NCBI RefSeq assembly: GCF_030296935.1
Contig: NZ_AP028032.1
Location: 434,001 to 498,000, forward strand
Direction of reading: 5' to 3'
Length of the DNA stretch: 64,000 nt
Source of the DNA: Coprobacter fastidiosus
Lineage (GTDB): Bacteria > Bacteroidota > Bacteroidia > Bacteroidales > Coprobacteraceae
The position numbers and the translations under genes are program-made. This document shows, piece after piece, positions 1 through 64,000 of the stretch. Each line of letters opens with the position of its first letter. Position 1 is the stretch's first letter. A model generated the notes under the pieces. It worked only from the letters and a program-made list of their open reading frames with translations. It was not told the origin of the DNA and did no database searches.

Positions 1-675
1 CAAATATGGACGGATATTGATGGCATGCACAATAATGATCCTCGATTCGTTAAAAATACTTCTCCGGTAAGATATTTACATTTTGAGGAAGCTGCGGAAT
101 TAGCATATTTCGGGGCGAAGATATTGCATCCTACATGTATTCTTCCTGCTAAGCTTAATAACATTCCTGTTCGTCTGTTGAATACGATGGAACCTGAAGC
201 TCCGGGAACTTTGATTTACAATCAATCAGAGCCGGGGAAAATAAAAGCTGTAGCGGCAAAAGACGGTATTACAGCCATTAAGATCAAATCGGGGCGTATG
301 CTTTTAGCTTACGGATTTTTACGTAAAGTCTTTGAAATTTTCGAAAGTTATCAGACAGCCATAGATATGGTGACTACTTCAGAGGTAGGTGTTTCTGTGA
401 CTATCGATAATACAAAACATTTAACCGAAATTCTGGATGATCTTAAAAAATTCGGGACTGTCACAGTTGATGAAGATATGGTCATTATTTGTGTAGTCGG
501 AGATTTGGAATGGAATAATATCGGTTTCGAGTCAAATACGATGCAGGCAATGAAAGATATTCCGGTAAGAATGGTATCTTATGGAGGCAGCAATTACAAT
601 ATTTCGTTTTTGATAAAATCAAAAGATAAGACTGCTGCATTGCAATCTTTAAGTAAATATTTGTTTGATAAATAA
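1..675 (+). CDS. lysC: Aspartate kinase, C-terminal part (cut by window edge)
   Basis: The reading frame is open from base 1, before the first ATG at 25, so the gene enters from the left. The opening residues QIWTDIDGMHNNDPR match the end of the aspartokinase catalytic domain. AAELAYFGAKILHP and RLLNTMEPEAPGT follow, as in Bacteroidota monofunctional aspartokinases. The last ~130 residues form two ACT domains, the usual site of feedback inhibition, probably by lysine. The enzyme phosphorylates L-aspartate, the first step to diaminopimelate, lysine, threonine and methionine. lysA follows 135 bases downstream on the same strand, after a hairpin. The catalytic N-terminus lies outside the window. 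Family is certain; lysine as effector is inferred from the neighbour. Confidence 0.95.
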   Translation, partial: QIWTDIDGMHNNDPRFVKNTSPVRYLHFEEAAELAYFGAKILHPTCILPAKLNNIPVRLLNTMEPEAPGTLIYNQSEPGKIKAVAAKDGITAIKIKSGRMLLAYGFLRKVFEIFESYQTAIDMVTTSEVGVSVTIDNTKHLTEILDDLKKFGTVTVDEDMVIICVVGDLEWNNIGFESNTMQAMKDIPVRMVSYGGSNYNISFLIKSKDKTAALQSLSKYLFDK

Positions 676-681
676 TAAGAG

Positions 682-724
682 AAGAACACGGACTACTTTT
701 TATAAATAGTCCGTGTTCTTTTAA
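682..724 (+). terminator. Hairpin terminator after lysC
   Basis: A perfect 14-bp inverted repeat (682-695 with 707-720) encloses an 11-base loop and runs into a short T-rich tail. It sits 6 bases after the lysC stop and looks like an intrinsic terminator, so lysA may need its own promoter or read-through. Confidence 0.85.
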
Positions 725-810
725 AAAACATTTGTGTTTATTATAGTAGAAAACAGGTTTAGAGATATTTTTACAAATTCTTAAAATCATCAAATATTAA
801 AGATAAATAT

Positions 811-1968
811 ATGAAAGGTGTTTTCCCAATCGATAAGTTTAGAAATATAGAGACCCCTTTTTACTATTATGATACATCTTTACTGAGAAAGACATTAGAT
901 AAAATAAAACAGGAAACATCTCTGTATTCAAATTACCATGTTCATTATGCTGTAAAGGCAAATGCTAATAATCGCATACTTTCTATTATCAGAGAAACCG
1001 GATTCGGTGCGGATTGTGTGAGTGGAGGAGAAATAAAGGCTGCTTTGGAAGCTGGATTCCCAGCTCATAAAATCGTTTTTGCAGGGGTTGGTAAAGCTGA
1101 TTGGGAGATTAAGTTGGGACTGGAGTCCGATATATATTGTTTTAACGTAGAATCTGTTCCGGAGTTGGATAATATTGATGCATTGGCTGCCTCATACGGC
1201 AAAACAGCATCGATAGCGTTACGTATCAATCCCAATATAGATGCACATACGCATCATTATATTACTACAGGGCTGAGTGAAAATAAGTTCGGAATAAGTT
1301 TGGTTCATTTAGATTCGGTACTTGATCATTTAGAGACATTGAAAAATGTCCGACTTATCGGATTGCATTTTCACATTGGTTCGCAGATTACCGATATGGA
1401 TTCATTCAAGGGGCTTTGTATTCGAATTAATGAAATACAAGAACATCTGTACCAACGGATGATTATCGTAGATTCCATAAATGTCGGTGGCGGTTTAGGA
1501 GTCAATTATGAAGAACCGGACAAACAGTCTGTTCCGGATTTTAAAAGTTATTTTGAGGTTTTTCATAAACATCTCAAATTGAGGCCTAAACAGGAAGTCC
1601 ATTTTGAATTAGGACGATCTGTCGTGTGTCAATGTGGTTCTTTGATTACAAAAGTCCTGTATGTGAAAGAGGGAGTAAACAAAAAATTTGTAATAACTGA
1701 TGCCGGGATGACGGATTTGATTCGTCCCGCCTTATATCAAGCTTATCATAAAATAGAAAATATTACTTCAGATCAGTTGCCGGAAGAGTATGATGTCGTA
1801 GGTCCTATTTGTGAATCGTCTGATTGTTTTGGAAAAATGGTCTCATTAAATAAAACTCAACGAGGAGATTTATTGGCTATCCGTTCGGCAGGTGCATATG
1901 GTGAAATTATGGCTTCACAATATAATTGTAGAAAATTGCCTAAAGCTTATTATCAAGATAAAATATGA
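811..1968 (+). CDS. lysA: Diaminopimelate decarboxylase
   Basis: 385 residues, a PLP-dependent fold-type III (alanine racemase-like) decarboxylase that converts meso-diaminopimelate to L-lysine and CO2. YAVKAN near residue 48 carries the Schiff-base lysine. HFHIGSQ and the glycine-rich GGGLGVNYE bind the PLP phosphate, and CESSDCFGK near 336 supplies the active-site cysteine of the second subunit. Length is normal for the compact Bacteroidota form, which lacks an N-terminal kinase fusion. Start ATG at 811 has no strong Shine-Dalgarno sequence, as is usual here. It follows lysC, giving a first-and-last-step lysine pair. A shared hairpin at 1994-2033 ends the gene. Confidence 0.95.
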   Translation: MKGVFPIDKFRNIETPFYYYDTSLLRKTLDKIKQETSLYSNYHVHYAVKANANNRILSIIRETGFGADCVSGGEIKAALEAGFPAHKIVFAGVGKADWEIKLGLESDIYCFNVESVPELDNIDALAASYGKTASIALRINPNIDAHTHHYITTGLSENKFGISLVHLDSVLDHLETLKNVRLIGLHFHIGSQITDMDSFKGLCIRINEIQEHLYQRMIIVDSINVGGGLGVNYEEPDKQSVPDFKSYFEVFHKHLKLRPKQEVHFELGRSVVCQCGSLITKVLYVKEGVNKKFVITDAGMTDLIRPALYQAYHKIENITSDQLPEEYDVVGPICESSDCFGKMVSLNKTQRGDLLAIRSAGAYGEIMASQYNCRKLPKAYYQDKI

Positions 1969-1993
1969 TACTTTCGTAGGTCTCTTGACAAAT

Positions 1994-2033
1994 AAAATAG
2001 AGAGGGCTTGTGTAAACAAGCCCTCTCTATTTT
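1994..2033. terminator. Shared bidirectional terminator, lysA / malic enzyme
   Basis: A perfect 17-bp stem (1994-2010 with 2017-2033) with a 6-base loop starts with AAAA and ends with TTTT, so it can end transcription from both strands. It lies between the convergent ends of lysA and the malic enzyme gene. Confidence 0.9.
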
Positions 2034-2047
2034 ATTATCGGATATTT

Positions 2048-4339
2048 TTATTTTTGTTTTGATTTGCTGATTTCTTCTTGTACTATGGCGTCCAAAACGG
2101 CAACAGTCGTCAAGTTTACAATATCTCTTGAAGAACTTTCGATATCCGTAAAATGTATAGGTTTGTTTAATCCCATTTGAATCGGTCCGATAGACTCTGC
2201 TAATCCCATTTCCAATAACATCTTATATGCCGAATTGGCTGAGCTTAAATTCGGGAAAATGAGTGTATTTACTTCTTTTCCTGCCAATTTGTTGAACGGG
2301 AATGTTTTATCTCGCAGGGTTGTATTAAGAGCAAAATTGATTTGCATTTCTCCGTCAATTGCCAATTCAGGATAATTTTCCTGCATTTCTCTGACCGCTT
2401 CATGCACTTGTACCGGACTACCGGTATTGTCAGCGCCGAAATTAGAATAAGATACCATTGCCATAACAGGCTCGTGGGCAAAGAATTTTACGGCATGACG
2501 GGCTAAGCGGGCAATATCTACTAATGTCTCTGAGTCGGGATGGCGGTTGATGAGTGTATCGGCAAGGAAATAAGTTCCTTTTTTGGTATTCATGATATGC
2601 ATTGCTCCGAAATGTTTATGACCTTCCCGAATACCGATAACATCTTTTGCAATTTGTATGGTTTCGGTATATTTGGTATAAGTTCCGGTAATAAATGCAT
2701 CGGCATCGCCTACTTCTACCATCATCATTCCAAAATAGTTGCGGTCGAACATTTTTTCTCGAGCTTCGTCTAAAGTGATACCCTCTCTTTGACGTTTCTG
2801 TGCTAATATTTTTGCATATTTTTCACGACGTTCCGTTTCTTCGCCACTTCGTAAATTTACGATTTCAAGGCCATCGAGATTTAAACCGTTTTGTTCGGCT
2901 ACACTATGTATATAGTCGGTATTCCCCAGTAAGATCGGGAAACAGATGCCTTCTTGATAAGCAGTAACGGCAGCCGAAAGCATATTGGCGTGATTGGCTT
3001 CGGCAAATACGACACGTTTTGGATTCTGAACAGCCATTTCGGTGAACCGACGTATCATTTTATTATCATATCCCATTAGAGCTCTCAATTTACTTTCATA
3101 AGCATCCCAATCGGTTATTATTGGAGCTGCAGCGCCAGATTCGATTGCTGCTTTTGCAACTGCCGGAGCAACGGTCGTGAGTAAACGGGGATCGAGAGGT
3201 TTGGGAATAATATATTCCGGGCCGAAACTTATTCGTTTCAGATTATATGCTGCATTAACGACATCAGGAACAGGTTTTTTGGCTAATCCTGCAATGGCAT
3301 AAACTGCCGCTAATTTCATTGCTTCATTAATACAAGTTGCTCTTACATCGAGAGCTCCTCTGAATATGTAGGGGAATCCGAGAACGTTGTTGATTTGATT
3401 TGGATAGTCTGATCGACCTGTCGCAAAAATTAAATCAGGACGAGAAGATTTGGCTTTATCATATGCAATTTCCGGATTTGGATTGGCTAATGCAAAAACG
3501 ATTGGTTTCTCGTTCATGGAACGAATCATTTCAACGCTTAATACGTCTGCTTTAGAAAGTCCGAGGAACACGTCCGCACCCCGCATAGCTTCTTCTAAGG
3601 TATCAATATCCCGATCTGTGATAAATTGTTTTTTCGATTCGTTCAGGTCGGTACGCTTTTGGTTTATCACTCCACGACTGTCAACCATTACGATATTTTC
3701 TTTTTTCGCACCCAACATCATGTATAATTTTGTACATGAACTGGCTGAAGCTCCGGCTCCGTTAACGACGATCTTTACGTTTTCGATTTTTTTACCCTGT
3801 ATTTCGAGTGCATTTAACAATCCAGCTCCGGATATAATAGCTGTACCGTGTTGATCATCATGCATTACGGGTATGGATAGTTCAGCTTTCAACCGATTTT
3901 CGATCTCGAAACATTCGGGAGCTTTTATGTCTTCAAGATTAATTCCTCCGAATGTTGGGGCAATGGCTTTTACGGCTTGGATAAATTTTTCAGGATCTTT
4001 TTCGTTTACTTCGATGTCAAAAACATCTATCCCGGCAAATATTTTGAACAGAAGACCTTTTCCTTCCATTACCGGTTTTCCTGCTAATGCACCGATATCA
4101 CCTAATCCTAACACTGCCGTTCCGTTTGATATAACAGCGACCAAATTGCCTTTAGATGTATATTCGTATGCTTTTTGTGGATCTTTCTCTATTTCGAGGC
4201 ATGGTTCGGCCACACCGGGAGAATAAGCGAGTGATAAATCCATTTGTGTGCTGTATGGTTTAGTGGGAACAACTTCTATTTTCCCGGGTTTGCCCTGACT
4301 ATGATATAAAAGGGCTGCTTCTTTCGTTACTTTTGACAT
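2048..4339 (-). CDS. maeB: NADP-dependent malic enzyme with phosphotransacetylase-like domain
   Basis: 763 residues from the chosen start. The N-terminal ~430 residues are a malic enzyme: [12 protein letters not shown], the [10 protein letters not shown] metal/substrate loop and the NGAGASASS nucleotide site. The C-terminal ~330 residues resemble phosphate acetyltransferase, the MaeB layout, where that domain is regulatory rather than an active transferase. It decarboxylates malate to pyruvate with NAD(P)H formation in the cytosol. An upstream in-frame ATG at 4393 is rejected: it would add 18 hydrophobic residues not typical of the family and lies only 12 bases from a candidate -7 box (4405-4412). 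Cofactor preference is inferred from the family. Confidence 0.93.
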
Positions 4340-4404
4340 ATGCTGTAAATTATATATGTAATGTAAATAGAATATTAATTCAATATTTATCAAAATTTTC
4401 CATG

Positions 4405-4412
4405 CAAATCTA
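4405..4412 (-). promoter_or_regulatory. Candidate -7 box for malic enzyme
   Basis: On the minus strand the octamer reads TAGATTTG, fitting the Bacteroidota TAnnTTTG. It lies 66 bases upstream of the chosen start. No good -33 TTTG is present. Confidence 0.5.
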
Positions 4413-4560
4413 ATAATTTATATTTATCCCGAAAATAAAAAATACAAACTATAACATTGTTAAATAATGTGTTCATTTTGAGATCGCCTTATTTACATTA
4501 ATTAACTGTATTGAAAAATGGATTATTTAGAAAACTTTATGTGTTTTATAAGTTTTCTTT

Positions 4561-4568
4561 TATCTTTG
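4561..4568 (+). promoter_or_regulatory. Candidate -7 box for the efflux operon
   Basis: TATCTTTG is an exact TAnnTTTG match, 82 bases upstream of the TetR start. The -33 element is poor. It probably drives the regulator and the efflux genes behind it. Confidence 0.5.
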
Positions 4569-4649
4569 TCAAATATAAAAGAGTGATTAAGCTTTTTATT
4601 CAAAAAATTTAGACAAGCTATTAAGTAGACTCTAAAAGAAAAAGGCCGT

Positions 4650-5267
4650 ATGAATAAAGAATTGAGAAACAGAATTATTGATAAAGCTGCGGTTTTGTTC
4701 ACCAGACATGGGATTAAATCTGTGACTATGGATTATATCGCCAGTCAGATGGGAATCTCGAAACGTACGCTTTATGAAAACTTTAAAGATAAGGATCAGT
4801 TATTGTTAGAATGTATTTTGTATATTCAGAAAGAGACAGAAGATGAGGCTGAAGAGATTTATAAAACTGCCGAAAATTCGTTAGATCTGTTGTTAAAGGT
4901 TTTTCAAAGCACATGGCGTAAAATGCAAAATGTGAATAGAAATTATTTTAGTGATGTAAAGCGCTATCATCCGTCTATCGCACAAGTTCTGGATAATAAT
5001 AGAGATCAAAGAGCCGGATATATGGCTTCATTAATGGAACAAGGCAAACGAGAAGGTTTGATTCGTGAAAATTTGAAGTCGCAAATAGCTTCTTTTTTAT
5101 TGATGGCGCAATTTGATTTTCTTTTTAATTCAGATGAAGTATTTGCCTCGCATTATTCGTTTATAGATGTTTATGAAACGATTTTCATGAACTTTATTCG
5201 TGGTATTGCGACTTCAAAAGGAATTATGTTTATCGATGAGTTTGTCGATAGAACAGAGAATGCATAA
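4650..5267 (+). CDS. TetR/AcrR-family transcriptional regulator
   Basis: 205 residues, normal TetR length. The N-terminal helix-turn-helix covers about residues 8-50 and includes VTMDYIASQMGISKRTLYENF, with the conserved Gly-Ile-Ser turn and Tyr-x-x-Phe recognition helix end. The rest is helical and should be the ligand-binding and dimer domain. It is the first gene of a run with outer membrane factor, adaptor and RND pump on the same strand, 28 bases before the outer membrane factor start. It is therefore likely the local repressor of this efflux operon and of itself. The inducer is unknown. Confidence 0.9.
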   Translation: MNKELRNRIIDKAAVLFTRHGIKSVTMDYIASQMGISKRTLYENFKDKDQLLLECILYIQKETEDEAEEIYKTAENSLDLLLKVFQSTWRKMQNVNRNYFSDVKRYHPSIAQVLDNNRDQRAGYMASLMEQGKREGLIRENLKSQIASFLLMAQFDFLFNSDEVFASHYSFIDVYETIFMNFIRGIATSKGIMFIDEFVDRTENA

Positions 5268-5295
5268 AGATAAATTTATTAGAACCCGAATAAGT

Positions 5296-6672
5296 ATGAA
5301 AAAAGATATATATTTAAGACAGGTCGGGATGACTTTGTTGTTAACATTTGCGATTGTATATAAAGCCGGAGCTCAGGAGCAGTCTCGGTCTTTGACTTTA
5401 GATTTGGATAAGGCTATCGAAATTGCTTTAAGCGAAAACCCGACAATAAAAGTAGCCGATATAGAGATCACCAGAAAAGATTATTCTCGTAAGGGGGCTA
5501 TCGGAAACTTATTTCCTACGATTACGGCATCCGGAGACTATTCTCGAACATTGAAAAAACAAGTTATGTATATGGACATGGATATTCCGGGAATGGATAA
5601 TGGTATGAAAGTCGGGCAGGATAACTCTTATTCTATGGGATTTAATTTTCAGTTACCGATTGTTGCTCCTACGTTTTGGAAAAATATACAACTCTCGAAA
5701 GCTGATATAGAACAGACTTTAGAAAGTGCTCGGGCTTCGCGGTTATCTTTAGTAGATCAGGTAAAGAAGGCATACTATAATGTTATGATGAGTGAAGATT
5801 CATATCAAGTTTTGAAAGAGAGTTATGATAATGCCTGCCTAAATGCAAAGGATTTTAGAAATAAATATGAACATGGTGTCGCTTCGGAATACGATGTTTT
5901 GCGCGCTGAGGTTCAGGTACGGACTTTAGAACCCGGATTATTACAAGCCGAGAATGGGGTGAAATTATCTAAGGTAAACTTGAAGGTTCTTTTGGGATTG
6001 GACATGAATATTGAGGTTACTCCTGCAAATAAGCTGTCAGATTATGAGGCTGATATGTATGAACAAGCGTTGAATATCGATACCTCTTTACAAAATAACA
6101 CAAATTTAAAACAACTCGATTTGCAAGCGGATTATTTAAAGAAAGCATTGGTTGTACAGAAGATGTCATGGTATCCGACTTTAACAGCGACCGGTTTATA
6201 TAATTGGACTTCTATGAGTAATGGGCCTATATTTAAAGATTTTCGTTGGAATCCGTATTCAATGATCGGTTTAACCTTATCAATCCCGATTTTTCAAGGA
6301 GGCAGCCGTTATTATAAGGTAAAGGATGCGCAATTAACGGTTAATCAGATGAAATTCCGCCGGCAAGATTTAGTTAGGAATTTACAGATGCAATCTATCT
6401 CATATATAGATAATATTCAAAAATCTATTAAACAAATAGCCTCTAATAAAGAAGGGGTAAGACAAGCCGAAAAAGCATATTCAATCATGCAGAAAAAATT
6501 TGAGATCGGAGCTGCAACTTTTATCGAAGTAAATGATGCTAATGTTGCGCTTACGAATGCCCGATTATCGTATTACCAAGCTATCCATGATTATCTGGCT
6601 GCCAAATCGGATTTGGAACAAGTTACAGGTAATGTTGATTTGAGTAAATATATGAAGGACCAACAAAATTAA
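5296..6672 (+). CDS. TolC-family outer membrane efflux protein
   Basis: 458 residues from ATG 5296. An in-frame ATG at 5200 lies inside the TetR gene and adds a charged 32-residue extension, so the later start is chosen. From 5296 the protein opens with a signal peptide ending near KAGA-Q. Two outer membrane efflux repeats follow, rich in long amphipathic helices, with typical phrases such as YDVLRAEVQV and EVNDANVALTNARLSYYQA. It forms the trimeric outer membrane duct of a tripartite exporter. Adaptor and pump genes follow directly. Substrate is not visible. Confidence 0.93.
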   Translation: MKKDIYLRQVGMTLLLTFAIVYKAGAQEQSRSLTLDLDKAIEIALSENPTIKVADIEITRKDYSRKGAIGNLFPTITASGDYSRTLKKQVMYMDMDIPGMDNGMKVGQDNSYSMGFNFQLPIVAPTFWKNIQLSKADIEQTLESARASRLSLVDQVKKAYYNVMMSEDSYQVLKESYDNACLNAKDFRNKYEHGVASEYDVLRAEVQVRTLEPGLLQAENGVKLSKVNLKVLLGLDMNIEVTPANKLSDYEADMYEQALNIDTSLQNNTNLKQLDLQADYLKKALVVQKMSWYPTLTATGLYNWTSMSNGPIFKDFRWNPYSMIGLTLSIPIFQGGSRYYKVKDAQLTVNQMKFRRQDLVRNLQMQSISYIDNIQKSIKQIASNKEGVRQAEKAYSIMQKKFEIGAATFIEVNDANVALTNARLSYYQAIHDYLAAKSDLEQVTGNVDLSKYMKDQQN

Positions 6673-6716
6673 TATTTGTAATTCTCAAAAAGTCAAGGAA
6701 ATAAAAAACAGTAAAT

Positions 6717-7736
6717 ATGGTAAGAAATAAGAAATTCTGCATTATGTCATTAGCCGCTTCGGTTGTGATGTTCTCTTGTACTTCAGAAAAAAAACAAGAA
6801 GTTAAGGTTGATGAAAAACCTCTTGTCCGACTCGAAACTGTAAAGACACAAGAGGTAGAACAGATACAAGAATTCACAGCGACGGTCGAAGCCAATGTCG
6901 TAAATAACATAGTTCCGTCAATGTCATTGCGTATCAATGATATTTTGGTTGAAGTCGGTGATCATGTCCGTAAAGGGCAAGTTTTGGCCCAGATGGATAA
7001 GACAAACTTGCTCCAATCGCAGACTCAATTGGAAAATATTCAGTTAGAATATGACCGTGCATTTGAATTATATAAAGTCGGCGGAGCATCCAAACAAAGT
7101 TTAGATGCTCAAAAAACACAACTGGACGTAGCAAAAACTGCCTATGAGAATTTGAAAGAAAACACGAGATTGGTTAGTCCGATAAATGGAATTGTTACGG
7201 CACGAAATTATGATAGTGGAGATATGATCGGGGGTGAGCCGGTCGTGACTATTGAGCAAATGTCACCGGTCAAACTTTTGGTAAATGTTTCGGAAAATTT
7301 TTATACTCGAGTAAGAAAAGGAATGGATGTTAATGTAAAAGTCGAAGTTTATGGAGATGAGATATTTCATGGAAAAGTTAGTTTGATTTATCCGACAGTC
7401 GATCCGCAGACAAGGACATTTCCGGTAGAAATCAAGTTGCCAAATAAAGATCTGAAAGTTCGTCCCGGAATGTTTGCTCGTGTTACGATGAATTTCGGAA
7501 CACAAAATCATGTAGTTGCGCCAGATTTGTCTATAATCAAGCAAGCAGGATCTGGAGACCGTTATATCTATGTATATAAAGATGGAAAGGTCTCCTATAA
7601 TAAAGTTTTATTAGGTCGTCGGATGGATGATAAATATGAAATTATTTCCGGAGTGTCCGATGGGGATCAAGTCGTTGTTGCCGGGCAGAGCCGTTTGACG
7701 AATGGGGCAGAGGTTTCTGTTGAGAATGCAGAGTAG
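6717..7736 (+). CDS. RND efflux periplasmic adaptor (lipoprotein)
   Basis: 339 residues. The N-terminus is a lipoprotein signal with lipobox VMFSC, cysteine at residue 20, so the adaptor should be anchored by lipid to the inner membrane. The biotinyl-lipoyl-like half motifs (VGDHVRKGQVLAQMD and LVSPINGIVTARNYDSGD) flank a short coiled-coil hairpin. The beta-barrel and membrane-proximal domains follow, with VDPQTRTFPVEI and RPGMFARV. It links the inner membrane pump to the outer membrane duct. It sits 44 bases after the TolC-like gene and 57 before the pump. Confidence 0.93.
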   Translation: MVRNKKFCIMSLAASVVMFSCTSEKKQEVKVDEKPLVRLETVKTQEVEQIQEFTATVEANVVNNIVPSMSLRINDILVEVGDHVRKGQVLAQMDKTNLLQSQTQLENIQLEYDRAFELYKVGGASKQSLDAQKTQLDVAKTAYENLKENTRLVSPINGIVTARNYDSGDMIGGEPVVTIEQMSPVKLLVNVSENFYTRVRKGMDVNVKVEVYGDEIFHGKVSLIYPTVDPQTRTFPVEIKLPNKDLKVRPGMFARVTMNFGTQNHVVAPDLSIIKQAGSGDRYIYVYKDGKVSYNKVLLGRRMDDKYEIISGVSDGDQVVVAGQSRLTNGAEVSVENAE

Positions 7737-7793
7737 CAAAACCAATAAGAGTTCCTCTTTCCGTATTTCATTTAAATGTAAAAAGAAAAAGTT

Positions 7794-10700
7794 ATGAGTT
7801 TATATTCATCCGCAGTAAAGAAACCGATAACAACAGCTCTCTGTTTTGTCGCTATTGTAATTATCGGTCTTTTTTCGTTGAGTAGATTATCTATTGACCT
7901 GTTACCGGATATTGAGACTAATACTATCATGGTGATGACTGCATATCCGGGAGCTAGTGCTTCAGATATAGAAACAAATGTAACGAAAGTTATGGAGAAT
8001 ACGTTGAATACAGTAACCAATTTAAAACATATAACATCTCAGTCAAAAGAAAATTTATCTATTGTTACTTTGGAGTTTGAATATGGTACGGATATAGATG
8101 TCGCAACAAATGATGTTCGGGATAAACTGGATATTGTCGAGACCTCCCTTCCGGATAATGTCGAAAATCCCATTATTTTTAAATTCGGAACAGATGATAT
8201 ACCGATTCTGATTCTTTCGGTTACGGCAGAAGAGAGTATGCCTGCTCTTTATAAAATTTTGGATGATAAGGTCGCTAACCCGTTAAAACGTATCGGTGGA
8301 GTGGGGTCGGTATCTGTGACCGGAGCTCCGGAACGAGAGATACAAGTATATTGTGATCCGCAGAAATTAGAAGCATATAACCTTACTGTTGAAGGTATAT
8401 CAGGAATCATCGCTCAAGAAAATCTTAATACTCCGGGAGGTAGTATCGATATAGGTTCTAATACCTATTCTTTGCGAGTTCAGGGGGAGTTTACAGATGC
8501 AAAACAGATGGAGGACATTGTTGTCGGCACGTATGGCGATAAAACTATTTTTTTGAAAAATGTAGCGCGCATAGAAGATAGTGTTAAGGAGAGGGCTCAG
8601 GAAGCATATAATAATGGACTTCAGGGAGGAATGGTTATTATTCAAAAACAGTCTGGTGCAAATTCCGTAAATATTTCTAATGCTGTTTTAAAACGGTTGC
8701 CTGCTATTCAAAAAGACCTTCCTTCTGATGTGAAGTTGGACATTATTATAAATACATCTACGAATATCGAAAATACGATCGGCAGCTTAGTAGAGACTGT
8801 GGCCGTTACGTTTGTTATTGTAATGCTGGTCGTTTTGGTTTTTCTGGGGCGTTGGAGAGCGACATTTATTATTGTTATTACGATACCGATTTCTTTAATA
8901 GCTTCGTTCGCTTATTTGTTGATATCCGGAAATACGTTAAATATTATATCGTTGAGTTCGTTAAGTATTGCTATTGGTATGGTTGTAGATGATGCTATCG
9001 TAGTATTGGAAAATGTGACTAATCATATTGAACGGGGAAGTGCTCCGAAACAGGCGGCAATACATGGTACGAATGAAGTTGCAATATCGGTTATTGCTTC
9101 TACTCTTACTATGTTGGCTGTATTTTTGCCGTTGACGATGATTACCGGAATGGCCGGTATTTTGTTTCGTCAGTTAGGATGGATCGTGAGTATAATAATG
9201 ATTGTTTCTACAGTTTGTGCCCTGTCTTTAACACCAATGCTTTGTTCGCAGTGGTTGCGTCTCGATCCTAAAAAAGGAAAGCTGTTTATGCTTTTTTTTA
9301 CACCGATAGAAAAAGTTTTGGATTTGCTGGATACCGGGTATGCAAAATTAATTACTTGGGCAGTCGGTCATCGTACGATTGTCGTATGTGGTGCTGCAGT
9401 AATTTTTGTTGGAAGTTTGTTTCTCACAAAATTCATTTCTACCGAATTTTTCCCGACGCAAGATAATGCTCGTATTGGTGTGACAATAGAATTACCGGTC
9501 GGTACACGTACGGAAATTTCAAGAGAACTAGCCTTGAAAATAGATAAAGAATTCAGAGAAAAATATCCGGAAATTTTAATTTCGAATTTTACGGTGGGAC
9601 AAGCAGATACGGACAATACATTCGGATCGATACAGACCAACGGAACTCACATTATTTCATATAATATTAATTTGTCGAGTGTCGGTGATCGTGAACGAGG
9701 CTTAGTAGAAATTTGTGAATTGATGCGTCAAGATCTGAAAAAGTATCCGGAAATTAAAACTTTTGAGGTAAATGCCGGAGGAAGTTCTGAGTCGATGGGT
9801 GGTCAAAGTACAGTAGATGTCGAAATTTATGGTTATGATTTTAGTATGACCGATAAAATAGCTTCTGAGCTTTCGAATAAAATGAAAGATTTAAAAATTT
9901 GTTCAGGAGTACATATCAGTCGGGAAGATTACATTCCTGAGTATCAGGTTGACTTTGACAGAGAAAAGTTAGCTTTGAATGGACTGAACGTAGCTACGGC
10001 ATCTTCATATTTACGTAATCGTATCAATGGATCGACAGCGTCTTATTACAGAGAGGATGGTGATGAATATGATATTACCGTTCGTTATGCACCGGAATAT
10101 CGCCAATCTGTAGAAGACATTGAAAATATAATGGTATATAATTCTCAGGGACACGGTGTCCGGATTCGTGATTTGGGAAAAGTCGTAGAACGTATGACAC
10201 CTCCGACGATAGAACGAAAAAACAGGGAGCGAGTCGTAACGGTAAAAGGAGTTGTTGCTCCGGGTGCTGCTTTAGGAGATTTGGTTTCTGAGACGCAGAA
10301 TATAATTTCCAAAATGGATATTCCGTCTGACATAAGTCTGAGTATCGGTGGGGCTTTTGAAGATCAACAAGATACATTTAAAGATTTGACTATTTTAGGA
10401 ATTATGATCATAATACTTGTGTTTATTGTATTGGCGGCACAATTCGAATCTCTTACCGATCCTTTCATTATTATGTTTTCCTTACCATTTGCTTTTACCG
10501 GTGTATTTATAGGATTAGCCGTGACGGGAACGCCGTTGGGAGTTATGGCGATGATCGGTGTCATTATGTTAGCCGGTATCGTAGTGAAAAACGGTATCGT
10601 ATTAATTGATTATACTATTCTGAATCGGGAAAGGGGACTGTCTATTACTCATGCTGTAATACATGCCGGCAAGTCTCGTTTACGTCCCGTGTTGATGACG

Positions 10701-10922
10701 ACTTTGACGACTGTGTTCGGTATGATTCCCATGGCTGTGGGAACTGGCGAAGGCTCAGAGATGTGGCGTTCTATGGGTATGACAGTTGCTTGGGGATTAT
10801 CTGTGTCAACGTTGATTACGCTGGTGATCGTACCTGTTGTATATTGCATATTTGCTAAAAACGGAGTATTGCGAAAACGACGTAAATTAGCGGCAGAATT
10901 GAAAGGGTTAGAGAAATTGTAA
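7794..10922 (+). CDS. RND (HAE1-type) multidrug efflux transporter
   Basis: 1042 residues, the usual size for an AcrB-like pump. It has a first membrane helix near residue 15, two large periplasmic loops and two groups of membrane helices. The proton-relay acidic pair is visible in GMVVDDAIVVLEN near residue 397. GxxxP-type segments and the C-terminal GIVVKNGIVLIDY are also typical of HAE1 pumps. The proton motive force drives export of hydrophobic or amphiphilic compounds. With the adaptor and TolC-like protein it makes a complete tripartite system under the linked TetR regulator. The substrate cannot be read from sequence. Confidence 0.95.
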   Translation: MSLYSSAVKKPITTALCFVAIVIIGLFSLSRLSIDLLPDIETNTIMVMTAYPGASASDIETNVTKVMENTLNTVTNLKHITSQSKENLSIVTLEFEYGTDIDVATNDVRDKLDIVETSLPDNVENPIIFKFGTDDIPILILSVTAEESMPALYKILDDKVANPLKRIGGVGSVSVTGAPEREIQVYCDPQKLEAYNLTVEGISGIIAQENLNTPGGSIDIGSNTYSLRVQGEFTDAKQMEDIVVGTYGDKTIFLKNVARIEDSVKERAQEAYNNGLQGGMVIIQKQSGANSVNISNAVLKRLPAIQKDLPSDVKLDIIINTSTNIENTIGSLVETVAVTFVIVMLVVLVFLGRWRATFIIVITIPISLIASFAYLLISGNTLNIISLSSLSIAIGMVVDDAIVVLENVTNHIERGSAPKQAAIHGTNEVAISVIASTLTMLAVFLPLTMITGMAGILFRQLGWIVSIIMIVSTVCALSLTPMLCSQWLRLDPKKGKLFMLFFTPIEKVLDLLDTGYAKLITWAVGHRTIVVCGAAVIFVGSLFLTKFISTEFFPTQDNARIGVTIELPVGTRTEISRELALKIDKEFREKYPEILISNFTVGQADTDNTFGSIQTNGTHIISYNINLSSVGDRERGLVEICELMRQDLKKYPEIKTFEVNAGGSSESMGGQSTVDVEIYGYDFSMTDKIASELSNKMKDLKICSGVHISREDYIPEYQVDFDREKLALNGLNVATASSYLRNRINGSTASYYREDGDEYDITVRYAPEYRQSVEDIENIMVYNSQGHGVRIRDLGKVVERMTPPTIERKNRERVVTVKGVVAPGAALGDLVSETQNIISKMDIPSDISLSIGGAFEDQQDTFKDLTILGIMIIILVFIVLAAQFESLTDPFIIMFSLPFAFTGVFIGLAVTGTPLGVMAMIGVIMLAGIVVKNGIVLIDYTILNRERGLSITHAVIHAGKSRLRPVLMTTLTTVFGMIPMAVGTGEGSEMWRSMGMTVAWGLSVSTLITLVIVPVVYCIFAKNGVLRKRRKLAAELKGLEKL

Positions 10923-10982
10923 TTATATATTCTTTCAGGAAATCTGTTATTTCCTGAAGTTTAAAATGTAAATAGCTAACTT

Positions 10983-11276
10983 ATGAAAGCAGTATTTATA
11001 GCCTTTGATCAGGCTCATTTAGAGATGATTCAGAGTATTTTAGATCATCATAATTGTCGAGGGTTTTCATATTGGGAAAATATTCAAGGGAGAGGCTCTG
11101 TAAAAGGTGAACCACATTATGGTAGTCATGCTTGGCCGAGTATGAATTCGGCGATATTGACCATGGTCGAAGACCAGCAAGTCGACGGATTATTGAAACT
11201 TCTCAATAACTTAGATAAACAAAAGGAAGCTTTAGGGCTTAGAGCTTTTGTCTGGAATATAGAACAAAGTATATAA
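10983..11276 (+). CDS. PG0541-family transporter-associated protein
   Basis: 97 residues, soluble, no signal peptide. It starts MKAVFIAFDQAHLEMI and contains the GRGSVKGEPHYGSHAWPSMN loop, which I recognise as the PG0541 family found beside RND pumps in Bacteroidota. The size and alternating pattern suggest a small PII-like or ferredoxin-like fold, possibly a regulator of the pump. It lies 60 bases after the pump gene and 7 before the next gene, so it is in the operon. Its biochemical role is not known to me. Family assignment rests on recall of the family and on position. Confidence 0.8.
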   Translation: MKAVFIAFDQAHLEMIQSILDHHNCRGFSYWENIQGRGSVKGEPHYGSHAWPSMNSAILTMVEDQQVDGLLKLLNNLDKQKEALGLRAFVWNIEQSI

Positions 11277-11283
11277 ACAAGTT

Positions 11284-11863
11284 ATGGCCGAAAAAGCAAA
11301 TGTTATTATCAAATTTATGTTGAGTGCTCGAAAAAGGAGAGGTATCTATTTTTTTTCGGCCACTATATTTATTATTACAATATTTTTATTTTTCTTATCT
11401 GTTATTTTATATGGACAGCATTTGCCGGGACGTCGTTTGGCGTTACTATTCGCATTGATGGGAATCTTGCTATTCTTTTTTTCTTTGTGGGCTATTTATA
11501 ATTTACGGAAAGATGGATATGTAGGGATGATTATATCGGATGAGGGAATTACTGATCTTTCTACCGGTTTATAGGATTGGTACGGTACTCTGGAATGATG
11601 TGACGAAAATTAAGGTTATGGACGATCTTGAGAATCTGAATTATAAATATGTCGTTTTGGTAGTAAAAAATCCCAATCAATATATAATGCAAGAACCCAC
11701 AGCAATAAAAAAACGATCTTTAATGCTGAAGCTACATCAATATGGCTTTCCTATATGTTTTTCGATACGGGCATTGGATTGTTCTTTTAAGGAATTGTAT
11801 GCGGTAATAATATCTCGATATCAGGCTATAAGAGGAGTGAATGCGGTCATTGTATCGGATTGA
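11284..11863 (+). pseudogene. STM3941-like membrane protein, broken by a frameshift
   Basis: The first frame (11284-11574) encodes two membrane helices and ends in DEGITDLSTG, then a stop at 11572-11574. The sequence continues in the next frame as RIGTVLWNDVTKIKV to 11863. Together they make one ~190-residue protein like the STM3941 family, which has two N-terminal helices followed by a PH-like domain. Removing one T from the TTT run at 11568-11570 restores a continuous frame (TGYRIGTVLWNDV). So the cause is a single extra base: a real recent mutation or a sequencing error. It is the last gene of the efflux operon. Function unknown. Confidence 0.75.
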
Positions 11864-11876
11864 TTACAAATCAAAT

Positions 11877-11909
11877 AAAAAAGGCAGGATTTTAAATCCT
11901 GCCTTTTTT
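11877..11909. terminator. Shared terminator, efflux operon / nadE
   Basis: An AT-flanked hairpin with AGGCAGGAT paired to ATCCTGCCT has A-runs before and T-runs after. It can act on both strands, and its right edge touches the nadE stop codon. Confidence 0.85.
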
Positions 11910-13839
11910 ATAAAGGAAGTTCTTCACATTCTTTTATCCATATTGTACTGTTTGCATCACTCGGCATTTTCCAGTCACCTCTGGGCGAAAGACTCACCGA
12001 ACCGACTTTTGGACCGTCGGGAAGGCATGAGCGTTTAAACTGTTGGTTGAAAAAGCGTTTAAAAAAGATCGTTAACCATTTTTGTATCGTACTTGTATCA
12101 TACTTTCCTTTGAAAGCTTGTCGGGCTAAGAAGTAAATTTTGGCGGGACGGAATCCGAACCGTAAAAAATAATATAAAAAGAAATCATGCAATTCATAAG
12201 GTCCTACCAAATCTTCGGTTTTTTGTTTGATATTACCGTGCTCATCTCCCGGAATTAATTCCGGACTGATAGGAGTATTGACGATGTCTAATAATGTATG
12301 TTTCGTTTCGGCAGATATTTCTTGAGATGCAGCCCATTCGACAAGATAACGCACAAGAGTTTTAGGAATACTTCCATTTACTCCATACATCGACATGTGG
12401 TCTCCATTATATGTAGCCCATCCTAAAGCCAATTCGGATAAATCTCCCGTGCCGATAACCAATCCGTTATTTTGATTGGCGATATCCATAAGAATTTGAG
12501 TCCTTTCTCTTGCTTGAGAGTTTTCATAAGTAATATCATGAATATTGATATCATGATTTATATCTTTAAAATGTTGTGTACATGCCTCTTTGATGCTGAT
12601 TTCCCGTATTGTCACGCCGAGCAGTTTCATTAGTTCTTTAGCATTATGGTAGGTTCGGTCGGTAGTACCGAAGCCGGGCATGGTAACACCGACGATTTGT
12701 TCGCGGTTTAGTTTTAGTCGATCGAATGTTTTTACACAAACTAAAAGTGCGAGTGTCGAATCAAGTCCTCCCGATATACCGATAACTACAGATTGTGCGT
12801 GTGTATGGATAATACGTTTTGCTAAACCGGTTATTTGTATATTGAAAATTTCTTCGCACCGATCAAATAAAAGTTTATTTTCGGACGGGATGAATGGATG
12901 AGGTGTTATGGTTCTTTTCAATTCTGTTAATTCGTATGCCGGAAGATGGAAATCTATATTCCGGTATTTTTCTGTAGAATACATCGAGCAACTATTATAC
13001 CCTGAATTTATTCTTCGGTCAAAAAGTAAACGGTCTATATCGATTTCTGAAATAATTAACTGTTTTTCAGAAATAAACCTCTGACCTTCAGCGAGAATTG
13101 TTCCGTTTTCTGCAATTATTCCATTTCCTGCAAAAACGAGATCAGTCGATGACTCTCCGCTTCCGGCAGATGCGTATATATAAGCAGCATTACAACGAGC
13201 TGATTGCTGTCGTATAAGTTCTTCTCTGTAAATTTGTTTCCCGATTAATTCATTGCTGGCCGATAAGTTTAACAATATATTAGCTCCATTTAAAGCCTGT
13301 AATGAACTGGGAGGAACAGTAACCCACAAATCCTCACAAATTTCTGTACCGATAACGACTTCTCCTGACCGGAACAGTAAATCCGTACCGAACGGAACTT
13401 CTTGTCCACAAAAATTTATTGAGGTTTGTCGGTTATCCATAGAAGAAGAAAACCATCGCTTCTCATAAAACTCTTTGTAATTAGGTAAAAATGTTTTCGG
13501 AATGACCCCCAATATTTTTCCTCCTTGGAATGCAATAGCGGCATTGAATATTTGATTACCATTGGTAACAGGAGCGCCGACGACGCACAGAAGTTTTTCA
13601 TCACTTGTTTTGTCGATTAATTTCTTTAAAGCTTTTTCTGCGCTTTCTATTAATAACTGTTGAGTGAATAAATCTCCACAGGTGTAAGAAGTAATACATA
13701 ATTCCGGGAAAACGATTATTTCTATATGTTTTTGTCCGGCTTCTCGTATTAATTTTTCAATTTCAATTGTATTGTAAATGCAGTCGGCAACTTTTGTTTT
13801 TGGAATAGCTGCTGCAACTTTTACGAATCCGTAGGTCAT
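11908..13839 (-). CDS. nadE: NAD+ synthetase, glutamine-dependent
   Basis: 643 residues with two domains. The N-terminal ~270 residues are a nitrilase-type glutaminase with Glu in VFPELCITSY, Lys in VIPKTFLPNYKE and Cys in GTEICEDLW. The C-terminal part is an NAD synthase with the PP-loop ISGGLDSTLALLV. Ammonia from glutamine passes to the second site, where ATP-activated deamido-NAD becomes NAD+. The two-domain form fits the Bacteroidota enzyme. It lies alone, converging on the efflux operon and divergent from the dipeptidyl peptidase. A -7 box is seen at 13867-13874. Confidence 0.95.
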   Translation of the reverse strand: MTYGFVKVAAAIPKTKVADCIYNTIEIEKLIREAGQKHIEIIVFPELCITSYTCGDLFTQQLLIESAEKALKKLIDKTSDEKLLCVVGAPVTNGNQIFNAAIAFQGGKILGVIPKTFLPNYKEFYEKRWFSSSMDNRQTSINFCGQEVPFGTDLLFRSGEVVIGTEICEDLWVTVPPSSLQALNGANILLNLSASNELIGKQIYREELIRQQSARCNAAYIYASAGSGESSTDLVFAGNGIIAENGTILAEGQRFISEKQLIISEIDIDRLLFDRRINSGYNSCSMYSTEKYRNIDFHLPAYELTELKRTITPHPFIPSENKLLFDRCEEIFNIQITGLAKRIIHTHAQSVVIGISGGLDSTLALLVCVKTFDRLKLNREQIVGVTMPGFGTTDRTYHNAKELMKLLGVTIREISIKEACTQHFKDINHDINIHDITYENSQARERTQILMDIANQNNGLVIGTGDLSELALGWATYNGDHMSMYGVNGSIPKTLVRYLVEWAASQEISAETKHTLLDIVNTPISPELIPGDEHGNIKQKTEDLVGPYELHDFFLYYFLRFGFRPAKIYFLARQAFKGKYDTSTIQKWLTIFFKRFFNQQFKRSCLPDGPKVGSVSLSPRGDWKMPSDANSTIWIKECEELPL

Positions 13840-13866
13840 GATTTACTCGAATTAGGGTTATTTTTG

Positions 13867-13874
13867 CAAAAGTA
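13867..13874 (-). promoter_or_regulatory. Candidate -7 box for nadE
   Basis: Minus strand reads TACTTTTG, an exact TAnnTTTG match 28 bases upstream of the nadE ATG. A clear -33 box is absent. Confidence 0.6.
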
Positions 13875-13948
13875 TGAATTTTATGTAGCCTATGGCGGTT
13901 TGGAATAAAAAAATATTTCGTAGATTTTTATCTTGAAATATGAATATG

Positions 13949-13956
13949 TACTTTTG
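13949..13956 (+). promoter_or_regulatory. Candidate -7 box for the dipeptidyl peptidase
   Basis: TACTTTTG is an exact TAnnTTTG match, 21 bases before the ATG at 13978. The leader would be short, as is common in this group. Confidence 0.6.
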
Positions 13957-13977
13957 TAAAAAACAAAATATATACAA

Positions 13978-16149
13978 ATGAAAAAAGTCATTTATGTAGC
14001 ACTTCTGTGCTTTTGTGCTCAATCAGGCTTTTCAGCACATACGTTTGATTTAAAGTCTATCGTATCCGGAGAATATCAAACGAAGCGAGTTCCTGCATTT
14101 TTACCTATGAATGACGGAGAACACTATACTCAAAGATTGAAAGATAAAACCATGATTATAAAGTATAGTTATAAAACCGGACAGGCTGTGGACACATTAT
14201 TTAATGTAGCTTCGGCAAGAGAATGTCCTTTTAAAACTTTCGACGGCTATTCAATGAGTGCAGATGAAAAAAAAATATTGTTATATGCCGATGCAGAGCC
14301 TGTTTATCGTCGTTCTTTCAAGGCTGTATATTATACCTTTGAAATAAGAAGGAATTTGGTAAAGCCTCTTTCTGATAAACCGGGAAAACAACAGATTGCG
14401 ACATTCTCACCTAATGGAAGAATGGTTGCATTTGTGAGAGATAATAATATTTATTTGAAAAAGTTGGATTATGGAACTGAGTCTGCAATTACTTCTGACG
14501 GAGTAAAGAATAAAATATTGAACGGAATTCCTGATTGGGTTTATGAAGAAGAGTTTTCTGTTGTCAGCACTTTGTCATGGTCTCCCGATAACACTACATT
14601 AGCATTTGTAAAGACGGATGAAACGGATGTTCCGGAATATTCAATACAGATGTTTGAAGGGGAATGTCCGAGTCTGACTCCTTATGCGTATTATCCCGGA
14701 GAATTTGTGTATAAATACCCGGTTGCCGGAACAAAGAATAGTAAAGTCGCTGTTTTTACTTATACAGTAGAGACTCGTGCAGTAAAAAAAATGAATGTAC
14801 CTGTTGATGGAGACAGTTATATACCGCGTATTCGGTTTACGCAAAATCCGGATCAATTGGCCGTGATGACCCTTAATAGGAATCAAAATGACTTTAGAAT
14901 GTTTCTGACAAATCCGAAATCAGGAGTGAGTAAATTATTGATTCAGGATAAAAATGAAACATGGATAGATCCGGATATTATGGATTACATTACTTTTTAT
15001 CCTTCCGGTTTTATTTTTGCATCAGAAAAAAGCGGATTCAGACATCTTTATCATTACAATATGTCTGGTACTCTTATTCGACAAATTACCCGGGGAAATT
15101 GGGACGTGACAGCGTATTACGGACAAGATGCCAAGGGGTATTATTATTATGAATCTGCTGCTGAGAGTCCTTTATGTAGAGCTGTTTATCGTGTTGACAA
15201 CAAAGGAAATATTGTAAAAATATCGACACAAAAGGGGTATAATCAAGCCCATTTTAATCCGGCCTGCACCTATTTTGTAAATGAATATAGCAATGCGGTA
15301 ACTCCGCCGGTTGTGACAGTACATAATTCTCAAGGTAAACAATTGCGTATTATCGAAGAAAATTCGAAATTGAAAAATCTGCCGTTTTCTCGGAAAGAAT
15401 TTTTTACTTTTAAGAATGAGTCAGGAGAAATATTAAATGGCTATATAATGAAACCGGAAAATTTTATCTCCGGGAAAAAATATCCTGTTGTGATGGTGCA
15501 ATATAGCGGACCGGGTTCTCAAATGGTTTTGGATAAATGGGCTGCAATAGACTGGACTCAATATTTGACGGATAACGGTTATATTGTTGCGTGTGTGGAC
15601 GGTAGAGGTACAGGGGGTAGAGGTACAGCTTTTTCTCGTTCTATATATTGTAAAATGGGAATTTTAGAAGCTCAAGATCAGATAGCAGCAGCCCGTTATT
15701 TGGGATCGTTGGGATATGTAGACTCAAGTAATATTGCTATCTGGGGCTGGAGCTTCGGTGGATATACGACATTGATGTCGATGTCAATGAGTTCAGGAGT
15801 GTTTAAGTCGGGAGTAGCTATTGCTCCGGTAACCGATTGGCGTTATTATGATACGGTATATACTGAACGTTATATGCGTACTCCTCAAGAGAATAACGAT
15901 GGTTATATACAGACTTCTCCATTAAAAAAGGCCGCAGATCTTGATGGAAAGTTATTGATTATTTCCGGTACTGCGGATGATAATGTTCATTATCTTAATA
16001 CATTGCAATATAGCGAAGCTTTGGTACAAGCGAATAAACAGTTCGAAATGCAGATTTATACAAACCGTAATCATAGTATTTACGGGTGCAATACCCGATA
16101 TCATCTTTATACTCGAGTATATGATTTTTTGCAAAGAAATTTGAAATAA
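13978..16149 (+). CDS. S9 family peptidase, dipeptidyl peptidase IV-like
   Basis: 723 residues with a signal peptide of about 19 residues, so periplasmic or outer membrane associated. The middle is a beta-propeller (DPPIV N-terminal region) and the last ~250 residues an alpha/beta-hydrolase. The catalytic serine is 592 in GWSFGGYT, the aspartate lies in GTADDNVH near 667 and the histidine is 699 in NRNHSIYG. The propeller double-Glu WVYEEEF, which binds the peptide N-terminus in DPPIV, is present near residue 187. It should release Xaa-Pro dipeptides from peptides taken up for nutrition. It stands alone with its own promoter and terminator. Confidence 0.93.
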   Translation: MKKVIYVALLCFCAQSGFSAHTFDLKSIVSGEYQTKRVPAFLPMNDGEHYTQRLKDKTMIIKYSYKTGQAVDTLFNVASARECPFKTFDGYSMSADEKKILLYADAEPVYRRSFKAVYYTFEIRRNLVKPLSDKPGKQQIATFSPNGRMVAFVRDNNIYLKKLDYGTESAITSDGVKNKILNGIPDWVYEEEFSVVSTLSWSPDNTTLAFVKTDETDVPEYSIQMFEGECPSLTPYAYYPGEFVYKYPVAGTKNSKVAVFTYTVETRAVKKMNVPVDGDSYIPRIRFTQNPDQLAVMTLNRNQNDFRMFLTNPKSGVSKLLIQDKNETWIDPDIMDYITFYPSGFIFASEKSGFRHLYHYNMSGTLIRQITRGNWDVTAYYGQDAKGYYYYESAAESPLCRAVYRVDNKGNIVKISTQKGYNQAHFNPACTYFVNEYSNAVTPPVVTVHNSQGKQLRIIEENSKLKNLPFSRKEFFTFKNESGEILNGYIMKPENFISGKKYPVVMVQYSGPGSQMVLDKWAAIDWTQYLTDNGYIVACVDGRGTGGRGTAFSRSIYCKMGILEAQDQIAAARYLGSLGYVDSSNIAIWGWSFGGYTTLMSMSMSSGVFKSGVAIAPVTDWRYYDTVYTERYMRTPQENNDGYIQTSPLKKAADLDGKLLIISGTADDNVHYLNTLQYSEALVQANKQFEMQIYTNRNHSIYGCNTRYHLYTRVYDFLQRNLK

Positions 16150-16166
16150 GAGTAGAGTTCTAAATT

Positions 16167-16208
16167 AAAAAAACAGACTGGATGCATAATTATCCAGTCT
16201 GTTTTTTT
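16167..16208 (+). terminator. Terminator of the dipeptidyl peptidase gene
   Basis: A perfect 16-bp stem (16167-16182 with 16193-16208) encloses a 10-base loop and ends in a run of seven T, 17 bases after the stop codon. Confidence 0.9.
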
Positions 16209-16588
16209 GTTATTATATTATACAAAAAATAAAATTGTTCGCTATTTTGTTTAAATCTGGATATTAGTATTTTAGGAGATCAAATGTTAATCTGCCGGAT
16301 TATGTTGCATATTACATAAAAATACTGCATCTTAGCTTCGAGTTTAGCCTATAAGGATGTATAACAATTATGCTTCTTCTTCCTTGATTAGGTTAGGAGA
16401 AATAAAATTCTTCATTCGCTGTAAAAGTGCTATTCTATATGTTAACTTGATAAGAATGATTTAGAGAAAGGTTGTTTAATAAATAATTTTATTACCAGAG
16501 TAAATTGAAGGACAATACTTGAATATTTAAAGTTTCGTCTGTATTACCGGGAATATAAATTTTTTTTGAGCTCTCTGATAGTTGAAAT
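16209..16588. other. Non-coding gap
   Basis: About 380 AT-rich bases between the peptidase terminator and the membrane Nudix-like gene. I see no frame of useful length with family similarity, no RNA gene, and only weak promoter-like sequence. It presumably holds the promoter of the following gene. Confidence 0.5.
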
Positions 16589-17719
16589 ATGAAACAAGAA
16601 AAATTGTTTAAGCATAGATATTTTTATTTGCAGTCGGCAGGTCTTTTACCTCTTTTTCTGGTATCGTTAACCAATAATTATTTGACAGAGATTCATACGG
16701 TAAAACTGGCATTGTTTATAGGTTTGATTTGTTTATGTGTCGAAATATTTTACCGGATATTTTATCGTCGATTTTTGTTCATGTTCGGAGTTTCAACTCT
16801 TACGTTGATCCAATTTGCTTCTTTGAAATTGCTTTTTTACAATTCTTTATTCCTTATTTCCAATACTGTTTTTTTAGGCATATTGCTTTTTATTAATATT
16901 TTGATCGTTCGAGGATTACACAGGATTTTATTTCATAGGCATTCTCGTGATTATTCACGTAAAGATCGTATGGTGATGGCCAATATAATGCATGAATTTA
17001 TGTATATGTCACGATTATTGCTATATGTATTGAGTTTTTATTTGGCTGTTACGATTATGTTCAATACTTATTCTCGTAATATGTATCCGGATATATACGT
17101 TTTTTTGAATTACCGTTTGAACCTTATTTTGATGATGCTTTATTTTGTTTACGAATGTATCCGGATTATTTTGTTGAATAAAATGCTTTCAAAAGAAACG
17201 TGGTTACCGATTATTAATGAATCTTTATCTGTTATCGGAAGAGTAGAAAAGCACGAGAGTTTCCGTCGTGGGAATCGTTATCTCCATCCGCATTTGCGTG
17301 TCATCATTATGTGTGGTAATAGAATATATTTGCAACCGGGTCAAATAAAGGGAAGTTTATCGGGACTTCATTTGGATACTCCGGTATCTGAAGATTTGCG
17401 TTATGGAGAGACGCCTGATAAAGTGTTGAAAATAGCTATGGAAAAATATATTTCTGTAGAAAATCGAAATTCTCCGCGAAGAATATTGACATCGAAGTTT
17501 AAAACTGATATCATGAACCGTGTAATTATGTTATATGTTTTGAATGTCTCCGATGAGTCGTATGTCATTAATAAACCTCGTGGAGGAAAGTTTTGGACAT
17601 CCGATCAGATTGATGCGGAATTGGGAAAAGGTGTGTTTAGTACCTGTTTTGAACAAGAGTATGAGTTTTTGAAGAATACGATTTTGCTCGCATGGGAATA
17701 TACTGAGAAGGAAAAATGA
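16589..17719 (+). CDS. Membrane protein with a degenerate C-terminal Nudix domain
   Basis: 376 residues. The N-terminal ~200 residues hold about six hydrophobic segments separated by basic loops. The C-terminal ~165 residues match the layout of the Nudix hydrolase at 36651-37169. RYGETPDKVLKIAMEKYISV lies where that protein has DYGESVEDALFRETREELG. FWTSDQIDAELGKGVFS near the end matches its FWSIDEIEQNIGKQIFT. The catalytic Nudix residues REUxEE are gone (IA, ME, KY), so hydrolysis is unlikely and a binding or sensing role is more plausible. The stop overlaps the miaA start (ATGA), so the two are translationally coupled. No function is known to me. Confidence 0.75.
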   Translation: MKQEKLFKHRYFYLQSAGLLPLFLVSLTNNYLTEIHTVKLALFIGLICLCVEIFYRIFYRRFLFMFGVSTLTLIQFASLKLLFYNSLFLISNTVFLGILLFINILIVRGLHRILFHRHSRDYSRKDRMVMANIMHEFMYMSRLLLYVLSFYLAVTIMFNTYSRNMYPDIYVFLNYRLNLILMMLYFVYECIRIILLNKMLSKETWLPIINESLSVIGRVEKHESFRRGNRYLHPHLRVIIMCGNRIYLQPGQIKGSLSGLHLDTPVSEDLRYGETPDKVLKIAMEKYISVENRNSPRRILTSKFKTDIMNRVIMLYVLNVSDESYVINKPRGGKFWTSDQIDAELGKGVFSTCFEQEYEFLKNTILLAWEYTEKEK

Positions 17720-18636
17720 AGTATATGTTTGATTTAATAACGATATTAGGACCTACGGCTTCTGGAAAGACGTCTTTGGCTGTTGCTTTGGCTGCTGATT
17801 TAAATACGGAAATTATAAGTGCAGATTCCCGCCAGATTTATAAGCGTATGGACATCGGTACGGGAAAAGATTTGGAAGAGTATAAGTATGAAGATAAAGA
17901 AATCCCGTATCATTTGATTGATATTTGTGAACCGGGATATAAATATAACCTTTATGAATATCAAAGAGACTTTAATGTAGTTTTTCAGGATTTGAGGACG
18001 AGAGAAAAATTCCCTATTTTATGTGGGGGAACAGGCCTTTATATAGAGACTGTCTTGAAAGGTTATAGTATGCCTCAGGTTCCTGAAAATAAAGAACTTC
18101 GTGAAAAATTGAAGGACAAGACATTGACAGAGTTGACGTCCATATTGAAAACTTATAAAACTTTGCATAATACTACGGATGTAGATAGTTGTAAGCGGGC
18201 CGTAAGAGCTATAGAAATAGCCGAATTTTATAGGAATCAGCAACCGGAGGAGAGAAAAAACAAGCCATTGAACAGCTTTATCGTAGGAGTCGATATAGAA
18301 AGGGAAGCCCGCCGGAGAAAAATTTCTGAACGTTTACAGATGAGACTTGATTCGGGAATGGTGGATGAAGTGAGAGCTTTATTAAAAGAAGGAATTTCTC
18401 CGGATGATCTTATTTATTATGGCCTTGAATATAAATATCTGACAGAATATTTGATAGGAAGACTTTCTTATGTCGAAATGGTGAGTAAACTAGAAATAGC
18501 AATTCATCAATTTGCGAAAAGACAAATGACATGGTTTCGGGGAATGGAACGGAGGGGTTTTTCTATTTTTTGGTTAGATGCATTTTTACCTTTGGACGAA
18601 AAAATCATGAAAATTAAAGAACAACTGAAAAAATAG
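17716..18636 (+). CDS. miaA: tRNA dimethylallyltransferase
   Basis: 306 residues. The P-loop GPTASGKTSLA lies near residue 11-21, followed by ISADSRQIYKRMDIGTGK, the hallmark MiaA segment that binds A37 of the anticodon loop. GGTGLYIETVL and FAKRQMTWFR near the C-terminus are also typical. It transfers the dimethylallyl group from DMAPP to N6 of adenosine 37 in tRNAs reading UNN codons. The ATG at 17716 overlaps the upstream stop by four bases; an in-frame ATG at 17725 is possible. Normal family length. Confidence 0.95.
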   Translation: MKYMFDLITILGPTASGKTSLAVALAADLNTEIISADSRQIYKRMDIGTGKDLEEYKYEDKEIPYHLIDICEPGYKYNLYEYQRDFNVVFQDLRTREKFPILCGGTGLYIETVLKGYSMPQVPENKELREKLKDKTLTELTSILKTYKTLHNTTDVDSCKRAVRAIEIAEFYRNQQPEERKNKPLNSFIVGVDIEREARRRKISERLQMRLDSGMVDEVRALLKEGISPDDLIYYGLEYKYLTEYLIGRLSYVEMVSKLEIAIHQFAKRQMTWFRGMERRGFSIFWLDAFLPLDEKIMKIKEQLKK

Positions 18637-18792
18637 ATACAGGGATATCCGGGCTATTCAGTAAAGAGAATGGAAAGTCAATCAAATGTTTAAGATGTCC
18701 CTGTACCTTTATATATAGTATTTATGGCTGTAAAACATTCCTATTTATAAATATGTTCGTCTGTATAGGGCAGTTTTTGTAGTAAAAAATAT

Positions 18793-18800
18793 TATTTTTG
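18793..18800 (+). promoter_or_regulatory. Candidate -7 box for the PAP2 gene
   Basis: TATTTTTG fits TAnnTTTG. Transcription would begin near 18807, which argues against an ATG at 18808 and for 18829 or 18841. Confidence 0.55.
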
Positions 18801-18840
18801 CATCCGTTTGGATATAAATAAAATACAAATGGAAAATTGC

Positions 18841-20196
18841 ATGAAGAAGGTATTTTTGTTTGTGATTTTTTTGAGTAGTTTCACAAGTGCTTATACTACA
18901 AATTTTTTGATTACAGACAGTGCACAAAATGTTCCCGTCAGATATTTGATTTCAAGGAAAACACCAGAAAAGATAAATCGTATAACAGATGCCAAATGGT
19001 TTCAGATGACCTATATTTCTGTTCCTTTAATTGTTACCGGCTCTTTGGTAGAAATGAAAAAAGAGCCTTTTAGGAGTTTAAGAAATGAATATGTCCCGTC
19101 ATTTCATCATGGATATGATGATTATTTGCAGTATGTTCCTATATTTGCATTGGTCGGAATGAAAGCTGCTGGAGTTGAAAGTCGCAGCTCATGGGGAAGA
19201 ATGTTGACTTCAGACGCTTTCTCTGCAGCTCTTATGGCTACGACTGTGAATGTTATGAAACTTGTTATAGATTCTCGGAGGCCTGACGGAACGGCTTTAA
19301 ATTCTTTCCCTTCTGGGCATTCAGCAACGGCATTTATGGCTGCGACAATGTTTCATAAAGAATATGGCGTGCGTAGCCCGTGGTACAGCATAGGAGCATA
19401 TACGGTGGCTACAGCAACCTCAGTTTCCCGATTATTGAATAATAGACATTGGGTATCTGATGTAATGGTAGGTGCGGGAATCGGAATTCTATCTACTGAA
19501 TTAGGTTATTATTTCGCTGATTTAATATTTGGCAAGAAAGGACTTAGACACCCTCAATATGATTTTGATGTTACATATTCCGATATGTCCTCTTTTTTAG
19601 GATTATATATGGGTTTTACAATGATGCCGCACCATATATCTCTTTCTCCGGAGATAAATTTCAATACCTCAACGGGAAGTACCGTAGGTGTGGAAGGTGC
19701 TTATTATATAACACCGTATGTGGGAGTCGGAGCTGAATTATTGGCAAGTAGTATCCCTATGAAAATACAGAGCGGATTGTCTGTGCCTTCTAATGCTCAT
19801 TTAGAATCTGGAGCATTCAATACGATTACGACATCTTTGGGCGCATATTTTTCGTTACCGATTTCCAAACGCTGGTATTTAGGAAGTAAATTACTGGCCG
19901 GGTATGGAAATTTTCAGGGAAATGGAGTCGATGTAGTATGGAATGATTCGGAAACAAGAGAGGAGGTAAGATCGGATTTTTTGAAAATGAAACATGCTAA
20001 TTTTTTTAATGCGGGAACGGGCATTTCTTTGTCGTTCTGGGCTAAAAAGAACCTTTTAGCCAAAGGTTTCTTGGATTATAAAGTTGCACCGGTAAATATT
20101 CAATATTATGAAGCGTCGGGGTCTCAGTCTTATCAGGAATCTCGTCAAACGTTGCATTCTCTTACTTTGGGAGCTTCTGTAAATATTGTATGGTAA
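18841..20196 (+). CDS. PAP2-family phosphatase with C-terminal outer-membrane barrel-like domain
   Basis: 451 residues from ATG 18841, which gives a clean signal peptide (MKKVFLFVIFLSSFTSAYT). The in-frame ATGs at 18808 and 18829 would add charged residues before it. The first half carries all three PAP2 motifs: K-x6-RP in KLVIDSRRP, PSGH in SFPSGHSATAF and SR-x5-H-x3-D in SRLLNNRHWVSD. The second half is a run of alternating beta strands with glycines and ends in an aromatic residue (NIVW), as in outer membrane barrels. It may dephosphorylate lipid phosphates, such as undecaprenyl pyrophosphate or lipid A, in the periplasm. The substrate is not determined. Confidence 0.88.
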   Translation: MKKVFLFVIFLSSFTSAYTTNFLITDSAQNVPVRYLISRKTPEKINRITDAKWFQMTYISVPLIVTGSLVEMKKEPFRSLRNEYVPSFHHGYDDYLQYVPIFALVGMKAAGVESRSSWGRMLTSDAFSAALMATTVNVMKLVIDSRRPDGTALNSFPSGHSATAFMAATMFHKEYGVRSPWYSIGAYTVATATSVSRLLNNRHWVSDVMVGAGIGILSTELGYYFADLIFGKKGLRHPQYDFDVTYSDMSSFLGLYMGFTMMPHHISLSPEINFNTSTGSTVGVEGAYYITPYVGVGAELLASSIPMKIQSGLSVPSNAHLESGAFNTITTSLGAYFSLPISKRWYLGSKLLAGYGNFQGNGVDVVWNDSETREEVRSDFLKMKHANFFNAGTGISLSFWAKKNLLAKGFLDYKVAPVNIQYYEASGSQSYQESRQTLHSLTLGASVNIVW

Positions 20197-20435
20197 GGAG
20201 GTCTTGCCTATTATTGATGGAGTGAAGTTTATCCGAATTATTCGGATTAAAAAGAATTGATTACCAGGAGAAATTTAGACAGGCTTTTAGATAATTTCAA
20301 TCATTATACATCTTATGCCAATTAGAATGTCCGGTGTGTATGAGATATTACATGCTGGATATTTTTTTATTCAAAAAATAAAATCAACCGAACGTTTTTT
20401 CTGTTTTTCTTGTTTAATAAGAAAAATAGAAGATT

Positions 20436-21125
20436 ATGTATAAACTTATATTATTACGGCACGGAGAAAGTGTCTGGAATAGTGAGAACCGATTTACCGG
20501 ATGGATGGATGTTGATTTATCCCCTAAAGGAGAAAAAGAAGCAGAAATGGCAGGTACTTTATTGAAGAGATATAATATTTTGTATGATTTGTGTTATACA
20601 TCTTTTCTAAAACGAGCTATCAAAACTCAATTTATTGTTGCAGAGAAGGTTGATCGATTGTGGATTCCGGTTGTTAAATCATGGCGATTGAATGAGCGAC
20701 ATTATGGTGCTTTACAGGGATTGAATAAAAAGGAGACTGCTCTGGAATATGGGGATGAACAAGTAAAGACATGGAGAAGAAGTTTCGATGTGCGTCCTCC
20801 GCAAATCAGTTTAGAAGATCCTCGTTTCCCAGGTTTTGATCCTCGATATGCTCAGTTAGATACGGCAATTTTACCGCAAGGAGAGTCATTAGAAGATACT
20901 GTTGCAAGAGTTCTCCCTTATTGGCAAGTTGAGATTGCACCGCAGATAGCAGAAAGAAAAACTGTATTGATAGCAGCACATGGTAATAGTTTAAGGGCTT
21001 TGATTATGCATCTTGAAGAGTTGAGCCCGGAGAAGATCATAGGAGTAGAAATCCCTACCGGAACGCCGTTAATATATGAATTGGACAAGCAGTTAAAACC
21101 TGTTACTCATTATTATTTGGAATGA
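20436..21125 (+). CDS. gpmA: Phosphoglycerate mutase, 2,3-bisphosphoglycerate-dependent
   Basis: 229 residues, the dPGM length. The catalytic histidine is in LLRHGESVWN near residue 9, with FTGWMDVDLSPKG behind it. RLNERHYGALQG supplies the acid/base glutamate and AAHGNSLRAL the second histidine. It interconverts 3- and 2-phosphoglycerate in glycolysis and gluconeogenesis. The ~240 bases before it contain a short inverted repeat at 20231-20247 but no clear -7 box. The ybaK promoter lies partly inside its 3-prime end. Confidence 0.96.
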   Translation: MYKLILLRHGESVWNSENRFTGWMDVDLSPKGEKEAEMAGTLLKRYNILYDLCYTSFLKRAIKTQFIVAEKVDRLWIPVVKSWRLNERHYGALQGLNKKETALEYGDEQVKTWRRSFDVRPPQISLEDPRFPGFDPRYAQLDTAILPQGESLEDTVARVLPYWQVEIAPQIAERKTVLIAAHGNSLRALIMHLEELSPEKIIGVEIPTGTPLIYELDKQLKPVTHYYLE

Positions 21126-21146
21126 GCGATAATCTTTCTACCTTTG
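21116..21146 (+). promoter_or_regulatory. Full Bacteroidota promoter for ybaK, overlapping the gpmA end
   Basis: TTTG at 21116-21119 and TACCTTTG at 21139-21146 are separated by exactly 19 bases, a textbook -33/-7 pair for the Bacteroidota primary sigma factor. The -33 box lies within the last codons of gpmA. It also supports ATG 21169 as the ybaK start. Confidence 0.8.
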
Positions 21147-21168
21147 TTTGGTAGTAACAAGAAAGATT

Positions 21169-21645
21169 ATGAAGGTAAATAAGACTAATGCAGCCCGTTT
21201 GCTGGATAAGGCAAATATCGTTTATGAGTTGATTCCCTATCAAGTAGATGAGTCTGATTTGGCGGCTACACATGTTGCCGAACAGTTGGGCGAGAACATA
21301 GAACAGGTTTTTAAAACATTGGTTTTGCGAGGGGATAAAACAGGCATATTTGTTTGTGTCATTCCGGGTAATATGGAGGTGGATTTGAAAGCTGTGGCGA
21401 AAATATCAGGAAATAAAAGTGCCGAAATGATCGCTATGAAAGAACTCCTGCCTGTTACCGGATATATCAGAGGCGGTTGTTCGCCGATAGGGATGAAGAA
21501 GCATTTTCCGACATATTTTCATAAAACATGCCTTGATTTCCATTATATATATGTAAGTGCCGGAGTGAGAGGAATACAGATTAAAATCGATCCCGCAGAT
21601 TTGATAAAATTTGTTTCTGCAGAAGTCGGGGAGATCGCAATATAA
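21169..21645 (+). CDS. ybaK: Cys-tRNA(Pro) deacylase
   Basis: 158 residues from ATG 21169. A TTG seven codons upstream (21148) overlaps the -7 box and is rejected. The protein matches the YbaK/EbsC family: TLVLRGDKTGIFVCVIPG, the conserved KISGNKSAEMIAMKEL and the GYIRGGCSPIGMKK motif, whose lysines and glycines line the aminoacyl-adenosine pocket. It hydrolyses Cys mischarged on tRNA-Pro by ProRS, a trans-editing step in the cytosol. It is transcribed from its own promoter and shares a terminator with nth. Confidence 0.93.
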   Translation: MKVNKTNAARLLDKANIVYELIPYQVDESDLAATHVAEQLGENIEQVFKTLVLRGDKTGIFVCVIPGNMEVDLKAVAKISGNKSAEMIAMKELLPVTGYIRGGCSPIGMKKHFPTYFHKTCLDFHYIYVSAGVRGIQIKIDPADLIKFVSAEVGEIAI

Positions 21646-21653
21646 AGTGTAAT

Positions 21654-21681
21654 AAAAAGCCGGGATTTATTCCGGCTTTTT
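21654..21681. terminator. Shared terminator, ybaK / nth
   Basis: AAAAAGCCGG pairs with CCGGCTTTTT (21654-21663 with 21672-21681) across an 8-base loop. It is symmetrical, lies between two convergent genes, and includes the nth stop codon. Confidence 0.88.
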
Positions 21682-22308
21682 ACTGTAATATTTACAGTAT
21701 TCTCTTATTCCACATTCAAGACATTTCGGCTTTCTGGCAGTACAAATATATCTACCATGCAATATGAGCCAATGATGAGCGATTGGTAGTAAATGTCCCG
21801 GAATATGTTTTACCAATGTCCTTTCGGTTTCAAGAGGCGTTTTGGAATTATCTGTAAGGCCTATTCGGTTTGAAACACGAAAGACATGTGTATCTACGGC
21901 CATAGCTTCTTTATTGAATACAACCGATGCAATTACATTTGCGGTTTTTCGGCCTACTCCCGGCAATTTCTGTAATTCATCTACGTCAGAAGGAATAATT
22001 CCATTAAATTCACTAAGTAATTTTTTTGCCATTCCGACTAAGTGTTTTGCCTTATTATTGGGATATGATACGCTCTTGATATATTCATATACGACTTCTG
22101 GGGTTGTCGCAGCTAATGCTTCAGGAGTGGGAAAATCCCGGAATAAAGGTGGAGTGATTATATTTACCCGTTTATCGGTGCATTGAGCAGATAATATAAC
22201 GGCGATTAGTAATTGAAACGGATCTTTATAATGAAGTTCCGTTTCGGCAACGGGAACATTTTTTGAGAACCACTCGATAATTTTGTCGTAACGTTCTTGT
22301 TTTCTCAT
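21667..22308 (-). CDS. nth: Endonuclease III
   Basis: 213 residues. The helix-hairpin-helix LPGVGRKTANVI holds the catalytic lysine, and AVDTHVFRVSNR the catalytic aspartate. The C-terminal C-x6-C-x2-C-x5-C pattern (CTARKPKCLECGIREYC) binds a 4Fe-4S cluster. It is a bifunctional DNA glycosylase/AP lyase that removes oxidised pyrimidines in base excision repair. It lies 68 bases downstream of pheS on the same strand, behind a strong hairpin. Confidence 0.96.
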   Translation of the reverse strand: MRKQERYDKIIEWFSKNVPVAETELHYKDPFQLLIAVILSAQCTDKRVNIITPPLFRDFPTPEALAATTPEVVYEYIKSVSYPNNKAKHLVGMAKKLLSEFNGIIPSDVDELQKLPGVGRKTANVIASVVFNKEAMAVDTHVFRVSNRIGLTDNSKTPLETERTLVKHIPGHLLPIAHHWLILHGRYICTARKPKCLECGIREYCKYYSKKPE

Positions 22309-22320
22309 TTTATATTAAAA

Positions 22321-22355
22321 TATAAAAGGTACAAAGTTTTTTAACTTTGTACCTT
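22321..22355 (-). terminator. Terminator of pheS
   Basis: A perfect 13-bp stem (22326-22338 with 22343-22355) has a 4-base loop. On the minus strand it is followed by a T-rich tail. It separates pheS from nth. Confidence 0.85.
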
Positions 22356-22376
22356 GTTTTAGAGTTATTATCGATT

Positions 22377-23396
22377 TTAATGAGCAGATTCGAATTCTTC
22401 CAAAAAACGTTGATCGTTCTCTGAAAACATTCGAAGGTCTTTTACTTGGTATTTTAAATTTGTAATGCGCTCTATTCCCATTCCAAGTGCATATCCGGTA
22501 TAAATTTTACTATCTATGCCACAGGCTTCCAATACATTCGGATCTACCATTCCGCAACCTAATATCTCAACCCATCCGGTATGTTTACAGAACGAACACC
22601 CTTTTCCTCCACATAAGTTACAAGATATGTCCATTTCTGCAGACGGTTCGGTAAAAGGAAAGTATGAAGGACGCAGACGAATCTTTGTGTCAGGACCGAA
22701 CATTTCTTTTGCAAAAAACAGCAATGCCTGTTTCAAATCTGCAAAAGAAACGTTCTTATCTACATAAAGGGCTTCTACTTGATGAAAGAAACAATGAGCT
22801 CTGGCGGAGATCGCTTCATTTCGATATACACGTCCCGGACAGATAATACGAATCGGTGGTTGCGAATGTTCCATTACCCGAGTCTGTACGGAAGATGTGT
22901 GGGTACGAAGTAAAATATCCGGACTACGTTGAATAAAAAACGTATCTTGCATGTCTCTTGCCGGATGATCTTCTGCAAAATTCAATGATGAGAATACATG
23001 CCAGTCATCTTCAATCTCAGGACCTTCTGCTATAGAAAAGCCTAAACGTCCGAAAATTTCGCATATTTCGTTTTTTACAAGCGAAATAGGATGACGAGTT
23101 CCTACATTAACAGGATAAGCTGTTCGCGTGAGATCTATCAGGTTGTTTTCTTGAGAATTGCTATCAAGGTTTTCTTTTAATTCATTAATGCGATTGAGTG
23201 CTTTCTCTTTCAGTTCGTTTAAAAGTTTGCCGACTTCTTTTTTGTTTTCGGCAGCAACATTCCTGAAATCATTAAAAAGAAGAGATATTTCTCCTTTTTT
23301 ACTTAAATATTTTATACGTAAAGCCTCTATTTCGTCTGCCTTAGATGCTTTTAATGCGTCTATTTCTGCTTTAAGTCGGTTTATTTTATCAATCAT
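22377..23396 (-). CDS. pheS: Phenylalanyl-tRNA synthetase alpha chain
   Basis: 339 residues. The N-terminal ~90 residues are a charged coiled coil that binds tRNA-Phe. The class II catalytic core follows, with motif 2 in RTHTSSVQTRVM and PGRVYRNEAISARAHCFFHQ and motif 3 in GYALGMGIERI. It charges tRNA-Phe as an alpha2-beta2 enzyme; pheT is not in the window. A -7 box at 23425-23432 lies 29 bases upstream. It is divergent from tilS. Confidence 0.97.
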   Translation of the reverse strand: MIDKINRLKAEIDALKASKADEIEALRIKYLSKKGEISLLFNDFRNVAAENKKEVGKLLNELKEKALNRINELKENLDSNSQENNLIDLTRTAYPVNVGTRHPISLVKNEICEIFGRLGFSIAEGPEIEDDWHVFSSLNFAEDHPARDMQDTFFIQRSPDILLRTHTSSVQTRVMEHSQPPIRIICPGRVYRNEAISARAHCFFHQVEALYVDKNVSFADLKQALLFFAKEMFGPDTKIRLRPSYFPFTEPSAEMDISCNLCGGKGCSFCKHTGWVEILGCGMVDPNVLEACGIDSKIYTGYALGMGIERITNLKYQVKDLRMFSENDQRFLEEFESAH

Positions 23397-23424
23397 GATT
23401 TTGCTATTTTCCTGTTTTTAGCTG

Positions 23425-23432
23425 CAAATTTA
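23425..23432 (-). promoter_or_regulatory. Candidate -7 box for pheS
   Basis: Minus strand TAAATTTG fits TAnnTTTG, 29 bases from the start codon. No -33 box stands out. Confidence 0.5.
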
Positions 23433-23496
23433 ATAATTAATAGTGACTTAAAAAGTCGTTTGGGAGGTAAATATTTTATAAATCAAAAAAAACAGT

Positions 23497-23504
23497 TACG
23501 TTTG
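23497..23504 (+). promoter_or_regulatory. Candidate -7 box for tilS
   Basis: TACGTTTG fits TAnnTTTG, 26 bases before the ATG at 23531. The -33 region is an A-run. Confidence 0.5.
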
Positions 23505-23530
23505 TACATTGCATTTCGAAATTCGGTTAT

Positions 23531-24871
23531 ATGGATTTATCAGAAATAACGCTTCGTGTGAAGCAATTTATCGATTCAAGAATACATCTTGATAAAACTA
23601 TGCCTGTTCTTATTGGTCTTAGCGGAGGGGCTGATTCTGTTGCTTTATCGGATATTTTAGTTACATTAGGCTATCGATGTATTGCTTGCCATTGTAATTT
23701 TCAGTTACGGGGAGATGAGGCGGAAAGAGATATGGTGTTTGCCCGGGATATGGCACAGACATTGAATATTCCTTTTCGCAGTGTACGTTTCGACACAGAA
23801 ATGTATGCTTCCCAAAAACATATATCTATCGAAATGGCTTGTCGTGAGTTACGTTATGAATGGTTTGAGGAACAGCGTAAGAAAATCGGTGCTGGAGCGA
23901 TAGCTATTGCTCATCATAGGGATGATTCGGTCGAAACTGTTCTTTTAAATTTAATTAGAGGTACGGGAATATCCGGACTTACAGGAATTCATCCTGTCAA
24001 CGGGTATATTGTGAGACCGTTGTTGTGTTTAAGCCGAAAGGATATTGAGTCATATTTGTCGTTGCGTGGATTACCTTATATTACGGATCGGACAAATAAG
24101 GAAGATATTTATGTGCGAAATAAAATTCGTTTACAAGTTTTACCTTTATTGGAAAGTATAAATCCGTCTGTTTATGCAACAATAGAACGCACGGCATCTA
24201 ATTTATACGAGACAGAACAGTTATATCGTTTTGTCATAAGTTCAATTATAGATGAAATAACAGAACATAAAGACAACGAATTACATATCGAAATATCAAG
24301 ACTATTTGCTTCTCCGTCTCCACGTACATTATTGTTTGAGATTTTAAGACCTTTTGGATTTTTGCCTGTTCAATTAGATGAGATTTTGAGAATGGCTTCA
24401 GCCATATCTGGAAAATATATTTTATCGGGAACTCATATTTTATTAAAGGATCGGGGATTTTTTATTGTAAAAGAAAAAGACGTTTGCAAAAATGATGTTG
24501 TCGTTATTTCTGAAAATGTTTTGAAAATATCTTATCCGGTAAAATTAGAGTTTTCCCGGATCAATAGAACTTCTGAATATGAAATTCCTAAAGATGCATG
24601 TATTGCGGTATTTGATGCGGATAAGGTCAGTTTTCCGTTAATGATCAGATGTTGGAAAGACGGAGATCGTTTTATTCCGTTCGGAATGAAGGGTAGCCGT
24701 AAACTGAGTGATTATTTCAGAGATAAGAAATTTACATTATACCAAAAGCAAAAAGCCTATGTCCTGCTTTCGAAAAATGAAATTATTTGGGTAATAGGGG
24801 AAAGAACTTCCGATAAATTCAGAGTTGACGGAAAAACAACTCATATTTTGGAAATAAAATGTGAAAAATAA
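23531..24871 (+). CDS. tilS: tRNA(Ile)-lysidine synthase
   Basis: 446 residues. The ATP-binding PP-loop GLSGGADSVAL lies near residues 29-39. CHCNFQLRGDEAERD and AIAHHRDDSVETVLLNLIRGTG are TilS signatures. The C-terminal TilS substrate-binding domain includes CWKDGDRFIPFGMKGSRKLSDYF in overlapping pieces. It converts C34 of the CAU-anticodon tRNA-Ile to lysidine so that it reads AUA, and is essential in most bacteria. It lies just upstream of rho but is separated by 212 bases and a separate promoter. Confidence 0.95.
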   Translation: MDLSEITLRVKQFIDSRIHLDKTMPVLIGLSGGADSVALSDILVTLGYRCIACHCNFQLRGDEAERDMVFARDMAQTLNIPFRSVRFDTEMYASQKHISIEMACRELRYEWFEEQRKKIGAGAIAIAHHRDDSVETVLLNLIRGTGISGLTGIHPVNGYIVRPLLCLSRKDIESYLSLRGLPYITDRTNKEDIYVRNKIRLQVLPLLESINPSVYATIERTASNLYETEQLYRFVISSIIDEITEHKDNELHIEISRLFASPSPRTLLFEILRPFGFLPVQLDEILRMASAISGKYILSGTHILLKDRGFFIVKEKDVCKNDVVVISENVLKISYPVKLEFSRINRTSEYEIPKDACIAVFDADKVSFPLMIRCWKDGDRFIPFGMKGSRKLSDYFRDKKFTLYQKQKAYVLLSKNEIIWVIGERTSDKFRVDGKTTHILEIKCEK

Positions 24872-24899
24872 TTAATACAAAAACTTATTGTTAACCATT

Positions 24900-24933
24900 T
24901 TTGTTGTATTTCCAAAAAACAAGTGTACATTTG
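24900..24933 (+). promoter_or_regulatory. Promoter of rho
   Basis: TACATTTG at 24926-24933 is an exact -7 match. Upstream is TTTGTTG at 24900-24906, whose second TTG lies 19 bases away. Transcription from here leaves a leader of roughly 145 bases before rho. Confidence 0.7.
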
Positions 24934-25017
24934 TAGCGAAATAAAAGAGGGTTATAGGCTCTCTATCTCAAATTATTTCTGAACAAATTCCAATTAATAT
25001 TATTTTATTATAGTTTT

Positions 25018-25037
25018 TGCCTTACTTTTTTAAGGCA
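25018..25037 (+). promoter_or_regulatory. Stem-loop in the rho leader
   Basis: TGCCTTA (25018-25024) pairs with TAAGGCA (25031-25037) around a T-rich loop, 46 bases before the rho ATG. It could affect translation or attenuation. Rho autoregulation by leader attenuation is known in E. coli; here it is only inferred from the long leader. Confidence 0.4.
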
Positions 25038-25083
25038 ATGATTTTGATTAATGTAGTTAACTCTATCACACCAATATAGATTC

Positions 25084-27099
25084 ATGTATAACATTCTGGA
25101 ACTAAAAGATAAGTCTTTGGAAGACTTGAAAGTAATAGCCCAAGAAATGGGTATAAAAAAAATTGATGCTTCTGAAAAAGATGATTTAGTATATAAGATA
25201 TTAGATCAGCAAGCAATTGATATAGCAGGTAAAAAAGTTGCGGCTCAAGCAGAAACAAATGCTGCGAAGAAAAAAAAGTCAACAACTAAGGCTGCAAAGT
25301 CTAAAACCCCTGTCAAAAAAACAGAGACAGAAACGATTGTAGCGGTAACGGTCTCTGCCGAACAAGAACCTATCGTAGAAAAAAAGACGACGAAAGGACG
25401 TAAGCCAAAAGCTGAGAAAACAGTTGAGTCTACTGTCGAAAATAATAAGTCGGATATTTCAGAGCCAATTGCAGTAGAAGAAACAATACAAAAAGAACCT
25501 GAACCTCTCAAAACGAAAAAAGCGAAATTTTCACATCCGGCTTTGAAAGAGCAGGTGGAACTGCCTGTCCCCGAAAATGATGAAGTCGCAGTTATAGAGA
25601 AAACTGCTGAAACGGAAAGCATTGAGAAACCTAAGGCACGAAAAGTTTTTAAGAAAGAGACATCCGAGCAACAGCAAGAAAATGTTTTGAAAGATGAGAA
25701 AAAAGAATCTGCTTCTGAAATTTCAAAACTTACAGACAAACCGGCAGCAGAAGTCCCGGTAAAAGAAAAAATTCAGTATGAGATGCCTCTGCCGATGCAA
25801 TCCGAAACTCATTTGGAAACATTTTTCCCTCGAAGCGAACGGCAACGTTTTGTACCGCGCAATCAACAACAACGCTACTCAAATAATAATTTAAATAATC
25901 AGAGTAAAGACATACAGCAAACTGTGCAGCAGCCAGAACGTGTTAATAACGAAACTAAGGTTGCAGAAAAGCCCTATGAATTTGAAGGTATACTTACAGG
26001 AAACGGAGTTCTTGAAATGATGCCCGACGGCTACGGCTTTTTGCGCTCTTCTGATTATAATTATTTGACATCTCCCGATGATATATATGTTTCTCAATCC
26101 CAAATTAAGCTTTTTGGCCTGAAAACAGGAGATGTGGTAGAAGGACCAATTCGCCCACCGAAAGAAGGAGAAAAATATTTCCCACTGGTTAAAGTAGAAA
26201 AAATTAATGGACGTACTCCGGAATATGTTCGTGATCGAGTACCGTTTGACCATTTGACACCTTTGTTCCCTGAAGAAAAATTTAAGCTGACCACCGGTCG
26301 TGCAAATGATATTTCAGCAAGAGTCGTAGATATGTTCTCTCCGATAGGTAAGGGACAACGCGGGCTAATTGTCGCTCAGCCGAAAACAGGAAAGACCATG
26401 CTTCTGAAAGACATTGCCAATGCTATTGCCGAAAATCATCCGGAAGTGTTTATGATTATACTGTTGATTGATGAACGTCCTGAAGAAGTGACCGATATGG
26501 CTCGTAGTGTAAAAGCAGAAGTAATATCTTCGACATTTGACGAACCGGCTGAGAGACATGTAAAAGTTGCTAGTATAGTTTTAGAAAAAGCAAAACGGAT
26601 GGTAGAGTGTGGCCATGATGTCGTTATTCTTTTAGATTCTATTACTCGTCTTGCTCGTGCTTATAATACGGTCTCTCCTGCGTCCGGGAAAGTCCTCTCC
26701 GGTGGTGTGGATGCAAATGCGCTACATAAACCGAAAAGATTTTTCGGAGCAGCTCGTAACATAGAGAACGGGGGAAGTCTCACGATTATAGCGACAGCTC
26801 TTACCGATACCGGCTCTAAAATGGATGATGTGATTTTTGAAGAGTTTAAAGGGACAGGGAATATGGAGTTACAGTTAGATCGTAAGCTCTCTAATAAGCG
26901 GATTTTCCCTGCTGTCGATATTACAGCTTCGAGTACTCGTAGAGATGATTTGCTTCTCGATAAAGATACATTGAATAGGATGTGGATATTAAGAAAATAT
27001 TTGTCGGATATGAATTCTATAGAAGCAATGGAATTCATTAAGGACAGAATGGAAAAGACATCTTCTAATGAAGAATTATTATTGTCTATGAATGACTAA
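25084..27099 (+). CDS. rho: Transcription termination factor Rho with long disordered insertion
   Basis: 671 residues, well above the ~420 of E. coli Rho. Residues 1-45 are a Rho_N helical domain ([18 protein letters not shown]). Residues ~55-300 are low-complexity, rich in Lys, Glu, Thr and then Gln/Asn, and probably disordered. The cold-shock-like RNA domain follows ([15 protein letters not shown] near 310-330). The ATPase has Walker A QPKTGKTM near 433, [10 protein letters not shown] and [15 protein letters not shown], plus the [22 protein letters not shown]-loop region. It is a hexameric RNA translocase that ends transcription. A comparable insertion in Bacteroides thetaiotaomicron Rho has been reported to drive phase separation. 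Confidence 0.95.
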
Positions 27100-27123
27100 T
27101 GTCCTTTCTGTAAAAAAATAAGA

Positions 27124-27161
27124 AATGACCTGTGTTGTTCGTTCTTCACAGGTTATTTTTA
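27124..27161 (+). terminator. Terminator of rho
   Basis: An 11-bp stem (27124-27134 with 27147-27157, one G-T pair) has a 12-base loop and ends in TTTTT, 24 bases after the stop codon. Confidence 0.8.
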
Positions 27162-27401
27162 TATCTTTAGGAAGGATAAAAAATGCATATCTGCCTGAAT
27201 GACAGAGTAAAGCAGAAAATAAGAAAGTTGTCGGTAACGATTTAGCGATCATGTAACTGTGTTGAACTGCTGCGCTTTACAACTCGTCGAACAACTCTAT
27301 GCAAGTGTAGTGAATACCCCGGAAACTACAAAATAAACAATCTGAATTTTGTAGAAAATGCGGACAGAATTTTTTTGTCCGTATTACTCATCGTTGTTGT
27401 T
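27162..27401. other. Left border of the accessory island
   Basis: 240 bases with no gene I recognise. The stretch has mixed composition unlike the flanking core. A hairpin at 27361-27381 (CGGACA with TGTCCG) could end the minus-strand flavodoxin transcript. No attachment-site repeat could be matched to the right border. Confidence 0.4.
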
Positions 27402-27803
27402 TCATTTTATAACCAAGAAACTTTTTACAGGAGGAGCAAGCCGACTGCTCCAAATAGGAGTTTCGACAATCAGTGTATCGTATTCATCGATATTTTCGAC
27501 TTGTGTAACCAATGCCGGACGAATATCATTATCCAATTCTTGCCGGGCACGTGCTGTAACTTCATTATATACCGAAGAATAAGGTTCTTCGACTTCTATT
27601 TCTACAATGTCGCAGCCCGTCAGTTCTTAAATAGTATTTGCTACGGCACAAGTATTTCCACTCCACGAGAAATAGACAATCAACATTTTGCTTGCTTCCG
27701 TTGTTGGGCGGTCAGGCATCGGTATTTCTTCTGCTGATGTTCCGCTACTGCATGATACGATGCAGAATAATAAAGCCGTAAATAAATAATTAAACATTTT
27801 CAT
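27402..27803 (-). pseudogene. Flavodoxin-like lipoprotein, nonsense mutation and truncated
   Basis: From ATG 27803 the frame gives a lipoprotein signal (LLFCIVSCSSG) and then LIVYFSWSGNTCAVANTI, the FMN phosphate-binding loop of flavodoxins. A TAA at 27627-27629 interrupts it. The same frame continues as ELTGCDIVEIEVEEPYSSVYN and DTLIVETPIWSSRLAPPVKSFL, clear flavodoxin sequence, then stops at 27402. That is about 50 residues short of a usual flavodoxin. So it carries both a stop and a missing C-terminus. It is the last gene of the minus-strand cluster, 11 bases after the hydrolase, and probably once gave electrons to that system. Confidence 0.8.
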
Positions 27804-27814
27804 ACTTATAATTC

Positions 27815-28843
27815 TTAGTCTAAATTCTTTTCGTATAGCCACTTTGATAATAAATCCGCCACTTCAATATTATTCAAGTCCGACATTGGGAAGTGGGTAT
27901 TGCCGTGCAGACCGGTTTCCGGCAGATGGATAACCGTCACATCACCGCCCAACTCATTGAGCATCTTTGCCCATTGGCGCATCAAATGCAGACGGCGTGT
28001 CCATTCGTATAGTTCCGGTCGTTCGTCCGTTTCAGGCAGATTGTCGCCATAATAGACGATAATCGGAATTTCTGTGTACTTCATAAAGTCGGACATCGGG
28101 ACTTCTACTCCTTCCGTTTTCTTCGATAAGGTCAGTATCTTTCCTTCCTCGGGTACTTGTCCTTCCGGGAATGGAATACCACCACCCGGCTCGTAGGAAA
28201 CAATCGCCTTAATATTGTCGGTTTTAAGCAACGTACGCCAACCTACCGGGCCGCCTTGCGAGTGAGTGACGAATATCGCCGGACCTATCTTGTCGAACAA
28301 AGCGGCGTAGGCATCGGAATAGACCTCGAAATCCACGGTGCCAATGTTGGGTGTCATTTGGCGGAAAAACTGGTCAAGGGCTTCCTTGCTGCGGCTGAAT
28401 TGCACACCCTCGAAATAATCGGGATATATCCCCACACGAAAACGGTTGAACCACTCTTCTTCATCAAAGGCAGGAGATATAGTAACAGTTTCCGTACCAC
28501 GCCCTGCATTACCACGCCGAGGTTGGTCAACAAGGTAGGTGGAAAAGCCACGCCGCAAGAAGATATTCTGAAATCCCTCCCGTCCGTCCGGTGTGGTTTC
28601 CCACGTTTTGGAGAACTGACCTACACCGTGTGCAAAAACAAGTGGGTATTTCCGTGCATCAACAGGCTTTTGATAGAATACATAGGCATGGTCGCCGTGA
28701 TAGTTACGCCCCAATGAATCGGTCAATACCGTGCCGCCTACGGCGAAACTGCCTTGTTCGGCTATTTGCAAGACATTTCCGTTGTGGGTGTTGCAACTTA
28801 ATAATAAAGCAACGACAGCCATATAGAAGATTATCTTTCTCAT
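27815..28843 (-). CDS. Alpha/beta hydrolase, lipoprotein
   Basis: 342 residues with a lipoprotein signal (VALLLSCNTH, cysteine 17), so it should sit on the periplasmic or outer face of a membrane. The fold is alpha/beta hydrolase: oxyanion region VFAHGVGQFSKTW, nucleophile Ser in THSQGGPVGW near residue 198, acid in IIVYYGDNLPE and histidine in GLHGNTHFPMSD. An esterase or lipase-like role is likely but the substrate is unknown. It begins 3 bases after the aldo/keto reductase stop, so the two are one transcript. Base composition is clearly richer in G and C than the neighbouring core. Confidence 0.85.
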   Translation of the reverse strand: MRKIIFYMAVVALLLSCNTHNGNVLQIAEQGSFAVGGTVLTDSLGRNYHGDHAYVFYQKPVDARKYPLVFAHGVGQFSKTWETTPDGREGFQNIFLRRGFSTYLVDQPRRGNAGRGTETVTISPAFDEEEWFNRFRVGIYPDYFEGVQFSRSKEALDQFFRQMTPNIGTVDFEVYSDAYAALFDKIGPAIFVTHSQGGPVGWRTLLKTDNIKAIVSYEPGGGIPFPEGQVPEEGKILTLSKKTEGVEVPMSDFMKYTEIPIIVYYGDNLPETDERPELYEWTRRLHLMRQWAKMLNELGGDVTVIHLPETGLHGNTHFPMSDLNNIEVADLLSKWLYEKNLD

Positions 28844-28846
28844 GCG

Positions 28847-30028
28847 TTATTTCTGTATTTTCGATTCCTGCAAGGCATCGTAACGGCTACCGATAACCGG
28901 AATTGCGGCTACCGCCTTTTCCAATTCTGTCATTTCTTCTGCCGAGAACACAATATCGCAAGTCCGCAGGTTTTCTTCCAAATGCGAGAGTTTGGTTGTA
29001 CCGGGAATAGGGACTATAAACGGTTTCTTGTTCATCAGCCAAGCCAATGTTACCTGTGCAGGGGTAATCCCTCTTGTTCGTCCGAAAGCGTTCAGCACTT
29101 CCACGATGCGATAGTTGGCACGAATGGCTTCGGGCTGGAAACGTGGCAGGGTTTGTCGGTTGTCATTGGTAGTGTCGAATTGTGTGTATTCGTTAATCAT
29201 ACCACCGAGAAAACCTCTGTTTAGCGGACTATAAGGTACGAAACCGATACCCAATTCCTCGCAAAGAGCCAGTATGCCGTTTTCTTCGACCGCACGGTGC
29301 ATGAAATGATATTCGCTTTGGATAGCTGTAACAGGACAGACCTTGTGCGCACGGCGGATTGTTTCCGTATTGACTTCGCACATTCCCCAATGCAGGATTT
29401 TACCCTCTTTGATAAGCTCACTGCACGTTTCCGCCACTATTTCGATAGGCGTGTTCGGGTCTATGCGGTGTTGGTAGAACATACCGAGTGTTTCCACTCC
29501 GAGATTGCGCAGGGAGTTTTCGCACACATGGCGAATGTTTGCAGGGGTACTGTCTTCTTCGGTTTTTACTTGTACGCCGTTCACGAACTTATGCCCGAAT
29601 TTCGATGATACAAATACCCGGTCGGTATAGCCTTTCAGGGCTTCACCAACCAACTTTTCATTGATATGATAGCCATAGCTTTCTGCCGTATCGAAAAGGG
29701 TGACACCACGTTCCACGGCTTCACGAACTAATGCTATTTCCTTATCCTTACTTGGATATTGGCTGCGGTTGTGGTTCAGTCCCATGCAACCATATCCCAT
29801 TGCGGATACGGTAAATGCTGCCTTTCCGCTGCCCAATGTGCGTTGCATGCGGACAGCCGCCATACTTGCCGGAAAGGTTGTTACCGATGTAGATGACTTG
29901 CCTGCAATGGCTCTTTCTGCTGCCGTTACTTTCTCCAATGTGGGTGTGACACAGATTGCCGTACCAGTCAATATCGTTCGTTTCAGAAAACTGCGGCGGC
30001 TCATTTCGTTGTTCTGTTCCGTTTTCAT
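28847..30028 (-). CDS. Aldo/keto reductase with Tat signal
   Basis: 393 residues. The N-terminus MSRRSFLKRTILTG holds a twin-arginine motif followed by a hydrophobic stretch, so the folded, cofactor-loaded enzyme is likely exported. The AKR barrel starts near residue 55. The catalytic tetrad is visible: Asp and Tyr in FDTAESYGY, Lys in SSKFGHK and His in MFYQHRIDP. The NADPH site includes IPGTTKLSHLEENL near the C-terminus. An exported AKR needs a reductant in the periplasm, and the dead flavodoxin gene at the cluster end is suggestive. Length without signal is normal (~340). Confidence 0.9.
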   Translation of the reverse strand: MKTEQNNEMSRRSFLKRTILTGTAICVTPTLEKVTAAERAIAGKSSTSVTTFPASMAAVRMQRTLGSGKAAFTVSAMGYGCMGLNHNRSQYPSKDKEIALVREAVERGVTLFDTAESYGYHINEKLVGEALKGYTDRVFVSSKFGHKFVNGVQVKTEEDSTPANIRHVCENSLRNLGVETLGMFYQHRIDPNTPIEIVAETCSELIKEGKILHWGMCEVNTETIRRAHKVCPVTAIQSEYHFMHRAVEENGILALCEELGIGFVPYSPLNRGFLGGMINEYTQFDTTNDNRQTLPRFQPEAIRANYRIVEVLNAFGRTRGITPAQVTLAWLMNKKPFIVPIPGTTKLSHLEENLRTCDIVFSAEEMTELEKAVAAIPVIGSRYDALQESKIQK

Positions 30029-30042
30029 ATCTATTACATTTT

Positions 30043-31650
30043 TTATTTATTAATATTAGTCATCTCCAAGGATTCCATAAAGAAGTCCGTCAGTTTGTCA
30101 AAGGGAATTTTGTCCGTTTGATCGTATAAGTCCACATGGCTGGCATTGGGAACAATATATAACTCTTTCGGCTCGTCAGCCTGTTTGTAAGCATCTTCGC
30201 TGAAATAACGTGAATGGGCGTTTTCGCCGGCTATAAACAATACCGGGCGAGGCGAAATATCTTTGATTTGAGCAAAAGGATAGAAATTGGTCAGTGCCGC
30301 CATGCTTGTAAAGCGTGTACCGAGATAGCGGGGATGCAGCCCGCGCTTGGGATTGCGGTAGTAGTCGTAGAACTCTTTTTGCACTTCATTGACATTATTC
30401 GGCAGTTGTTCAGGTGTACCGAAACGGATGCGTGGTTCTTCACCTTCCGCTTCACGCCAACGCTGTCGGGCAACTTCGGAAAACATCGCCTTGCGTTGCT
30501 CATCGGTCATTGCATCGCCCAACCCATTACGTGTGGCACGTCCCATATCGTACATGCTTACCGTAGCTAATGCACGGATACGAGGGTCTATGGATGCAGC
30601 GCATACGGAAAAGCCGCCGCTTCCGCAAATTCCTATTACACCGATACGTTCCCTATCGACAAATGGCTGTATGCCGAGCCAATCTACCGAAGCACTGAAA
30701 TCTTCCATCAAGGCATCGGGCGATACCGTATGGCGGGGCATACCGCCGCTTTCTCCTTGATAGGACGCATCGAAAGCCAGTGTGACAAAACCATGTTTAG
30801 CCATTTCCTGTGCGTACAATCCGGCACACTGTTCTTTTACTGCTCCAAACGGATGCCCGATAATCAGAGCTGGGTATTTGATATTTATATCCGTGTCTGT
30901 CGGCATATAAAGGTCGGCTGCCAGCATAATGTCATAGCGGTTTTTGTAGAATACTTTTCTTACCGTTACCTTATCGTCTGCTATGAATGTCTTTGGAGGT
31001 TCCGGTTTCCATTCGGAAGCACGGACAAGCGTAACGATTTCATCGACCTGCGTATCTGTCAGACCATTGTATTTTCCATGAGCGATATGTACTTTTAACT
31101 CGTTTTCTACACCCTCCATTGCGGCAAGCATGGCGATAGTTGCCAATTCCCTTGTCTTCCAATCCAGATTATCACGTCCGAAAATATCGCCAAAAAGATG
31201 TGCTTTGAGGTATTGGTCGATTGCCGGAGCAAAAGCCAATACCGCACCCTGCGCGTCCCGTCCGAACAGTTTGCGTTGATTGGCAGCCCCGTATTCCACA
31301 CTTCTGCTTACTTCTTGCAAGGTCGGCAATGCTCCTTCGGCATCGTTGATGCCCCGTGCCTTGCGTTCTTGCAATACACCTATAAATGTGTTTAATGCAC
31401 CCATGCTACGGGGAAAACCGCAATAGGCATAGAGTTGAACAAGCACTTCCTTTATTTCATTTACAGATAGTCCGGCATCCAGTCCGGCAGTCAGAGCCGT
31501 AGTCAGTCCCGGCTTATCTCCCTTTGCTGCGCTGCCACTGATAGCGGCGATTTGTCTTTCTTTCAGATTCAACATACTTTCTTTATTTTGGGCATAATTG
31601 CTGCTTATGCAGAATAAAGCACAAGCGATACATACCAATAACTTTTTCAT
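30043..31650 (-). CDS. Secreted carboxymuconolactone decarboxylase / alpha-beta hydrolase fusion
   Basis: 535 residues with a signal peptide (cleavage near YAQ-N). Residues ~25-105 and ~120-210 are two carboxymuconolactone decarboxylase repeats (LYAYCGFPRSMGALNTF; RELATIAMLAAMEGVENELKVHI). From ~230 an alpha/beta hydrolase of the dienelactone hydrolase/YcjY type follows, with Ser in GICGSGGFS, Asp in the following strand region and His in NASHVDLYD. The first repeat has one cysteine, not the CxxC of AhpD, so peroxidase activity is doubtful. It is the first gene of the minus-strand cluster and faces the AraC regulator. A detoxification or aromatic/lactone role is inferred only. Confidence 0.85.
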   Translation of the reverse strand: MKKLLVCIACALFCISSNYAQNKESMLNLKERQIAAISGSAAKGDKPGLTTALTAGLDAGLSVNEIKEVLVQLYAYCGFPRSMGALNTFIGVLQERKARGINDAEGALPTLQEVSRSVEYGAANQRKLFGRDAQGAVLAFAPAIDQYLKAHLFGDIFGRDNLDWKTRELATIAMLAAMEGVENELKVHIAHGKYNGLTDTQVDEIVTLVRASEWKPEPPKTFIADDKVTVRKVFYKNRYDIMLAADLYMPTDTDINIKYPALIIGHPFGAVKEQCAGLYAQEMAKHGFVTLAFDASYQGESGGMPRHTVSPDALMEDFSASVDWLGIQPFVDRERIGVIGICGSGGFSVCAASIDPRIRALATVSMYDMGRATRNGLGDAMTDEQRKAMFSEVARQRWREAEGEEPRIRFGTPEQLPNNVNEVQKEFYDYYRNPKRGLHPRYLGTRFTSMAALTNFYPFAQIKDISPRPVLFIAGENAHSRYFSEDAYKQADEPKELYIVPNASHVDLYDQTDKIPFDKLTDFFMESLEMTNINK

Positions 31651-31678
31651 ATCCGTTGTGTTTTAATAAATTATGGTA

Positions 31679-31686
31679 CAAAGGTA
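31679..31686 (-). promoter_or_regulatory. Candidate -7 box for the minus-strand cluster
   Basis: Minus strand TACCTTTG is an exact TAnnTTTG match, 29 bases upstream of the fusion gene. The -33 position is poor, as expected for an activator-dependent promoter. Confidence 0.55.
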
Positions 31687-31837
31687 GGGGGAATAATCAA
31701 CCTGTAATGTATCAATTTTGCGGATAGAAAAACCAATTTTATAGGTCGGGGTGTGTAACGCAGGCTGTTATCTATATATCTATAAAATTGGTCATATTTC
31801 AGATAAAATTGAAACATATAATGTTATCAGAACGGCT

Positions 31838-31845
31838 TATCTTTG
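31838..31845 (+). promoter_or_regulatory. Candidate -7 box for the AraC regulator
   Basis: TATCTTTG is an exact match 41 bases before the ATG at 31886. The ~150 bases between this and the opposite -7 box are the natural place for the regulator to bind. Confidence 0.5.
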
Positions 31846-31885
31846 CCGGGAAAGAAGTAATTTTGTATTCAGTAAATGATAGGTT

Positions 31886-32782
31886 ATGAATGAAATAACA
31901 AAACTCGATACAGTGCAGCACTATTGTGACCTTTTCGGTATTGAAGCGTTACATCCGCTGATAAGTATCGTTGATTGTGACAAGATGCCCCCCATTCGTC
32001 ATGGACGAAGACTCTACAATCTCTATGCGATCTTGCTGAAAGATACGGATTGTGGAACTATGAGTTACGGAAGAAGCATATACGATTATGAAAAGGGAAC
32101 TGTTCTTTTTGCAGCTCCGGGACAAGTCATGGGTGCTGATGATGACGGCAAACTTCATCAACCGGCAGGTTGGGCATTGGTATTCCACCCCGAACTGTTA
32201 CGGGGAACTCCGTTGGCAAGCATGATGAAAGATTATACCTATTTCTCATACAATGCCAACGAAGCTCTGCATCTGTCGGAACACGAACGCCGGACGATTA
32301 CGGAGTGTATGGAGAAGATACAGATCGAATTGCAATATCCCATTGACAAGCACAGCAAATCGCTGATTGTGGATAATATCAAACTATTGCTTGACTACTG
32401 CATCCGTTTTTATGACCGTCAGTTCATCACCCGTGAAAATGCCAATAAAGATATTCTGATACGTTTTGAGAATCTGGTGGATGATTATTTAGCATCGAAT
32501 ATTTCTGCCGAAAAGGGTATGCTTTCCGTGCAATATTGCGCTGACAAGCTCTGCCTTTCTGCCAGTTATTTAGGTGATTTGTTGAAAAAGGAAACCGGAG
32601 TATCTGCATTGAAGCATATCCAGCAAAAGATGCTCGATGTGGCAAAAGAACGGGTATTTGATACATCAAGATCTATCAGCGAGATTGCATACGAATTAGG
32701 TTTTCAATATCCACAGCATTTCAGCCGTTGGTTCAAGAAAATAACAGGATGTACGCCGAATGAATATAGAACAGCAAATTAG
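31886..32782 (+). CDS. AraC-family transcriptional regulator
   Basis: 298 residues. The N-terminal ~170 residues form a cupin-like sensing domain (YEKGTVLFAAPGQVM). The C-terminal ~95 residues carry two helix-turn-helix units: VQYCADKLCLSASYLGDLLK and SISEIAYELGFQYPQHFSRWF, ending in the AraC signature GCTPNEYR. It is divergent from the hydrolase/reductase cluster with 235 bases between, so it most likely activates that cluster in response to a small molecule. Base composition matches the cluster, which suggests they arrived together. Confidence 0.9.
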   Translation: MNEITKLDTVQHYCDLFGIEALHPLISIVDCDKMPPIRHGRRLYNLYAILLKDTDCGTMSYGRSIYDYEKGTVLFAAPGQVMGADDDGKLHQPAGWALVFHPELLRGTPLASMMKDYTYFSYNANEALHLSEHERRTITECMEKIQIELQYPIDKHSKSLIVDNIKLLLDYCIRFYDRQFITRENANKDILIRFENLVDDYLASNISAEKGMLSVQYCADKLCLSASYLGDLLKKETGVSALKHIQQKMLDVAKERVFDTSRSISEIAYELGFQYPQHFSRWFKKITGCTPNEYRTAN

Positions 32783-32810
32783 TTTTGCTTCTTGTTTCGT
32801 GAATGATTGA

Positions 32811-33495
32811 TCAGCAAAACACCGGATAAACAAGTATAGCTGCAATCGGTGCGTCCCAGCTAAAAATATCTTGCCCAATCAAAATCACAACGATAGAAAC
32901 TATAATTGGTTGTAGATTGATGTAAATGCTGGCAATGGTGGGTTGTATGCGTTTAAGTGCAACAGGATATAATAGATTATTGAGTACTGTTGCGAACAAT
33001 AATACAAATCCAAGTTGAAACAACGGCTGTAATCGAAATGCGGACGGATTAAATGATTGCATTTGCAGATCATTTATACAGAACGGGATTACAAATAGTG
33101 CGGCAAACAGAAACATCCATTTTTGAAGTGTGACAGGAGAATATTTTACTGCGACTTTTCGTATAATGATTAAATAAAAACCAAGCATAACAGTATTAGT
33201 AATAGCAAAAATAATTCCCAACAAAACTCTTATTGTTTTTTTATTGGTAACTTCTCTTAAAAATAATACAGAAAGAAGCATGACTACAATAGGATTTTAG
33301 AGCTACAATAAGTGCAAAATTATAATTCAACCTCCACGCAAAAGAAAGATAGGTACAAGCACCGAAATGCCACCAAGAGCAATAATCGCCAAATCTTTAG
33401 TATTGACTTTTTCTCTTTTTGAAAAAAAGACCGATTATCCAAAACATCAAAGTAGCAAACAAAATACGTGAAACGACAAGTTCAATCGGCGTTAA
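32811..33495 (-). pseudogene. EamA-family transporter, fragment with frameshifts
   Basis: The longest open piece (32811-33281) starts MLLSVLFLREVTNKKTI and covers the second EamA repeat with about five membrane helices. Upstream on the minus strand the family sequence goes on in other frames: TPIELVVSRILFATL near 33490-33450, then VNTKDLAIIALGGI and YLSFAWRLNY, each separated by a frameshift. The N-terminal helices are missing and the C-terminus looks shifted (LVYPVFC). So this is a dead drug/metabolite exporter gene. It abuts the recombinase remnant and converges on the AraC gene. Confidence 0.8.
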
Positions 33496-33503
33496 TCACC
33501 TTG

Positions 33504-34275
33504 TCAGGAGAGATTTGCCGATAGGTACATTAAATGTCTTCTTTGATGCCACGTGACGTTCTTTTCGATACCGCACTTCTTCGCTATTGCCTTGATGCTG
33601 TTTTTGCAGTTGACGTAGCACGAAACGGGCAGTAATTTATTCCTTTCGGCCATGCTGTCGTATTTCTCAATGATATGTTTGGCGACATCTAATAACCAGA
33701 TATTGGTTTCGATACCCGTTTTCTGTCGGTTCGTATCAATCCACAGATGACCGTCGAACGAGGTGCGCAGGTTGGCTTTCGTCAGGTTCGCCATATCCGT
33801 CCACTCAATCCCGTAAAGGTGCAGAAAATGAATAGGTTGCGGATCGGTTCATAGCTTTTCTTTTTGAATGTGCGGTTGATCAGTAGTTTGATTTTCTCTT
33901 TGGTCAGAAAGCTCCGTTTGGTCTCCTCCTTCGTGATACTTGTATGCGAAGAACGGGTCGCGCTGCAGCAAGCCGTTATTGACGGCTATGAAGATAATCT
34001 TCCGCAGCAGTATCATGTACGACTACACTGTGTTGTTGCAGTAGTTCTTTTCGATTTTGAGGAACAGCTCGAAATCGGTGATAAACGCAGGCTTTTGAGC
34101 TTGTCCACTTGTTTCTTGTAATTCTCGTTGTGTTGCCGAATACCGCTAGCAGCTTTTCGTGGTTCATACTCAAACCTAAATAGGTATTGCGCATTTTTTC
34201 GGCGGCGACATAGTTATCTTGGGCGGCGATCTCGAAAAAAGTAATGGAATAGTAACGCAACGCCGGTTTCAATTG
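33504..34275 (-). pseudogene. Tyrosine recombinase (conjugative-transposon type integrase), degraded
   Basis: On the minus strand three frames together read like a Bacteroidota integrase. EKMRNTYLGLSMNHEKLLAVF lies near 34210-34150, SFLTKEKIKLLINRTFKKKSYEP near 33910-33850, then NLRTSFDGHLWIDTNRQKTGI and KAIAKKCGIEKNVTWHQRRH near 33770-33520. The order and spacing match the core-binding and catalytic domains. Frameshifts and stops separate the pieces. The final segment with the second histidine-Arg box and the tyrosine nucleophile is missing after 33504. It cannot be active. It marks the right side of the accessory island. Confidence 0.8.
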
Positions 34276-34395
34276 GCTTTGAGAGGGAGGGCGTGTGGCT
34301 TCATACTTGTAGTCAAAATTTTCTCTAAATCCTTTATTTTCAACCTTCTTGCTCTTATCTGCCCTATTTCTCGTTTTTTATCGCTATCTTTGAGC

Positions 34396-34902
34396 ATGAT
34401 GAGAAAAAAATATTCATATTTTATTGTGTTGTCTATGATTTTATTGAGTAGTTGCCATACAATAAACCGGACGACAACTACTTCCGATTTGTCTATATTC
34501 AAATCGTTGGGGGTAGAACTTAATAGGAATGATTTTATTCCACTATACAAAGAAGCGGCTTCATGGATAGGAACACCGTATAAATATAGTGGAAATACGC
34601 GTTCAGGGGTTGATTGTTCGGGCCTTACTTGTATTATTTATCGTACGGTTTATGGTATCTTGTTAGACCGATCATCCGAAAATATTTATAAAAATTGTAC
34701 TCATATTTCTAAGAAGCACTTGAAAGAAGGTGATTTGGTCTTTTTCTCTACAGGAAAAAAACAAAAGATAAATCATGTTGGTATTTATTTGAAAAATGGA
34801 TATTTTATTCACTCTTCAACATCTAAAGGTGTTGTGATCAGTCACTTGAAAGAGTCCTATTATGCCGATAATTGGAAGGGTGGAGGAAGGATAAAAAAAT
34901 AA
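34396..34902 (+). CDS. NlpC/P60 family lipoprotein (cell-wall peptidase)
   Basis: 168 residues from ATG 34396. A longer frame from 34219 runs into the recombinase remnant and is rejected. The lipobox LLSSC places the lipidated cysteine at residue 20. The NlpC/P60 core has Cys74 in SGVDCSGL, His127 in INHVGIYL and His139 in YFIHSST, the expected Cys-His-His triad. It should cleave gamma-D-Glu-diaminopimelate links in peptidoglycan stems (Spr/MepS-like). A TATCTTTG octamer lies only 3 bases before the ATG, too close for a normal leader, so the true promoter or start may differ slightly. Confidence 0.9.
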   Translation: MMRKKYSYFIVLSMILLSSCHTINRTTTTSDLSIFKSLGVELNRNDFIPLYKEAASWIGTPYKYSGNTRSGVDCSGLTCIIYRTVYGILLDRSSENIYKNCTHISKKHLKEGDLVFFSTGKKQKINHVGIYLKNGYFIHSSTSKGVVISHLKESYYADNWKGGGRIKK

Positions 34903-34983
34903 TGTCCATCTTTTTGAAGAGAGACATTATCTTTTAAATCGGTTTTCGTACTTACGTTTCGCAAGTTTATTATGTCCTTTAAA

Positions 34984-35499
34984 TTATTTAAGTTTATAAT
35001 AATTGACCAGTTCTGTTATACCATAAATAATTGCACATATACCGAACATGATCAAGATCGTATCTTGAGTTTCGAAAGGATTCAAGACGGTTATAATTCC
35101 GGCAATAAGAATTAATATAGGGGTGATATAATAGTATAAACTTATCGGGATGTTACGTTGTATATTAACCAATGATATAATTTGAGTTATGCCTCCTAAA
35201 ACGAGAAGGAATCCGAGACAGTACATAAAAAATGCCGTGAAAAATTCCGGAATCAATGCCATACATAAGCCTAATAATATACTACCGGTACTTTCTATCA
35301 AAATATAAGAAGGTAATTTCATCCCTTCCTTAGACTTGCGTATCCAATAATTGATTAATGTGACAATTCCCGGTATGATAAAAAGGATACCGATAATTAT
35401 GATAATCATGTTCGGGGCAAGTCTCGGCCATTTGATTAGTACGATTCCTATTATGATAGCAACAATACTTCTGACAATTGTATTTTTTAATTTGTACAT
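34984..35499 (-). CDS. DUF308 (HdeD-like) membrane protein
   Basis: 171 residues, almost wholly hydrophobic, with six predicted membrane helices in paired repeats (IIIGILFIIPGIVTLINY; YCLGFLLVLGGITQIISL; IMFGICAIIYGITELVNY). This triple repeat is typical of DUF308/HdeD. HdeD is linked to acid stress in E. coli; the role here is unknown. It converges on the NlpC gene with about 80 bases between, where a short TAATGTC/GACATTA inverted repeat may serve as a weak terminator. Confidence 0.85.
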   Translation of the reverse strand: MYKLKNTIVRSIVAIIIGIVLIKWPRLAPNMIIIIIGILFIIPGIVTLINYWIRKSKEGMKLPSYILIESTGSILLGLCMALIPEFFTAFFMYCLGFLLVLGGITQIISLVNIQRNIPISLYYYITPILILIAGIITVLNPFETQDTILIMFGICAIIYGITELVNYYKLK

Positions 35500-35525
35500 A
35501 GCTTGAATATCTTTTATTATTCAGA

Positions 35526-35533
35526 CAAAGATA
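35526..35533 (-). promoter_or_regulatory. Candidate -7 box for the DUF308 gene
   Basis: Minus strand TATCTTTG, 27 bases from the start codon. No -33 partner seen. Confidence 0.5.
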
Positions 35534-35642
35534 ACATAAAATTTGTTCTATATTCTATTTGTTTTGGTCTAAAATAACAGATTTTTTAGTATTTAAAACC
35601 CTTGTTGGGAATTATAGTTTTTACAGATTGGATTTAAATGGT

Positions 35643-35650
35643 TACATTTG
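35643..35650 (+). promoter_or_regulatory. Candidate -7 box for the lipid kinase
   Basis: TACATTTG is an exact match 27 bases before the ATG at 35677. The -33 region is T-rich without a clean TTTG. Confidence 0.5.
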
Positions 35651-35676
35651 TATAGTAAATAGTATAATTTTTATCT

Positions 35677-36645
35677 ATGGGCACTCGAAAACGTCTGTTG
35701 GCTATTATAAATCCGATATCAGGAACTCACTCAAAAGTAAATATTCCTGAAACTATAAAAGCGACATTGGATGATAGTATATTTGATATTCAGATCAAAT
35801 TTACTGAATATGCCGGGCATGCCACTATTTTGACGAAAGAGGCCGTAGCTGAAAAAACAGATTATGTACTTTCTGTAGGTGGAGACGGTACGTGTAACGA
35901 AATAGCAAAGGCTCTTATCCATTCCGATACGGCTTTAGGAATTATTCCTATCGGATCGGGTAACGGTTTGGCTCGTCATTTGGGAATTCCTATCGATGTC
36001 GTCCGCGCATTAAAGATCGTCAATGAGAATAGAACTGTAGCTTTGGACTACTGCAAAGCTAATGATAAAGTATTTTTCTGTACTTGTGGTGTCGGTTTCG
36101 ATGCTTGGGTAAGTATGAAGTTTGCGGAAGATAAGCATAGGGGAGGACTTACCTATTTGAGAAAAGCTGTTACTGAGTATATGAAATATAAAACCGAGAC
36201 TTATCGTTTGGAAAGTAAAGACGGATCGGTTAAAGAAAAAGCATTTTTGATAGCATGTGGTAATGCTTCCCAATATGGGAATAACGCATATATTGCTCCA
36301 CGTGCCAATATGCAGGATGGAAAGTTGGATGTTACGATCATACGACCTTTTACTCCGTTTGATATAGGGCCGTTAGCAGTTCAATTGTTTACTAAACTTA
36401 TAGACCGGAATAGTAATATTAAAACATTCGAAACAGAGTCTATATCTATCATTCGGGAAAAACCGGGAATCATGCATATAGATGGAGAACCGATAATGAT
36501 GGATGCCCGTATAGATGTGAGCTGTATTCCGGGGGGATTGAAAGCCCTTGTTCCTGAGGAGAATAATAAAAAATCACTGATAGAGCCTATACAATCTGTA
36601 TTCTGGGATGTTGTCGATACGATAAAAACGGAGTTGAATATTTAA
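35677..36645 (+). CDS. Diacylglycerol/lipid kinase (YegS/DagK family)
   Basis: 322 residues. INPISGTHSK near residue 11 and SVGGDGTCNEIAKAL near 66-80 form the nucleotide site of the DAGK catalytic domain, with IGSGNGLARHLGIP behind it. The C-terminal beta-sandwich includes VTIIRPF and GIMHIDGEP. It should phosphorylate diacylglycerol or a related lipid at the inner membrane using ATP. Normal length. It is convergent with the Nudix gene, with stop codons 5 bases apart. Confidence 0.92.
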   Translation: MGTRKRLLAIINPISGTHSKVNIPETIKATLDDSIFDIQIKFTEYAGHATILTKEAVAEKTDYVLSVGGDGTCNEIAKALIHSDTALGIIPIGSGNGLARHLGIPIDVVRALKIVNENRTVALDYCKANDKVFFCTCGVGFDAWVSMKFAEDKHRGGLTYLRKAVTEYMKYKTETYRLESKDGSVKEKAFLIACGNASQYGNNAYIAPRANMQDGKLDVTIIRPFTPFDIGPLAVQLFTKLIDRNSNIKTFETESISIIREKPGIMHIDGEPIMMDARIDVSCIPGGLKALVPEENNKKSLIEPIQSVFWDVVDTIKTELNI

Positions 36646-36650
36646 TTCCG

Positions 36651-37169
36651 TTATAAGAGACCTTTTAAATAGCTTTGTAATCGTTGAAATTCGATTTCAA
36701 AATTGGGTGTAAATATTTGCTTCCCTATATTTTGTTCAATTTCGTCAATGCTCCAAAAACGACCGGTTTCTACTTCATCTTTATCGGGAACTATCAGTCC
36801 GTCATATATAGTGTAGTAAGAATATACCATTTCCTTTTCTATCTCAGATTCAAAGATATATGAAAACGAAAAAGTCGGAGAGAAGTCCGTAATGCCCAGT
36901 TCTTCCCGAGTCTCGCGAAACAAAGCGTCTTCAACACTCTCACCGTAATCAACGTGTCCTCCGACTGCCGTATCCCATTTTCCCGGTTGAATATCTTTGT
37001 TCATAGCTCTTTTCTGGAGGTATAAATTTCCGTATTTATTAAAAATTTGTAGATGAATTACCGGATGTAAGAGTTTACTTCCGTTATGACATTCTTTACG
37101 AGTCGCTTTCCCTATTGTATGGCCTTGTTCGTCTATTATCGGAAATAGTTCCGTAGAATTATTCTTCAT
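36651..37169 (-). CDS. Nudix hydrolase (IDI/YfcD-like)
   Basis: 172 residues. The complete Nudix box is visible at about residues 75-97: GESVEDALFRETREELGI, with the REUxEE metal site intact. HPVIHLQIFNKYGNLYLQKRA before it and GRFWSIDEIEQNIG after it resemble isopentenyl-diphosphate isomerase-like Nudix proteins such as YfcD. It hydrolyses a nucleoside or isoprenoid diphosphate; the substrate is unknown. Its ATG lies inside the last codons of topB (11-base overlap), so it is translated with topB. Confidence 0.92.
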   Translation of the reverse strand: MKNNSTELFPIIDEQGHTIGKATRKECHNGSKLLHPVIHLQIFNKYGNLYLQKRAMNKDIQPGKWDTAVGGHVDYGESVEDALFRETREELGITDFSPTFSFSYIFESEIEKEMVYSYYTIYDGLIVPDKDEVETGRFWSIDEIEQNIGKQIFTPNFEIEFQRLQSYLKGLL

Positions 37170-39252
37170 TTCGTTCTGTATTATATTTTTCTACAACCTT
37201 TTGAAGTTCCTCAGTCGAAATATCCGGTGGGCAATCAGAAAAATTAATTCTGAATGTACAGCCGTTTTTCCAGTTAGAACATCCATATGCAGATTTGCCT
37301 TTCAATATTTTCCCTTGCTTGCATATTGGACAAGTTATTTCATTTATTTCCGATTCAAGTCTTTGATTCTTTATTTCTTTTTTCCCCGGATTCGCATTTT
37401 TGCTTTTCTTTTTCGTATCTGTTTTTTTTGTTTTATTCGTTTCTATTTTTTCCGTATCTTGAATAGTAATGCTTCTATTGACAGAATCATTTCTGACATG
37501 GTTAACGATTTGAGTAACCATTATTTTAAGTTCATCTAAAAAATTTCGGGCATTATATTCACTATGCTCTATTTTTCTTAGTTTATTTTCCCATATACCC
37601 GTCAATTCAGCTGATTTTAGCAGTTCGTCCTGTATTGTTTGTATCAATTCTATACCGGTGGATGTCGGAATGAGATTTTTACGCTCTTTTCGGATATAAT
37701 TCCGTTTAAAAAGGGTCTCTATTATTGCAGCACGAGTGGATGGACGTCCTATGCCGTTTTCTTTCAGAGCATCGCGTAATTCATCGTCATCTACTAATTT
37801 CCCGGCAGTTTCCATTGCTCTCAGCAAGGTAGCTTCGGTATATAACTTGGGTGGCTGCGTCCATTTCTCTGTTAAAGATGGTTCATGCGGCCCGTTTTCT
37901 CCTTTTATAAAGTCAGGCAGAACTTTTTCTTCTTCATTTTCTTTTTCCGGGTCTTTATCTTTTTCGAAAACGGTCCTCCAGCCGGGTTCTATAACTTGTT
38001 TCCCTGTTGTTTTGAATTCGACATTATTGACTTTTCCCAAAACAGTTGTTGTTGCGATTTTACAATCCGGATAAAATACTGCGATAAAACGACGAGCAAC
38101 TAAATCATATACCTTCCGTTCATTATCCGTAAGATTATTTGGTCGTACGTTTGTCGGGATAATTGCGTGATGATCTGTTACTTTTGAATTGTCAAAAACT
38201 TTTTTAGGTTTGGGCAGTTTCCCTTTTTGTAAAGGGGTTATTAACGGTTCATAAATCGAATTAAAGGCTATGGCTTGCAGTATTCCGGGAACTTTAGGAT
38301 AAATATCGTCACTTAAAAATGTGGTATCTACACGAGGATAGGTCGTTACTTTCTTTTCATACAAAGATTGTATCAATTTGAGTGTATCTTCTGCCGAAAA
38401 TGCAAATTTCTTATTGCATTCTACTTGTAGAGATGTCAAATCAAAAAGTCGGGGAGGAGCTTCTTTCCCTTGTTTCTTGGAAACATCGGTTACTTCAAAC
38501 GGGATTCCCAGAACTTCTTGCAAAAAAGACTCTCCTTCTTCTACCGTCTGAAAACGGCCTTTCGTAACAGAAAAGACGGTTTCTCTATATATTGTTTTGA
38601 GTTCCCAATAGGGTTGCGACACGAAATTATCAATTTCGAGCTGACGGTTGACGATCAAAGCTAAAGTAGGAGTCTGTACACGCCCTATTGATAAAACTTG
38701 TTTATTTTGGCCATATTTTAATGTATATAAACGGGTAGCGTTCATTCCCAATAACCAGTCTCCGATAGCTCTTGATAATCCGGCTTCATATAAAGTATTG
38801 AAATCTTCTTGTTTTTTCAAATTTTCAAAACCTTCCCGTATAGACTCTTCGGTAAGAGAGGATATCCATAGTCTATATACCGGACATTTGCAGCCGGCTT
38901 TTTGCATTACCCAACGTTGTATAAGTTCCCCTTCTTGTCCTGCATCACCGCAATTGATAACAGCCTCAGCTTTGGACATGAGAGTTTCGATAATACCGAA
39001 TTGTTTCTCAATGCCTTTATCCTGAATCAGCTTTATACCGAATCGTTGAGGTATCATCGGAAGACTCCATAAAGACCACGATTTCCATTGTGGAGCATAT
39101 TCGTGAGGCTCTTTCAATGTACAAAGATGACCGAATGTCCACGTAACCTGATATCCGTTCCCTTCATAATATCCGTCATGTCTGGTTTTTGCTCCTACGA
39201 TGTCGGCAATTTCTTTTGCGACACTCGGTTTCTCGGCAATACAAACTTTCAT
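37159..39252 (-). CDS. topB: DNA topoisomerase III
   Basis: 697 residues. The Toprim domain begins CIAEKPSVAKEIA and has CGDAGQEGELIQRW near 101-114 with the metal-binding acids. The active-site tyrosine is Tyr305 in VTTYPRVDTTF. GIGRPSTRAAIIETL near 520 is the conserved DNA-binding loop. The C-terminus has a Lys-rich linker and one four-cysteine zinc finger (CPICKQGKILKG...CSNWKNGC). It is a type IA enzyme that resolves single-stranded junctions. A -7 box lies at 39278-39285. Bacteroidota often have several TopB copies; nothing here marks this one as mobile. Confidence 0.93.
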   Translation of the reverse strand: MKVCIAEKPSVAKEIADIVGAKTRHDGYYEGNGYQVTWTFGHLCTLKEPHEYAPQWKSWSLWSLPMIPQRFGIKLIQDKGIEKQFGIIETLMSKAEAVINCGDAGQEGELIQRWVMQKAGCKCPVYRLWISSLTEESIREGFENLKKQEDFNTLYEAGLSRAIGDWLLGMNATRLYTLKYGQNKQVLSIGRVQTPTLALIVNRQLEIDNFVSQPYWELKTIYRETVFSVTKGRFQTVEEGESFLQEVLGIPFEVTDVSKKQGKEAPPRLFDLTSLQVECNKKFAFSAEDTLKLIQSLYEKKVTTYPRVDTTFLSDDIYPKVPGILQAIAFNSIYEPLITPLQKGKLPKPKKVFDNSKVTDHHAIIPTNVRPNNLTDNERKVYDLVARRFIAVFYPDCKIATTTVLGKVNNVEFKTTGKQVIEPGWRTVFEKDKDPEKENEEEKVLPDFIKGENGPHEPSLTEKWTQPPKLYTEATLLRAMETAGKLVDDDELRDALKENGIGRPSTRAAIIETLFKRNYIRKERKNLIPTSTGIELIQTIQDELLKSAELTGIWENKLRKIEHSEYNARNFLDELKIMVTQIVNHVRNDSVNRSITIQDTEKIETNKTKKTDTKKKSKNANPGKKEIKNQRLESEINEITCPICKQGKILKGKSAYGCSNWKNGCTFRINFSDCPPDISTEELQKVVEKYNTERNEE

Positions 39253-39277
39253 TCGTTTACTGATTCGATTTTCTTTA

Positions 39278-39285
39278 CAAATGTA
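39278..39285 (-). promoter_or_regulatory. Candidate -7 box for topB
   Basis: Minus strand TACATTTG, 26 bases from the topB ATG. Confidence 0.55.
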
Positions 39286-39333
39286 AGATTTTAATTTTAA
39301 TGCAGAAAAGAGCTTTCGTCGATAATCTTATAT

Positions 39334-39341
39334 TATATTTG
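39334..39341 (+). promoter_or_regulatory. Candidate -7 box for the membrane glycosyltransferase-like gene
   Basis: TATATTTG, 19 bases before ATG 39360. TTTCG about 19 bases upstream is a weak -33. Confidence 0.5.
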
Positions 39342-39359
39342 TAAATCATTTGATGAAGA

Positions 39360-40940
39360 ATGATTATGCAAAGAATAAACTTCAAGAAATTTAATTCGGT
39401 CGGTTATTTTTGTTTAGGGGCATCAGCAGTTTATTGCCTGATATTTATCATTTATTCGTTTTATTGGTTGATTTCTCCTTATCCGAACGAATATCGGGAG
39501 TTTGCTAATATTGATATTACCCGTATGTTCCTCGAGGGAAAGAATCCGTATGATACGGTTAATATACCTCCTTTTTTTTATGTCTATGGATTTGTCGTGC
39601 CGTTATTGACATCTTGGTTATATTCCCTTATTAGTTTTATTCATATAGATATGTTGTTGTTTCAACGTCTTATCGCTTTATCCGGCACTATACTATGCGG
39701 TTGGATATCAGCGAAGGAGGTAAAAAATCAGACAAACTCGATTGTGTATGCCTTTCTTGCATTTTCGATAACTTTGATTGTCGGATGGAGCATGGGACTC
39801 TGTGTAGCCTTACCTAATACGTTAGGAGTTTTTGTTATGTTATTGACCTTATACAAAGCTAAAAGAATAAAAACTATCACAGATATTTGCGGGGTATCAT
39901 TTCTAACCATATTGTCATTTTTTATAAAACAGTATTTTGTAATTGTCTGTGTGCCTGTATTTATATGGTTGTTATTCCGATCTAAAAAACAGGCTTTATA
40001 TTATGTCTTGTTTTCGATTTTTTGCTTCATTTGTGCGGCAAGTTTTATAAACTATTTATATCCTGCTTTTTTTTCGATAGCTATTGTTCATCATTTAGCT
40101 ATCGCATCACATAGTTTGTCTCATTTGATAAAGCAATTGGCTGTAACCGGATTGTTTTATTTTCCGTTGCTTTTACTTTTTTTGCTGGTAGTGTATAATC
40201 GGTATAAGAATATATCCGGGAAGATCATAATATCTTTTAATTTAGGGAAAGATCGGAATAGTCCATTAATAAAGTTGTCCGAAATGCCCGATATTTATGC
40301 TATATCCGTTTGTGTATATTTTATCGTTATACTTCGATTGGGAATGCATGAGGGAGCATATATGACTTATATCTACCAATTGTTTATACCGGTTTTAGCT
40401 ATTTACACGCTATCCAGTATTGATATATTGAAAAAAGATAAATTAAAGAATGTTGTTCTTATAGGAACTGTTTTATTTTCGTTATACCATATCGGTCTTT
40501 TTATTAATATTCCGAGAGAGATGAATGATCGGGAAAAATCTGAATGGGAAAGTCTTTATAAGATTTTAGATGCAGACAAAACTAAAGGTGTACAGATATA
40601 TTCCCCGTTATTAGCAAAATATGCGTGGGATAATCAACTCCCTGTTTGGAACAACGGACAGACGGAATATATTTCTACTTTACAAAATAGTAGTGTTATA
40701 AGTCATATTTTCCCGGAAGCGAATAAAATAGCGTTAAAGAATAGAGACTGGCAACTGCAACTCCATCAACAAATTTCGACTTTTCAAATACCTGTCATTA
40801 TTACAGATAATCTTTCGTTTTTGACCTCTTCTTTTTTAAAACAGGCCGGATATTGCATAACAGACTCCGTTTCACTGAAGGCCGGAACTACTCCAAATTA
40901 CACCGTTTATCGTTGGATACCGTGTCAGGTACGAAATTGA
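39360..40940 (+). CDS. GT-C-type membrane protein, putative glycosyltransferase
   Basis: 526 residues with roughly ten to twelve hydrophobic segments. After the first helix comes a periplasmic loop with EYREFANIDITRMFLEGKNPYD, and GKNPYDxxxxPPFFYVYG resembles the first loop of GT-C mannosyl/arabinosyl transferases (ArnT/PMT-like, DUF2029). The C-terminal ~130 residues are soluble and probably periplasmic. It would use a polyprenyl-phosphate sugar as donor. Start could be 39360 or 39366. Its last 53 bases overlap the 3-prime end of the opposite gene. Acceptor unknown. Confidence 0.7.
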   Translation: MIMQRINFKKFNSVGYFCLGASAVYCLIFIIYSFYWLISPYPNEYREFANIDITRMFLEGKNPYDTVNIPPFFYVYGFVVPLLTSWLYSLISFIHIDMLLFQRLIALSGTILCGWISAKEVKNQTNSIVYAFLAFSITLIVGWSMGLCVALPNTLGVFVMLLTLYKAKRIKTITDICGVSFLTILSFFIKQYFVIVCVPVFIWLLFRSKKQALYYVLFSIFCFICAASFINYLYPAFFSIAIVHHLAIASHSLSHLIKQLAVTGLFYFPLLLLFLLVVYNRYKNISGKIIISFNLGKDRNSPLIKLSEMPDIYAISVCVYFIVILRLGMHEGAYMTYIYQLFIPVLAIYTLSSIDILKKDKLKNVVLIGTVLFSLYHIGLFINIPREMNDREKSEWESLYKILDADKTKGVQIYSPLLAKYAWDNQLPVWNNGQTEYISTLQNSSVISHIFPEANKIALKNRDWQLQLHQQISTFQIPVIITDNLSFLTSSFLKQAGYCITDSVSLKAGTTPNYTVYRWIPCQVRN

Positions 40941-42573
40941 TGTTGATTTCGTTCATGAATTGCTTTAAGAAAGGTTGTCCTATGTAGAATGTATATGTGT
41001 CGAATTCTTTCGATGTTAATTTCCTTTTCATTGTATTCAAACGAGGAATAAATTTTCTGGTATATAATAAATCGAGAGTGATTCCCGGATTCAGACCTAA
41101 TTGACTCGTATATATGTCGTATGTTTTTTGTGTATTCAGTTTTTCTCTTATTAATATTTGTTCTGATGCGTATTTATGGTTGAATTCATACATTCTGGAT
41201 GCAAAATTTTTAAAGTTTACAGTATCGCTTAGGTTCTTTAAATTCATAGAAAAGACGATTAACTCTTTTTCTTCCGTCGTTAATTTTACTCCGATATTCG
41301 CAAAAGAATCGATGAGGTCTGAAGATGAAATCTTTCGAGTGGCAAGAAGAGGATTCGACAGCTCTAATCTGTTGATAAATAATTTGTAGTCGGCAGCGAG
41401 AAGAGAATTTTCGTTATTTAGGGGTAGAGTTTTAAGAAATTGATAATACTCTTGCGGAATTTCTTGATTTGGAAACTTACGAGTATGATAAGTCTCATAA
41501 TCAAGCAGCATACGGGCATAGGCGTAATCTGAATTTAGTAAAGCTATTTCCGCAGTCTTGCTTGAGATATTATTTTTTTTCAACCACACTTTTAGTTTCT
41601 CTCGTTGTTGATGATATTCTCTTGTATATTTTTCTTTGAAAAGGATAGGAGATAACGTTAATATATCTGTTGCTAACTCTTGTATATCATTATGAAATGA
41701 TACACGGATATTCCTAAGCTCATAGTTCGTTTGAGCTAAGTTACCGTAATATTTTGCATAATTATCTTGTTTTTCGAGGTCTTCTATATTTCTAACAGGT
41801 GTAGTAAGACGATCCATTTCTGTCTCGACTAAGAGAGTATCTCCCGGTTCTATATAAAAATTGATATATCCTTTTTGGAAAAATAAAGTTTGTTGTACAG
41901 GGTAATATAGTTGTAATGTTGTTGTAAAGTTTCCAAGACTATCGATATTTACGGGAATTGTTCTCTGCTCTTTAGTTATTACGTTATCTAAATAAATCGA
42001 TCCGTTTCCGAATCGAAGTCTTGGATGATAGCCGTTGATATGGCCTTTTAATACCGCAATATTCTTTTTTAAGATATTATTGAGTTTTACTGTATCTTGC
42101 TGTGAAATATTTTTATGAAATAATGCCGTTTGGATTGTATCTTTACCGGAAGATACAGAAGCGTCTTGTAAGTTTATATTGATGATTCGTATTGGGGAGT
42201 CTCCCGATCTTTCACATAAATCTATTGTTTTTATTTCTTTTGACAGAGCAGGGAAATCTATGCTGATATTGGCTTTTCCTTGTTCCGATACTTGAAATTT
42301 GCGATTAAAGTCAGTTCCGTCTATCTCGATAGCTTTCCACTCTTGCTTATCTGTCGGAGAGATAATATATAAGTCGGAATGAATGATCATCCATTGGCCG
42401 GGAATGTGATTGCACGTGGCATAAATACGAGTTAAATCATCTCTTATTTCTATGCTGTCTATGTTGAAAGTTGTCGTATTCCTCGCTTCAAAAGACGGTT
42501 TTCGAATAATTTTTGCTATACCGGGAACAAATTGGATAAATAAAAACAGAAGTGTAATAATGGTGATGCGCAT
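40888..42573 (-). CDS. TlpA-like secreted protein lacking the thioredoxin domain
   Basis: 561 residues with a signal peptide (about residues 1-20). The region 30-140 resembles the N-terminal beta domain of Bacteroidota TlpA-type disulfide reductases. A long helical section at 260-550 includes YKLFINRLELSNP and the SKEFDTYTFYIGQPFLKQF segment that normally precedes the thioredoxin fold. No CxxC thioredoxin domain follows: the frame ends at KRCNLE inside the opposite gene. So it is either a naturally shortened paralog or a truncated gene. It lies behind a strong hairpin at 42582-42616. Function unknown. Confidence 0.65.
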   Translation of the reverse strand: MRITIITLLFLFIQFVPGIAKIIRKPSFEARNTTTFNIDSIEIRDDLTRIYATCNHIPGQWMIIHSDLYIISPTDKQEWKAIEIDGTDFNRKFQVSEQGKANISIDFPALSKEIKTIDLCERSGDSPIRIININLQDASVSSGKDTIQTALFHKNISQQDTVKLNNILKKNIAVLKGHINGYHPRLRFGNGSIYLDNVITKEQRTIPVNIDSLGNFTTTLQLYYPVQQTLFFQKGYINFYIEPGDTLLVETEMDRLTTPVRNIEDLEKQDNYAKYYGNLAQTNYELRNIRVSFHNDIQELATDILTLSPILFKEKYTREYHQQREKLKVWLKKNNISSKTAEIALLNSDYAYARMLLDYETYHTRKFPNQEIPQEYYQFLKTLPLNNENSLLAADYKLFINRLELSNPLLATRKISSSDLIDSFANIGVKLTTEEKELIVFSMNLKNLSDTVNFKNFASRMYEFNHKYASEQILIREKLNTQKTYDIYTSQLGLNPGITLDLLYTRKFIPRLNTMKRKLTSKEFDTYTFYIGQPFLKQFMNEININFVPDTVSNDKRCNLE

Positions 42574-42581
42574 AAAAACAA

Positions 42582-42616
42582 TGTTAGTAATAAATAAAAG
42601 CTATTTATTACTAACA
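42582..42616 (-). promoter_or_regulatory. Perfect 15-bp hairpin just before a start codon
   Basis: 42582-42596 pairs perfectly with 42602-42616 around a 5-base loop. On the minus strand it is followed by TTGTTTTT and then the ATG of the TlpA-like gene, so it looks like a terminator placed in the leader. It may end the upstream GT39 transcript or act as an attenuator. Confidence 0.6.
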
Positions 42617-42755
42617 ATAATATTTCATGATGGTTCATTCTAAGAGCTTGCCTAAATTTCGCTTGGGTCAGATCTGAGAGTTTCTTTTGGGAAAATAGGC
42701 CGGAAGAAAATGCGAAGATAACCTGATAATATATTCTAACTGGCTATTAGACAGA

Positions 42756-44468
42756 TTATTTTATTTTCTCAAATTGGTATATATGAATAATGTCTTTTAC
42801 ATCATTCCCTTTACGGGGACTTTTTAATATATCGGTAAATTTATATTTGTCGGAATATTTACCGGCAATATGAGGATAGTCTTTTTCTCCCACCAACAAA
42901 TATCCTTCTTCCGGTTGTTCTTTTTCAAATTCGACAACTCTGTTGTCATTGTAGAAATTGATAATGAAGAAACGCATCATCGGAGCTCCGACATAGGAAT
43001 ATATTTTCCCTTCAGGAATAAGCTCTTCTACTTGTTGTGCAAAAGGACGCATTGATTTGGCATTAAGTATTGTCGGTAAAATCGTGGCATCTAAAAGGAT
43101 TTGCAACCAAAAGAATAGTGCTACTACCGAATATAGATAGCGGTTATTTAAAGATAATTCTCGTTTGTTCTTATATACTTGATAAAGAACTATTATTAAA
43201 ATTATTACACATCCGACACTGACGAAATCCCATGAGGAATGGAATGCGTCAATGTAGTAGATTATATCTTCTGGAAAGTTACCCGAGTTTGTCAGATACG
43301 GTAATACCCATCCGGATTTAAGAACTATGAATATGATAAGTACCAGACCCGTCAAGATAGATAAGAATATGCCGAATGCTCTCCAAACTTTTTGATGCTT
43401 TTTTAGTAGGTAAAGCATATATTCTGCGAGAAAGAATGCAAGGAAAGGATAAATCGGCAATAAATATACAGACCGTTTACTTTTAGGAATACAATAGAAA
43501 ACGAAAATTACCGCGAAAGCAAGAAATGTAAAAAGCCTTATGGGGTCTGTGTTTTTGACGGCAGATTTTAATTTGTTCCACCATGTCTTAACAGAAAGAT
43601 TGGGGGAAGAATATTTTAGAGCAAAAAGAGAGAATAGTACTAATATCGACCAAGGAATAAAACCTGCAATAGTTGTATAAATGTAATAAATAATAGGTTG
43701 TTCATGGGATTCGTATGACATCTTGCCTAAAAATCTTCCGAAATTTTCTTCCATAACCAAATTTATAAATTCACTGCCACCTTGTTGATAAGCTAAATAA
43801 TACCAAATAGCAGGTAATATGCATGATATTAAGGCTGTAATCAACAGTTTATAGAAAAGCTTCCAGAAATTTTCGTTTCGTAGCAACAAATATGCTCCGG
43901 TAACGGCACACGGAAGAATAATTCCTACAGGCCCTTTGGTCAAGGTTGCAGCACCCATAAACAACGTTGCAATTAGAGGAATTCCTTTTAGATTTTTCTC
44001 TGTCCATTGATATAGTTGGAATAGTGCTAATATGATAAACAAGGCCAGTACCATATCAACACGAGAAGCCATAGCTGCCCGATGAATCTCAAATGCAGAC
44101 AAGAATAGCAAAGAAGTCAAAAATGCAAGGTTGTTATTCGTCCTTTTGGCATAAAATAAGAATGTAAACAATGCAATAATAATTGCTGATAAAGCTGACG
44201 GAAATCTGGAGGTAAATTCTGTCACTTCTCCTGCCAAAAATGACGTTACGGCAATTGCCCAATGGAACATGGGTGGTTTGTAAGCCATATCTCCGCCATT
44301 ATTTTCGGGTAATATCCAATTTCCACTATCTAACATTGAAACAGCAACAATGGCTTCTCGGGGTTCTCCTTTTGTATGAAAATCTGTCAGACCGATAAAA
44401 GGGATAAGAGTTAAAATACTGATTGTTATCAATAGTATTCCGAGTGTCGATTTAGAGTCAAGTTTCAT
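42756..44468 (-). CDS. ArnT/GT39-like membrane glycosyltransferase
   Basis: 570 residues with about 12 membrane helices. The first periplasmic loop has FHTKGEPREAIVAVSML and NWILPENNGGDMAYKPPMFHW, the signature of GT39/ArnT proteins in which the acidic residue after Gly-Glu-Pro-Arg acts in catalysis. The soluble C-terminal part is periplasmic. It likely moves a sugar from undecaprenyl phosphate to lipid A or another envelope acceptor. GtrA precedes it by 23 bases; GtrA proteins are often tied to lipid-linked sugar flipping, which fits. Confidence 0.87.
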   Translation of the reverse strand: MKLDSKSTLGILLITISILTLIPFIGLTDFHTKGEPREAIVAVSMLDSGNWILPENNGGDMAYKPPMFHWAIAVTSFLAGEVTEFTSRFPSALSAIIIALFTFLFYAKRTNNNLAFLTSLLFLSAFEIHRAAMASRVDMVLALFIILALFQLYQWTEKNLKGIPLIATLFMGAATLTKGPVGIILPCAVTGAYLLLRNENFWKLFYKLLITALISCILPAIWYYLAYQQGGSEFINLVMEENFGRFLGKMSYESHEQPIIYYIYTTIAGFIPWSILVLFSLFALKYSSPNLSVKTWWNKLKSAVKNTDPIRLFTFLAFAVIFVFYCIPKSKRSVYLLPIYPFLAFFLAEYMLYLLKKHQKVWRAFGIFLSILTGLVLIIFIVLKSGWVLPYLTNSGNFPEDIIYYIDAFHSSWDFVSVGCVIILIIVLYQVYKNKRELSLNNRYLYSVVALFFWLQILLDATILPTILNAKSMRPFAQQVEELIPEGKIYSYVGAPMMRFFIINFYNDNRVVEFEKEQPEEGYLLVGEKDYPHIAGKYSDKYKFTDILKSPRKGNDVKDIIHIYQFEKIK

Positions 44469-44491
44469 GTTATATATTTTTATTTAAACTC

Positions 44492-44908
44492 TTATTGTTT
44501 AGTTTTAAATGTAATAAACTTATTCAATATATAATTGGATATTGTATAAACTATCATTGCCGGAATTTGAGCCCAATTTGCATTGATTTTGCAATATTCA
44601 ACTAATGTTCGAAAGCATACGAACTGGATTCCGTAACAGAGTACGAAAATAAGAAAAAAATAGATTGCTTCACGGATAATATTCCCTCCGTTTTTTCGGA
44701 ACACCCATAATTTGTTCCAAAAAAAACTGTTGATAAGTCCCGCTATATAAGCGATAAGATTAGATATATACTCGTTTATATCTATCCAATTATACAATAT
44801 GTAAAAAATCGCCAGAGATAATCCTGTATTTATGCATCCGACAATTGCAAATTTTATTAACTGGATAAATGTCTTATCTTTAAAAATGTTGGATTTGTAT
44901 CGTTCCAT
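44492..44908 (-). CDS. GtrA family membrane protein
   Basis: 138 residues, four membrane helices. The start KFAIVGCINTGLSLAIFYIL and the later NKLWVFRKNG and NYILNKFITFK are the GtrA signatures. The family is thought to help move polyprenyl-phosphate-linked sugars across the membrane. It lies 9 bases after the TRIC gene and 23 before the ArnT-like gene, in one operon, so it may supply donor lipid to that enzyme. Confidence 0.9.
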   Translation of the reverse strand: MERYKSNIFKDKTFIQLIKFAIVGCINTGLSLAIFYILYNWIDINEYISNLIAYIAGLINSFFWNKLWVFRKNGGNIIREAIYFFLIFVLCYGIQFVCFRTLVEYCKINANWAQIPAMIVYTISNYILNKFITFKTKQ

Positions 44909-44917
44909 GAAATTCTG

Positions 44918-45544
44918 CTAATTAGATTCATCATCATTCCCATGTAGAACAGGAAGTCCCCAGTGATATTTAACTGCAGCAAAACGTGTGAGTATAACAC
45001 TTGCTGCGGCAATAGATTGGGTTATTTCGTCCGGCAGTTGCAAGGTATAGCACCCCCAATAAAATATTCCGCCAACAATGCAGGCTAACGCATAAATGTC
45101 TTTCCTAAAAATCAGAGGTTCTTCGTTGATGAGTATATCACGAATTATTCCACCGAAAGCACCGGTTATAGTACCCATAACTATTGCCACCCAAAACGGA
45201 TATCCTACAGCTAATGATTTTTGAATACCAACAACGACAAACAGTGCCAGCCCGATAGAGTCGAAAACGAAAAATGTATTTTGCAGACGGATTAAAAATT
45301 TTCCGAAAACGATGACGGCGACAAGAGCAATACCTGTTACTGTCAGATAGATACTGTTCTGCATCCAGAAAGGGGGAAGGTTTAATAATAAATCACGTAA
45401 AGTTCCGCCTCCGATCGCTGTCACTAATCCTACGACATAGGCTCCGAACCAATCAAACTGTTTTGCGGAAGCTAAACGTATGCCGCTTATTGCAAAAGCC
45501 AATGTTCCAATGATTTCGATAATGGAAACGAATGTATTCCCCAT
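44918..45544 (-). CDS. TRIC cation channel family protein (YicG/UPF0126)
   Basis: 208 residues with seven helices arranged as two copies of a three-helix repeat plus one. Each repeat has a glycine-rich motif: VTAIGGGTLRDLLL and ITGAFGGIIRDILI, the conserved GGxxRD of prokaryotic TRIC channels. It forms a trimeric monovalent cation channel in the inner membrane; glycine uptake has also been assigned to E. coli YicG. First gene of the operon, with a -7 box at 45565-45572. The link to sugar transfer genes is by position only. Confidence 0.9.
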   Translation of the reverse strand: MGNTFVSIIEIIGTLAFAISGIRLASAKQFDWFGAYVVGLVTAIGGGTLRDLLLNLPPFWMQNSIYLTVTGIALVAVIVFGKFLIRLQNTFFVFDSIGLALFVVVGIQKSLAVGYPFWVAIVMGTITGAFGGIIRDILINEEPLIFRKDIYALACIVGGIFYWGCYTLQLPDEITQSIAAASVILTRFAAVKYHWGLPVLHGNDDESN

Positions 45545-45564
45545 GATTTTTGAGTTAGATCGTA

Positions 45565-45572
45565 CAAAAATA
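45565..45572 (-). promoter_or_regulatory. Candidate -7 box for the TRIC-GtrA-GT39 operon
   Basis: Minus strand TATTTTTG, 21 bases from the TRIC start codon. Confidence 0.5.
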
Positions 45573-46218
45573 CAAAAAACGTTGGAATAATCAACTGAAA
45601 TCGGAATAATAGTATCTATTTATCTGATTATGAGTTTATTATGATAAAGTCTTGGAAATGTGAAAAATGGTAATTCTGCAAAGAATCATAAGGTAATGGA
45701 ATAGAACGGTTGTCTAATTATTGCCCAATAATGGAGTAAGATTTTTCTTTGTATCGTCACATTTTATAGTTCTGTAATATTTTTATGATAACGAATTTCG
45801 TAGTATGAAAATATTGGATTTTGTGAAGTTTGTTTAAGGTGTTGTTCTAAATGAACAAAAAATTGAGGGTTGAAACTCTAAAACATACTCCTAAGTCGTA
45901 ATAATTCACTCGTAGAGTGCTTATTGTTGCAACTTTTTACTAATTTTACAGTTGGGTATGGATTATTTTTTTCAATACATATGATGGGACAAAAGAAAAA
46001 GCGTTATGCTTATCTTGTACTTGAAAACGTAATAAATTTTCAATTAGACGCAAGGATAGTATATTGGCTCTCATGCATATAGCATGAGGTGCTATTGTTA
46101 CACTGCATCTATGTGATCTAATAATAAACATTCCTATAAATGGTATTATATGAATACGGATAAGAAGAGTAAATAATAAGCATTGATTGAGTTATATACA
46201 TCATTAAATACACTGAAT
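45573..46218. other. Long non-coding gap at the left of the second accessory segment
   Basis: About 650 AT-rich bases with no supported gene. There is a short perfect hairpin (CTCATGC with GCATGAG, 46070-46088). Short open stretches on either strand show no family similarity. It looks like decayed accessory DNA. Confidence 0.5.
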
Positions 46219-46332
46219 ATGAAAAAGTTTATATTATTTTGTGTATCAATGTTCATTGGTATCATATTATTTGTTCACAGTAATTCAGAGCATCTAACTT
46301 TCAAAGGTGTTATTGCAGAAAGATGGATATAG
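46219..46332 (+). pseudogene. Short secreted-protein remnant
   Basis: A 37-residue frame starts with a signal-peptide-like stretch (MKKFILFCVSMFIGIILF) and reaches HLTFKGV, then stops at RWI. The HLTFKG start after the signal sequence is like small secreted proteins I recall from Bacteroidales accessory regions, which are longer. So this is most likely a truncated remnant. An intact micropeptide cannot be excluded. Confidence 0.4.
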
Positions 46333-46435
46333 ACAATATTCTTGTTGCTGAAATATTATGATAAAATAAACTCCTATATCGTTCGTTCGGCGCTATGGAT
46401 GATTGTAATCATTGTTATAATTGAACAATATTGTA

Positions 46436-46669
46436 ATGATTGAAGAATTAGTTGATATAATAGCTATGGTAATTGCTTTAATATTGATTCTGTGGCTTTA
46501 CATTTTCCTTCCTATTAAAATGGCAAGGAAGAGGGGGCGTAGTGCGTTTGGTTGGGTTGTGCTCTTTGGGATTATTTCTCCACTCTGGGGAATAATTGTG
46601 TTACATGTTTTAGGTGATAGCAAACAGAAAATTCGAAAAGATATAATCGAAGAACTTCATCGGAATTAG
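46436..46669 (+). CDS. Small membrane protein next to the helicase
   Basis: 77 residues from ATG 46436 (a TTG at 46421 is also in frame). It has two membrane helices: about residues 5-30 (IIAMVIALILILWLYIFLPI) and 40-62 (GWVVLFGIISPLWGIIVLHVLG). A basic loop KMARKRGRSAF lies between and a charged tail IRKDIIEELHRN follows. It ends 15 bases before the preferred helicase start (GTG 46673 would be 3 bases away), so the two are likely one transcript. I do not recognise a family. Confidence 0.6.
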   Translation: MIEELVDIIAMVIALILILWLYIFLPIKMARKRGRSAFGWVVLFGIISPLWGIIVLHVLGDSKQKIRKDIIEELHRN

Positions 46670-46684
46670 TAAGTGAATTGGCAT

Positions 46685-49300
46685 ATGAATCTTTTACTTG
46701 CCATAATTGTGAGTGCTGTTGTTATTTCTGTTGTAATTATAGCAACGATCAGAAAACGACTTAAAGTTAAGTCCAACGAGTTATTAGAGCAGATAAAAGG
46801 ATTAATTTCATATAGCGATAGATCTAATTATGAGCAAGCAAAAGAGAGATTATCAGCATTCAATAAAGAAACATTTATTGATATTCCCACCGACCTGAAC
46901 AACACTTTTTGTGGTAAAATAATCACTGCAACGCAGGAAAAAGATTTTATCAATCATTACAAACCACATTTTCAAGAAGCATATTCACTCGTTAAGAAAC
47001 TTGAAGCTTTCAATATCACTCTATCTGAAACCATTTCCAAATTCATCAATGATTTTGGAGTCATCAATAAACTTGTAAAACAGCATAATGAGGGCGTTAT
47101 TACATTTTTGCTTGACACTCATAAAGATTTTTTCGACCATTGTCTAAAATATCCATTAGACCAGCAACAAAGACGTTCAATCGTTTCAGAGGAAGATAAT
47201 TGCTTGGTCGTTAGTAGTGCAGGTAGCGGGAAGACCTCTTCTATTATTGGAAAAGTCAAGTATCTAACAGATGTAAAAGGTATTGCACCTCATAGAATCT
47301 TATTAATTAGTTACACGAACAAAGCAGCAGCCGAACTTACGGAAAGAATGGCTACTGATGGTTTGAAAGGTTATACATTTCATAAATTAGCCATTGATAT
47401 TATCGGAAGAGCAACAGGTATAAAACCCTCTATTTGCGACAATACTGATGCCTTATTCATAGATATTTATCACACTTTATTAGGAAATAAGGCTTTTAAG
47501 AATAGTGTAGTAGAATATTTTATTGATTACCAAACTAATGAGACGGATTGGGAAAAGCGCAAAAACGAAAGACAAGAGCAACTATCAGAACAAAAAAATG
47601 TACAGCTAAAAGCGATGTTTCCCGATATGGATGGTAGAGCCATATATGTGAGAAGTGAACAGGAGCAAAAGATATGCTTTGTTTTATCATCACTTGGAGT
47701 AAAATTTAGATATGAAGAACCATACGAACATCAATTAGCAGATGAAATGCACTCTCAATATCGTCCCGATTTTTCTATATACTTCGAGCAGAAGGGAGTA
47801 ACCAAACGGATTTATTTGGAACATTTTGGAGTTGATGAACATAGTCTTGTCCCTGCTTGGTTTGCAAAAGACAAGAACATAACATACGAAGAAGCCAATC
47901 AAAAATATGATGATGGTATAACTTGGAAGAAGGCTGCTCATGAGAAATTTGGCACTCAGCTTTTAGTAACATCAAGTGCTGATTTCCATTATTCTGATAT
48001 AAGGAATAAACTCAAAAAAATATTAGAGGATGTGGGTGTACCAATTCAAGAGAAAACAAATGAAGAATTGTATGGTTTGATTTTGCCCAAAGGTAGTAAG
48101 CAAGAAAAGGCGTTTATACGGCTTGTAGCTACTTTTGTAACATTGGTAAAATCAAGTTGTAAATCTGTTAAAGAAGTTCTGAAGCAAGCAAAGAATGCAG
48201 ATGATGAACGAAGTGTTTTTATTATCAAAAATATATTTCAACCTGTATATGAACGTTATATAAGTGCATTAAGCGATAGTAACCAAATTGATTTTACCGA
48301 TGCGATTCTTCAAGCTACAGAAATATGTCGTGCTTCACACCCTGTTGAGTATGATTATATCATTGTGGACGAGTTTCAAGATATATCGGTTGACCGTTAC
48401 AATTTCTTAAAAGTATTGCGAGAGGGAAATCCGCCTGCAAAGTTGTATTGTGTGGGCGATGACTGGCAGTCCATATATCGTTTTTCGGGAAGTGATATGG
48501 CTCTTTTTAATCAATTTCCTGAATATTTTGGAGCAACAGAAATAAATAAAATTGAAACTACATATAGATTTGGAGAGCCTTTGGTTTCGTTGTCCTCTTA
48601 CTTTATACAGCGCAATAAAGCCCAAATACAAAAGGATATACACTCATTCGATTCTGAAATGAAAACAGAATTGGAGTTCTATTCTTATGATAGGCGAGAT
48701 TATTGCAATATGATAGGGCAACTTGTTGCTTCTATTCCATCAGATAAATCAATATTTTTATTGGGACGTTATTCCTTTGACGATTATTACCTCTCTTTTA
48801 TGTATCAATCCATTAAAGAGGGCAATAGGTTCTTTTATGTGATAGGAGGACGAAAAATCGAGTTTTTGACCATACATAAATCAAAAGGTCTTGAAGCGGA
48901 TTATGTAATACTCTTACAATGTAACAAAGATACATATGGTTTCCCTTCTCTTGTGAGTGATGACCCTGTGCTTAACTACGTACTCACTAAAAGCGACCAA
49001 TTCCCATATGGAGAAGAGCGTAGATTGTTTTATGTAGCAATAACAAGGGCAAAGATGAAAACTCTTGTATTATATGACAAACGTTTTCCCTCTGTATTTG
49101 TGGATGAATTCTTGCATCCTGAAAAACTTTCAGAAGAAAGTTATGTAAAACATCCCAATGCCAATAAGAGATGGACAAGAAGTGCAGACCAATTTCTATT
49201 AAAACTACATAGTGAGGGCAAGAGTGTGAAGTATATTGCAGCTAAAATGGGCAGAAGCCAAACTTCAATCGTAATGCGATTGAACAAGCTAAACCAATAG
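46685..49300 (+). CDS. Membrane-anchored helicase IV-like SF1 helicase
   Basis: 871 residues from ATG 46685 (GTG 46673 possible). Residues 2-23 are a membrane helix (LLLAIIVSAVVISVVIIA), then a basic coil. Helicase motifs follow: Walker A SSAGSGKTS near 180, motif II VDEFQD near 562, GDDWQSIYRFSGSDM near 590, TTYRF, FLTIHKSKGLEADYV near 725 and RRLFYVAITRAK. These match E. coli HelD closely. Between motifs lies YRPDFSIYFE...YLEHFG (358-378), resembling a PD-(D/E)xK nuclease insertion. The last 40 residues form a helix-turn-helix (VKYIAAKMGRSQTSIVMRLN). Codon and CCGG use differ from the core. The biological role is unknown; DNA repair or defence are options. Confidence 0.85.
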   Translation: MNLLLAIIVSAVVISVVIIATIRKRLKVKSNELLEQIKGLISYSDRSNYEQAKERLSAFNKETFIDIPTDLNNTFCGKIITATQEKDFINHYKPHFQEAYSLVKKLEAFNITLSETISKFINDFGVINKLVKQHNEGVITFLLDTHKDFFDHCLKYPLDQQQRRSIVSEEDNCLVVSSAGSGKTSSIIGKVKYLTDVKGIAPHRILLISYTNKAAAELTERMATDGLKGYTFHKLAIDIIGRATGIKPSICDNTDALFIDIYHTLLGNKAFKNSVVEYFIDYQTNETDWEKRKNERQEQLSEQKNVQLKAMFPDMDGRAIYVRSEQEQKICFVLSSLGVKFRYEEPYEHQLADEMHSQYRPDFSIYFEQKGVTKRIYLEHFGVDEHSLVPAWFAKDKNITYEEANQKYDDGITWKKAAHEKFGTQLLVTSSADFHYSDIRNKLKKILEDVGVPIQEKTNEELYGLILPKGSKQEKAFIRLVATFVTLVKSSCKSVKEVLKQAKNADDERSVFIIKNIFQPVYERYISALSDSNQIDFTDAILQATEICRASHPVEYDYIIVDEFQDISVDRYNFLKVLREGNPPAKLYCVGDDWQSIYRFSGSDMALFNQFPEYFGATEINKIETTYRFGEPLVSLSSYFIQRNKAQIQKDIHSFDSEMKTELEFYSYDRRDYCNMIGQLVASIPSDKSIFLLGRYSFDDYYLSFMYQSIKEGNRFFYVIGGRKIEFLTIHKSKGLEADYVILLQCNKDTYGFPSLVSDDPVLNYVLTKSDQFPYGEERRLFYVAITRAKMKTLVLYDKRFPSVFVDEFLHPEKLSEESYVKHPNANKRWTRSADQFLLKLHSEGKSVKYIAAKMGRSQTSIVMRLNKLNQ

Positions 49301-49611
49301 GATATTTTATTTTTTCAATGATACAGTATATGTATCGGATTATTCTATAACCTTTGTGGTATTAAAAGGTTAACAATGAAGAATTCAGAAATATGAACAG
49401 TTGCTATATCATTCCCCAATTTTTAAGCAATCTAATCAACATATTTGTTCTAAATAAGTTATCTTTCTTGCAGAAATACAAAAAAAATATTCCTTGAAAA
49501 GCTAAAACGGGAATAAGTGTCATAATTTATATTTTCCCGAAATAATTCAAATATGGAGTTTTCGTTTTAGGTAAAATGCTGTATCTTCGTTTGCTATTTT
49601 ATAACTGTACG
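49301..49611. other. Gap after the helicase
   Basis: About 310 AT-rich bases. An 8-bp inverted repeat (49348-49355 with 49365-49372) without a T-run may be a weak terminator. TATCTTCG at 49582-49589 is a one-mismatch -7 box for the next gene. No gene seen. Confidence 0.45.
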
Positions 49612-51261
49612 ATGTATTTTAGTTTGAAGAAATATATATTGCTTTTCTTTTTCCTATTTTCTTTTTTAAGTATAGAAGCGACATCCCCTAAATACGAGAT
49701 AAGAGGGGTTTGGTTGACTACTAATTGGGGCTTGGACTGGCCGAAAAAGATTATAAAAACGGAAAAAGATATAAAAAGGCAACAAGAAGAATTATGTTAT
49801 TTGCTGGATCAAGTCCAAAAAATGAATATGAATGTCGTCTTTTTTCAGACTCGATTGCGGGGCGATGTTTTATATTCTTCTCGGTATGAACCATGGAGTT
49901 CTGTTCTTACGGGTATATCGGGGAAAAATCCCGGATATGATCCTCTCCGTTTTGTTGTCGAAGAATGTCATAGAAGAGGACTTCAATGTCATGCTTGGCT
50001 TGTTTGCATGCCATTGGGGACTTCCCGTCAAATAAAAAATCAAGGTAAAAGTTCTGTGGTATCAAAATATCCGGATATGTGTAAATATTGGGACAGAGAA
50101 TGGTATCTTGATCCCGGAAATCCGAAGACTGCTTTATACCTTGCATCTATTGCTGGAGAGATTGTCTCGAATTATGGTGTGGATGGAATACATCTCGATT
50201 ATATTCGGTATCCTGATAAAGCCGGTTTTCCTGATAGGAAGACATATCTGAAGTACGGTTCTTCCGATAAGACTTTGAATCAGTGGCGTAGAGAGAATAT
50301 CAATAAAATCGTATATACGGTTTATGATTCTATAAAGAAAATTGATCCGGCAGTGAAATTAAGCAGTGCTGTCATCGGAAAATATAATACGCTTCCGGTA
50401 TTTTCTTCTTTAGGGTGGAGCGGAATAGAGAGTGTTCATCAAGACCCGGTAGAATGGCTGAAACAGAATAAGCATGACTTTATTGTTCCGATGATGTATT
50501 TTTCCGAGCGTTCTTTTTATCCTTTTTTGATAGATTGGGTAAAACATTGTGCGGGACATCCGATAGTTTCCGGATTAGGAGCATATAGGCTTTGTGCGGA
50601 TGACGGAGATTGGCGACTGCAAGATTTTATGCGTCAAGTTTATGACGGTCGCAAGTATGGAGTAGGGGGACAAGCTTACTATCGTTTAGAAAATTTGATA
50701 AATAACGAGAAGTTTGTATATACAGCAATTTTACAAGCATATCGCTATCCGGCATTATATCCTCCGATGAATTATATGGGGAAAACATTGCCTTGTGCGC
50801 CTGATTCTTTGTGTGTAGAATATAAAACGCTATCGACTTTTCTATATTGGGATTCTGTAACAAATGTGCGGGAATATGTTTTATATGGAAGTGATAGTTA
50901 TCCGGTAAATACAAATGATCCGGCAAATATTATTGCTTCAGGAATACGTGGATGCTCTTTTGAAACTTCTCTGAAAAAACGTTTTTATGCAGTGACGGCT
51001 GTAGATATGTATCATCAGGAGAGTATTCCTGTGCAAATGTCGTTTCCTGAGATTTATTATAAAGGTGCAGATAATGAAGTCGTTTTGTCGAATACATTGA
51101 AAAACTTTGATAGAATTGCTATTTTTAATATTTTTGGAAAAAAGATCTATGAAGGAAAGTTTAAAATTTCAATAAAAACAGATGGCCTATTTTCAGGCGT
51201 TTATCGAGTCGAACTATATAATAATCGAGGTAAGGAAGAAAAAATATTAATTGTCAACTGA
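49612..51261 (+). CDS. Secreted glycosidase-like protein (GHL10 / DUF187) with T9SS-like tail
   Basis: 549 residues from ATG 49612; the in-frame ATG at 49576 lies before the -7-like box and is rejected. A signal peptide ends near IEA-T. The TIM-barrel region (residues ~28-350) starts YEIRGVWLTTNWGLDWP and has FFQTRLRGDVLYSS, ECHRRGLQCHAWL and VDGIHLDYIRYPD, the GHL10 features with catalytic acids in the last. A fibronectin-like region follows. The final ~55 residues (IAIFNIFGKKIYEG, TDGLFSGVYRVELY) look like a type A sorting domain. It probably acts on peptidoglycan-like or other cell-surface glycans. manA follows 8 bases later. Confidence 0.85.
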   Translation: MYFSLKKYILLFFFLFSFLSIEATSPKYEIRGVWLTTNWGLDWPKKIIKTEKDIKRQQEELCYLLDQVQKMNMNVVFFQTRLRGDVLYSSRYEPWSSVLTGISGKNPGYDPLRFVVEECHRRGLQCHAWLVCMPLGTSRQIKNQGKSSVVSKYPDMCKYWDREWYLDPGNPKTALYLASIAGEIVSNYGVDGIHLDYIRYPDKAGFPDRKTYLKYGSSDKTLNQWRRENINKIVYTVYDSIKKIDPAVKLSSAVIGKYNTLPVFSSLGWSGIESVHQDPVEWLKQNKHDFIVPMMYFSERSFYPFLIDWVKHCAGHPIVSGLGAYRLCADDGDWRLQDFMRQVYDGRKYGVGGQAYYRLENLINNEKFVYTAILQAYRYPALYPPMNYMGKTLPCAPDSLCVEYKTLSTFLYWDSVTNVREYVLYGSDSYPVNTNDPANIIASGIRGCSFETSLKKRFYAVTAVDMYHQESIPVQMSFPEIYYKGADNEVVLSNTLKNFDRIAIFNIFGKKIYEGKFKISIKTDGLFSGVYRVELYNNRGKEEKILIVN

Positions 51262-51269
51262 AAAATAAT

Positions 51270-52253
51270 ATGATGTATCCATTAAAATTTGAAGTTATCC
51301 TCAAAAGTATTTTATGGGGAGGAAGTGAGATTTGCAAGTTTAAAAATTTAAGCACAAAGCTTAATGGAATCGGTGAGAGTTGGGAAATTTCTCAAGTAAA
51401 GGACAATGTCTCAGTTATTGCAAATGGAGAGTATAAAGGGAAAAATCTGACAGAACTTATACAAGAAAAAGGCGCTGAATTACTCGGTCAGCATGTTTTG
51501 GATAGGTTTGGAGATAAATTTCCTTTATTAATTAAGTTTATCGATGCTAGGGATAATTTGTCGATTCAGGTTCATCCGAATGATAAGTTGGCTAAAGAGC
51601 GCCATAATTCATTTGGTAAAACAGAAATGTGGTATGTTATTTCTGCACAAGAAGGAGCTGGGTTGTATTCAGGTTTTTCTAAGCAAATTACTCCGGATGA
51701 ATATGTCGAACGGGTAGAAAATAATACGATTATGGATGTCCTTCAATTCCATCCGGTTAAGAGTGGAGACGTATTTTTCTTGCCTGCAGGAAGAATTCAT
51801 GCGATCGGGAAAGGGATATTTATTGCTGAGATACAGCAAACTTCTGATATTACATACCGGATTTATGATTATAATCGAAAAGATGCCAATGGAAAAGGGC
51901 GAGAATTGCATACGGCCTTAGCAAAAGATGCGATTGATTATAAAATGTATTCTGATCTGAAAACAGAATATACTCATCAAGAAAATGAACCGGTATTGTT
52001 GGCCAATTGTCCTTATTTTACGACGAATTTGTTGGAGATAAATAGTGAAAAGACTGTAAAGAGAGAAATTGCAGATAAAGATTCTTTCGTTATTTATATT
52101 TGTATGGAAGGAGAGGCTGTTATGGTTGATAATAACGGATGTAAGACAGAGCTCCATCGGGGAGAGACGGTTTTAGTTCCAGCATCCACAAGCTTCATAG
52201 ATTTATCGACGACACAATCGGTTAAGTTGTTGGAATGTTATATTCCTCGATAA
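51270..52253 (+). CDS. manA: Mannose-6-phosphate isomerase, class I
   Basis: 327 residues, the short bacterial form. The cupin core has the zinc ligands in SIQVHPNDKLAKERH and GKTEMWYVI, with the catalytic region LPAGRIHAIGKGIFIAEIQQTSDITYRIYDYNR split across two strands. The C-terminal cupin ends in LLECYIPR. It interconverts mannose-6-phosphate and fructose-6-phosphate, feeding GDP-mannose synthesis or mannose use. It starts 8 bases after the glycosidase-like gene, so they share a transcript. ATG 51270 or 51273 may be used. Confidence 0.94.
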   Translation: MMYPLKFEVILKSILWGGSEICKFKNLSTKLNGIGESWEISQVKDNVSVIANGEYKGKNLTELIQEKGAELLGQHVLDRFGDKFPLLIKFIDARDNLSIQVHPNDKLAKERHNSFGKTEMWYVISAQEGAGLYSGFSKQITPDEYVERVENNTIMDVLQFHPVKSGDVFFLPAGRIHAIGKGIFIAEIQQTSDITYRIYDYNRKDANGKGRELHTALAKDAIDYKMYSDLKTEYTHQENEPVLLANCPYFTTNLLEINSEKTVKREIADKDSFVIYICMEGEAVMVDNNGCKTELHRGETVLVPASTSFIDLSTTQSVKLLECYIPR

Positions 52254-52351
52254 TAATAGAATTCCTTATAAAAGAGATTGATTAGTATTGTAGTGGAAGA
52301 TTCTTTTGTTATAATGAACAAAATCTTCCGCTATTTGTTTATTTACAAAAA

Positions 52352-52822
52352 ATGTATGATATGAATAGGTATGTTATAATTATTTTTGTTTTGATATTAG
52401 GCTTTTCTTTGGATGCCTGCAAACATACAAAACAAAAAAGTCCTGTCGTCCAGGAGTCGTCTGTATCTGAAGATTCTGTAAAGTATATTTATGAGGGTAT
52501 TTTGCCTGCAGCCGATGCTGCCGGAATACGTTACACGTTGACGATTTCAGCTCCTCAAAATAGCGGAGACGGTACATTTGTCCTACAACAAGCTTATTTA
52601 GGAACAGGGGAAAAAGATACAATATTTACAACTACGGGAAGACGTTATACCCATAGGGGAGACGCAAATGATATAAACGCAACAGTCTGGCAATTGAAAT
52701 CTGATAATGGAAATGAGATATTCAATTTCTTGTATGAGAATGACTCGACTTTGATATTATTAAATGAGAATTTTGAAAAAAGTGATTCTGAATTAAATTA
52801 TTCTCTTCGCTTAGTTAAATAG
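52352..52822 (+). CDS. NlpE N-terminal domain lipoprotein
   Basis: 156 residues with lipobox LDAC (cysteine about residue 23). YEGILPAADAAGIRYTLTI is the NlpE N-domain signature, here with alanines where NlpE has the metal/redox cysteine pair (PCADCEGI). It also has the following beta-barrel strands to LRLVK. In E. coli NlpE signals envelope stress and copper through Cpx; this protein lacks the cysteines, so only the lipocalin-like fold is supported. It lies about 100 bases after manA and ends at a strong terminator. ATG 52352 or 52361. Confidence 0.85.
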   Translation: MYDMNRYVIIIFVLILGFSLDACKHTKQKSPVVQESSVSEDSVKYIYEGILPAADAAGIRYTLTISAPQNSGDGTFVLQQAYLGTGEKDTIFTTTGRRYTHRGDANDINATVWQLKSDNGNEIFNFLYENDSTLILLNENFEKSDSELNYSLRLVK

Positions 52823-52823
52823 T

Positions 52824-52856
52824 AAAAAGCCAGTTCGAAAAAGGACTGGCTTTTTT
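52824..52856 (+). terminator. Terminator after the NlpE-like gene
   Basis: An 11-bp stem (52824-52834 with 52845-52855) has a 10-base loop and a run of six T at the end, 1 base after the stop codon. Confidence 0.9.
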
Positions 52857-52945
52857 ATTGTCTCCCTCTAATTCTAGTAGAATAAATGTTGTATCTTGGT
52901 ATAAGCAATTGAATAAGTCCGTTGTTTCTGTTCTCGATTTACAGT

Positions 52946-53938
52946 TTATTTTAGAATATTTTCTATTTCGCATAATTCGTCAGGAGTAAACTCCGCGTTA
53001 TCTAGGGCTTTTAGATTATCTTTTAATTGAGTTACTGAGCTTGCCCCGATGATGACACTGGTTACCCGATTGTCTTTTAATAGCCATGCTAATGCCATTT
53101 CTGCGAGAGTTTGTCCTCTTTGTTCCGCTAAATCGTTTAGCAATTTTATTTTAGCAATTTTATCTTCTGTAACTTGATCTGATCGTAAATGTCCGGTAGA
53201 TTTTGCCGCTCTTGAATTTTCAGGAATCCCATGTAGATATTTATTTGTCAGTAGACCTTGAGCTAATGGCGAAAATGCGATCATGCCTACTCCGTTTTCA
53301 TCTAAGAGTTGTAGCAGCTCGGGTTCTACCCATCTATCGAACATCGAATACCGGGCTTGATGTATCAGACATGGTACTTTCATTTCTTTAAGAACAGATA
53401 TGGCTGTTCGGGTTTGCTCTGCATTATAATTCGAAATGCCTACATATAGGGCTTTCCCTTGATGCACCATGTCAGCTAAGGCACACATAGTTTCTTCTAT
53501 CGGAGTTTCCGGATCAGGGCGATGAGAATAAAATATATCGACGTAATCGATTCCCATTCTTTTCAAGCTTTGATCCAGACTTGCCATCAAATATTTACGG
53601 CTTCCCCAATTTCCATAAGGTCCTGGCCACATATCATATCCGGCTTTGGAAGAGATAATCAGTTCGTCTCTATACAATCCTAATCCTTTTTTTAATATTT
53701 GTCCGAAATTTTCTTCTGCCGAACCGTATGTAGGGCCATAATTATTTGCCAGATCGAAATGTGTTATTCCGTTATCGAAAGCTGTATATGCAATTTGAAC
53801 GAAATTATTGAATACATCTACACTTCCGAAATTATGCCATAATCCTAAAGAAATAGCAGGCAACAATAGTCCGCTTTTACCACAGCGGCGATAAGTCATT
53901 GTATCGTACCTGTTATCGGATGCTTTGTAATTTTCCAT
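52946..53938 (-). CDS. Aldo/keto reductase, YghZ-like
   Basis: 330 residues, cytosolic. The catalytic tetrad is in FDLANNYGPTYG (Asp, Tyr), ISSKAGYDMWPGPYG (Lys) and VDIFYSHRPDPETP (His). The GPYGNWGSRKYL segment is typical of the E. coli YghZ/L-glyceraldehyde-3-phosphate reductase subgroup. VIIGASSVTQLKDNL binds the NADPH phosphate. It probably reduces methylglyoxal or L-glyceraldehyde 3-phosphate. It is convergent with the NlpE-like gene and has its own -7 box at 53964-53971. Confidence 0.92.
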   Translation of the reverse strand: MENYKASDNRYDTMTYRRCGKSGLLLPAISLGLWHNFGSVDVFNNFVQIAYTAFDNGITHFDLANNYGPTYGSAEENFGQILKKGLGLYRDELIISSKAGYDMWPGPYGNWGSRKYLMASLDQSLKRMGIDYVDIFYSHRPDPETPIEETMCALADMVHQGKALYVGISNYNAEQTRTAISVLKEMKVPCLIHQARYSMFDRWVEPELLQLLDENGVGMIAFSPLAQGLLTNKYLHGIPENSRAAKSTGHLRSDQVTEDKIAKIKLLNDLAEQRGQTLAEMALAWLLKDNRVTSVIIGASSVTQLKDNLKALDNAEFTPDELCEIENILK

Positions 53939-53963
53939 TATTGTTATTTTGAAGGTTAATGAA

Positions 53964-53971
53964 CAAAGATA
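53964..53971 (-). promoter_or_regulatory. Candidate -7 box for the aldo/keto reductase
   Basis: Minus strand TATCTTTG, 25 bases from the start codon. Confidence 0.5.
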
Positions 53972-54000
53972 TGTGTTTTTTTGTAAAGATGTGATATTAA

Positions 54001-54037
54001 TAAAAAAAGAGATTCCAAGTTTTCCTGAAATCTCTTT
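54001..54037 (-). terminator. Terminator of htpG
   Basis: A 9-bp stem (54006-54014 with 54029-54037) is followed on the minus strand by a run of T. It lies just after the htpG stop. Confidence 0.75.
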
Positions 54038-54054
54038 CTCTGTTAAAAAAAATA

Positions 54055-56106
54055 TTATAACATTTCAACGGATCGTTTAATAAACTGACTTAAAGCTTCA
54101 CCTTTTAACATATTGTTGGATAACAGTGCCAAATCAACTAATTGACGAACCAACTTATGTTTGTTGGCATACTGTGTAAGTAGTTCGGATTCTTTTTTCC
54201 GTAAAGAGTCGACTTCTTTTTCTTTATTTCGAAGTTCTTCTTTTTCAGTAACGGGAATCTCTTCGTCTTTTTTCCCTTTCGATGCTTCCTGAAGTTTGGC
54301 GATAGCATCATTCAGTTCATTAATTTCTTTTTGTATAGGTTCTATTTCTGCATGACAGTCCTTTTCTGTTTCTTCTATTACTTTTTTAGACAAAGGATGT
54401 TCTGTATTTATTATTAAATTGAAACTGTCAGGCATCTCTCCGTAGAAATTCATTCCCGGTTGCATGGCCGACATGTCTTTCATTCGGCGCATAAACTCGT
54501 TTTGGGTTATAATGACTGGCTGAGATTGTTCTCCCAAAGCTTCAAACATCACCATAAATTCGGCTTTTTCCAAAGTCGGTATTTGAGATTTGAATACTGT
54601 GGTCATCATATTTCTTTGAGCGGCATCTAAAGAAACTTCGGTTTTGTCATTTTTCCGGACAAGATTGTCTATGATGTCACTATCAACTCTCACAAAACGG
54701 CTTTTTTCCAATTTTTGTTCAAGTAGTCCGATAAAATGAATGTCCAGTTGACCATCCATCAATAAAACATCATAGCCTTTAGATTTGGCTATCTCGATAT
54801 AGCTGTATTGTGCAACGGCATCTGTAGCGTAAATATATATCAAATTCTTGTCTTTATCCGTCTGATTCGCCTCGATCAGAGTTTTATATTCTTCGAGCGT
54901 ATAATATTTTTTGTCCGTGTCTTTTAATAAAGCGAATTTTTGTGCCCGATCATAAAATTTTTCATCAGACAGCATTCCGTATTCGATGAAGAGCTTGATA
55001 TCATCCCATTTTTCTTCGAATTGTTTTCGTTCGTTATTGAATATTTCTTGAAGTCTGTCTGCAACTTTTTTCGTGATGTAAGTGGAAATCTTCTTGACAT
55101 TAGAATCGCTTTGCAGGTAAGACCTGGAAACATTTAGTGGAATATCAGGTGAATCGATGACCCCTTGCAACAACATTAAAAAATCAGGAACGATTCCCTC
55201 TACAGAGTCGGTAACAAATACTTGGTTGGAGTAAAGCTGTATTCGGTTTTTATTTATATCGAGGTTATTCTTTATTTTGGGGAAATAAAGAATACCTGTC
55301 AGCTTGAACGGATAATCAACGTTTAGATGTATCCAAAACAAAGGCTCATCTAACGAGGGATATAAATCATGATAGAATTTACGATAGTCTTCTTCTGTCA
55401 GTTCTGTCGGTTTCTTTGTCCATGCAGGTGTCGTATCGTTTATGATTTTATCCTTATCCGTATCAACATATTTACCGTCTTTCCACTCTTGTTCTTTACC
55501 GAAAATGACCGGAACAGGAAGGAATCGGCAGTATTTCTTCAATAAAGACTCAATTTTTGAGTCTTCGAGAAATTCTTTGTTCTCATCATCAATATATAAC
55601 ACGATGTCTGTGCCGCGTTCTTTTTTGTCAATTTCAGACATTGTATATTCCGGAGAACCATCGCAGCTCCACATTACCGGTTTGGCGTTTTCTTGATAAG
55701 AAAGAGTTCTGATTTCTACTTTCTTAGCGACCATGAAAGAAGAATAAAATCCTAAACCGAAATGCCCGATAATAGCATTGGCATCATTTTTATACTTGTT
55801 CAGAAATTCTTCAGCTCCGGAAAATGCAATTTGATTGATGTATTTGTCGATCTCTTCTGCTGTCATTCCGATTCCATGATCCGATATTGTAAGAGTACCT
55901 TCTTTTTTGTCGATAGATACTTTCACGTTCATTTCGCCTAATTCTCCTTTAAAATCTCCGAAAGAAGATAAGGTCTTTAATTTTTGAGTTGCATCTACTG
56001 CATTCGAAACGAGTTCACGTAAAAAAATCTCGTGATCACTGTACAAGAACTTTTTAATAATGGGGAAGATATTATCCGTTGTGACCCCGATAGTTCCTTT
56101 TTGCAT
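54055..56106 (-). CDS. htpG: Chaperone HtpG (Hsp90)
   Basis: 683 residues. The GHKL ATPase domain shows FLRELVSNAVDATQKL, DHGIGMT and IGHFGLGFYSSFMVA. The middle domain has the catalytic arginine in LNVSRSYLQSD. The C-terminal dimer domain includes a Glu/Lys-rich stretch near 590-650. It is an ATP-driven cytosolic chaperone. It sits next to clpC on the same strand but is separated from it by a terminator, so the pair is independently transcribed and forms a stress-protein block. Confidence 0.97.
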   Translation of the reverse strand: MQKGTIGVTTDNIFPIIKKFLYSDHEIFLRELVSNAVDATQKLKTLSSFGDFKGELGEMNVKVSIDKKEGTLTISDHGIGMTAEEIDKYINQIAFSGAEEFLNKYKNDANAIIGHFGLGFYSSFMVAKKVEIRTLSYQENAKPVMWSCDGSPEYTMSEIDKKERGTDIVLYIDDENKEFLEDSKIESLLKKYCRFLPVPVIFGKEQEWKDGKYVDTDKDKIINDTTPAWTKKPTELTEEDYRKFYHDLYPSLDEPLFWIHLNVDYPFKLTGILYFPKIKNNLDINKNRIQLYSNQVFVTDSVEGIVPDFLMLLQGVIDSPDIPLNVSRSYLQSDSNVKKISTYITKKVADRLQEIFNNERKQFEEKWDDIKLFIEYGMLSDEKFYDRAQKFALLKDTDKKYYTLEEYKTLIEANQTDKDKNLIYIYATDAVAQYSYIEIAKSKGYDVLLMDGQLDIHFIGLLEQKLEKSRFVRVDSDIIDNLVRKNDKTEVSLDAAQRNMMTTVFKSQIPTLEKAEFMVMFEALGEQSQPVIITQNEFMRRMKDMSAMQPGMNFYGEMPDSFNLIINTEHPLSKKVIEETEKDCHAEIEPIQKEINELNDAIAKLQEASKGKKDEEIPVTEKEELRNKEKEVDSLRKKESELLTQYANKHKLVRQLVDLALLSNNMLKGEALSQFIKRSVEML

Positions 56107-56161
56107 AGCTATATTATTTTTTAAAGTTAAATTTTATCACAATCGTTTGTAGAAAAACAAA

Positions 56162-56193
56162 AAAAATGCCAGACCAACCGGTCTGACATTTTG
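56162..56193 (-). terminator. Terminator of clpC
   Basis: A stem with CAGACC paired to GGTCTG and outer AAAATG/CATTTT has one mismatch. On the minus strand it is followed by a long T-run. Confidence 0.8.
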
Positions 56194-56213
56194 ACTTATT
56201 CATTATTATTTTG

Positions 56214-58739
56214 TCATTCTTTGTCGCTATGTACAGAAGAAACGATCTTTTCTTCTTGCTTATCATAATCGATGATTATTGTGTCTCCTTCTTTTATTGA
56301 ATCTCGTATTATCAACTCTGCAATCTCATCTTCCAAGTATTTTTGTATCGCTCTTTTTAAAGGGCGAGCTCCAAACTGAATATCATACCCCTTAGAGGCT
56401 ACGAATTCTTTTGCCGCATCGGTCAACGTGAATTTATAGCCCAATGCTTGCATTCTTTGATAAAATCCTTTTAATTCGAGATCGATGATCTTATAGATTG
56501 CTTCTTTGTCGAGTTGGTCAAACATGATTATATCATCGACACGGTTCAGAAATTCCGGAGAAAACGCCTTGTTCAAAGCTTTTTGTATAATACTTCTCGA
56601 AAATTCTTTATCCTCTAATGAAGCAGATGTAGAGAAACCGACACCTCGTCCGAAGTCCTTCAGTTGACGAGTTCCTATGTTGGAAGTCATGATAAGAATC
56701 GTATTTTTGAAATCGACTTTCCTTCCTAAACTATCTGTCAATCGTCCTTCATCCATTACTTGCAGCAGTAAATTGAATACGTCGGGATGAGCTTTTTCTA
56801 ACTCGTCTAATAAAATTACAGAATAAGGTTTCCGTCTGACTTTCTCTGTTAATTGTCCTCCTTCTTCGTATCCTACATATCCGGGAGGTGCGCCTATTAA
56901 TCTGGATACACTGAATTTTTCCATGTATTCGCTCATGTCTACTCGAATCAGAGCATCTTTAGAGTCGAACAGATATTCTGCCAGTATTTTTGCCAGATGA
57001 GTTTTCCCTACACCCGTAGGACCTAAGAACATGAATGTCCCGATCGGTTTATTGGGATCTTTCAGTCCAACTCGGTTTCTTCGGATAGCTTTTACTATTT
57101 TATCTACAGCATTGTCCTGTCCTATGATAGCTTGGCGTAAAGTATCACCCATGTGTAATAACTTGGTGCTTTCTGCACTGGCAATTCGCTGTACCGGTAT
57201 TCCTGACATCATTGCAACTACTTCTGCTATTTTTTCTTCGTCTACGATTTCTCGATGCTCTTGGAGTTCTTCTTCCCATTTTTGCTTGGCAGTTTCCAGT
57301 TGAGCCTGAATATCTTTTTCTTTGTCCCTAAAACTTGCCGCTAATTCATAATTTTGGGATTTTACGGCTTTTATTTTTTCTTCCCGTATCGTTTCTATTT
57401 GAGCTTCGAGTGTCTCTATTTCTTTAGGTACTACGATATTTGATATATGTACACGCGAACCCGCTTCATCCATTGCATCTATGGCCTTATCCGGAAAATT
57501 ACGATCACTGATATAACGTTCGGTCAGTTTTACGCAAGCTTTTAATGCTTCCGGTGTGTAGGAGACATTATGGTGGTCTTCATAACGGCCTTTAATGTTA
57601 TTTAATATTTGTAATGTCTCTTCTGGCGTCGTCGGATCTACCATTATCTTTTGGAATCTCCGTTCCAATGCACCGTCTTTTTCTATACTTTTTCGGTATT
57701 CATCTAATGTCGTAGCTCCTATGCATTGAATTTCGCCCCGAGCTAAAGCCGGTTTTAACATATTTGCCGCATCCAAAGTTCCGGTTGCGCCACCAGCACC
57801 TACAATAGTATGAATTTCGTCTATAAAAAGTATTATATCCGGATTCTTTGTCAGTTCGTTCAATATAGCTTTAATACGTTCTTCAAATTGTCCGCGATAT
57901 TTAGTCCCTGCAACAATAGAGGCCATGTCCAAAGATATAACCCGTTTATCGAATAAAACACGAGATACTTTTCTTTGGATAATACGTAAAGCCAAACCTT
58001 CTACGATAGCAGATTTGCCGACCCCCGGTTCTCCTATCAATACAGGATTATTTTTTTTGCGCCGACTTAAGACCTGAGCTAACCTTTCGATTTCCTTCTC
58101 ACGGCCGACAACCGGATCTAATCGGTTTTCTTCTGCTGCTTTTGTCATGTCAGTACCGAAATTATCGAGAACCGGTGTATCAGCAGATGTTTTTCCGGGA
58201 GAAGTTGTCGCTTTTTGCTGTTCGTTTTTATATCGTTTTTCTTCTTCGAATTCATCATCGTCATCATCTGCAAATTCAGCTCCCATTAATGGCGTGTCAG
58301 ATAAAGGCTTGGCCATTTTAAAATATTCCATAACTTCCTGATATGTCACATCACAATCTTTTAGGGAACGTGTAGCCGGCGTATCGGGATCTTTTAGTAT
58401 TGCTAATAAAAGGTGTTCGGTATCCGTTGTGTCACTCTTTAAAATTCGAGCCTCCAAGATGCTCATTTTTAATACTTTGTCCGTGCTTTTGCTGATTGTA
58501 ATCTCATCTCCGGCATTAATATGATCGTTTGATAATCTTAAATCTTTTTCAACGGAAGCTTTCAGCTCGGTCAATTGGACTCCGAGATGCCGCAAAGCCT
58601 CTATGGCTTTTCCAGAACCGTCTCTCAGGATTCCCAGCAAAAGGTGTTCCGGACCGATATATGAGTTTTGTAAGCGTTCGGCTTCTTCTCGGCTATATCC
58701 AAGAACATCTTTAACTCTTTGTGAAAAGTTTCTTTCCAT
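56214..58739 (-). CDS. clpC: ATP-dependent Clp protease ATP-binding subunit ClpC
   Basis: 841 residues from ATG 58739, where MERNFSQRVKDVL begins the family. An upstream ATG at 58784 lies in the -7 box and is rejected. Two Clp-N repeats at residues ~5-145 are followed by an acidic linker. AAA-1 has Walker A GEPGVGKSAIV, the UVR-like helix is NYELAASFRDKEKDI and AAA-2 has GPTGVGKTHLA. The UVR-like middle region is why I call it ClpC rather than ClpB or ClpA. It unfolds proteins for ClpP. A -7 box lies at 58782-58789. Confidence 0.94.
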   Translation of the reverse strand: MERNFSQRVKDVLGYSREEAERLQNSYIGPEHLLLGILRDGSGKAIEALRHLGVQLTELKASVEKDLRLSNDHINAGDEITISKSTDKVLKMSILEARILKSDTTDTEHLLLAILKDPDTPATRSLKDCDVTYQEVMEYFKMAKPLSDTPLMGAEFADDDDDEFEEEKRYKNEQQKATTSPGKTSADTPVLDNFGTDMTKAAEENRLDPVVGREKEIERLAQVLSRRKKNNPVLIGEPGVGKSAIVEGLALRIIQRKVSRVLFDKRVISLDMASIVAGTKYRGQFEERIKAILNELTKNPDIILFIDEIHTIVGAGGATGTLDAANMLKPALARGEIQCIGATTLDEYRKSIEKDGALERRFQKIMVDPTTPEETLQILNNIKGRYEDHHNVSYTPEALKACVKLTERYISDRNFPDKAIDAMDEAGSRVHISNIVVPKEIETLEAQIETIREEKIKAVKSQNYELAASFRDKEKDIQAQLETAKQKWEEELQEHREIVDEEKIAEVVAMMSGIPVQRIASAESTKLLHMGDTLRQAIIGQDNAVDKIVKAIRRNRVGLKDPNKPIGTFMFLGPTGVGKTHLAKILAEYLFDSKDALIRVDMSEYMEKFSVSRLIGAPPGYVGYEEGGQLTEKVRRKPYSVILLDELEKAHPDVFNLLLQVMDEGRLTDSLGRKVDFKNTILIMTSNIGTRQLKDFGRGVGFSTSASLEDKEFSRSIIQKALNKAFSPEFLNRVDDIIMFDQLDKEAIYKIIDLELKGFYQRMQALGYKFTLTDAAKEFVASKGYDIQFGARPLKRAIQKYLEDEIAELIIRDSIKEGDTIIIDYDKQEEKIVSSVHSDKE

Positions 58740-58781
58740 GTAGTTGATCTTCCTTTCTTCTTTATTCGGTAATTTACAATA

Positions 58782-58789
58782 CAAATATA
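58782..58789 (-). promoter_or_regulatory. Candidate -7 box for clpC
   Basis: Minus strand TATATTTG, 42 bases upstream of the chosen start. The rest of the 308-base gap to gyrA (58740-59047) is AT-rich with another possible -7 (TATTTTTG, 58860-58867) on the plus strand, about 180 bases before gyrA. No gene is seen there. Confidence 0.55.
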
Positions 58790-59047
58790 AAATGAATATG
58801 TGTAAACCTTGTTTTCGTACAACATATATTATAGGTATTTAATACAAATAGTATGCCATTATTTTTGATTTTTGATACGCTTGAAATTATCGAGGAAATC
58901 ATGAACGAAAAGATCTGTCCTAAAATTGTGAAATTAGAAATCTTCTTGTATTATTTCCGGTTGAAAAAATTTTTCTAATCGGGAAGAATGTTGTAATTTA
59001 GTGCAGTTTTTTCAAAACAAGTAAATGTATTAACCAATCTTTTAAAA

Positions 59048-61579
59048 ATGATTGACCAGGAGGATAGAATTTTAAAAATTAACATTGAGAACGAGATGAA
59101 AAAATCATATATCGATTATTCGATGTCTGTGATTGTCGCTCGTGCTCTTCCCGATGTGAGAGATGGTTTCAAACCTGTACACCGTCGTGTACTGTTCGGA
59201 ATGAACGAACTCGGGAATACATCTAATAAACCGTATAAGAAATCTGCCAGAATCGTTGGTGAAGTATTAGGGAAATACCACCCTCATGGCGATTCTTCTG
59301 TATATTTTGCAATGGTACGTATGGCTCAGGAATGGTCTTTACGTTATCCATTGGTGGATGGGCAGGGTAACTTCGGATCGGTAGATGGAGATAGCCCGGC
59401 TGCCATGCGTTACACGGAGGCCCGATTATCAAGATTAGCCGAAGAAATGTTGCGTGATATAGATAAAGAAACCGTTGATTTCCAAAACAATTTTGATGAT
59501 ACATTAAAAGAACCTCAGGTTTTGCCGACGCGGATTCCTAATTTGTTGATAAATGGAGCATCCGGTATTGCAGTAGGTATGGCTACCAATATGCCTCCGC
59601 ATAATCTGACAGAAGCCATTAATGCGACTATCGCATTAATAGACAATCGGGAAATGGAAATTGCAGATTTGATGCACTATATCAAAGCTCCCGATTTCCC
59701 TACTGGCGGATATATATATGGTTATTCTGGAGTAAAAGAAGCCTTTGAGACCGGACGGGGGCGTATCGTTATCCGTGCCAAGGCAGAGATTGAAACGGAG
59801 GGAAATAAAGAGAAAATTGTTGTTACCGAAATTCCTTATTTGGTCAATAAAGCGGAGTTAATTAAGAATATTGCCGATCTCGTAGAAGAAAAACGATTGG
59901 ATGGCATATCTAATATTAATGACGAGTCTGACCGAGCAGGAATGCGTATCGTCATCGATATCAAGAAAGATGCTAATTCGAGCGTTGTACTTAACAAATT
60001 GTATAAGCTTACTGCATTACAATCTTCGTTCAGTGTCAATAATATCGCATTGGTAAACGGACGTCCACAAGTGCTTAATTTGAAGCAGTTGATAGAAGCG
60101 TTCATCGATCATCGTCATGAAGTTGTTGTTCGTCGTACGCAGTTCGAATTGAGAGAAGCCGAGAAAAAAGCTCATATTCTTGAAGGACTCATTATTGCTT
60201 GTGATCATATAGACGAAGTAATTCAAATTATACGTTCTTCAAAAAGTCCGGATGAAGCTCGCGAACGTTTAATCGAACGTTTTGGTCTTACGGATGCGCA
60301 GTCAAGAGCTATCGTGGATATGCGCTTGCGCCAATTGACAGGTTTGGAACAAGATAAACTTCGTGAAGAATATAAAGCTCTTATGGAGTTAATAGCCTAT
60401 TACAATCGTATCTTGTCTGATGATTCTGTCTGTATGCAGGTTGTAAAAGATGAATTGGTAGAGATTAAAGAAAAATATGGGGATGACCGGAAAACGGAAA
60501 TCATCTATGCTTCGGAAGAATTTAATGCAGAAGATTTCTATGCCGATGACGAAATGATTATTACCATTTCTCACTTAGGGTATATTAAGCGGACTCCTCT
60601 TTCGGAGTTTCGTGCTCAAAATAGGGGAGGAGTCGGAGCAAAAGGAAGTGAAACGAGGGAAGAAGACTTTATAGAATATATTTATCCGGCTTCGATGCAT
60701 AACTATATGCTTTTCTTTACACAGAAAGGGAAGTGTTATTGGTTAAAAGTATATGAGATTCCGGAGGGCGCTAAGAATTCTAAAGGCCGTGCTATTCAAA
60801 ATATGTTGAATATTGATGCCGATGATAAAGTTAATGCCTTTATACGGGTTAAGCAATTGCAAGATCCCGAATACAATATGTCTCATAATTTATTGTTCTG
60901 CACACGTAAAGGTGTGATCAAGAAAACGAAGCTTGAAGCATATTCTCGGCCTCGTCAAAATGGTGTGAATGCAATTACCATACGGGAAGATGATCAAGTA
61001 ATCCAAGTTCGTCTAACGACAGGTGACAGCCAAATTATTATGGCGAATAAACATGGTCGTGCCATTCGTTTCCATGAAAGTACGGTTAGAGAAATGGGGC
61101 GTACAGCAACCGGGGTTCGTGGTATGACGCTTGACGAAACAGGAGATGACGAAGTAATCGGAATGATTTGTATCAAAGATCCGGAAAAAGAAACTGTAAT
61201 GGTCGTTTCCGAACAAGGATATGGTAAACGCTCTGAAATAGAAGATTATCGTATTACTAACCGTGGCGGTAAAGGCGTGAAGACTTTGAATATTACAGAA
61301 AAAACCGGGAATTTGGTTGCGATCAAGAGTGTTACCGATGAAAATGACTTGGTTATTATCAATAAATCGGGGATTACTTTACGAATGAAAGTTGCTGATG
61401 TCAGGATTATGGGGCGTGCAACGCAAGGAGTTCGGCTGATTAATCTTGAAAAGCGAAATGATGAAATTGCATCTGTATGTAAAGTTTTGTCAGAAACTGA
61501 ATCGGATTCTTCTAATTCAGAAAATATAGATTCGGCATCTGAAATAAATGAAGCTGAGGCTTCGGAAACAACAGAATAA
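59048..61579 (+). CDS. gyrA: DNA gyrase subunit A
   Basis: 843 residues. The quinolone region [17 protein letters not shown] keeps the Ser at the E. coli 83 position; Phe at position 87 is, as I recall, normal in Bacteroides. The catalytic tyrosine is in [14 protein letters not shown] near residue 120. The coiled-coil gate and the six-bladed C-terminal domain follow, with the GyrA-box-like [10 protein letters not shown] near 520. The end is an acidic Ser/Glu tail. With GyrB it introduces negative supercoils. The TPR gene starts 36 bases later on the same strand. Confidence 0.96.
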
Positions 61580-61615
61580 ATTAATTTATACTTCTAATCC
61601 TAAAACGTGAAAAAA

Positions 61616-62858
61616 ATGAAAAAGGTTCTATTGACAGCAGGTATATGTCTATTTGCCGGAAGCGTTTTTGCTCAAATGAAGAATGTGAATGCGGCATTTA
61701 ATGAAGCAAAGATGCCAAAACCTAATTTTGGCGAGGCTCGTAAGTCCATTAATGAAGCTTTAAAGAATCCGGATACTAAGGATCTTGCAAAGACTTGGTA
61801 TGTGGCAGGTTTTATTGAAAATAAGAGTTTTGAAAGCGATTACAATAAGACTCTTATAAAACAAAGTGTAAATGAGAAAAATATGTATAACGCTTTGTTG
61901 GATTCTTATGAAAAATATTTGGTAGCGGCAAAGTTGGATACGATGCCGAATGAAAAAGGGAAAGTGAAATCTAAATATCTGAAAGATATCAAGAATACGA
62001 TTAAGAACAATCAACCTCATTTCTGGAGTGCCGGAGCTTATTTTTATAATGAAAAAGATTATAAAAAGGCTTATAAAATGTGGGAGATATATCAAGATAT
62101 TCCCAAGTTGAATTTCATGGCCAAAGAAACTCTGAATGCAACGGACAGTTCCTATATGCAGATCAGATACTATGCTGCTTTAGCAGCTTTTCAAACAAAA
62201 GATAATAAGTTGGCGATTAAAGCATTGAATGAAGCTAAAAAAGACAACTATGAAATTCAGGATATTTATTATTATTTAGTTTATGCATATAGTCAAGAAA
62301 AAGATACTGTAAACCAGTTTAATACATTGAAGGAGGCTGTCGAGGTTTTAGGTGAGAAGGCAAATGATCCTAAATATCAGTTTATGTCTCAATTGATTAA
62401 CTTATGTATTTATACGGGAAAAGGTGATGATGCGATAGCTTATTTGAAAAAAGCGTTGGAAGCTGATCCTAACATTGCTGAGTATTGGAAAGTTTTGGCT
62501 GTTCTATATTATGAAAATAAGAAAGATGAAGCAAATGCAGTGCAATGTTTAGAAAAAGCAATATCTGTAAAACCAGATTATGCCGAGGCTTATGGAGAGA
62601 TGGGACGTATTTATTTTAATAAGGCTGTAACGGCAAGTAATGAAGCCAGCTTGATTAAAAATGATGCAGAATATCAGAAAGTAAGGGATGAAGTTGTGCT
62701 GGTTGCATATAAAAAAGCTCTTCCATGATCATGAAAAAGCTCATTCGATGAAACCTGATGAAAACGAATATATGATTGCATTAAGAGGCATATATTATAA
62801 TTTGGGTGATGAAGCTAATTTAAAGAAAATAGAAGCTGAAATGAATGCATCTGAATAA
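61616..62858 (+). pseudogene. Secreted TPR protein with a frameshift near the C-terminus
   Basis: From ATG 61616 (a GTG at 61607 is also in frame) there is a signal peptide ending VFAQ. A row of TPR-like helices follows to residue ~370: DDAIAYLKKALEADPNIAEYW and NAVQCLEKAISVKPDYAEAYG are canonical TPRs. The frame stops at 62726-62728 just after VAYKKALP. One base over, it continues as DHEKAHSMKPDENEYMIALRG to a stop at 62856-62858, finishing the last TPR. One extra base near 62723-62726 explains it. Only ~45 residues are displaced, so the shortened protein may still fold. It could be a sequencing error. Probably periplasmic; partners unknown. Confidence 0.75.
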
Positions 62859-62876
62859 AAATAATAAGTCATTGAC

Positions 62877-62916
62877 AAAAGAGCGGAGACAGAATGTGAT
62901 CTGTCCCCGCTCTTTT
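62877..62916. terminator. Shared terminator, TPR gene / bioD
   Basis: AAAAGAGCGG pairs with CCGCTCTTTT (62877-62886 with 62907-62916), extended by GACAG/CTGTC inside. It is symmetric and lies between convergent genes. Confidence 0.88.
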
Positions 62917-62917
62917 A

Positions 62918-63559
62918 TTATATAGTAACCTCCGGCATTTGTATTAGAAAAGCTTCGGGAAAATTTTTGCGTATATATTGATCTATTATTTTTAAAGAGT
63001 CTTGAACAATGACTTCATCCGTATAGGGAGAGAGGTTGTATATAACAGAATATAATTTCAAATTTCTATTTTTAATAGCTTCAAGACTTAAGAGTGTATG
63101 GTTTATGCTTCCTAATCTACCGGAAGTCACTAATATTATGGGATAATTTTGTTGGGATATGTAATCGATCGTCAGTAAATCGGGAGTAAGGGGGACCATG
63201 AGCCCTCCTGCACCTTCTAACAGAACTACATCATATCTTTCCTTTAAAATTTTACTTGACAAGGTTATTGCATCAATATCCAATTCTTTTTTGTCAATCT
63301 TTGCTGCAAGATGGGGCGATGAAGGATAACTGAAGATTACTGGTGCTGTCAATTTTGAAATATCTTCCGGAAACATATTGATTTTCATTATTTTTCTATG
63401 AAGTTCAATATCCTCTGAGTATTCTTTGTTTCCTGTTTGTACCAATTTTTGTGTGATGACTTTTACATTCTGGTTTAGCAGTTGTCCGGCAAGCCATCCG
63501 GTTGCTATTGATTTTCCGATGTTCGTATCGATACCGCTAATAAAATAAATTCCTTTCAT
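62918..63559 (-). CDS. bioD: Dethiobiotin synthase
   Basis: 213 residues. The P-loop SGIDTNIGKSIATG lies near residues 8-21, EGAGGLMVPL near 114-124 binds substrate and metal, and VTSGRLGSINHTLL near 144 fits the BioD family. It closes the ureido ring of dethiobiotin from diaminopelargonate, CO2 and ATP, the step before BioB. Its ATG overlaps the bioC stop by four bases (ATGA), so bioC and bioD are coupled, as in the Bacteroidota biotin operon. Confidence 0.95.
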   Translation of the reverse strand: MKGIYFISGIDTNIGKSIATGWLAGQLLNQNVKVITQKLVQTGNKEYSEDIELHRKIMKINMFPEDISKLTAPVIFSYPSSPHLAAKIDKKELDIDAITLSSKILKERYDVVLLEGAGGLMVPLTPDLLTIDYISQQNYPIILVTSGRLGSINHTLLSLEAIKNRNLKLYSVIYNLSPYTDEVIVQDSLKIIDQYIRKNFPEAFLIQMPEVTI

Positions 63560-64000
63560 GATTTCTGTTTTTTTGATGCAATTATATAGATCGGGTGATA
63601 TGTTAACGAAACTCCGTAGTCTGATTTGAACAGCTTATTGTATTGATTCGTAAAATACAATAAATCAGATTTTGTCCATTTTTCTGAGGTGATACCATTG
63701 ACGCCTGAACGTTTTAAATGCAATAGTACATCTTTAGGTGATGGAAAATAAACAGTTTTGATCTCTTCTTTCATTTTGATAATCTGAAATGAAGAAGAAA
63801 TAATATGCTCTAAATCTGGTTCTGTAAAGTAAGATAAGCCGATGTCGGTAATTTGTTTTATTTCTGTGAGGTTTTTCTCTCCGAATGTCGAAATCGCTAC
63901 AAGCCCTTTCTCTGAAAGAGTACGGTTCATTTTTTCTGAAAATAATGGAAGATTCTCCAGCCATTGTATAGCAGATGATCCGGCTATCAGATCGTATTTA
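63556..64000 (-). CDS. bioC: Malonyl-ACP O-methyltransferase, C-terminal part (cut by window edge)
   Basis: The frame is open to the right edge, beyond the ATG at 63930. Upstream residues YDLIAGSSAIQWLENLPLF are the post-methyltransferase-motif region of BioC. Later SEKGLVAISTFGEKNLTEI and the ending DYGVSLTYHPIYIIASKK match BioC of this group. The SAM-binding N-terminus is outside the window. It methylates malonyl-ACP to disguise it for the fatty acid cycle in pimelate synthesis. bioG and bioF are expected further right; that is inference. A competing open frame at 63734-63964 is a shadow. Confidence 0.9.
   Translation of the reverse strand, partial: KYDLIAGSSAIQWLENLPLFSEKMNRTLSEKGLVAISTFGEKNLTEIKQITDIGLSYFTEPDLEHIISSSFQIIKMKEEIKTVYFPSPKDVLLHLKRSGVNGITSEKWTKSDLLYFTNQYNKLFKSDYGVSLTYHPIYIIASKKQKS

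Follow-up and report, generated by a model that had tools for sequence, protein, structure and literature searches.

In AddAB and RecBCD, a UvrD-like motor is combined with a PD-(D/E)XK nuclease which constitutes a C-terminal domain. Gabija GajB and RTasHel, both represented in PADLOC, belong to defence systems and contain a helicase core of the UvrD type, the nuclease of Gabija being a separate protein, GajA. The SF1A core is also that of UvrD, Rep and PcrA and of Escherichia coli HelD, the N-terminal domain of which is soluble and which possesses neither a membrane helix nor a nuclease insertion. Here we describe a helicase gene from a window of 64,000 nucleotides of the Coprobacter fastidiosus genome (contig NZ_AP028032.1, positions 434,001 to 498,000) whose product combines such a core with an N-terminal membrane helix and an inserted segment of nuclease-type fold. 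To judge by the resources searched, in which it is undescribed, this protein represents a variant of the UvrD-type helicase-nucleases that is new as a family. An ORF check confirmed both the helicase reading frame and that of a small membrane protein directly upstream. The features of the locus, numbered from the first nucleotide of the window, are:

45580 to 49471, no strand assigned: whole inserted segment, about 3.9 kb, with the A-rich near-repeat AATACAAAAAA at both edges
45979 to 46171, plus strand: eroded cargo-leader hairpin (model R1), its 3' arm largely decayed
46219 to 46332, plus strand: remnant of a truncated cargo gene for a 192-residue secreted protein; 37 residues, MKKFILF...SEHLTFKGV
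46436 to 46669, plus strand: 77-residue membrane protein containing two hydrophobic stretches; it lies 15 bp ahead of the probable start of the helicase
46673 to 49300, plus strand: ORF of the SF1A helicase bearing the membrane anchor and the nuclease-fold insertion; 875 residues as listed, 871 from the ATG at 46685
46685 to 46753, plus strand: N-terminal transmembrane helix, residues about 5 to 27, helical in the model
47594 to 48088, plus strand: PD-(D/E)XK-like insertion (YRPDF...EHFG), residues 308 to 472 (165 residues)
49178 to 49297, plus strand: C-terminal three-helix HTH-like segment, residues 836 to 875, conserved in the family
49301 to 49471, plus strand: right-end tail of the element, common to two related loci (L033 and L034) up to their own junctions

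The inserted segment and the distribution of the helicase

Homology to a congener (G003) stops at position 45579 and resumes at 49471. In the congener the site is empty, the two flanking genes being adjacent at a distance of 177 bp. The helicase gene was found in four of the 60 genomes searched, the host included. The earlier note had named consistent core-genome placement in all relatives as an observation that would count against its reading; the sporadic occurrence and the empty site identify the gene as mobile rather than as part of the core genome. Across most of 80 loci the helicase is 72–92% identical, and these loci stem from Bacteroides, Alistipes, Coprobacter, Prevotella, Muribaculaceae and others, many of the taxon names having been given to metagenome bins. 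About twenty loci show it behind genes for an integrase, a DUF5906 protein, a Toprim protein or MobV. The gene order of the underlying integrative mobilizable element (IME) is integrase, DUF5906, Toprim, MobV, hairpin, cargo, helicase, and in the loci inspected no further gene separates the helicase from the conserved terminal stretch of about 200 bp. Complete related elements match MobV with 208 bits (cut-off 100) and Phage_integrase with an E-value of 3.3e-17. Since the 3.9-kb insertion of the window contains neither an integrase nor a MobV relaxase gene, this copy is a remnant, and we read the locus as what is left of the cargo end of a decayed MobV-type IME of Bacteroidales. No clear common repeat which could be assigned to an att site was recognised at the IME ends, and a tRNA-linked insertion was discarded as the window contains no tRNA. 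The dN/dS values of 0.05–0.12 against close homologues reveal strong purifying selection on the helicase, which, therefore, is no chance ORF.

A profile of the insertion matches only eight of 296 genomes across the phylum. Several of the relatives outside Bacteroidales have defence genes beside them or within a few kilobases: PglZ, BrxL and PglX of a BREX system at L226, AbiH at L222, Vsr at L225, a cytosine (C5) methylase at L228, and a type III restriction enzyme together with a PLD nuclease at L227. A copy on a Hymenobacter plasmid has genes for a restriction endonuclease and for an HNH nuclease nearby. The relative at L226 is located on the opposite strand inside the BREX locus, which also holds the gene of an 825-residue UvrD-like protein. 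The Bacteroidales copies constitute IME cargo at scattered chromosomal sites with no obvious defence islands, and the genes around the window's own copy resemble ordinary chromosomal ones. Of the placement in defence islands, for which the earlier note had proposed to check, there are signs in Bacteroidota relatives outside the order, but no obvious ones in the Bacteroidales copies. The defence neighbours of the relatives, seen at few loci and set against no control set, support a defence role. PADLOC contains no dedicated model for the helicase, and its matches to Gabija GajB and RTasHel are due to the common UvrD core.

Given the genes for BREX, AbiH, restriction or methylation around Bacteroidota relatives outside the order, our best guess is that the helicase exerts a putative membrane-sited restriction of foreign DNA, an assignment we make tentatively and rate at somewhat less than an even chance. 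Its single N-terminal helix would tether the protein to the inner membrane on the cytoplasmic side, and foreign DNA, be it of a phage or of a rival mobile element, would be met at the membrane, translocated at the expense of ATP and then cut by the PD-(D/E)XK-type domain placed between the helicase motifs. In this way, the protein may possess the anti-phage activity that the earlier note had suggested. The main rival to this reading is that the helicase acts as a transfer or replication motor of the IME at the membrane, where it would aid the MobV relaxase, its nuclease fold processing intermediates. Relaxase-driven transfer requires a helicase, and the gene, which occupies the right end of the element, is accompanied in many loci by those for MobV, primase and Toprim proteins. 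However, elements with the same backbone bear other cargo, such as DarT or MUN-1, and no helicase, and the helicase gene itself is found among the cargo genes behind the cargo leader. In the window it persists under purifying selection although mob and integrase genes are missing, and, as described above, relatives outside Bacteroidales lie near defence genes. A role in transfer hence appears unlikely.

Domain architecture of the helicase

The membrane anchor ahead of the helicase core, which the earlier note had pointed out for the window's copy, proves to be a constant feature of the family. None of the 69 full-length Bacteroidales homologues lacks the N-terminal helix (69/69), the peak Kyte-Doolittle hydropathy of which amounts to a median of 3.2 versus 1.3 elsewhere.

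The YRPDF...EHFG insertion is found in all relatives aligned and, according to the alignment, is missing in E. coli HelD. Folded alone, it yields a confident model (pLDDT 88.2) whose secondary structure elements follow the order alpha-beta-beta-beta-alpha-beta of a PD-(D/E)XK core. VIA-align ranks the catalytic domain of I-Bth0305I first (Z 8.7, 2.5 Å, 93 of 97 residues), followed, among other matches, by Bax1 (Z 7.6), Vsr (7.4), TnsA (7.3) and VRR_NUC (6.1); archaeal Hjc is also among the matches, and nearly all top matches adopt the PD-(D/E)XK fold. Foldseek alone returned nothing significant for the insertion (best E-value 0.09) and was less informative than VIA-align. The best lead at the sequence level, phage T7 endonuclease I, remains sub-threshold (Pfam Phage_endo_I, E 0.0092) and was rejected as nearest kin, the nearest structural neighbours belonging instead to the Vsr/I-Bth0305I branch. 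Judging from the model, the insertion has the PD-(D/E)XK-type nuclease fold for which the earlier note had proposed to check, and is closest to the lysine-less I-Bth0305I/Vsr branch.

Glu331, Asp366 (of the PDF motif) and His384 are invariant down to relatives with 31–36% identity, and Glu383 is retained in all aligned sequences except one (L089), where it is replaced by Asp. The canonical D...(D/E)xK motif is incomplete: Asp366 and Glu383 are present, the lysine is replaced (EHF). Since this classical active-site lysine is missing (EHF instead of E-x-K), cutting by the insertion is not assured. The Vsr-like/I-Bth0305I branch of the PD-(D/E)XK enzymes lacks the lysine and is active nevertheless; by analogy to it, DNA cleavage is predicted as likely. 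Alternatively, the insertion might be a catalytically dead DNA-binding module within a membrane-tethered repair or translocation helicase, as the replaced lysine and the weak Foldseek E-values could suggest. The conservation of Glu331, Asp366 and His384, and very nearly of Glu383, and the activity of the lysine-less branch which provides the nearest folds argue against a dead module, and we deem this explanation improbable.

The helicase core contains all SF1A motifs in intact form, Walker A including Lys187. Pfam assigns UvrD-helicase (E 4.6e-39) and UvrD_C (E 7.5e-16) to it, and the top structural match of its model is E. coli Rep (1uaa, Z 24.9). On account of its domains and intact motifs, the protein is a UvrD/Rep SF1A member. 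Its reading frame probably starts with the ATG at 46685 (residue 5) rather than with the GTG at 46673, because almost every homologue begins there and because the 90% identical copy of Coprobacter secundus (L051) has a stop codon directly upstream of this position. The designation chosen in the earlier note is only that of the closest curated NCBIfam model, helicase IV (PRK11054), for which the score of 332.5 bits stays below the HelD equivalog cut-off of 543 bits. This top-ranking model is also what would favour a housekeeping helicase IV orthologue having drifted into a mobile context. Besides the score, the sporadic distribution (four of 60 genomes only), the empty site in the congener and the architecture of E. 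coli HelD, devoid of both anchor and insertion, disfavour such an origin, which we regard as very unlikely. In E. coli K-12, helD (L201) also adjoins genes of inner-membrane proteins, namely yccF and yccS, which are encoded on the opposite strand.

The C-terminus had been described as a helix-turn-helix. Three helices in the model and conservation throughout the family agree with this, but the Pfam match to HTH_38 (E 0.011) lies under its cut-off, so that the assignment is weakly supported.

The upstream slot and the leader hairpin

The 77-residue protein encoded ahead of the helicase is strongly hydrophobic. Homologues of 77 residues are found at the same position in L034, L051 and L076 only, their length supporting the start codon assigned. 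In a set of 72 helicase loci, the immediate upstream neighbour encodes a 219-residue secreted protein in 21 cases, a 224-residue lipoprotein in 15, a 192-residue secreted protein in five, a 165-residue lipoprotein in four and the 77-residue membrane protein in a further four; in the remaining loci the slot holds an unrelated gene, is devoid of one, carries a gene on the opposite strand or is lost at a contig edge. Within the window, the start of the 37-residue remnant matches the 192-residue cluster (MKKLIVSF...SEHLTFKGIPIEG) and then breaks off. Both the slot counts and this stump of a 192-residue gene indicate that the upstream families are exchangeable. In addition, proteins of the 77-residue type occur without the helicase, and the 192-residue gene also sits behind the leader hairpin where there is no helicase. 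As the 77-residue gene precedes only four of 72 helicases and other families occupy the same slot, there is no fixed two-gene system, and the partnership suggested initially was not borne out as a conserved one: most of the 72 loci lack the small gene. A defence system made up of two dedicated genes, for the helicase/nuclease and a 77-residue membrane effector, is suggested by the immediate upstream position on the same strand in the window and at three further loci; it is largely refuted by these counts and by the helicase-free hairpin loci, and can virtually be dismissed. Rather, the small secreted, lipoprotein or membrane genes are best seen as exchangeable passengers on what is presumably a shared transcript with the helicase and not dedicated partners. 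Coprobacter secundus (G001, contigs C7 and C5) harbours two helicase copies, 88–90% identical to that of the window, one of them behind a 77-residue gene.

Apart from the helicase, a side discovery emerged which is the more unexpected lead and may matter more. A conserved non-coding stretch located upstream of the cargo in some 40 helicase loci folds as one long hairpin of about 190 nt (intact examples: L036:8527-8718 and L040:8485-8680). Among the strains with an intact hairpin are Bacteroides stercorirosoris DSM 26884 and B. oleiciplenus YIT 12058. The eroded copy of the window, which matches about 38 other helicase loci at the nucleotide level, scores 69.6 bits in cmsearch (E 2.9e-11) compared with 140–230 bits for intact copies. 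In the seed alignment (n = 23), ten pairs are changed on both sides and none of 500 shuffles reaches the covariation score. An alignment of 46 copies, which leans towards the model as these were found by the model itself, shows compensatory changes in 28 of 48 pairs, its score again being reached by 0/500 shuffles. A known RNA family was rejected as six intact-copy loci searched against Rfam gave no match at gathering score, sub-threshold matches being confined to the surroundings of the window copy and one intact copy; the open-access literature, likewise, yielded nothing on such a hairpin or such a helicase type. The hairpin is preceded by a promoter of the Bacteroides type: a -7 box (TAnnTTTG) is found upstream of 62 of 65 hairpin copies versus eight of 389 background stretches; the former count refers to any such box, which in most copies is placed 31–35 nt before the hairpin. 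The minus strand scores only about 30 bits compared with 230. Because strand-specific G-U pairs are retained, the minus strand is weak and the TAnnTTTG box is located upstream, a role as DNA only is less favoured.

Of 295 Bacteroidales genomes, 74 contain the hairpin, often in several copies each. The gene that follows it lies on the same strand in 43 of 47 cases and often starts about 40 nt further on. The cargo is unrelated, comprising DarT, MUN-1 beta-lactamase, a Lnu-like nucleotidyltransferase, MBOAT, Sel1/TPR proteins and lipoproteins; a helicase-specific RNA is hence ruled out. The genes right behind the hairpin at L168, L122 and L119 include those of a relative of lincosamide nucleotidyltransferases, a MUN-1 beta-lactamase and a DarT-domain protein. 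Of 140 hairpin pairs with at least 90% identity, which are not independent of each other, 117 show no more than random similarity in the DNA that comes next; the change of cargo falls at the 3' edge of the hairpin. Two near-identical elements, L045 and L046, differ by a clean insertion of 1298 bp between hairpin and next gene, present in one only, whose gene we take, from its sequence, to be ErmF-like. The host genome contains a second, far better preserved hairpin (L157; G000:C1:996842-997022, 143 bits) in front of the gene of a 664-residue Sel1/TPR protein. It is possible, if rather doubtful, that the hairpin forms a promoter-led cargo platform at whose 3' edge interchangeable genes are gained precisely, by analogy to the site of expression and insertion of an integron, with the helicase-nuclease among its passengers.

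Significance and comparison with described systems

A helicase and a nuclease-type domain within one membrane-tethered chain would restrict incoming DNA at its point of entry, which is not obviously accomplished by the known soluble helicase-nuclease defences, and would do so as part of a family that is sporadic and mobile among gut Bacteroidales. The leader hairpin would unite cargo for defence, toxins and antibiotic resistance (DarT, Lnu-like, MUN-1, ErmF-like) at a single site of expression or insertion, and a common site of this kind would explain the swapping of passengers by these elements.

With E. coli HelD and with UvrD, Rep and PcrA the helicase shares the SF1A core, all motifs and the domain order at about 30% core identity; the differences from HelD are those outlined at the outset. 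The same insertion, including PDF...YLEH, is present in plasmid-encoded UvrD-helicases of Acinetobacter (WP_329777040, 31.6% identity) and Hymenobacter (WP_270129553, 38.3%). In contrast to the window's protein, that of Acinetobacter has a HelD-like soluble N-terminus, and both contain a cysteine-rich C-terminal segment in place of the HTH. The match to Gabija GajB spans the core only, and neither a GajA nor a reverse transcriptase gene was found beside the helicase, which is flanked by the genes of the 77-residue membrane protein upstream and of a 561-residue protein downstream. Unlike in AddAB and RecBCD, the nuclease fold is placed inside the core and accompanied by a membrane anchor. I-Bth0305I and Vsr, representing the EDxHD branch of PD-(D/E)XK and the best fold matches of the insertion (Z 8.7 and 7.4), are stand-alone nucleases or homing enzymes with 14–16% sequence identity to it. 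Finally, the elements resemble Bacteroides MobV IMEs such as Tn5520, a Bacteroides element listed with MobV (PMC5704250), in being integrated and in encoding a recombinase and a MobV relaxase, but differ from them by their Toprim and primase-like DUF5906 genes, their variable cargo and the leader hairpin.
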